Below are positions 1-38,147 of a stretch of 38,147 bases of DNA, piece after piece; within the stretch, counting starts at the first letter, position 1, and every line of letters starts with the position of its first letter. The notes under the pieces were generated by a model, which was not told the origin of the DNA, made no database searches, and worked only from the letters and a program-made list of their open reading frames with translations. This DNA comes from Endomicrobium sp. Lineage in GTDB: Bacteria; Elusimicrobiota; Endomicrobiia; Endomicrobiales; Endomicrobiaceae. The position numbers and the translations under genes were made by a program. The DNA lies in the NCBI GenBank assembly GCA_031289585.1, contig JAITPF010000026.1, positions 1 to 38,147 on the forward strand, read 5' to 3'.

Positions 1-204
1 ATATACTCCTAATGTTATGTCTTTCCTCATTTCTTTGTCAAATCCTATCATCACTCCTACTTCACTGTCTTTATACTCTTTCGGTGAATTTTCATCTTCT
101 CCGTACTTAGTATAATTCATCTTCATCTCTCCCCACACACTATTCTCTTTTTTATCCTTCCTTCCTATCCTACCATACACTTCTTTCCTATCACTTTCTC
201 CTGC
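1..204 (-). pseudogene. Autotransporter beta-barrel remnant, continuing past an in-frame stop and off the window edge
   Basis: Directly after the TGA at 205-207, the same minus-strand frame stays open for 68 codons to the window edge. The translation looks like the start of an outer-membrane autotransporter barrel. It has a Trp-Gly strand (NSVWGEMKMNYTKYG), an acidic loop, then a strand with GVMIGFDKEM and a last strand with DITLGVY. Alternating hydrophobic residues with Gly and aromatics are typical of this barrel family. It has no start codon or ribosome site of its own. It is best read as the C-terminal part of the gene at 205-813, separated by a nonsense codon. Whether the rest of the barrel is intact lies outside the window. 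Recoding or a sequencing error could also explain the break. Confidence 0.65.
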
Positions 205-813
205 TCAGCTTCTTATCACATTCGCTAGAAAATGTCCATCCATTTGGCTAAACCCTTTCTTTGGATCTTCTCCCACTGTAGCCATCTTTGTTATCACTCT
301 ATCTATATATCCTTTACTATCTACTGATACCTTATCAAGCAATCTTGCCATTTCCTTTTGACTTTTTGTCAATCCTCTCATATTAGAAAAACGCGACTCT
401 TTGCCATACACCATTAATTTTCCTTCGCACCAATCTACAGAATACGAGCCTCTATTTATTAAAAGCTTCACTTGTGGAGCTCCGTGTATGCGTAGGTCTT
501 CGGTTGAAATAATATCTATTATTGCATATATTTTCGCTGCTCCGTCATCTCCAGGATTATCAAAATTTCTATTCTTTATTTTAAATGTCTGGGTTTTATA
601 TAAGTGTAGAGGCTCATCTTTACTCGCTACTAGCGACCTTTTATTCATAGTCCCATCAGCATTTAACACAAATGTTACTATTTTGTCTTCAATTGGTTTT
701 CTAGCATCGGCAGCAATACCAGTACTATAGGATACCAAAATCATCACCGCAAATAGAATCACATACAAAAAAGATACTTTAACATTCTTCGACAAATTTT
801 TTATCATATTCAT
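205..813 (-). CDS. Exported N-terminal part of an interrupted autotransporter
   Basis: This 202-aa frame starts at an ATG preceded by an AAAGGAAAA ribosome site. It opens with a signal peptide: basic residues, a hydrophobic stretch from about residue 14 to 32, then GIAADA as a likely cleavage site. The middle, residues 40-140, is a short beta-rich passenger with no domain I recognise. Residues 145-202 (LTKSQKEMARLLDKV to MDGHFLANVIRS) resemble the helical linker seen just before an autotransporter barrel. The frame then meets TGA at 205-207, and barrel-like sequence continues in the same frame, so the product as read would be secreted but have no membrane anchor. The leader shares KNVKVS with the next gene. 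It is probably a decaying surface protein; a genuine short secreted protein is less likely. Confidence 0.7.
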   Translation of the reverse strand: MNMIKNLSKNVKVSFLYVILFAVMILVSYSTGIAADARKPIEDKIVTFVLNADGTMNKRSLVASKDEPLHLYKTQTFKIKNRNFDNPGDDGAAKIYAIIDIISTEDLRIHGAPQVKLLINRGSYSVDWCEGKLMVYGKESRFSNMRGLTKSQKEMARLLDKVSVDSKGYIDRVITKMATVGEDPKKGFSQMDGHFLANVIRS

Positions 814-1021
814 TTTTCCTTTTATTTTGGGATTGCTCTGTTTTTAGTGAAAATCATTTATTTTTATATAAGATTTGCTTAAAAAGTTGTTCTTTTTAAA
901 GAATTCTATATTTTTCAAATATTTTTATATTTTTACCACTAAATTCAGAGCAATACCCTTATTTTTTTTACGAACATCATTTCAATTGTTTATCAACCAT
1001 AATATTAATACTTAAAAGGCT

Positions 1022-1477
1022 CTAATTATCCCATACCGAACCATTAACACTGGTTGTCCCTAGTGCTGGTGGGTTGCCATCATCGTCGTTACAGTTCTTA
1101 CAGTTACATGGCGGACAACCATCCTCTTTTGCTTTTTGTATCATCTCCTGCAACTTTCCTTCAGCGTCAGTTCTACCATCCCAACTTCCAAAAAAAGTAA
1201 GCCCTAGTCCTACTGCCGCTCCTATTCCTCCTCCTACTATTACTATTGGTAATGTTATCGCTGTTGCTGCTCCTACTACTGCTCCACCTGCGACTAATGC
1301 TGCTTTTGCTGCTGCTGCTGCTGCCATTGCTCCTCCTGCTCCTACTACTGCTCCTATTCCCGCTCCTGCCATTTTCCCACCTACACTTGCTTCTACTCCC
1401 GAACTCATTAACACTAATGATAAAACTACACACATAACAGACACCTTTACATTCTTAAACGATAAACTTTTTTTCAT
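1022..1477 (-). CDS. Exported Ala/Gly-rich glycine-zipper protein with a Cys cluster
   Basis: This 151-aa protein of unknown function has a clear signal peptide (MKKSLSFKNVKVSVMCVVLS, then a hydrophobic run ending near VEAS). Residues 32-95 are Gly/Ala-rich with GxxxG spacing, such as GAGIGAVVGAGGAMAAAAAA and GGGIGAAVGLG. That pattern is typical of glycine-zipper segments that pack in or on membranes. The C-terminal third is hydrophilic and contains CPPCNCKNC, four cysteines that could form disulfides or bind a metal. A purine-rich ribosome site lies upstream (AAAAAGGAAAAGGAAAG). The leader resembles that of the next gene in both protein and DNA. The Ala codons form short GCN triplet runs open to slippage without frame loss. 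It may be an envelope or host-interaction protein, but nothing in the sequence settles this. Confidence 0.65.
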   Translation of the reverse strand: MKKSLSFKNVKVSVMCVVLSLVLMSSGVEASVGGKMAGAGIGAVVGAGGAMAAAAAAKAALVAGGAVVGAATAITLPIVIVGGGIGAAVGLGLTFFGSWDGRTDAEGKLQEMIQKAKEDGCPPCNCKNCNDDDGNPPALGTTSVNGSVWDN

Positions 1478-1601
1478 TTTCTTTCCTTTTCCTTTTTAAT
1501 TTAATTTATACCACTTTAACTATTCCAGCTCTAATACTTTATCCAATTAACAGTTGATAACATTTTCTTGCGCCATTATTTCTGCGCATTTTTCTATTAT
1601 T

Positions 1602-2240
1602 TTATTTAACTCTTTCAGACAGACTCTCTTGATATTCTCTAAATGCCACTTTCACACTCTCTTCGCTTGCAACTTTAGCATTATACGTATCATAAAATGT
1701 ATACAGTAACATTGATATTCCTGCTACTGCTAAAGCTCCTATTCCTACTACTAATGCCGTTCCTCCCAATAATGCTGTTCCTGCTGCTGCTCCCGTTCCT
1801 CCTACTGTTCCTGCTAATGTTGTGCCTGCTGTTCCTCCTGCTGTTACTGCTAATGCTGCTAACGTTGGTGCTCCTGCTGCTGTTGTTGTTCCTACCGCCG
1901 CTGCTGCCAGTGCTGTGAGTCCTACTCCTGCTGCTGTATTCATATAAGTCGTTAGTCCTAGTGCTGCTGCTGTTATTCCGGCAGCACCAGGTAGAGCAGG
2001 CATTGCTCCTGCTAATGCTGCTACTCCTGCTGTTGCTCCTGTTGCTCCTGCTATTTTTGCTGCTACTACTACTATTCCTCCTACTGCTGCTCCTAATCCT
2101 CCTCCTACTGCTCCTGCTACTAATAATCCTTTTGCTCCTGCTTCTGAATTAACAACTCCCGAACACACTATCATCAATGATAAAACCACACACATAACAG
2201 ATGTCTTTAAACTCTTAAATAATAATAAACTGCTTCTCAC
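1602..2240 (-). CDS. Exported Ala/Gly/Thr-rich low-complexity protein
   Basis: This 212-aa protein of unknown function probably starts at GTG (2240-2238), with GAGAGGAT at a suitable distance. The leader (KSLKTSVMCVVLSLMIVCSG) closely matches that of the gene at 1022-1477. Residues 35-185 are almost entirely Ala, Gly, Thr, Val and Leu in irregular repeats (GAAAGTALLGGTALVVGIGA is typical) with GxxxG spacing. That would suit several membrane-embedded or self-associating glycine-zipper helices. The last 30 residues (from about YDTYNAKVASEE) are polar and charged. Most Ala and Gly codons are GCA and GGA, so the DNA is a long imperfect triplet repeat. It is probably an envelope protein paralogous in its leader to its neighbour, with a different mature part. 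Confidence 0.6.
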   Translation of the reverse strand: MRSSLLLFKSLKTSVMCVVLSLMIVCSGVVNSEAGAKGLLVAGAVGGGLGAAVGGIVVVAAKIAGATGATAGVAALAGAMPALPGAAGITAAALGLTTYMNTAAGVGLTALAAAAVGTTTAAGAPTLAALAVTAGGTAGTTLAGTVGGTGAAAGTALLGGTALVVGIGALAVAGISMLLYTFYDTYNAKVASEESVKVAFREYQESLSERVK

Positions 2241-2648
2241 TTTTATCCTCTCTCTTCAGATTAATTTTTACTCACTTTCTCCCAGTTTTAACAGTTAACA
2301 AAGTTTAAAAACAACAAAAATCATTTACAAAAAATCGCACTTATTATTTCAGTCATCCTCCTCCTCTCTCTAAGTATTTCTTTTATTTCGAGATATTTTT
2401 TTGGATTTCATTTCCACTTTGTCAAAGTTTGGAAATAACTTATAATTTTAATAATTATAGTCCAAAAAAGAGGTCATAAAATTTCAATTCGTAAAATTTT
2501 TGTGAACTCTTGTGAAATTTTCGTGAATTCTTTGTAACTTGTCTCACAAAAGATAATAAAAACATTATGAACTACATAAAACTAAAAGAGAAAAGCAACA
2601 AAAAATTTAGAAAGTGTTTTTTTACGCTTGCGAAAGTGAACATCCAAA
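2241..2648. other. AT-rich gene-free stretch upstream of the Ala/Gly-rich gene
   Basis: No convincing gene is seen here. On the minus strand, a GGAGGAGG purine block (about 2357-2364) abuts an ATG at 2356-2354. The ATG opens only an 11-codon frame, and zero spacing makes it a poor ribosome site. The stretch probably holds the promoter of the minus-strand gene at 1602-2240, but I could not place clear -35 and -10 boxes. Confidence 0.4.
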
Positions 2649-3345
2649 TTGTTGTAAGATGTTAGTTAACATGGATTCCCGCGTGCGCGGGAATGGCACG
2701 ACAAAAGAATAGATTCATGCGTGAGCTTACATGCGAATGTCTTTATCGGAGGCGGGAAGGACACAAACAATGACAACGGAAAACATGGATTCCTGTTTTC
2801 ACAGGAAGGACACAACTAACGCAACGACAGATAATAATGCAACCAAAGAATGTTTTGTCATGCTCGCGAAAGGCGAGCATCCAAGTAAAAAATGACAACG
2901 GAAAATATGGATTCCAACTGGAGTTTACCCTTGAAGGCCTTAATTGGGGATAGGAATGACACCGTATTTTGCCCTCATTGCGCACTGCCAAAGGCAGCGA
3001 GGGTAGGGACAAAGTCCCGACGAAGCAATCTATGTTGTTAGTAAAGGAAAGATTGCCACGCCTACTTCGTAGGCTCGCAATGACGGACACAGGACTAAAA
3101 GAAAAGATTGCCACGTTGCTTCGCAATCTCGCAATGACAAACAAGATTATAAGTACCGTGTCATACCCGTGACAACGGGTATCCAAGTTGTCGTAAGATG
3201 TTAGTTAACATGGATTCCCGCGAACGCGGGAATGACACAGCAAAAGAAATGACACAACAAAATCAATGCGGATTTAGCGGGAGTTTGTTTACCCTCGAAT
3301 GTCTTTATCGGGGGCGGGAAGGACACAACAAAAGGAATAACACGG
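2649..3345. repeat. Composite block of dispersed palindromic repeats
   Basis: Several repeat types are packed here. (1) A direct repeat at 2649-2683 and 3188-3222 (TTGTNGTAAGATGTTAG and onward) leads into the palindromes 2675-2694 and 3214-3233, with ATTCCCGC/GCGGGAAT arms. (2) Two hairpin units lie at 3051-3086 and 3106-3138. Each runs from GATTGCCAC to GCAATGAC, with different inner stems. (3) A longer unit near 2978-3031 has GGGAC/GTCCC arms and GACGAAGCAATCT. (4) A GAATGTCTTTATCGG segment occurs near 2736 and 3298. The block runs almost to the stop codon of the rluD-like gene. Open frames inside it come from the repeats and have no ribosome sites worth keeping. Confidence 0.8.
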
Positions 3346-3352
3346 CAAGAGG

Positions 3353-4237
3353 TTACTTTTTAAAAATCTCTTTCATATCGTTGGGAAGTTCTGCGATGAA
3401 TTCAACTGTTTTAGAAGTTCTTGGATGTGTAAAAACTAAATTGCGAGCATGTAGCATTTGTCTTTGATAACTTTTTCCATTTATTGTTTCTGGACCACCA
3501 TATTGCTTATCACCTATAACAGGATGATTTATATATTTCATATGACTTCTTATCTGGTGTGTTCTACCCGTAATAATTCTTACTTCAACTAAAGTGTAGC
3601 CATCTTTTCTTGCAATAACTTTAAATTCTGTAACAGCCTCCTTTTTTGCAAAAGGATTAACAGACATAAGTTTTCTATTTTGTGGAGATCTTCCAAGAGG
3701 AGCTTCTATTCTTCCTTTATTTTCAACTAAAGTGCCTTTAACTGCAGCATAATATACTTTCTTTACAGCTCTTTTCTGAAGTTGTTTTGAAATACTGATT
3801 TTTGATTTTTCATTTTTTGCAAAAATGATGAGACCTGAAGTGTCTTTATCAAGCCTATGAACTAAATATGGATTATATTTTCCTGCGGAATGTTCCATTA
3901 AAGCATTAAGCAAAGTTCCTGACGGATGACCATAAGATGGATGAACTACAATACCAGGGTGCTTGTTTACAATAATAATGTCGTTATCTTCATATACAAT
4001 ATCAAGTCTTATTTTCTCAGGGTTTATTTGAAGTTTTTCTTCTTTTTTAAATTCAACTGTTATAACATCATCGTGTTTTAATTTGTAACTTGAAAGAACA
4101 ATTTTATCATTTACTAAAACGTTCTGTTTGTCTGTAAGTTTCTGAAAATAAGAACGAGAATAATCTTTATATATTGAAGCTAAATAAGAATCAACTCTTT
4201 CTCTTTCAAATTTTTCATATATTATTTTTTCTTGCAT
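3353..4237 (-). CDS. rluD: RluD-family 23S rRNA pseudouridine synthase
   Basis: This 294-aa protein isomerises uridines to pseudouridine in ribosomal RNA, acting in the cytoplasm. Residues 12-65 form an S4 RNA-binding domain (RVDSYLASIYKDYSRSYFQK). The catalytic domain follows, with the family signature HRLDKDTSGLIIFAK at 127-141; D130 is the expected catalytic aspartate. GRTHQIRSHM and HPVIGDKQYGG near the C-terminus are further family motifs. Length is normal for RluD/RluC-type enzymes of about 300-325 residues. Its start overlaps the end of lgt by 16 bp, so the two are probably co-translated. The subfamily is uncertain: RluC or another RluA-superfamily member is possible, though the S4 domain and the position beside lspA favour RluD. 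Confidence 0.88.
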   Translation of the reverse strand: MQEKIIYEKFERERVDSYLASIYKDYSRSYFQKLTDKQNVLVNDKIVLSSYKLKHDDVITVEFKKEEKLQINPEKIRLDIVYEDNDIIIVNKHPGIVVHPSYGHPSGTLLNALMEHSAGKYNPYLVHRLDKDTSGLIIFAKNEKSKISISKQLQKRAVKKVYYAAVKGTLVENKGRIEAPLGRSPQNRKLMSVNPFAKKEAVTEFKVIARKDGYTLVEVRIITGRTHQIRSHMKYINHPVIGDKQYGGPETINGKSYQRQMLHARNLVFTHPRTSKTVEFIAELPNDMKEIFKK

Positions 4238-4977
4238 ATTATAAAAACTCCAAACACAAATAAAAGAATAGATATTATTTGAGATATAGAAAAACCAAAA
4301 TACTGTATCCCTCTATAGTCGCCGCGGAAAAACTCAATAATAAATCTTAAAACAGTATAACCTATAAGATAAATTGCAAAAGATATTCCTATTTTATGTT
4401 CTTTTTTAGAATAAAAATGTAAAAACATAAACAATAAAAAATTTGCAAAAGATTCGTAAAGCTGTGTTGGATGCAAATGCACTCCTTTAACAGCTAAAGA
4501 ATGTTTATCGATAAATACTACAGACCACGGAAGACTAGTATATTTTCCATAACAACAACCAGCAAAAAAACAACCGATTCTTCCTATGGCATGCCCCAAA
4601 GCTAAAGCTGGAGCAAAAAAATCGCCTAATTTAAGTAATTGTATTTTTTTTCTTTTTGCGTATATAGTTATAAAAATTACTGCCGCAATAAAGCCCCCGT
4701 AATAAACAAGTCCCCCCTGCCAAAGTTCAAAAATCTTAAGCGGTGACGAAATAAACTCATCTAAGTTTGTAAGAACATAAAGGAGTCTCCCCCCTACTAT
4801 GGCAAAAATCGCCATATACATAAACAAAGAATACAAATTATCTTGTGAAATTATTTTTTCTCTTGATTTCTTTATTGAATATGAAAGATAGGAACTTGCC
4901 GCAAGAAAAGCTACAGCTACAAGAAACCCATAAGTATAAATTGTAAGATTTCCGAAACTAAAAAGAATTGGATGCAT
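4222..4977 (-). CDS. lgt: Prolipoprotein diacylglyceryl transferase
   Basis: Lgt moves a diacylglyceryl group from phosphatidylglycerol to the lipobox cysteine of prolipoproteins, the first step of lipoprotein maturation in the inner membrane. The 251-aa product has about seven hydrophobic segments. It carries the Lgt signature HAIGRIGCFFAGCCYGK at 129-145, where R133 matches the essential arginine region. HLHPTQLYESF at 167-177 is the second conserved block. It lies 13 bp after lspA and overlaps rluD by 16 bp, so lspA-lgt-rluD reads as one operon. The next lipoprotein enzyme, LspA, is encoded just upstream. The ATG at 4977 has only a weak AGG upstream, which suits coupling to lspA translation. 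Confidence 0.95.
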   Translation of the reverse strand: MHPILFSFGNLTIYTYGFLVAVAFLAASSYLSYSIKKSREKIISQDNLYSLFMYMAIFAIVGGRLLYVLTNLDEFISSPLKIFELWQGGLVYYGGFIAAVIFITIYAKRKKIQLLKLGDFFAPALALGHAIGRIGCFFAGCCYGKYTSLPWSVVFIDKHSLAVKGVHLHPTQLYESFANFLLFMFLHFYSKKEHKIGISFAIYLIGYTVLRFIIEFFRGDYRGIQYFGFSISQIISILLFVFGVFIICKKK

Positions 4978-4990
4978 ATTTTATTATACC

Positions 4991-5470
4991 TTAAATACTA
5001 AAGTCCTTCACTTCGTGAGAACAAAAAAGAATATCAATTAAAATTAAAGCCATTGCTATACAGATGCAGGAATCGGCGATATTAAATGCAGGCCATCTTA
5101 AAGAATTAATTCCAAAATCTAAAAAGTCCACAACTGCACCACGCAAGACTCTGTCTATAAGATTGCCAAATCCTCCAGTAATAACAAGACAAAAAGCATA
5201 TCTTTGTATTTCATGAATTTTACTCCAGTTCTTACAAAGCCACATTATTATTGCACATAAAAACAAAAATACAAGAAGTATAAACAAGAAATTTTTACCC
5301 TGAAAAATGCTGAAAGCTATTCCAGTATTGTGAATGTTTGTAATATTAAAAAAATCAAAGAATGGAATAATACTTACACAAGAACTATATGGAATAAACT
5401 TACTTATCGCATATTTTGTCAATTGGTCTAGTGTCAGTATAACTATGCTTAATAAAAAAGGAAATTTCAA
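4991..5470 (-). CDS. lspA: Lipoprotein signal peptidase II
   Basis: LspA is the inner-membrane aspartyl protease that removes the signal peptide from lipid-modified prolipoproteins made by Lgt. The 159-aa product has four hydrophobic segments and the family motifs: LDQLTKY near residue 14, NITNIHNTGIAFS at 42-54, GNLIDRVLRGAVVDF at 102-116 and PAFNIADS at 127-134. D115 and D133 are the expected catalytic pair. The start is TTG at 5470-5468, with AGAGG 9 nt upstream; no better ATG exists. It is the first gene of the lspA-lgt-rluD cluster, so its promoter should lie in the repeat-bearing region to the right. Length is normal for the family. Confidence 0.94.
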   Translation of the reverse strand: MKFPFLLSIVILTLDQLTKYAISKFIPYSSCVSIIPFFDFFNITNIHNTGIAFSIFQGKNFLFILLVFLFLCAIIMWLCKNWSKIHEIQRYAFCLVITGGFGNLIDRVLRGAVVDFLDFGINSLRWPAFNIADSCICIAMALILIDILFCSHEVKDFSI

Positions 5471-6078
5471 ATCTTTATACCTCTATCTATGTCAGTGCGC
5501 AATAATAACAAAAAAACAAATTACTTTGTCAGTTCATTCACAAGTTGTATTCAACTAGGTTAATGATAACATATTATAATGCCTTTTGATAATGCGCTGA
5601 CGACGACGAAAAACTCGGATTCTTGCTGGAGTTTATCCTCAAGTGTCTAATTGGGGACAGGAATGACACAAAGTTATGAAACTATAAGTCGTCATCAATT
5701 CACTTGAAGAAGGGTGTCATTGCGAGTCCTGAAAGGGCGAAGCAATCTGTGTTGTTAGTAAAAGAAAGATTGCCACAGCCCTTCGGGCTTCGCAATGACG
5801 GACAGAACTAAAAGAAAAGATTGTCATAGTCTTTCGGACTTTCGCAATGACGACTAATATCATAAGTACCGTATCATTCCCGAATGTCTTTAATCGGGTA
5901 TCAAGTTGTTGTAAGATGTTAGCTACCGTGGAAATGACACAGGCAAAAGATATGAATAGCAGGGGCAAAAGTGCTGTGTCATGCTCGCGGAGACAAAGTC
6001 TCAAGCGAAGGCATCCATGTTAAAAATTGATGATAGCCCTTTTCAACTGGGTTGATGACAAGTATACAAGTATCGTTT
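5471..6078. repeat. Gene-free spacer with tandem palindromic repeats
   Basis: No gene is supported here. Two hairpin units lie at 5768-5803 (inner arms AGCCC/GGGCT) and 5819-5852 (AGTC/GACT), 51 bp apart and joined by GGACAGAACTAAAAGAAAAG. A longer related piece lies at 5717-5755. TTGTTGTAAGATGTTAG near 5908 matches the repeats near 2649 and 3188, but the palindrome after it is missing. TTTTCAACTGGGTTGATGAC at 6040-6059 recurs exactly at 23691-23710. The promoter of lspA should lie near 5480-5580, which is AT-rich, but I could not place it. Confidence 0.75.
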
Positions 6079-6693
6079 TTATAAATCCTGCAAAGATTTT
6101 CTTATTAAATCCTCTAAACTAATATTTTCATTACGCTCATAAGCATTATTTACTGCAGTCCTTGCCTGGTGTTCTTTATATCCTAAAGTTATAAGTCCTT
6201 CTATAGCTTCCGAAATTATCGCACTCTCGTTTGTTTTCGCACTTGTCCATTTTTCTTCGCTTGAAACATTGACTGCTGATATTTTATCTTTTAAAGCGGA
6301 AATAAGCTTATCTGCAGTCTTTTTTGTAAAACCAAATACGTTGTTTAGCATTGATTGATTTTTTGAAATTATTGCAGTTTTAAAATCTGCAAACGATTTA
6401 GAAATTTTATCAGTATATTCCATAGCTTTTTTAGCACCTGTACCAGGGACTTCGTCCTTTATAAGCAGATACATATCTCTTTCTTCCCTTGTCAAAAAAC
6501 CATAAAGAGAAATAACTCCGCCATACATCCCCGCAACAGCTTCAACTATATATATTTTTACCAAATTTCCAACTTCAGGAAGTTTTGAAAAAGTAGAAAG
6601 TGGAATTGATATTATATAACCGACACCATTAACATCAACAACTATGTCTCCTGTAGATTTTAAATCAAGCGTTCCACGTAAATAATCTATCAT
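6079..6693 (-). CDS. ruvA: Holliday junction DNA helicase subunit RuvA
   Basis: RuvA binds four-way DNA junctions and loads the RuvB motor for branch migration in recombinational repair. The 204-aa product has the usual three parts. An OB-fold domain spans residues 1-62 (MIDYLRGTLDLKS, VNGVGYIISIPLSTF). A helix-hairpin-helix region lies at about 70-135 (VPGTGAKKAMEY, FGFTKKTADKLISALKDK). A C-terminal RuvB-contact domain follows (LITLGYKEHQARTAVNNAY). The second hairpin lacks the usual GxG (FGFTKK where PGIGKK is common), so junction contacts may be altered. It follows ruvC with a 95-bp gap. No ruvB follows within the window, although ruvA-ruvB adjacency is common. Confidence 0.88.
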   Translation of the reverse strand: MIDYLRGTLDLKSTGDIVVDVNGVGYIISIPLSTFSKLPEVGNLVKIYIVEAVAGMYGGVISLYGFLTREERDMYLLIKDEVPGTGAKKAMEYTDKISKSFADFKTAIISKNQSMLNNVFGFTKKTADKLISALKDKISAVNVSSEEKWTSAKTNESAIISEAIEGLITLGYKEHQARTAVNNAYERNENISLEDLIRKSLQDL

Positions 6694-6788
6694 TACAATC
6701 CCTTATTTCGCTTGGCATCAACCCGGTTCGAATAAAACTTTATCATCTCGGACCGATTATAAGTAAAAATATCGACCACACTATATCT

Positions 6789-7283
6789 TCATCTTGTCGT
6801 TTTTGCTGTCCATTTTATAGTATTAACATGGCATATCGCTATCGCAAGCGCATCTGCAGCATCATCTGGTTTTGGAATTTCTTTAAGTCTTAAAAAAGTT
6901 TTTACCATATGCTGCATTTGATATTTGTCAGCCGAACCATATCCAGTCAATGCCATTTTTACAAGTCTTGGATTATATTCAAACAACGGTATTTTATTTA
7001 ATGATACAGTCAAAACAATTGCACCCCTTGCTTGTCCTACAGCAGCAACACTTTTCGCTGCTTTCAAAAAAAATAATTCTTCTATTGCAGCAACTTCAGG
7101 TTTATACTTATCTATAATACATTGAAGCTCTATATTAATATTTTGTAATCTTTGTATAAGAGATGTCGATGGCATCGTTTTAATGCAACCGTACTGTATT
7201 GGATTAATTTTATCTCTGGAAAGCGCTTCAATAATACCCCACCCCGTGAGTAAAAGACCAGGATCAATTCCAAGTACTATCAT
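6789..7283 (-). CDS. ruvC: Holliday junction resolvase RuvC
   Basis: RuvC is the dimeric endonuclease that cuts Holliday junctions to end recombination. The 164-aa product matches the family length. The acidic active site is visible: D7 in LGIDPG, E68 in AAIEELFF, and D141/D144 in PDDAADALA. ARGAIV and YNPRLVKMALTGYGSADK are also conserved. It starts at ATG 7283 and lies 15 bp after the yebC stop, so yebC-ruvC is very probably one transcript, an arrangement common in bacteria. ruvA follows after 95 bp. Confidence 0.94.
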   Translation of the reverse strand: MIVLGIDPGLLLTGWGIIEALSRDKINPIQYGCIKTMPSTSLIQRLQNINIELQCIIDKYKPEVAAIEELFFLKAAKSVAAVGQARGAIVLTVSLNKIPLFEYNPRLVKMALTGYGSADKYQMQHMVKTFLRLKEIPKPDDAADALAIAICHVNTIKWTAKTTR

Positions 7284-7298
7284 TATATTAAAGGACTC

Positions 7299-8054
7299 TT
7301 ACACATCCAATTTCTCCATATATTCACTAGAAATGTCAAAATTTGCGTAGACATTTTTAACGTCATCATGTTCTTCCAGTGCGTCCATAAGTTTTAACAT
7401 ACATTTTGCATCATCACCAGTAAGAGCAATTTGAGTCTGAGGAATCATTGTAATTTCGGCTGACGTAATTGTTATACTTTTTTCTTTTAAAGCTTTCTTT
7501 ACAGCTTCAAAGTTTGATGGAGACGTAATAAGCTCATACACATCACTATCAGCTTCACTTTTGAAATCCTCAACGCCTGCTTCTAAAGCTGTATTCATTA
7601 CAGTTTCTTCATCTACCGAAGATTTGTTGACGCTTATGTAACCTTTTCTGTCAAACATCCAGCCTACACATCCAATCTCGCCAAGATTTCCGTTATGGCT
7701 TGCAAACATTTTTCTTATTTCTGATGCTGTTCTGTTCTTATTATCAGTTGTTACTTCAACAATTAATGCTACGCCAGCAGGACCATAACCCTCGTAAACC
7801 ATTTCTTCGTAAACAGTTCCCGGTATTTCGCCGTTACCTCTTTGTATAGCTTTTTTTATATTCTCCTGCGGCATATTTGTTTCTTTAGCATCTTCTATAG
7901 CTTTTCTCAAGCGTACATTGTTTTCAGTCTGAGCTCCACCTTCTTTAGTAGCAACTACAATTTCTCTGATAATTTTTGTAAAAACTTTGCCTTTTTTTGC
8001 ATCTGTTATAGCTTTTTTATGCTTGATACCTGCCCATTTATTATGACCTGACAT
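7299..8054 (-). CDS. yebC: YebC/PmpR family protein
   Basis: Members of this conserved family are described as transcription regulators in some bacteria, and more recently as factors that help ribosomes translate difficult motifs. The 251-aa product starts with the hallmark MSGHNKWAGIKHKKAITDAK and continues with GKVFTKIIREI and GPAGVALIVEVTTDNKNRT. Its length and three-domain layout are normal. A strong AAGGAG ribosome site lies 6 nt before the ATG. It sits 25 bp downstream of atpC and just upstream of ruvC, so it may be read from the ATP synthase transcript as well as from its own promoter. The exact role in this organism cannot be told from sequence. Confidence 0.92.
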   Translation of the reverse strand: MSGHNKWAGIKHKKAITDAKKGKVFTKIIREIVVATKEGGAQTENNVRLRKAIEDAKETNMPQENIKKAIQRGNGEIPGTVYEEMVYEGYGPAGVALIVEVTTDNKNRTASEIRKMFASHNGNLGEIGCVGWMFDRKGYISVNKSSVDEETVMNTALEAGVEDFKSEADSDVYELITSPSNFEAVKKALKEKSITITSAEITMIPQTQIALTGDDAKCMLKLMDALEEHDDVKNVYANFDISSEYMEKLDV

Positions 8055-8079
8055 ACATAACTCCTTAAAACTATTGTTT

Positions 8080-8496
8080 TTAAAAATTTTTCCGTTTAAG
8101 TCCTAAACCTGATTTCAATTCAACTATCGTTTTTTTCAACTGCGACTCAATAACCGACGTATCAACAAATCCTTTTCTCTTGTCTTTCATGTTTTGAGCA
8201 AGCTCTATTGCCTGCTGTATTTTTTGCTTACTTGTTTTATCTGTATGCGCTGCAAATTCAGCAACTACATTCACATTATTATGAGCGATTTCTATAAAAC
8301 CACCACTAACGGCAATTTTTTTTGTACCAACTGAATTTTCAATTATTATTTCACCATTATTTAACTTTGTTACAAGATTTGTATGTCCGGGTAATACGGT
8401 AATCAAGCCACTTGCCGTAGGAAAAGAAACAGATGTTATTTCCCCTTCAAAAGCAATTCCTTCCGGTGATAAAATTTCTAAATTGAACTTATTCAT
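8080..8496 (-). CDS. atpC: F1 ATP synthase epsilon subunit
   Basis: Epsilon is part of the central rotor stalk and can inhibit ATP hydrolysis. The product from the chosen start is 138 aa and begins MNKFNLEILSPEGIAFEGE. The N-terminal beta-sandwich holds PTASGLITVLPGHTNLVTKL and GGFIEIAHNNVNVVAEFA, both typical. The C-terminal two-helix domain (KQKIQQAIELAQNMKDKR and onward) is complete. The frame extends upstream to 8529, but ATG 8496-8494 has AAAAAGG just upstream and matches family starts, so I chose it. It is the last atp gene, separated from atpD by about 217 bp of mostly repeat-derived DNA. Confidence 0.92.
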   Translation of the reverse strand: MNKFNLEILSPEGIAFEGEITSVSFPTASGLITVLPGHTNLVTKLNNGEIIIENSVGTKKIAVSGGFIEIAHNNVNVVAEFAAHTDKTSKQKIQQAIELAQNMKDKRKGFVDTSVIESQLKKTIVELKSGLGLKRKNF

Positions 8497-8529
8497 ATTT
8501 ACCTTTTTTTGCAACAAACATAGTGACAA

Positions 8530-8713
8530 CGACTACACTTTTCTTAACAATACAGATTGCTTCGTTAGGACTTTGTCCTTCCTCGCAATGACAACAACAA
8601 ACATGGATACCCGATTAAGACACTCGGAAATGACGTGATACTTATAATCTTGTTCATCAATGCAAATAGTCCTGTCCGTTATTAACTGAACTGATAAACA
8701 CACCATTAACTAA
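8530..8713. repeat. Repeat-derived spacer between atpD and atpC
   Basis: The segment from about 8548 to 8592 (CAGATTGCTTCGTTAGGACT, then TCGCAATGAC) is a copy of the dispersed palindrome family, with GGAC/GTCC inner arms. A degraded piece (ATGGATACCCGATTAAGACA) follows near 8604. In most bacteria atpD and atpC are nearly contiguous, so this is probably insertion of repeat DNA into the operon. No gene is seen. Confidence 0.65.
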
Positions 8714-10500
<1,787 letters not shown>

Positions 10501-11349
10501 CTAGTGTGAACCAGACTCTAGATTCATCAGACATAGAATCTCATTTGTAATTTTTTCCTGTCTAGACTTATTATAAATATTAGTTAAAGATGCTGAAATC
10601 TCACTTGCATTGTCTTTTGCATTTTTCATAGCAACCATCCTAGCAGCCTGCTCTGAAGCATAAGCATTCATCAATGCGCTGTAAAATTCAACTTCAAAAT
10701 AGTACGGAAGCAAATCTTTAAGCACCTGTTGTGGGTCCGGTTCAAAAATATAATCTATTTCATTTTCTTTAAAACTTTTATCAGATTTTACTGGAAAGAT
10801 TTCCTCAATAATCGACTCCTGTATAAGCATATTTTTAAATCCAGTATATATTACGCTTACTTTTGCCACTTCTCCTGAAATATAAAATTTTTTAGCTATG
10901 TCTATTATAGGATATATGCCGTCATATTTGGGAAAACTTGTTCCCATACCAAAAGAGGCAAGTACGTTGTAATCATACCTTGCAGCCTCGTTTGCAGCTT
11001 TTTTACCTATAGCAACAACATAATCGCCAGATTGCACATAAGCACTTACCTTTTTAAAGAGATTTACAACTAGTCCACCACAAAGACCTTTGTCTGGAGA
11101 AATAATATAAATCAACTTTTTCCCATCTCTTTCCATTGAAAACCTTTCTATACCATTATTTAAATCTTTATCTTGAAGAATTCTTTGAACCATATACTTA
11201 ATTTTTCTTGCGTATGGATTATGTTTTTCGACGGAATCTTGTGCCTTGCGTATTTTAGACGCAGCTATCATCTCCATAGCTTTTGCTATCTGGGCTATGC
11301 TATCTGAAGTTTTTATTCTTTTTTTAAGCTGTTGTAGGTTCTGTGCCAT
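10501..11349 (-). CDS. atpG: F1 ATP synthase gamma subunit
   Basis: Gamma is the rotating shaft linking the c-ring to the catalytic head. The 282-aa product has the conserved N-terminal helix (MAQNLQQLKKRIKTSDSIAQ, then AKAMEMIAASK), the DKGLCGGL motif in the middle and a typical C-terminal helix (YASEQAARMVAMKNAKDNAS). Length is normal. The start codon and first eight codons lie in a 41-bp direct repeat whose other copy is at the end of atpA (13759-13799). This gene was therefore probably separated from atpA by insertion of the restriction-modification gene. The sequence upstream of its ATG now comes from the insert side and is a purine-rich run (AAAGAAAAGAAAAG), a weaker ribosome site than usual. 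Confidence 0.95.
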   Translation of the reverse strand: MAQNLQQLKKRIKTSDSIAQIAKAMEMIAASKIRKAQDSVEKHNPYARKIKYMVQRILQDKDLNNGIERFSMERDGKKLIYIISPDKGLCGGLVVNLFKKVSAYVQSGDYVVAIGKKAANEAARYDYNVLASFGMGTSFPKYDGIYPIIDIAKKFYISGEVAKVSVIYTGFKNMLIQESIIEEIFPVKSDKSFKENEIDYIFEPDPQQVLKDLLPYYFEVEFYSALMNAYASEQAARMVAMKNAKDNASEISASLTNIYNKSRQEKITNEILCLMNLESGSH

Positions 11350-11362
11350 AATTGTTTTTCTT
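11322..11362 (-). repeat. Left copy of the 41-bp direct repeat flanking the RM insert
   Basis: This copy spans atpG codons 1-9 and 13 bases upstream of the start codon. It aligns without gaps to 13759-13799 at an offset of 2437 bp, with 37 of 41 bases identical. Three of the four differences fall inside atpG codons and are synonymous there (AAC/AAT for Asn, CTA/TTG for Leu). The fourth lies upstream of the ATG. Confidence 0.9.
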
Positions 11363-13758
11363 TTCTTTTCTTTTAGAATTATCCTTTTTAATTACAAATT
11401 ACCACTATATGGTAATGATTTTATATAATTCCCCATAAATTTAAAATCAGGTTCCCCTTGCAAACTAACAGGTAATTTTATAATTGTTTCTTTTATTCGT
11501 TTTTGTGCAAATTTTCTACCATATCCATATTTATATTGCTCTAAATTAATTATACCAACAAAAAATATCGCTATATACGAGTTCATTGTAAACTTTGGCA
11601 TCAATTTTTCTACGTGGTCGCTTGCTGAAAAATTTCTATTTTGGTAAAAACAAGTTCCAACTGTCGCACTATCTATTGTTAAAACATTGCCTTCTTCAGT
11701 CCAATAATTATAAAATCCGCTTACTCCGTTATTTTGAGCCGATGTAACCACGTAAGGATATTCGCCTCTGCCATATAATTCTACATCTCGTTGAACTATA
11801 CTTTTTGTTCCAGTTACTTCAAATAAATCTGACAACTTAAATCCCTGCCATTTTCTAACATCAAGTTTTATATTTTTGTTCATTCCAAATTTATCAACTA
11901 TATTTTTAAGATAAAGGTTCGATAATAAGAAAATTGAATATTTAAAAATTTCTTTTTCAAAAATTTCTTTTTTCAAAGCGATATAATCCGTCTCCATGTA
12001 AGCCTCTACACACCACTCGTCACTTGCCTTTACTTCTTTCTTCACGCTATGACCAACTATTTCATCCTTATTCCTATAATTTTTTATCCATTGCGCTTTT
12101 ATGCTATCCCATACATTATTATAATCCGACCTACCATTCGCCTTCCTCTTTATAAATCCATCTTCCTTCCAATATCCAAAATATGTCTTATAATTTTGTG
12201 GGTGCTTTTCCCTTGCTATAAATATCATTACACACGTATTTACACCTACTTTTGAATTAAAAAATAATTCATTCGGCATCGAAAATACCGCTTCTAGCGT
12301 GTGATTCTCTAATAATCTTTCTTTTAACGCTAATCTATCTCCGCTTTGCGCCAACGCACAAGACATCGGTACTATCGCTACACAATAACTGCCCTTTTCT
12401 AACATTGATAAATTATTTAATATAAATTCTATCTCTTCTTTATCGTTCTTATCATTCTTATACGGTGGATTTAAAAATCCTACATTAGGCTTAATTTTCT
12501 TAACTTCCTCTATTATAGCCTCATCAAAACACGACCCTTTAAACAAATTGCTTCTCCCGTCACCATGAATAAACATATTAGAACATAATAATGTAAATAT
12601 ATCATCCTGATATTCTATCCCTATTATTTGATTCTTTTTTATCTCATATTCCTTATTATTATCTCCGGCACTATCTTTTATCATCTTTTGCATCCCTGAT
12701 ATTAAAAACCCTCCCGTACCAACGCAATTGTCCAATATTATGCTGTCTTTATTTACATTTGCTATATTACAAAATAATTCTGTTATATGCGGCGGTGTAA
12801 GTACTATTCCTAACCCTTTGTCATTATTTGCATATCTTAAAAATTCTATATAAAATTGCCCTAATGTATCAAAATATTTATAATTCTTTATAAATGAATT
12901 TATTTTATCGTCAATCTCTTTTATTAAGTTCTTTAAAATTGATAGGTCTCTTGACAATATTGTATGCGTCTTTAAAAAACTATAACTTATTACTATCTCC
13001 TCTATGTATGGATTACTTACATCATTTAACTTTATAGATATCGCATTTAAAAAATTATCCGTTAATTTCTTATAATTTACCTCATATTCAAAACTATTTC
13101 TAAATGACTTATCACTTAAAGCTATTAACGCTCCCGCTATTAACAAACTTCTCTGCGATTCTTTCACTTTTAAACTATGCAATTTATCATTTAACTCTTT
13201 TGAGTAATATAAAAGTTTTGAAAAATCTTGTTTAAACTTCCTATCGTCTTTTTTATATCCTTCTAAATAAGCCTCTAAACTTAACAATTTATTATCAAAT
13301 ATAGGTTCTGCTTTACTCGTACCCTTCAATTGTAAATAATGATTAATCTTTAAATTATTTTTATCTATCCCAGAAACCGCTACCGCTAGTACGTCAAATT
13401 CCTTTGACAAATAACTAGCATACAACTTCACACCATCAATAGCATAATCTTTGTAATTATTTCCTATATTTGATATATGCTTCTTTATGTTTGCTTTACA
13501 TTCGACAACTATTAAAAAATTTGTATCGTCTTTATACCTTATAATAAATTCAGGCTTGCCTTGCCCTTCTCCGCTCTTTGACGCATTCTTTAATAATTTT
13601 GTTATTATATTGCTATCTGACAGTTGCTCTTCAAATATTACTCTGTTATCTTTGTAATAAGTATCATTCTCAAAATGTCGCCTTACTATTCCTTCAGCCT
13701 TCCTTTCATTCATGTCATTTTACCTCAGCCTCTTTATAAATCATAAAGTACTCTATAA
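11363..13758 (-). mobile_element. Putative RM-gene insertion unit in the atp operon
   Basis: The DNA between the two copies of the direct repeat is 2396 bp and holds one restriction-modification gene. No transposase, integrase or terminal inverted repeat is visible. Short flanks of 29 bp after and 45 bp before the gene make it compact. The structure fits insertion with long target duplication, a mode proposed for restriction-modification genes from Helicobacter pylori genome comparisons. The same orientation as the operon means it can be transcribed from the atp promoter. Confidence 0.7.
11392..13713 (-). CDS. Single-chain restriction-modification enzyme (nuclease, N6-adenine methylase, specificity domain)
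   Basis: This 773-aa protein looks like a type IIG-like or type I-derived RM fusion. Residues 1-130 form a PD-(D/E)xK-type nuclease domain, with PEFIIRYKDD at 54-63 and VVECKAN at 69-75. A helical region leads to the HsdM-like methylase: VLTPPHITELF at 304-314, the AdoMet motif DNCVGTGGF at 328-336 and catalytic NPPY at 415-418. Residues from about 605 to 765 form one target-recognition domain like those of HsdS (WQGFKLSDLFEVTGT, YGYGRKFAQKRI). All motifs look intact with no frameshift. The ATG at 13713 has GAGG 9 nt upstream. It lies between atpA and atpG inside a 41-bp duplication, clear evidence of insertion. A methylase-only activity is possible if the nuclease is dead. Confidence 0.85.
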   Translation of the reverse strand: MNERKAEGIVRRHFENDTYYKDNRVIFEEQLSDSNIITKLLKNASKSGEGQGKPEFIIRYKDDTNFLIVVECKANIKKHISNIGNNYKDYAIDGVKLYASYLSKEFDVLAVAVSGIDKNNLKINHYLQLKGTSKAEPIFDNKLLSLEAYLEGYKKDDRKFKQDFSKLLYYSKELNDKLHSLKVKESQRSLLIAGALIALSDKSFRNSFEYEVNYKKLTDNFLNAISIKLNDVSNPYIEEIVISYSFLKTHTILSRDLSILKNLIKEIDDKINSFIKNYKYFDTLGQFYIEFLRYANNDKGLGIVLTPPHITELFCNIANVNKDSIILDNCVGTGGFLISGMQKMIKDSAGDNNKEYEIKKNQIIGIEYQDDIFTLLCSNMFIHGDGRSNLFKGSCFDEAIIEEVKKIKPNVGFLNPPYKNDKNDKEEIEFILNNLSMLEKGSYCVAIVPMSCALAQSGDRLALKERLLENHTLEAVFSMPNELFFNSKVGVNTCVMIFIAREKHPQNYKTYFGYWKEDGFIKRKANGRSDYNNVWDSIKAQWIKNYRNKDEIVGHSVKKEVKASDEWCVEAYMETDYIALKKEIFEKEIFKYSIFLLSNLYLKNIVDKFGMNKNIKLDVRKWQGFKLSDLFEVTGTKSIVQRDVELYGRGEYPYVVTSAQNNGVSGFYNYWTEEGNVLTIDSATVGTCFYQNRNFSASDHVEKLMPKFTMNSYIAIFFVGIINLEQYKYGYGRKFAQKRIKETIIKLPVSLQGEPDFKFMGNYIKSLPYSGNL

Positions 13759-13786
13759 TTTTAAGCTGTTGCAAATTCTGTGCCAT
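13715..13786 (-). CDS. 23-codon frame opened by the duplicated atpG start codon
   Basis: The upstream copy of the direct repeat keeps the atpG start (MAQNLQQLK). The frame then runs into insert DNA (IIEYFMIYKEAEVK) and stops at TGA 13717-13715, one base before the ATG of the RM gene. The likely old atpG ribosome site (AAGAAG) is still upstream, inside the end of atpA. Translation here would deliver ribosomes to the RM start, so it may work as a coupling leader. It is a by-product of the insertion rather than a gene with its own function, and expression is unproven. Confidence 0.35.
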   Translation of the reverse strand: MAQNLQQLKIIEYFMIYKEAEVK

Positions 13787-13799
13787 AATTGTTTATCTT
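13759..13799 (-). repeat. Right copy of the 41-bp direct repeat flanking the RM insert
   Basis: This copy contains the last codons of atpA through its TAA, and in another frame the ATG plus eight codons of atpG. It is probably the ancestral overlap of atpA and atpG. The paired copy is at 11322-11362. In this copy the atpA end reads NNYGTEFATA-stop; the other copy would read PTTA in place of the final FATA. Confidence 0.9.
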
Positions 13800-15302
13800 C
13801 TTAAATTCATTTATTGCCTTTTCTAGTTCCATTTTTAAGGAATCATCTATTTTTGCACCTGTTGAAAGCTTTTTAATAGTTTCAGGATATGTCTTTTTTA
13901 TAAATTCTATCATCTGGTGTTCAACTGCAACAACTTTATCAACGTTTATACTATCAAAGAGACCTGACGTTACAGCAAAAAGTGACAATATTTCTGAAAG
14001 TTCGTCATAAGGTCTATATTGCGGCTGCTTTAGAATTTCTGTAATTCTTCTACCTCTTTCAAGTCTTTTCAATGTATCTTCATCTAAATCACTTCCAAAC
14101 TGCGTAAAAGCTTGTAATTCTCTAAACTGCGAAAGTTCTAATCTCACCGGTCCAGCTAACTGTTTCATCGATTTAGTCTGCGCTGCTCCACCTACACGTG
14201 AAACAGAAAGACCGACATTAATTGCAGGACGTATGCCTGAATTAAATAAATCGGCTTCAAGATATATTTGTCCATCAGTAATCGAAACTACATTTGTAGG
14301 AATGTATGCAGATAAGTCGTTCCCTTGAGTTTCAATAATAGGAAATGCTGTAAGAGTTCCTCCACCTTTTTCATCAGACATTCTAGCAGCTCTTTCCAAA
14401 AGCCTCGAATGTAGATAGAAAATATCACCTGGATATGCTTCACGACCTGCAGGCCTTTTAATTAAAAGAGAAATTTGTCTGTATGCCCACGCATGTTTTG
14501 TTAAATCATCGTAAACAACTAAAACATCTTCGCCTTTGTCCATAAAATATTCTCCAATTGCACAAGCCGCAAGAGGCGCAATATACTGCATTGAAGCAGG
14601 ATCTGAAGCCGTAGCTGCAACAACAATAGTATAATCCATAGCACCTTCTTCTTTCAATTTTGCTGTAATCGAAGCTAAATTGGATTTTTTCTGTCCGATA
14701 GAACAATATATACATATAACTCTTTTTAAGCCCATATCAAGTTTTTTCTGGTTTATTATAGCATCAACTGCTATAACTGTTTTTCCCGTACCTCTATCAC
14801 CGATTATAAGTTCTCTTTGTCCCCTTCCTATTGGAGTCATTGCATCTATAGCTTTGATACCTGTTTTTAAAGGTGTATCAACTGAACTTCTTTGAATAAT
14901 GCCAGGAGCTATTTTTTCAACTGGATAATAAACAGAATTCTCATGTTTTAATTCATTACCATCTATAGGTTGCCCCAAAGCATTTACGACTCTGCCTATC
15001 AATTTGTCAGAAACAATAACATTTAAAACTTTCCCTGTAGATTTTACTTTCATTCCGCGCACAATATGTCCTGAATTTTTAAGCAAAACTATTGAAACGT
15101 AATCTTCATCAATATTTAAAACAAAACCTACTGATCCATCATCAAACTCTATTTCTTCATAATAACCTGCATTAGAAAGACCTGAAGCTTTTACAATTTC
15201 ATCACCCATAGTCTCAACTATGCCGAAATTGATAAGTTCAGGATTTACTTGCGTAGAATACAACTCTTTTTCAATTTTTTGTATTATTTCTTCTGGTTTC
15301 AT
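13761..15302 (-). CDS. atpA: F1 ATP synthase alpha subunit
   Basis: Alpha forms the non-catalytic nucleotide sites of the F1 hexamer. The 513-aa product is full length, with GDRGTGKT at 168-175, the conserved block LLERAARMSDEKGGGTLTAF and the arginine-finger motif SVSRVGGAAQ. Its ATG overlaps the atpH TGA in an ATGA arrangement, so translation is coupled. The last codons overlap, in another frame, a copy of the atpG start. This indicates that before the RM insertion atpA ended inside atpG by about 26 bp. No key residue is missing. Confidence 0.96.
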   Translation of the reverse strand: MKPEEIIQKIEKELYSTQVNPELINFGIVETMGDEIVKASGLSNAGYYEEIEFDDGSVGFVLNIDEDYVSIVLLKNSGHIVRGMKVKSTGKVLNVIVSDKLIGRVVNALGQPIDGNELKHENSVYYPVEKIAPGIIQRSSVDTPLKTGIKAIDAMTPIGRGQRELIIGDRGTGKTVIAVDAIINQKKLDMGLKRVICIYCSIGQKKSNLASITAKLKEEGAMDYTIVVAATASDPASMQYIAPLAACAIGEYFMDKGEDVLVVYDDLTKHAWAYRQISLLIKRPAGREAYPGDIFYLHSRLLERAARMSDEKGGGTLTAFPIIETQGNDLSAYIPTNVVSITDGQIYLEADLFNSGIRPAINVGLSVSRVGGAAQTKSMKQLAGPVRLELSQFRELQAFTQFGSDLDEDTLKRLERGRRITEILKQPQYRPYDELSEILSLFAVTSGLFDSINVDKVVAVEHQMIEFIKKTYPETIKKLSTGAKIDDSLKMELEKAINEFKKINNYGTEFATA

Positions 15303-15655
15303 AAACTCTCTCTTATACCGTTTAAAATTCTTTTCATTATTCCTGAAACGCTATAATCCAAAACAAAGTCACTATACTCAAAACGCACTCCGCCAACAAT
15401 ATTCTCATCGTCGCGCTTAAATAAAATTTTTTTGTTTGGAAACATCGCAATAATTTTCTTTTTATTCTCATCGCTTAATTTGCCAGCAAAACTTGCAGTA
15501 ACACTGTTGTCTCTTATTTCTTTCGATAACAAACGCATAAATAGCTTAAGCTCCTGTCTTGAAAGATTAGAAAAAATCCACTTTAAATTTTTTCCAGACA
15601 ATTCGTCATTTTTAACAATAGATTTTGCAAGTTCTTTAATTTGTGATCTTTTCAT
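15299..15655 (-). CDS. atpH: F1 ATP synthase delta subunit, short form
   Basis: Delta joins the F1 head to the peripheral stalk. This product is 118 aa, against a usual 175-180. The C-terminal half is recognisable: VTASFAGKLSDENKKKI, then NIVGGVRFEYSDFVLDYSV, matching the GG and D-S-V features of the family. The N-terminal six-helix domain that normally grips alpha is replaced by about 50 residues (MKRSQIKELAKSIVKNDELS and onward). The start ATG lies inside the end of atpF (20-bp overlap), and there is no room for a longer frame because atpF itself is intact. It ends in TGA overlapping the atpA ATG. It is probably a natural compact delta rather than a broken gene. Confidence 0.82.
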   Translation of the reverse strand: MKRSQIKELAKSIVKNDELSGKNLKWIFSNLSRQELKLFMRLLSKEIRDNSVTASFAGKLSDENKKKIIAMFPNKKILFKRDDENIVGGVRFEYSDFVLDYSVSGIMKRILNGIRESL

Positions 15656-16145
15656 CTATCTTTTCCAATGCGCGCGACACAAGTTTTTGTTTTTCATCGT
15701 CAGTAAATAAGCTTGAAAAAACTTTAGATATAACTTTTCCAGAAATATCTATAGACATTTTTCCTATTTGTTTATTCATATTTTCAAATTCTGCTTCAGC
15801 TTTTTGTTTTGCATCGTCTATAATTTGTTCCGAACGGCGTTTTGCTTCAAATGTCGCATTTTCTTTTGTTTCTTCAATCGAAACTTTCATTGCAGCCGTC
15901 AGCGTTTCTGCATTGCTCTTAGCTTCTGATATTATCTTTTTCCCCTCCTCTCCTGCGTTTTCTAAAGCAATTTTTGCATTTTTGGCATCTTGTAAAGATT
16001 GTTCTATCTTGCATTTTCTTTCATCAAGCGTTTTCTTTAAAGGCGCATACAAAAACTTCTTAAGAATAAATACTATAATTAAAAAATTTACAAGTTGAAA
16101 TAAAAACAACTTTGCTTCTAAACCGAATTTTTGTATTATTTCCAT
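15636..16145 (-). CDS. atpF: FO ATP synthase b subunit
   Basis: Subunit b is the peripheral stalk that holds F1 still while the rotor turns. The 169-aa product has one N-terminal membrane helix (residues 10-30, LEAKLFLFQLVNFLIIVFIL) followed by the family motif LKKFLYAPLKKTLDERK. A long charged coiled-coil helix runs to about residue 125. Length is normal. It lies 24 bp after atpE and overlaps atpH by 20 bp. Only one b gene is present, so the stalk is probably a homodimer. Confidence 0.93.
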   Translation of the reverse strand: MEIIQKFGLEAKLFLFQLVNFLIIVFILKKFLYAPLKKTLDERKCKIEQSLQDAKNAKIALENAGEEGKKIISEAKSNAETLTAAMKVSIEETKENATFEAKRRSEQIIDDAKQKAEAEFENMNKQIGKMSIDISGKVISKVFSSLFTDDEKQKLVSRALEKIDEKITN

Positions 16146-16169
16146 TTTTATCTCTTGTTTGTTGTTTTA

Positions 16170-16385
<216 letters not shown>

Positions 16386-16392
16386 TTACGGA

Positions 16393-17118
16393 TTAATGTG
16401 ATTTATCCGTCATTATATGCATAAATGCCATTGTAAGCATTGCAAAAACTATTGCTTGAATAAGAGCAACCATAAGTTCAAGAACCATAAAAGGCAATGG
16501 CAAACCAAATGAGAGTAAACCATACATTGTCGCCATAACTCTTTCACCAGCAAAAATATTTCCAAATAAACGAAAGGAAAATGAAATAAGCTTCGTTACT
16601 TCATTTACGAATTCTAAAATACCTACAAATAAAAATATAGGAAACATTCTAAATGTAATAAATCTTGTAAAATAAGCTTTAATACCAGTGTGTTTTATGC
16701 TGAAGTAATGTGTTACAACTACAGAAACAACTGCAAGCGCAAGCGTAAGATTTAAATCACTTGTAGCTGCTCTTAAAAATGGTACTCCGTTATGGTCAGA
16801 TGCCAATGTATGAAATCTTATTGATTCAAAGCCAGGAAATTGTGAGATTAAATTTGAAATTACTATAAACAGAAAAAAGGATAAAACCCAAGGATATATA
16901 AACTCTGCTCTGTCTCCTGCAATTTCTTTAGCGGTGTCTCTGAAATAATCAATAACAGATTCAACGGCATTTTGTGTTTTTCCGGGTTTAAGTGAAATTA
17001 CCTTGCCCATTGTAATAGCTAACGCAATAATAGCAATATCAGTAATAATTGTAGTAACAACTGTATTTGTTACCGGAAACCCTGCTATTTGAAATAATAT
17101 GTCAGGACTTATTTGCAT
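16393..17118 (-). CDS. atpB: FO ATP synthase a subunit
   Basis: Subunit a provides the half-channels for ion flow past the c-ring. The 241-aa product has five to six hydrophobic segments. It carries the key motif SFRLFGNIFAGERVMA, whose arginine is essential for ion transfer. GKTQNAVESVIDYFRD near residue 45 and the C-terminal LIQAIVFAMLTMAFMH are also typical. It is the first F-ATPase gene here; no atpI precedes it. Instead the stop of an O-antigen-ligase/TPR gene lies only 9 bp upstream, so the two are probably co-transcribed. Confidence 0.95.
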   Translation of the reverse strand: MQISPDILFQIAGFPVTNTVVTTIITDIAIIALAITMGKVISLKPGKTQNAVESVIDYFRDTAKEIAGDRAEFIYPWVLSFFLFIVISNLISQFPGFESIRFHTLASDHNGVPFLRAATSDLNLTLALAVVSVVVTHYFSIKHTGIKAYFTRFITFRMFPIFLFVGILEFVNEVTKLISFSFRLFGNIFAGERVMATMYGLLSFGLPLPFMVLELMVALIQAIVFAMLTMAFMHIMTDKSH

Positions 17119-17127
17119 TTCATTGCC

Positions 17128-19362
17128 TCAATTTTTGGGTATAACTCCTATTGATTGTAAATATGCTTTTGCATCTGCATCATTAGGATCAATTTGATAT
17201 ACCTCAATCCACTGCTGGTTTGATTTCGCATTATCCCCTAGTTTTGCATACACTATAGACAAATTCTTTTTAACAAATACGTGCTGCGGAGATAGCTCTA
17301 AAGCTTTTAAATATGCATCTCTTGCAGCTTCAATTTTATCTTGCAATAAATACAAATTACCAAGCTGCGAATAAGTTTCAGAATAATCAATTTTTCTTCT
17401 TGACGACCAATCTTCAACCCAAAAATTGTGCGGCGAATTTTGTAAATTTTTAGGATACTCCAAATGAGAAAAAAGAATTTTTTCTGCTTCGCCAAAATTG
17501 CCAGTACGTGCATATAATGAAGCAAGTCCATAATATGTCAGCAGATATATCGGATCTATTTCTATGTACTGCTTATAGTATTTTACAGCATTATAATACG
17601 CATCAATTATTGCTTTATCGTGCTGCGCAATAACTTCCGATGGTTTACCAAGTTTAACATACTCATCCTTCAATTTTCTGTTTGTATCCCACAGTTTAGC
17701 ATACATAGTAGCAGCTAGATATTTTGACTGAACGTAATTTGGTGCTATATCCCAAAGTTTTTTAAAAGTTCTTTCAGCTATTATAGGATCGCCAGCTTTC
17801 CATCTATCAACATGTACGTTAGCTTTAAAATATATAGACATAGGGTACGATGGATTTTGTTTGTTGACTTTATCATAAGTTGTAATTGCAGCATCCCAAT
17901 TTCCACCTTTTGAAAACCCTATAGCTTGCGAATGTAAACGATCAGCAATAAAATAACCTGTCAAAAAAAATATCGCATAACCAAAAACAGCTACTACAAT
18001 CGTATGTAAAATTATTTTTATTGGTCTTTTCAAAAAATCTTTTTCTTTAGTATTTCTATCTTTTAAAAAATTAGCACTTATGGATAATGTTATGCCTATT
18101 AACAACCAAAGCATAACTCCTGAAGAAACAAATCTTAAAGATACGCACACACAATCGTGAACTGCCTGTGCCACAAACGCCGATATTACACCAAGCTGTA
18201 CATAAGGCATATATCCATCACGTACATCTTTTATAGAACGTAAAAACAAAATATTTTTATACCCCGCAACAAATACAAGAATAAAAAGAACAAGTAATAT
18301 CGTAAGACCTATCATCCCCTCATCATACCAAACTTCAAGATATTCATTTTCAGGGTGATCGCTTTCTGTATTGTGTTTGCCCTCAATAAAAAATATTTGC
18401 GGTCTTCTCCACGCAGGATATGTCAAATAAAATGTACCGACTCCTGTTCCCAAAACAGGATTAGTATTTATCATTTCCCAAGTTGATAACCATGTAAAAA
18501 TTCTAAATGAAGCGCTATCAGTTCTTCCCATCATCTGATGATAAATACCAAACATTACTGCACACAACACAAACACTGTACCAATTACTGCTGATATTAA
18601 TATCTTTCTATTAAATTTATGTTTCAGAAATATAAATATATAGATGATAGCAAATACAAAAAAACCTACTGCAAAACCAAGCCATGCTCCTTTGGAAATA
18701 GTTTGATACGCACAAATAGCAATTAAAATCCATAAGAATGCAAGATAAAACTTTCTTTTATAAACAAACAAAGACAAAATTATAGGACTCATAACTATTA
18801 GGAAATCGCCAAAAAAATTTGGATTCCCAAAAGTTGACATTATTCTCTTGCCAAAAGCTTGCCTCCATCCGAAAGGATCCAAGCCTGATGTAGGCGGTGC
18901 TGGGAAAAAATAATAATCAATTATCTGCAAAAGCCCGTACAAACATACAATATATGATGCAATAATAAGCCAGTCTTTTATTCTTAATATTTTTTTATTA
19001 TCATCAAATTCACTGACTAGTATAAAAACAAGTCCGCAATATATAAATCTTTTAACAAGTTCATTAAAACTAGCTAGTTTTAATGGAGATATAAAAAAAG
19101 AAACGGTCCCTGAAAGTAAAAATAATAGTACAGGGAAAATATAGACAAGTTTCTTATTAAAAAAGTTAAAATTACCTTCTTCTATCTTCAAAAGCAGCCA
19201 AGTCATTATAAGAAATAAACCACCAACATGAAGAATAGTAATCTTTATTTGGGCAGAATCATAAGTCCCAAGATAAAAACATACTGCAATTAAAAAATAA
19301 AAAATAGGCAAACCGTAAAGAATTATTTTTTTTAAATTCTTTTGCAACATAAAGAATAACAC
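17128..19362 (-). CDS. O-antigen ligase-like (Wzy_C) membrane protein with TPR tail
   Basis: This 744-aa protein has about twelve hydrophobic segments in residues 1-480. A long extracytoplasmic loop there has the Wzy_C pattern: STFGNPNFFGDFLIVMSPI, SFRIFTWLSTWEMI, NPVLGTGVGTFYLTYP. A soluble C-terminal part with tetratricopeptide repeats follows (LGNLYLLQDKIEAARDAYLK; VYAKLGDNAKSNQQWIEVYQ). Proteins of this design are O-antigen ligases, surface-polysaccharide polymerases or glycoprotein oligosaccharyltransferases, which sequence alone cannot separate. The GTG at 19362 has AAAGG five bases upstream; ATG 19350 is the alternative. The TGA stop is 9 bp before atpB, an odd partner that makes it the apparent first gene of the atp transcript. 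No other polysaccharide genes are nearby. Confidence 0.8.
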   Translation of the reverse strand: MLFFMLQKNLKKIILYGLPIFYFLIAVCFYLGTYDSAQIKITILHVGGLFLIMTWLLLKIEEGNFNFFNKKLVYIFPVLLFLLSGTVSFFISPLKLASFNELVKRFIYCGLVFILVSEFDDNKKILRIKDWLIIASYIVCLYGLLQIIDYYFFPAPPTSGLDPFGWRQAFGKRIMSTFGNPNFFGDFLIVMSPIILSLFVYKRKFYLAFLWILIAICAYQTISKGAWLGFAVGFFVFAIIYIFIFLKHKFNRKILISAVIGTVFVLCAVMFGIYHQMMGRTDSASFRIFTWLSTWEMINTNPVLGTGVGTFYLTYPAWRRPQIFFIEGKHNTESDHPENEYLEVWYDEGMIGLTILLVLFILVFVAGYKNILFLRSIKDVRDGYMPYVQLGVISAFVAQAVHDCVCVSLRFVSSGVMLWLLIGITLSISANFLKDRNTKEKDFLKRPIKIILHTIVVAVFGYAIFFLTGYFIADRLHSQAIGFSKGGNWDAAITTYDKVNKQNPSYPMSIYFKANVHVDRWKAGDPIIAERTFKKLWDIAPNYVQSKYLAATMYAKLWDTNRKLKDEYVKLGKPSEVIAQHDKAIIDAYYNAVKYYKQYIEIDPIYLLTYYGLASLYARTGNFGEAEKILFSHLEYPKNLQNSPHNFWVEDWSSRRKIDYSETYSQLGNLYLLQDKIEAARDAYLKALELSPQHVFVKKNLSIVYAKLGDNAKSNQQWIEVYQIDPNDADAKAYLQSIGVIPKN

Positions 19363-19652
19363 TTACCTTTGTAGTTAATTTATTTAATTACAATAGTAGT
19401 TATTGTACTTAATTAGAGTGAGTTTAGTCAATGACGTGACGGACAGGCGATATACCTATTACAATCCCCAAAAAAGACGATTTTTTTCTTTTTATTTTCT
19501 CTTTAATTACCAAAACAAAATCGAGACATTATAGAATCTTAGCTTATAATAGCCCTCATAAATGTCTTAATTATTTTACCACTAATAAAAAACTAAGCTT
19601 CAACTACTCTTTTATCCAATTTTCTTGATGCCGCCCACTGCTACTGCTGGTA
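19363..19652. other. Gene-free AT-rich spacer, likely promoter region for the minus-strand cluster
   Basis: No gene is supported. A trace of the dispersed repeat (GTGACGGACAGG near 19435) is present. The promoter of the 17128-19362 gene and the ATP synthase genes should lie in the right-to-left reading of this stretch, but I could not assign boxes with confidence. Confidence 0.4.
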
Positions 19653-20078
19653 CTACCTTACTGATTTTTTTTTTGAAGCTTTATAAAAATTATTTAAAGA
19701 ATATGCACTATAACCACTAACCACTAGAGATGAAATAGAAAGTGCCTTGTCAAACACAACACTAAACCAACCTTCCTCAGCTTTAAGCGGTGGACAGTTA
19801 GTTGTTATTAAACTTTTCTGTAGATTTACGTTACTCGTTAGAGATTTAATTGTAGGTTCAATTTCATTTGGTTTAAGCGTAACGTTCCCTCCAGGTCTAA
19901 CAACTGTAACATCGCCTTGTGGTCTAAAAGGATCTTGTAAAAATTTAAGTATATATGTATCTTCTTCAAAATCTTTTCTATACTTTTTACAAGCCTCAGA
20001 AGCATTAGAATCCCCAAAAGCATATATATAGCCAACAGGAAAACACAATGCAACAGCCAAAACACTTAACGTCTTCAT
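19653..20078 (-). CDS. Small exported protein of unknown function
   Basis: This 141-aa product is not recognised. It has a good signal peptide (MKTLSVLAVALCFPVGYIYA) with AGGAGA eight bases before the ATG, so it is probably truly expressed. The mature part is polar, with two cysteines (SEACKKY; TTNCPPL) that could form a disulfide. It has a beta-rich middle (GDVTVVRPGGNVTLKP) and a weakly hydrophobic helix near the C-terminus (ALSISSLVVSGYSAYSL) followed by basic residues (KASKKKSVR). That tail could anchor it in a membrane. Downstream of the TAG the same frame meets another TAG after three codons, so I see no sign of a longer broken gene. Confidence 0.6.
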   Translation of the reverse strand: MKTLSVLAVALCFPVGYIYAFGDSNASEACKKYRKDFEEDTYILKFLQDPFRPQGDVTVVRPGGNVTLKPNEIEPTIKSLTSNVNLQKSLITTNCPPLKAEEGWFSVVFDKALSISSLVVSGYSAYSLNNFYKASKKKSVR

Positions 20079-20119
20079 TTTTTTTCTCCTATGATAAAAA
20101 TCAAGTATAGATTAATTAT

Positions 20120-20208
20120 GGCCAAAATAGTCAAATACAAGGCACGAAAGAGTGGTAAATAGGCAGACTATTGACACATCTGCAACACAGCAGTTGACTA
20201 TTTTTGCC
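20120..20208. repeat. Short element with 17-bp imperfect terminal inverted repeats
   Basis: GGCCAAAATAGTCAAAT (20120-20136) and AGTTGACTATTTTTGCC (20192-20208) are inverted copies with 15 of 17 positions paired. They enclose about 55 bp. AGTTGACTATTTTTGC recurs exactly at 10175-10190, and TAGTCAACTGCTG recurs at 32735-32747. It looks like a small non-coding repeat element distinct from the ATTGC/GCAAT palindromes. It ends four bases before the stop of the M48 gene. Confidence 0.55.
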
Positions 20209-20212
20209 TTAA

Positions 20213-21460
20213 TTAGTGTTGAACAAGCTCTAATTTATTTATTGTTTTAATCCTTTCCAAAACAGGCGGATGTGAATATTCTAAAAACACCTTAAATTTA
20301 TGTGGATATAAGTTTGATAAGTTATCAACTGAAAGTTTTTTTAGAGCATTTATCATAGCTTCAGGCTTTTTGTAAGTTGTTACTGCATACGCATCAGCCT
20401 GATATTCATATTTACGCGAAAAATAGTTTGAGATTACCCTTATTATTAAAGAAATAGGTTCATACAAAAACCCAAAAAATATTATTCCTGCATATATAGG
20501 TTGTGTATGCATAAGAAAAGCATCGTAAAGCCATGTTTCATTTATAAAAAGTGAAAAAACAAACAGCATTAGTCCAATTGAAACAAATGAAAAAATTATA
20601 TGTTTTATTATATGTCCTAGTTTAAAATGTCCCATTTCGTGTGCTAGAATACTTGTAAGTTCGTCAACGGTATGTTTCTGAATAAGAGTATCAAATAAAA
20701 CTATCCTACGAAATCTTCCAAAACCCGTAAAGAACGCATTTGATTTTGTAGAACGTTTTGAACCATCCATTTTGAACAGTCCTTTCATCTTGAAATTTTC
20801 TTTTTTTGCATATTCTTCAATAGAATTTTTTAGTTCTCCACCTTCCAACGGAATGTATTTATTAAATAGCGGCATTATAACAACAGGGGCAATAAAAGCT
20901 ATAAAAAGCTCAAATACAACAACAGCCGCAAAAGCATAAAGCCAAGCATAGTTGTAAATATTGGTAAAAAGCCACATTATTGCAGCAAAGATAACGGCGC
21001 CGATAACAGCACCTATAATCCACGATTTTAAAAGATCTGCAATAAAAGTTTTGACATTCATTCTGTTAAACCCAAATTTCTCTTCTACTACAAAGATAGA
21101 ATAAGCAGAAAATGGTATTTTTAGAATTTCAAAAGCCAAAAGAAGAATGCCTGCAAAAATAAGCCCTGTGAAAATAGTTCCAAAACCAAAAGATACAGCT
21201 ATTGTGTTTACATAGTCAAAACCACCTGAAACTATAAAAATAATCTGTACTATCAAAAAGAAAGTTGATGAAGCTATAGAAAACTTTGTATTCATCTTAA
21301 GATATTCTTGTGCTTTTGCGTATTTTTCTTTATCAAAGTATCCATTAAATTCAGAAGAAATATTGCTTGAAATGTTTTTAACATTAAACAAATTTGCTAT
21401 TGTTTCAACCAAATATATACTAATAAGAAAAAAAACTATAAGAAAAGTATAAATATTCAT
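20213..21460 (-). CDS. M48-family (Ste24-like) membrane zinc protease
   Basis: This 415-aa protein has about six to seven membrane segments and the zinc motif HEMGH at 274-278. A third ligand is expected in KYEYQADAYAV. NAFFTGFGRFRRIVLFDTL just before the active site is typical of the CAAX-prenyl-protease-1/Ste24 branch. Bacterial members act in membrane protein quality control rather than prenyl processing. The length matches Ste24-like proteins and is longer than HtpX (about 290 aa), so I do not use htpX. The start ATG 21460 has GGGAAA upstream, and a TATAAT box lies on the minus strand at 21499-21494. It is divergent from the plus-strand tmk cluster. Confidence 0.88.
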   Translation of the reverse strand: MNIYTFLIVFFLISIYLVETIANLFNVKNISSNISSEFNGYFDKEKYAKAQEYLKMNTKFSIASSTFFLIVQIIFIVSGGFDYVNTIAVSFGFGTIFTGLIFAGILLLAFEILKIPFSAYSIFVVEEKFGFNRMNVKTFIADLLKSWIIGAVIGAVIFAAIMWLFTNIYNYAWLYAFAAVVVFELFIAFIAPVVIMPLFNKYIPLEGGELKNSIEEYAKKENFKMKGLFKMDGSKRSTKSNAFFTGFGRFRRIVLFDTLIQKHTVDELTSILAHEMGHFKLGHIIKHIIFSFVSIGLMLFVFSLFINETWLYDAFLMHTQPIYAGIIFFGFLYEPISLIIRVISNYFSRKYEYQADAYAVTTYKKPEAMINALKKLSVDNLSNLYPHKFKVFLEYSHPPVLERIKTINKLELVQH

Positions 21461-21487
21461 TAGTTTCCCATTTTTAATTAATCTGCT

Positions 21488-21540
21488 TTGCGTATTATAC
21501 TATTTTTTTTGTTATAATACACTTTTGATATTTTTGGAGG
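21488..21540. promoter_or_regulatory. Divergent promoter region between the M48 gene and the tmk cluster
   Basis: A plus-strand TATAAT lies at 21513-21518, with a weak TTGCGT at 21488-21493 (19-bp spacing) and GGAGG at 21536-21540 before ATG 21546. On the minus strand another TATAAT reads from 21499 to 21494, about 34 bp before the M48 ATG; no good -35 box is seen for it. The two -10 boxes are divergent and overlap each other's upstream elements, so the promoters may compete. Confidence 0.4.
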
Positions 21541-21545
21541 TTCTT

Positions 21546-21944
21546 ATGGATTTTAAAACGTTGTCATTTCATCATATTGGCATTCCAATTGAAAAGTCAA
21601 AAATCGGTAAAGGTGCTAAATATTCCCCGTTATACAAAATGTACACAAAAGATGGCAAGAATAATTTGGGATTACACATCCAATATCATGCTTTTGATGA
21701 AGGGTCAAGCCTAAATAAACGAATTCAAACAAACGTTCATATAGCATTTAAAACAAAGAACATAGAAAAATCAATAGAAGGATATGAAGTAGTAATGCCG
21801 TTATATGAACCGTTTAAGGGATATAAATGCGCATGTATAATAGTTAATGATACGTTAATTGAAATAATAGAAACACAATTGCCTGAAGAACAAATATGGA
21901 ATGATGAAGAAACATTAAACAATGGAATTTTATATAAAAAATAA
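21546..21944 (+). CDS. VOC (glyoxalase)-like protein of unknown function
   Basis: The product is 132 aa from ATG 21546, which has a perfect GGAGG five bases upstream; an upstream in-frame start at 21525 lacks one. It begins MDFKTLSFHHIGIPIE, and the mid part contains NVHIAFKTKNIEKSIEG and ends NDTLIEIIET. An N-terminal His, a mid His and a C-terminal Glu match the metal positions of the vicinal-oxygen-chelate fold, as in glyoxalase and bleomycin-resistance proteins. The substrate is unknown. Its TAA shares a base with the tmk ATG, so it is the first gene of the tmk-holB transcript. Confidence 0.6.
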   Translation: MDFKTLSFHHIGIPIEKSKIGKGAKYSPLYKMYTKDGKNNLGLHIQYHAFDEGSSLNKRIQTNVHIAFKTKNIEKSIEGYEVVMPLYEPFKGYKCACIIVNDTLIEIIETQLPEEQIWNDEETLNNGILYKK

Positions 21945-22585
21945 TGAAAAGAAATAAAAATCTCTTTATAACTATTGAAGGTGGAGAAGGTTCTGGCAAG
22001 ACGACACAGTCGCTGCTTTTAAAAGAATATCTTGAAAAAAAAGGTTATAAAGTATTGCTTACAAGAGAGCCTGGAGGTACTGTTTTAGCTGAAGCTATAA
22101 GAAGTATTCTTTTGAATCCGAATTTAAATCTTGTGCCTATAAGCGAACTCTTCCTATATGAAGCTGCAAGAGCACAACATATTAAAGAATTTATTTTTCC
22201 TGCTTTAAAATCTGGAAAAGTTGTTATTTGCGATAGATTTACAGATGCTACTATTGCTTATCAAGGATACGGAAGAAAACTAAATTTACAACTTATAAAC
22301 AGATTAAACTCGGTTGCATCCTTTGGATTAACGCCGGGTTTAACGATATATCTTGACATACAGCCTTTTAAAGGTTTAAATAAAGCAAAGAAATTAAATA
22401 AAGAAGCTTACGGTGAAAACGGAGATAGGATAGAAAGAGAATCTATAAAATTTCACAACATGGTAAGGAAAGGCTATCTCAATCAAGCAAAAAAATATAA
22501 TAAGAGAATAAAAGTTGTTAAAACGCAAAAAACATCAGAAAAAACACAAATGTTAATAAAAAAAATTATAGATATGGTATTGTAA
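21944..22585 (+). CDS. tmk: Thymidylate kinase
   Basis: This enzyme phosphorylates dTMP to dTDP for DNA synthesis. The 213-aa product has the P-loop GGEGSGKT at 13-20, the TREPGGT motif that binds dTMP, and the DRF motif in VVICDRFTDATIAYQGYG. The lid region (GDRIERESIKFHNMVRKGY) is complete. The start overlaps the preceding stop in TAATG, and holB begins immediately after its stop, so the three genes are translationally linked. A tmk-holB pairing is common across bacteria. Confidence 0.95.
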   Translation: MKRNKNLFITIEGGEGSGKTTQSLLLKEYLEKKGYKVLLTREPGGTVLAEAIRSILLNPNLNLVPISELFLYEAARAQHIKEFIFPALKSGKVVICDRFTDATIAYQGYGRKLNLQLINRLNSVASFGLTPGLTIYLDIQPFKGLNKAKKLNKEAYGENGDRIERESIKFHNMVRKGYLNQAKKYNKRIKVVKTQKTSEKTQMLIKKIIDMVL

Positions 22586-23545
22586 ATGTTTGAAAAGATA
22601 TTAGGTCAGCAAAAAATAAAAAAAATAATTTCAAACCAGATAAAAAGCAATAAAATTGCTCACGCTTATATTTTCATGGGGCAGAATGGCATAGGAAAAC
22701 GTTTTACAGCTATTGAATTTGCTAAAATTCTAAATTGTACTACAAATGATTTTATTAAAACAGATATAGGCGCTTGCGATAAATGCATATCTTGTAAGAA
22801 AATAGCAAAAAATATTCACCCCGATTTACATTTTATAGATTTTGCTAAACAAGCTGAGCTTGAAGAAGACGATTTAGAAAAACAAAAAACGTTAAAAATA
22901 GAAACAATTAGATATATGCAAAAAGAAGTTGCGACAAAAATACACGAGGGTAAATGGAAAGTTTTTATTATAGAGCCTGCTGAAAAAATGAATACAGCAG
23001 CAGCAAATTCTTTACTTAAAACGCTTGAAGAACCACCTGAAAATACAGTGATATTTTTAATTGCAAAATATAAAGAAACAATACCTCAAACAATAGTTTC
23101 ACGTTCGCAAACGCTGTTTTTTCAACCTCTAAGTCAAAACGAAATCTCAAATTGGCTTATATTAAACCTTTCATTAGATATCTCAAAAGCCCAAGAAATA
23201 GCGGATTTGAGCGATGGTTCTATAGAGAACGCAAAGAAATTTATTGATGATAGTAAAAGAACAGAACAGTCTTTATGGTTTAAACTTAAAACCCAAAATT
23301 TTTATATTTCAGATATTTTAGAACTGTCAAAAAGCATTGCAAGAACTGGTGCTTTAGAATGTGTTGATGCAATGATAGCAGAAGCAAAAAAAGATTTTAG
23401 AGTATATCCTCAAGGAACGGCACCAACACTTGAGTTATTAAACTATTCAAGAGCTTTGCTTCTTAAAAATGTAAACGCCCAAATGGTTTTAGACAATTTA
23501 TTTTTCGACTTATTAGATTTAAGAAAAATGTCTGAGATTTGTTAA
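22586..23545 (+). CDS. holB: DNA polymerase III delta-prime subunit (clamp loader)
   Basis: Delta-prime is part of the clamp loader that places the sliding clamp on DNA. The 319-aa product has an AAA+ fold with the P-loop-like GQNGIGKR at 32-39. A zinc module has C51, C64, C67 and C70 (CDKCISC). EPAEKMNTAAANSLLKTLEE and the SRSQTLFF sensor motif follow. The C-terminal collar domain is somewhat divergent, as usual. It starts directly after the tmk stop. The next gene, ricT, lies 219 bp away beyond a repeat, whereas these genes are usually closer. Confidence 0.9.
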   Translation: MFEKILGQQKIKKIISNQIKSNKIAHAYIFMGQNGIGKRFTAIEFAKILNCTTNDFIKTDIGACDKCISCKKIAKNIHPDLHFIDFAKQAELEEDDLEKQKTLKIETIRYMQKEVATKIHEGKWKVFIIEPAEKMNTAAANSLLKTLEEPPENTVIFLIAKYKETIPQTIVSRSQTLFFQPLSQNEISNWLILNLSLDISKAQEIADLSDGSIENAKKFIDDSKRTEQSLWFKLKTQNFYISDILELSKSIARTGALECVDAMIAEAKKDFRVYPQGTAPTLELLNYSRALLLKNVNAQMVLDNLFFDLLDLRKMSEIC

Positions 23546-23574
23546 TATAAAACATATTTTATATGTATGACATG

Positions 23575-23720
23575 ATATTCTTTTGGTCTTGCTCGCCGTT
23601 GCAGGCAACAAAGTAAACGTGACAATCTTTTCTTAACGACGCAGATTGCTTCGTTTGGATTTTGTCTCTCCTTGCAATTGATAACAGTTCTTTTCAACTG
23701 GGTTGATGACAAAATCGCAA
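23575..23720. repeat. Dispersed repeat copy between holB and ricT
   Basis: Pieces of the palindrome family are present (GACAATCTTTTCTTAACGAC, CAGATTGCTTCGT, TCTCTCCTTGCAATTG). TTTTCAACTGGGTTGATGAC lies at 23691-23710, identical to 6040-6059. The antisense frame across this region and the start of ricT is not supported as a gene. Confidence 0.65.
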
Positions 23721-23764
23721 AATTCTGGTTATCAGTGACAGAATAATAAGGGAGATATAAAATT

Positions 23765-24562
23765 ATGCCAGTGGTTGTAGGAGTGATGCTTAGAAGGATT
23801 AAAGATAAAATATATGCTGATGTAAGACATTTGGATTTAAAGCTAAATGATAAAATCATACTTGAAACCGAACATGGTATTGAAGTTGGAGTAATTTGCG
23901 AAAAAGAAAAAAATATACAAAAAAGCAAAGACCCCATAGGTAAAGTTCTAAGAAAAATTACTGAAGATGATAAAAGAAGACTTGTCGAAAATGAAAAAAG
24001 AAATTTAAAAGCTCAAGGCATAGTAATGCAAAAAGCGGATGATCATGAACTCGATATGAAATTAACGTGTGTCCAATATACATTTGATCGTTCGAAAATC
24101 TTTGTATACTATACTTCCGAAACAAGGATTGATTTCAGAGAACTTATTAAAGATTTAGGTCACATTTTAAAAACAAGAATACAAATGGTTCAAATAGGTG
24201 TAAGAGACGAATCAAAAATGCTTGGAGGAATAGGGACTTGTGGACAAGTTTTATGTTGTCAGCGTTTTTTAAAAGATTTTGACTCCGTAACTATAGATAT
24301 GGCTAAAGAGCAAGATCTATCTTTAAATGCCGCAAAGCTTTCAGGCCTTTGTGGTAGACTTATGTGTTGCATATCTTATGAAAATGATACTTATCGAAGT
24401 GTAAAAAAAGATTTCCCTGAAATCGGAACAATTATTTTGACGCCTGAAGGTAAAGCAAGACTTGCTGCAATTGACTGCATAAGAGAAATGGTAACTGTTG
24501 ATTTCGGTGACAAAGCATTTAAGATATTTACAATACAGCAAATTAAAGACTGCTCACACTAA
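23765..24562 (+). CDS. ricT: PSP1-domain protein RicT (YaaT)
   Basis: In Bacillus, RicT (YaaT) works with RicA and RicF to control RNase Y and so mRNA processing; homologues are widespread. The 265-aa product carries the PSP1 domain. Its hallmark cysteine pattern is visible: GGIGTCGQVLCCQRF, then LSGLCGRLMCCISYE, about five conserved cysteines that may hold an iron-sulfur cluster. GGGAGA lies 10-12 bases before the ATG. It sits between holB and metG, the same order as Bacillus tmk-holB-yaaT-metS. RicA and RicF partners are not seen here, so the role may differ. Confidence 0.88.
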   Translation: MPVVVGVMLRRIKDKIYADVRHLDLKLNDKIILETEHGIEVGVICEKEKNIQKSKDPIGKVLRKITEDDKRRLVENEKRNLKAQGIVMQKADDHELDMKLTCVQYTFDRSKIFVYYTSETRIDFRELIKDLGHILKTRIQMVQIGVRDESKMLGGIGTCGQVLCCQRFLKDFDSVTIDMAKEQDLSLNAAKLSGLCGRLMCCISYENDTYRSVKKDFPEIGTIILTPEGKARLAAIDCIREMVTVDFGDKAFKIFTIQQIKDCSH

Positions 24563-24584
24563 TATGGCAAAAAAAGGAAAGCAA

Positions 24585-26123
24585 ATGAAATGTTATATTA
24601 CAACCCCGATATACTATGTAAATGATATTCCTCATATAGGACATTCTTATACAACCATAGCTTCTGATATTTTAGCAAGATGGAAGAGGTTAAATAATTT
24701 TAACGTTTTTTTTCTTACCGGAACAGATGAACACGGTATTAAAATTGCCATAGCTGCAAAAGAAAAAGGTAAAACACCGCAAGAACTTTGTGACGAAATG
24801 AGCGCAAAATTCAAAGAAGCATGGAAACTTTTAAATATTTCATATACTGATTTTATACGTACTACAGAGCAGAGGCATTTTATTGCTGTTGAAAAAATAG
24901 TCCAAGATTTGCTTGATAAAGGTTTTATATTCAAAAAGAAATATGAAGGTCTTTACTGTGTTGGTTGCGAGAGATTTTTCACCCAAAAAGATTTAGATGA
25001 AAACGGTTGTTGTTCTTTCCATAAAACAAAGCCTGCGCTTCAGTCTGAAGAAAATTACTTTTTTAAGTTATCTTCTTTTCAAGACGCGCTTTTGGAAAGA
25101 CTAACAAATCCAAATCATAAAGAATACATAGAAATACAACCTGAAGAAAGAAAAAATGAGATTATAGGAAAATTAAAACTTGGTCTTGAAGATATTAGTT
25201 TTTCAAGAAGCGCTATTGAATGGGGGATACCTCTACCTTTTGATAAAAAACAGACTGTGTATGTTTGGGTTGATGCTCTTATAAATTATATAACCGCAAT
25301 AGGCTATCCTAAAAATGAAGTGACATTTCAGAAATACTGGCCTGCCGATGTACATTTAATGGCTAAAGATATTTTGTGGTTTCATTCGGTTATATGGCCT
25401 GCAATTTTAATGGGTACAGGACTTCCTCTACCTAAAAAAGTATACTCTCACGGGTTTTTTACTTTGGACGGAAATAAAATGTCAAAGTCTTTAGGCAATG
25501 TTATATCTCCGCAAGAACTTGTTGACAAATACGGAGTTGATGCCGCAAGATATCTTGTAGTAACTCTTATACCATTCGGTCCTGATGGTGATATTTCATG
25601 GCAGGAACTGACGTTAAAATATAATACTGATTTGGCAAATAATCTTGGAAATTTGATTTCAAGGACAATAAAGATGGCTGAAAAACATTTTAATCTTCAA
25701 GTACCAGAAACTAAACCTGATTTAGAACTCGCAAAAAAAGTAACTACAACTATAAAAGAATCTTTTGCTCTGAATATGGACAATATTCAACTTCATAAAG
25801 CTGCTGAAATCCTGCAAAATGCGATTACTCTTGTAAACAGACAAATTGAAATCGATACCCCTTGGACACTTGCAAAAACAGATATGAATAAACTTGCATC
25901 TTGTATTTATTCTTATTTACAAGCAATAAGTATTATAATAATGCACTTATTGTCATTTATGCCGTCAATATCTGAAAAAATATGGCAGATAATTGGCGCA
26001 AGCGGCAATATCAATGAAACTGCAAAAAAATATTTTATAGATGCTATAATTCCAGAAAATGGATTTTCTGTTGTAAATTCACAATTACAAACACCTGGAA
26101 TTCTTTTCCCACGTATCGTATAA
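24585..26123 (+). CDS. metG: Methionyl-tRNA synthetase
   Basis: This enzyme charges tRNA-Met for initiation and elongation. From ATG 24585 the product is 512 aa and begins MKCYITTPIYYVNDIPHIGH, with HIGH at 17-20. KMSKS occurs in NKMSKSLGNVISP. The zinc knuckle has YCVGCERFF and a later CC and His (NGCCSFHKT), the one-knuckle MetG type. The frame extends into ricT to 24498, but AAGGAAA just before 24585 and family starts favour the shorter form. It stops after the helical anticodon domain, without the C-terminal tRNA-binding extension found in many bacteria. Confidence 0.94.
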   Translation: MKCYITTPIYYVNDIPHIGHSYTTIASDILARWKRLNNFNVFFLTGTDEHGIKIAIAAKEKGKTPQELCDEMSAKFKEAWKLLNISYTDFIRTTEQRHFIAVEKIVQDLLDKGFIFKKKYEGLYCVGCERFFTQKDLDENGCCSFHKTKPALQSEENYFFKLSSFQDALLERLTNPNHKEYIEIQPEERKNEIIGKLKLGLEDISFSRSAIEWGIPLPFDKKQTVYVWVDALINYITAIGYPKNEVTFQKYWPADVHLMAKDILWFHSVIWPAILMGTGLPLPKKVYSHGFFTLDGNKMSKSLGNVISPQELVDKYGVDAARYLVVTLIPFGPDGDISWQELTLKYNTDLANNLGNLISRTIKMAEKHFNLQVPETKPDLELAKKVTTTIKESFALNMDNIQLHKAAEILQNAITLVNRQIEIDTPWTLAKTDMNKLASCIYSYLQAISIIIMHLLSFMPSISEKIWQIIGASGNINETAKKYFIDAIIPENGFSVVNSQLQTPGILFPRIV

Positions 26124-26247
26124 AAGGAATTCTTTGCATCACTATATGTGATATCCAAAAATAACACAACATTGTGATGGCACTCACGAAAATAGGAATT
26201 CACTTTTTAGAGATTGTTTACACTAATACAAAATAAGAGAAACAAAA

Positions 26248-38147: not shown

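Follow-up and report, generated by a model that had tools for sequence, protein, structure and literature searches.

The 38147-base window (the whole stretch of DNA analysed, equal to the entire contig C19 of genome G000) probably carries a recently inactivated type Va autotransporter gene of an Endomicrobiellum-related bacterium, a reading given a probability of roughly 0.78. A nonsense mutation would have arisen just before the β-barrel, and the gene, if translated, would yield a 202-residue exported fragment without a translocator, which, from the way autotransporters work, could presumably not be displayed on the surface. Most likely this is an ordinary case of gene decay, such as has been described before in these symbionts. 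The G000 genome comprises 1,277,048 bases in 49 contigs, is 86% complete and appears to be a metagenome assembly. Its genus (Elusimicrobiota) includes Candidatus Endomicrobiellum devescovinae Gsp477_bin38 and Endomicrobium sp. Gx485_bin159, and its members are described as endosymbionts of termite-gut flagellates with reduced genomes (PMC11257099).

Translation of the frame 813..1 on the minus strand gives 202 residues, a TGA at 207..205 and then 68 stop-free codons to base 1, which include NSVWGEMKMNYTKYG and GVMIGFDKEM (Table 1). Base 1 is the contig end, so the frame leaves the contig there and not merely the window, and the barrel portion that lies within the window is limited to its first ~45 residues. 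The 204-base stretch was open in this frame in 6 of 5000 dinucleotide-preserving shuffles, and the remaining two frames of that strand contain 10 stops each over the same bases; an open frame after the TGA is thus unlikely to have arisen by chance. Furthermore, homology to relatives makes this a real continuation of the frame and renders the question of chance irrelevant. The sequence-only reading, in which 68 barrel-like codons followed the TGA to the edge, is therefore borne out by translation and by homology in a single frame.

Table 1. Features of the interrupted autotransporter frame (window positions).
Feature	Position	Strand	Basis
202-codon ORF: signal-like N-terminal segment, unmatched passenger part and linker; stops short of the barrel	208..813	-	translation
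Signal-peptide-like N-terminus: charged start, hydrophobic core	709..813	-	by-eye reading of translation
Linker, residues 126-202, with homology to the part of relatives that precedes the barrel	208..438	-	alignments to relatives
In-frame TGA	205..207	-	translation; stop there in 0/19 relatives spanning the site
68 same-frame codons that open a PF03797-type autotransporter barrel, truncated at the contig end	1..204	-	alignments, shuffles

Relatives of the broken gene were sought in its own genome and 58 related genomes, and matches were found in 10 of these 59, every one inside the genus; the best match reaches 44% identity, leaving the gene without a close orthologue. The tblastn alignments to intact relatives cross the stop in a single frame. 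Against the best paralogue (L013), identical residues number 31 of 75 before the stop (41%) and 32 of 66 after it (48%), and identity to L004 and L005 likewise stands at 39% before and 46% after. Identity to L014 and L015 falls from 41% and 39%, respectively, to 26% for both, and this drop is a property of those relatives, because the intact L013 compared with them drops in the same way (47% and 42% before, then 26%). The frame after the stop thus shows no consistent extra divergence or loss of constraint, and the break, if real, is therefore recent; this recency would be read from the missing extra divergence in a gene that has no close orthologue. At the stop position a sense codon is found in all 19 relatives that span the site (residues varied, glycine most often), one of which (L008) is itself heavily broken; two further alignments that end short of the position were left out of the 19. 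The proposed comparison of this codon with relatives therefore came out as expected for a nonsense mutation, and the pattern found, an in-frame stop against sense codons in relatives with coding homology going on in frame, is that by which a pseudogene is recognised.

The autotransporter β-domain family PF03797 exceeded its curated cut-off in all four relatives scanned. In L013 this match starts at a conserved VWG motif, the window counterpart of which lies ~23 residues past the stop, so the stop sits in the stretch immediately preceding the barrel. Scanned alone against Pfam, the 68-residue piece matched no family at E<=0.1, and it is called barrel because it aligns with relatives in which PF03797 is recognised. 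The resemblance to type Va autotransporters consists in this alignment to the first ~45 barrel positions; the difference is that the window copy is interrupted twice, first by the stop ahead of the barrel and then, within the barrel, by the end of the contig. The PF03797 matches in the same genome, where the rest of the barrel was sought, lie on contigs C20, C1 and C39, none of them at a contig end, and the remainder of the barrel did not turn up in the assembly. A BamA-type barrel-insertion protein is encoded in the genome (TIGR03303 over cut-off at G000:C37). As a side observation, the barrel of L013 and L062 is not the C-terminus but is followed in the same frame by an extension that looks OmpA-like by eye, and the extension of L013 also has a sub-threshold match to an FlgD Ig-like domain.

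It is quite improbable that the 202-residue product is functional as a secreted or periplasmic protein with the barrel a disposable remnant, or that the stop serves to switch off, reversibly, one member of a variable surface repertoire. The ORF is intact up to the stop, and passengers in this family are very diverse over shared barrels, as such readings would allow; however, residues 1-125 had no match in 41 genus genomes, where the linker was the only part to match, and the nonsense change has none of the repeat tracts that mark phase-variable switches, with no tandem repeat at the stop site. Searching phage sequences with the 202-residue frame gave no match.

The TGA is a genuine stop in this genome, and recoding is very unlikely, as the sequence-only reading had also held. 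Among the 37 ORFs listed for the window, 24 end in TAA, eight in TAG and five in TGA; two of those ending in TGA are the 3D-domain gene (28022-28861) and, within the ATP synthase cluster, an ORF (15299-15655) taken as atpH by position, in keeping with the earlier statement that TGA is a normal stop elsewhere here. Release factor RF2 (TIGR00020) is intact at G000:C6. Of 37 tRNA matches, 36 were read by ARAGORN, either directly or within a neighbouring locus, and one, on contig C7, was not recognised by it; tRNA-Trp has the anticodon CCA, and a UCA anticodon was not seen among the 36 tRNAs read in this 86% complete genome. None of the 11 matches to the tRNA-Sec model reached the gathering score, and by position all are ordinary Ser, Leu, Cys, His, Trp and Thr tRNAs, and five SelB matches were all under the cut-off, an absence that is not final at this completeness. 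That this particular TGA is recoded or read through, as Trp, as Sec or by a programmed event, would account for the continuing frame and for the residue that relatives encode at the site; however, it is extremely unlikely in view of the findings above and of the breaks in relatives, which use TAA, TAG and TGA alike. Recoding to Trp or Sec was accordingly rejected.

A nonsense mutation in a family that decays readily agrees with a survey of PF03797 profile matches in the 41 genus genomes, which returned 73 matches in 18 of them. Internal stops occur in nine of the 73 (6 TGA, 4 TAG and 3 TAA), and in none of the 148 control matches from the same genomes (110 to the atpD family, namely F1 subunits and relatives, and 38 of BamA type). 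Fisher's p is 2e-4 against the atpD family alone and 3e-5 against both control families, values that are indicative, given that survey rows are matches and not genes and that related genomes are non-independent. The figure of nine counts internal stops only, and truncation of the other 64 rows falls outside it. When the nine stop-bearing regions were re-read against relatives, genuine breaks were found in seven. L054 (one TAA and one TGA) and L056 (one TAG) have stops in-frame within long continuous homology, L055 has a stop and a frame change, L057 two stops, and L060 many stops and many frame changes, while L053 and L059 are broken chiefly by frame changes, their stop counts being secondary. 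Re-reading gave no hit for L058 and did not confirm the break in L061. Broken autotransporters are thus frequent in the genus. Together with the missing extra divergence, the contrast of 9/73 with 0/148 upholds the earlier proposal of a recent nonsense mutation in a genome-reducing, host-associated bacterium.

The same controls bear on the possibility that the TGA reflects a mistake in sequencing or assembly, or a variant of a minority strain, close to the end of a metagenome contig, with the gene intact in the population. The site lies 205 bases from the contig end, two other contigs of the genome (C31 and C40) end inside the same barrel family at a repeat junction with exactly 119 terminal bases shared, and the titles of two related MAG records contain 'k119'. 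However, the genus has many broken copies, yet the 148 control matches are without an internal stop, and random stop-making errors must therefore be rare in such assemblies. In addition, not one 21-base word is common to the contig end of the window and the other loci compared, and this end has no second copy in its own genome. An error is accordingly rather unlikely, and the base is presumably real. As an observation in its own right, the 119 shared terminal bases of C31 and C40 (L064 and L065) lie under different upstream parts, which suggests either one barrel common to two passengers or an assembly junction.

Several further features of the window were recorded. Scanning positions 1-2400 for promoters and terminators gave a result close to chance, with 9 promoter-like sites where shuffled sequences had a mean of 6.6. 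Adjoining the broken gene, two minus-strand ORFs (1022-1477 and 1602-2240) encode Ala/Gly-rich, exported-looking proteins without a Pfam match, whose signal segments resemble that of the broken gene and each other (KNVKVS in 1022-1477, VMCVVLSL in both). The region 2650-3350 has few genes and contains palindromic repeats of the form ATGGATTCCCGC...GCGGGAATG and GATTGCCACG...CGCAATGAC. Between atpA (13761-15302) and the ATP synthase gene that follows it (10501-11349) lies a gene for a type I DNA methylase fused to a specificity domain (11392-13713, minus strand; PF02384 + PF01420), of which 6 of 41 genomes have relatives. The distance between atpA and atpD is about 3.9 kb in this genome, vs about 1.1 kb in those genomes of the genus with which it was compared by eye. 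At 30763-31688 (minus strand), an AbiEii-type nucleotidyltransferase lies beside a DUF6922 protein, resembling a type IV toxin-antitoxin pair.

Gene interruption has already been reported from Endomicrobium endosymbionts, and the present case is alike in this respect (PMC8809381, PMC4505116). In Candidatus Endomicrobium trichonymphae Rs-D17, pseudogenes interrupt numerous pathways (PMC4505116) and the pilus genes are decayed, and five Endomicrobium genomes have 10 to 37 annotated pseudogenes apiece (PMC8809381). The difference is that autotransporters are unmentioned in the portions of these two papers drawn on here. A study of genome reduction in Endomicrobiellum states that many members lack several outer-membrane proteins (PMC11257099), and neither 'autotransporter' nor 'pseudogen' occurs in the main text of that paper. 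A literature search found nothing joining Endomicrobium with autotransporters.

On the reading as recent inactivation, the gene would be a member of a diverse, fast-changing family of the genus in which several copies are broken by stops or frameshifts; its function has presumably been lost, drift is the probable cause, and such breakage would be expected from relaxed selection during genome reduction. More tentatively, it is possible though doubtful that the genus maintains a modular surface repertoire of shared autotransporter barrels under unrelated passengers, with turnover through gain, recombination and the loss of members to nonsense mutations or frameshifts. If so, the stop would be a snapshot of turnover and not of passive decay alone, and the Endomicrobiellum-type repertoire would be comparable in kind to surface-protein families of other intracellular bacteria.

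By itself the case adds a further broken gene to a symbiont undergoing genome reduction. Across the survey, however, internal stops are far commoner in the autotransporters of this genus than in two housekeeping control families, and such frequent breakage fits a picture in which surface proteins are lost as symbionts take up an intracellular life. It is also a caution against taking a single in-frame stop in such a genome as proof of recoding.
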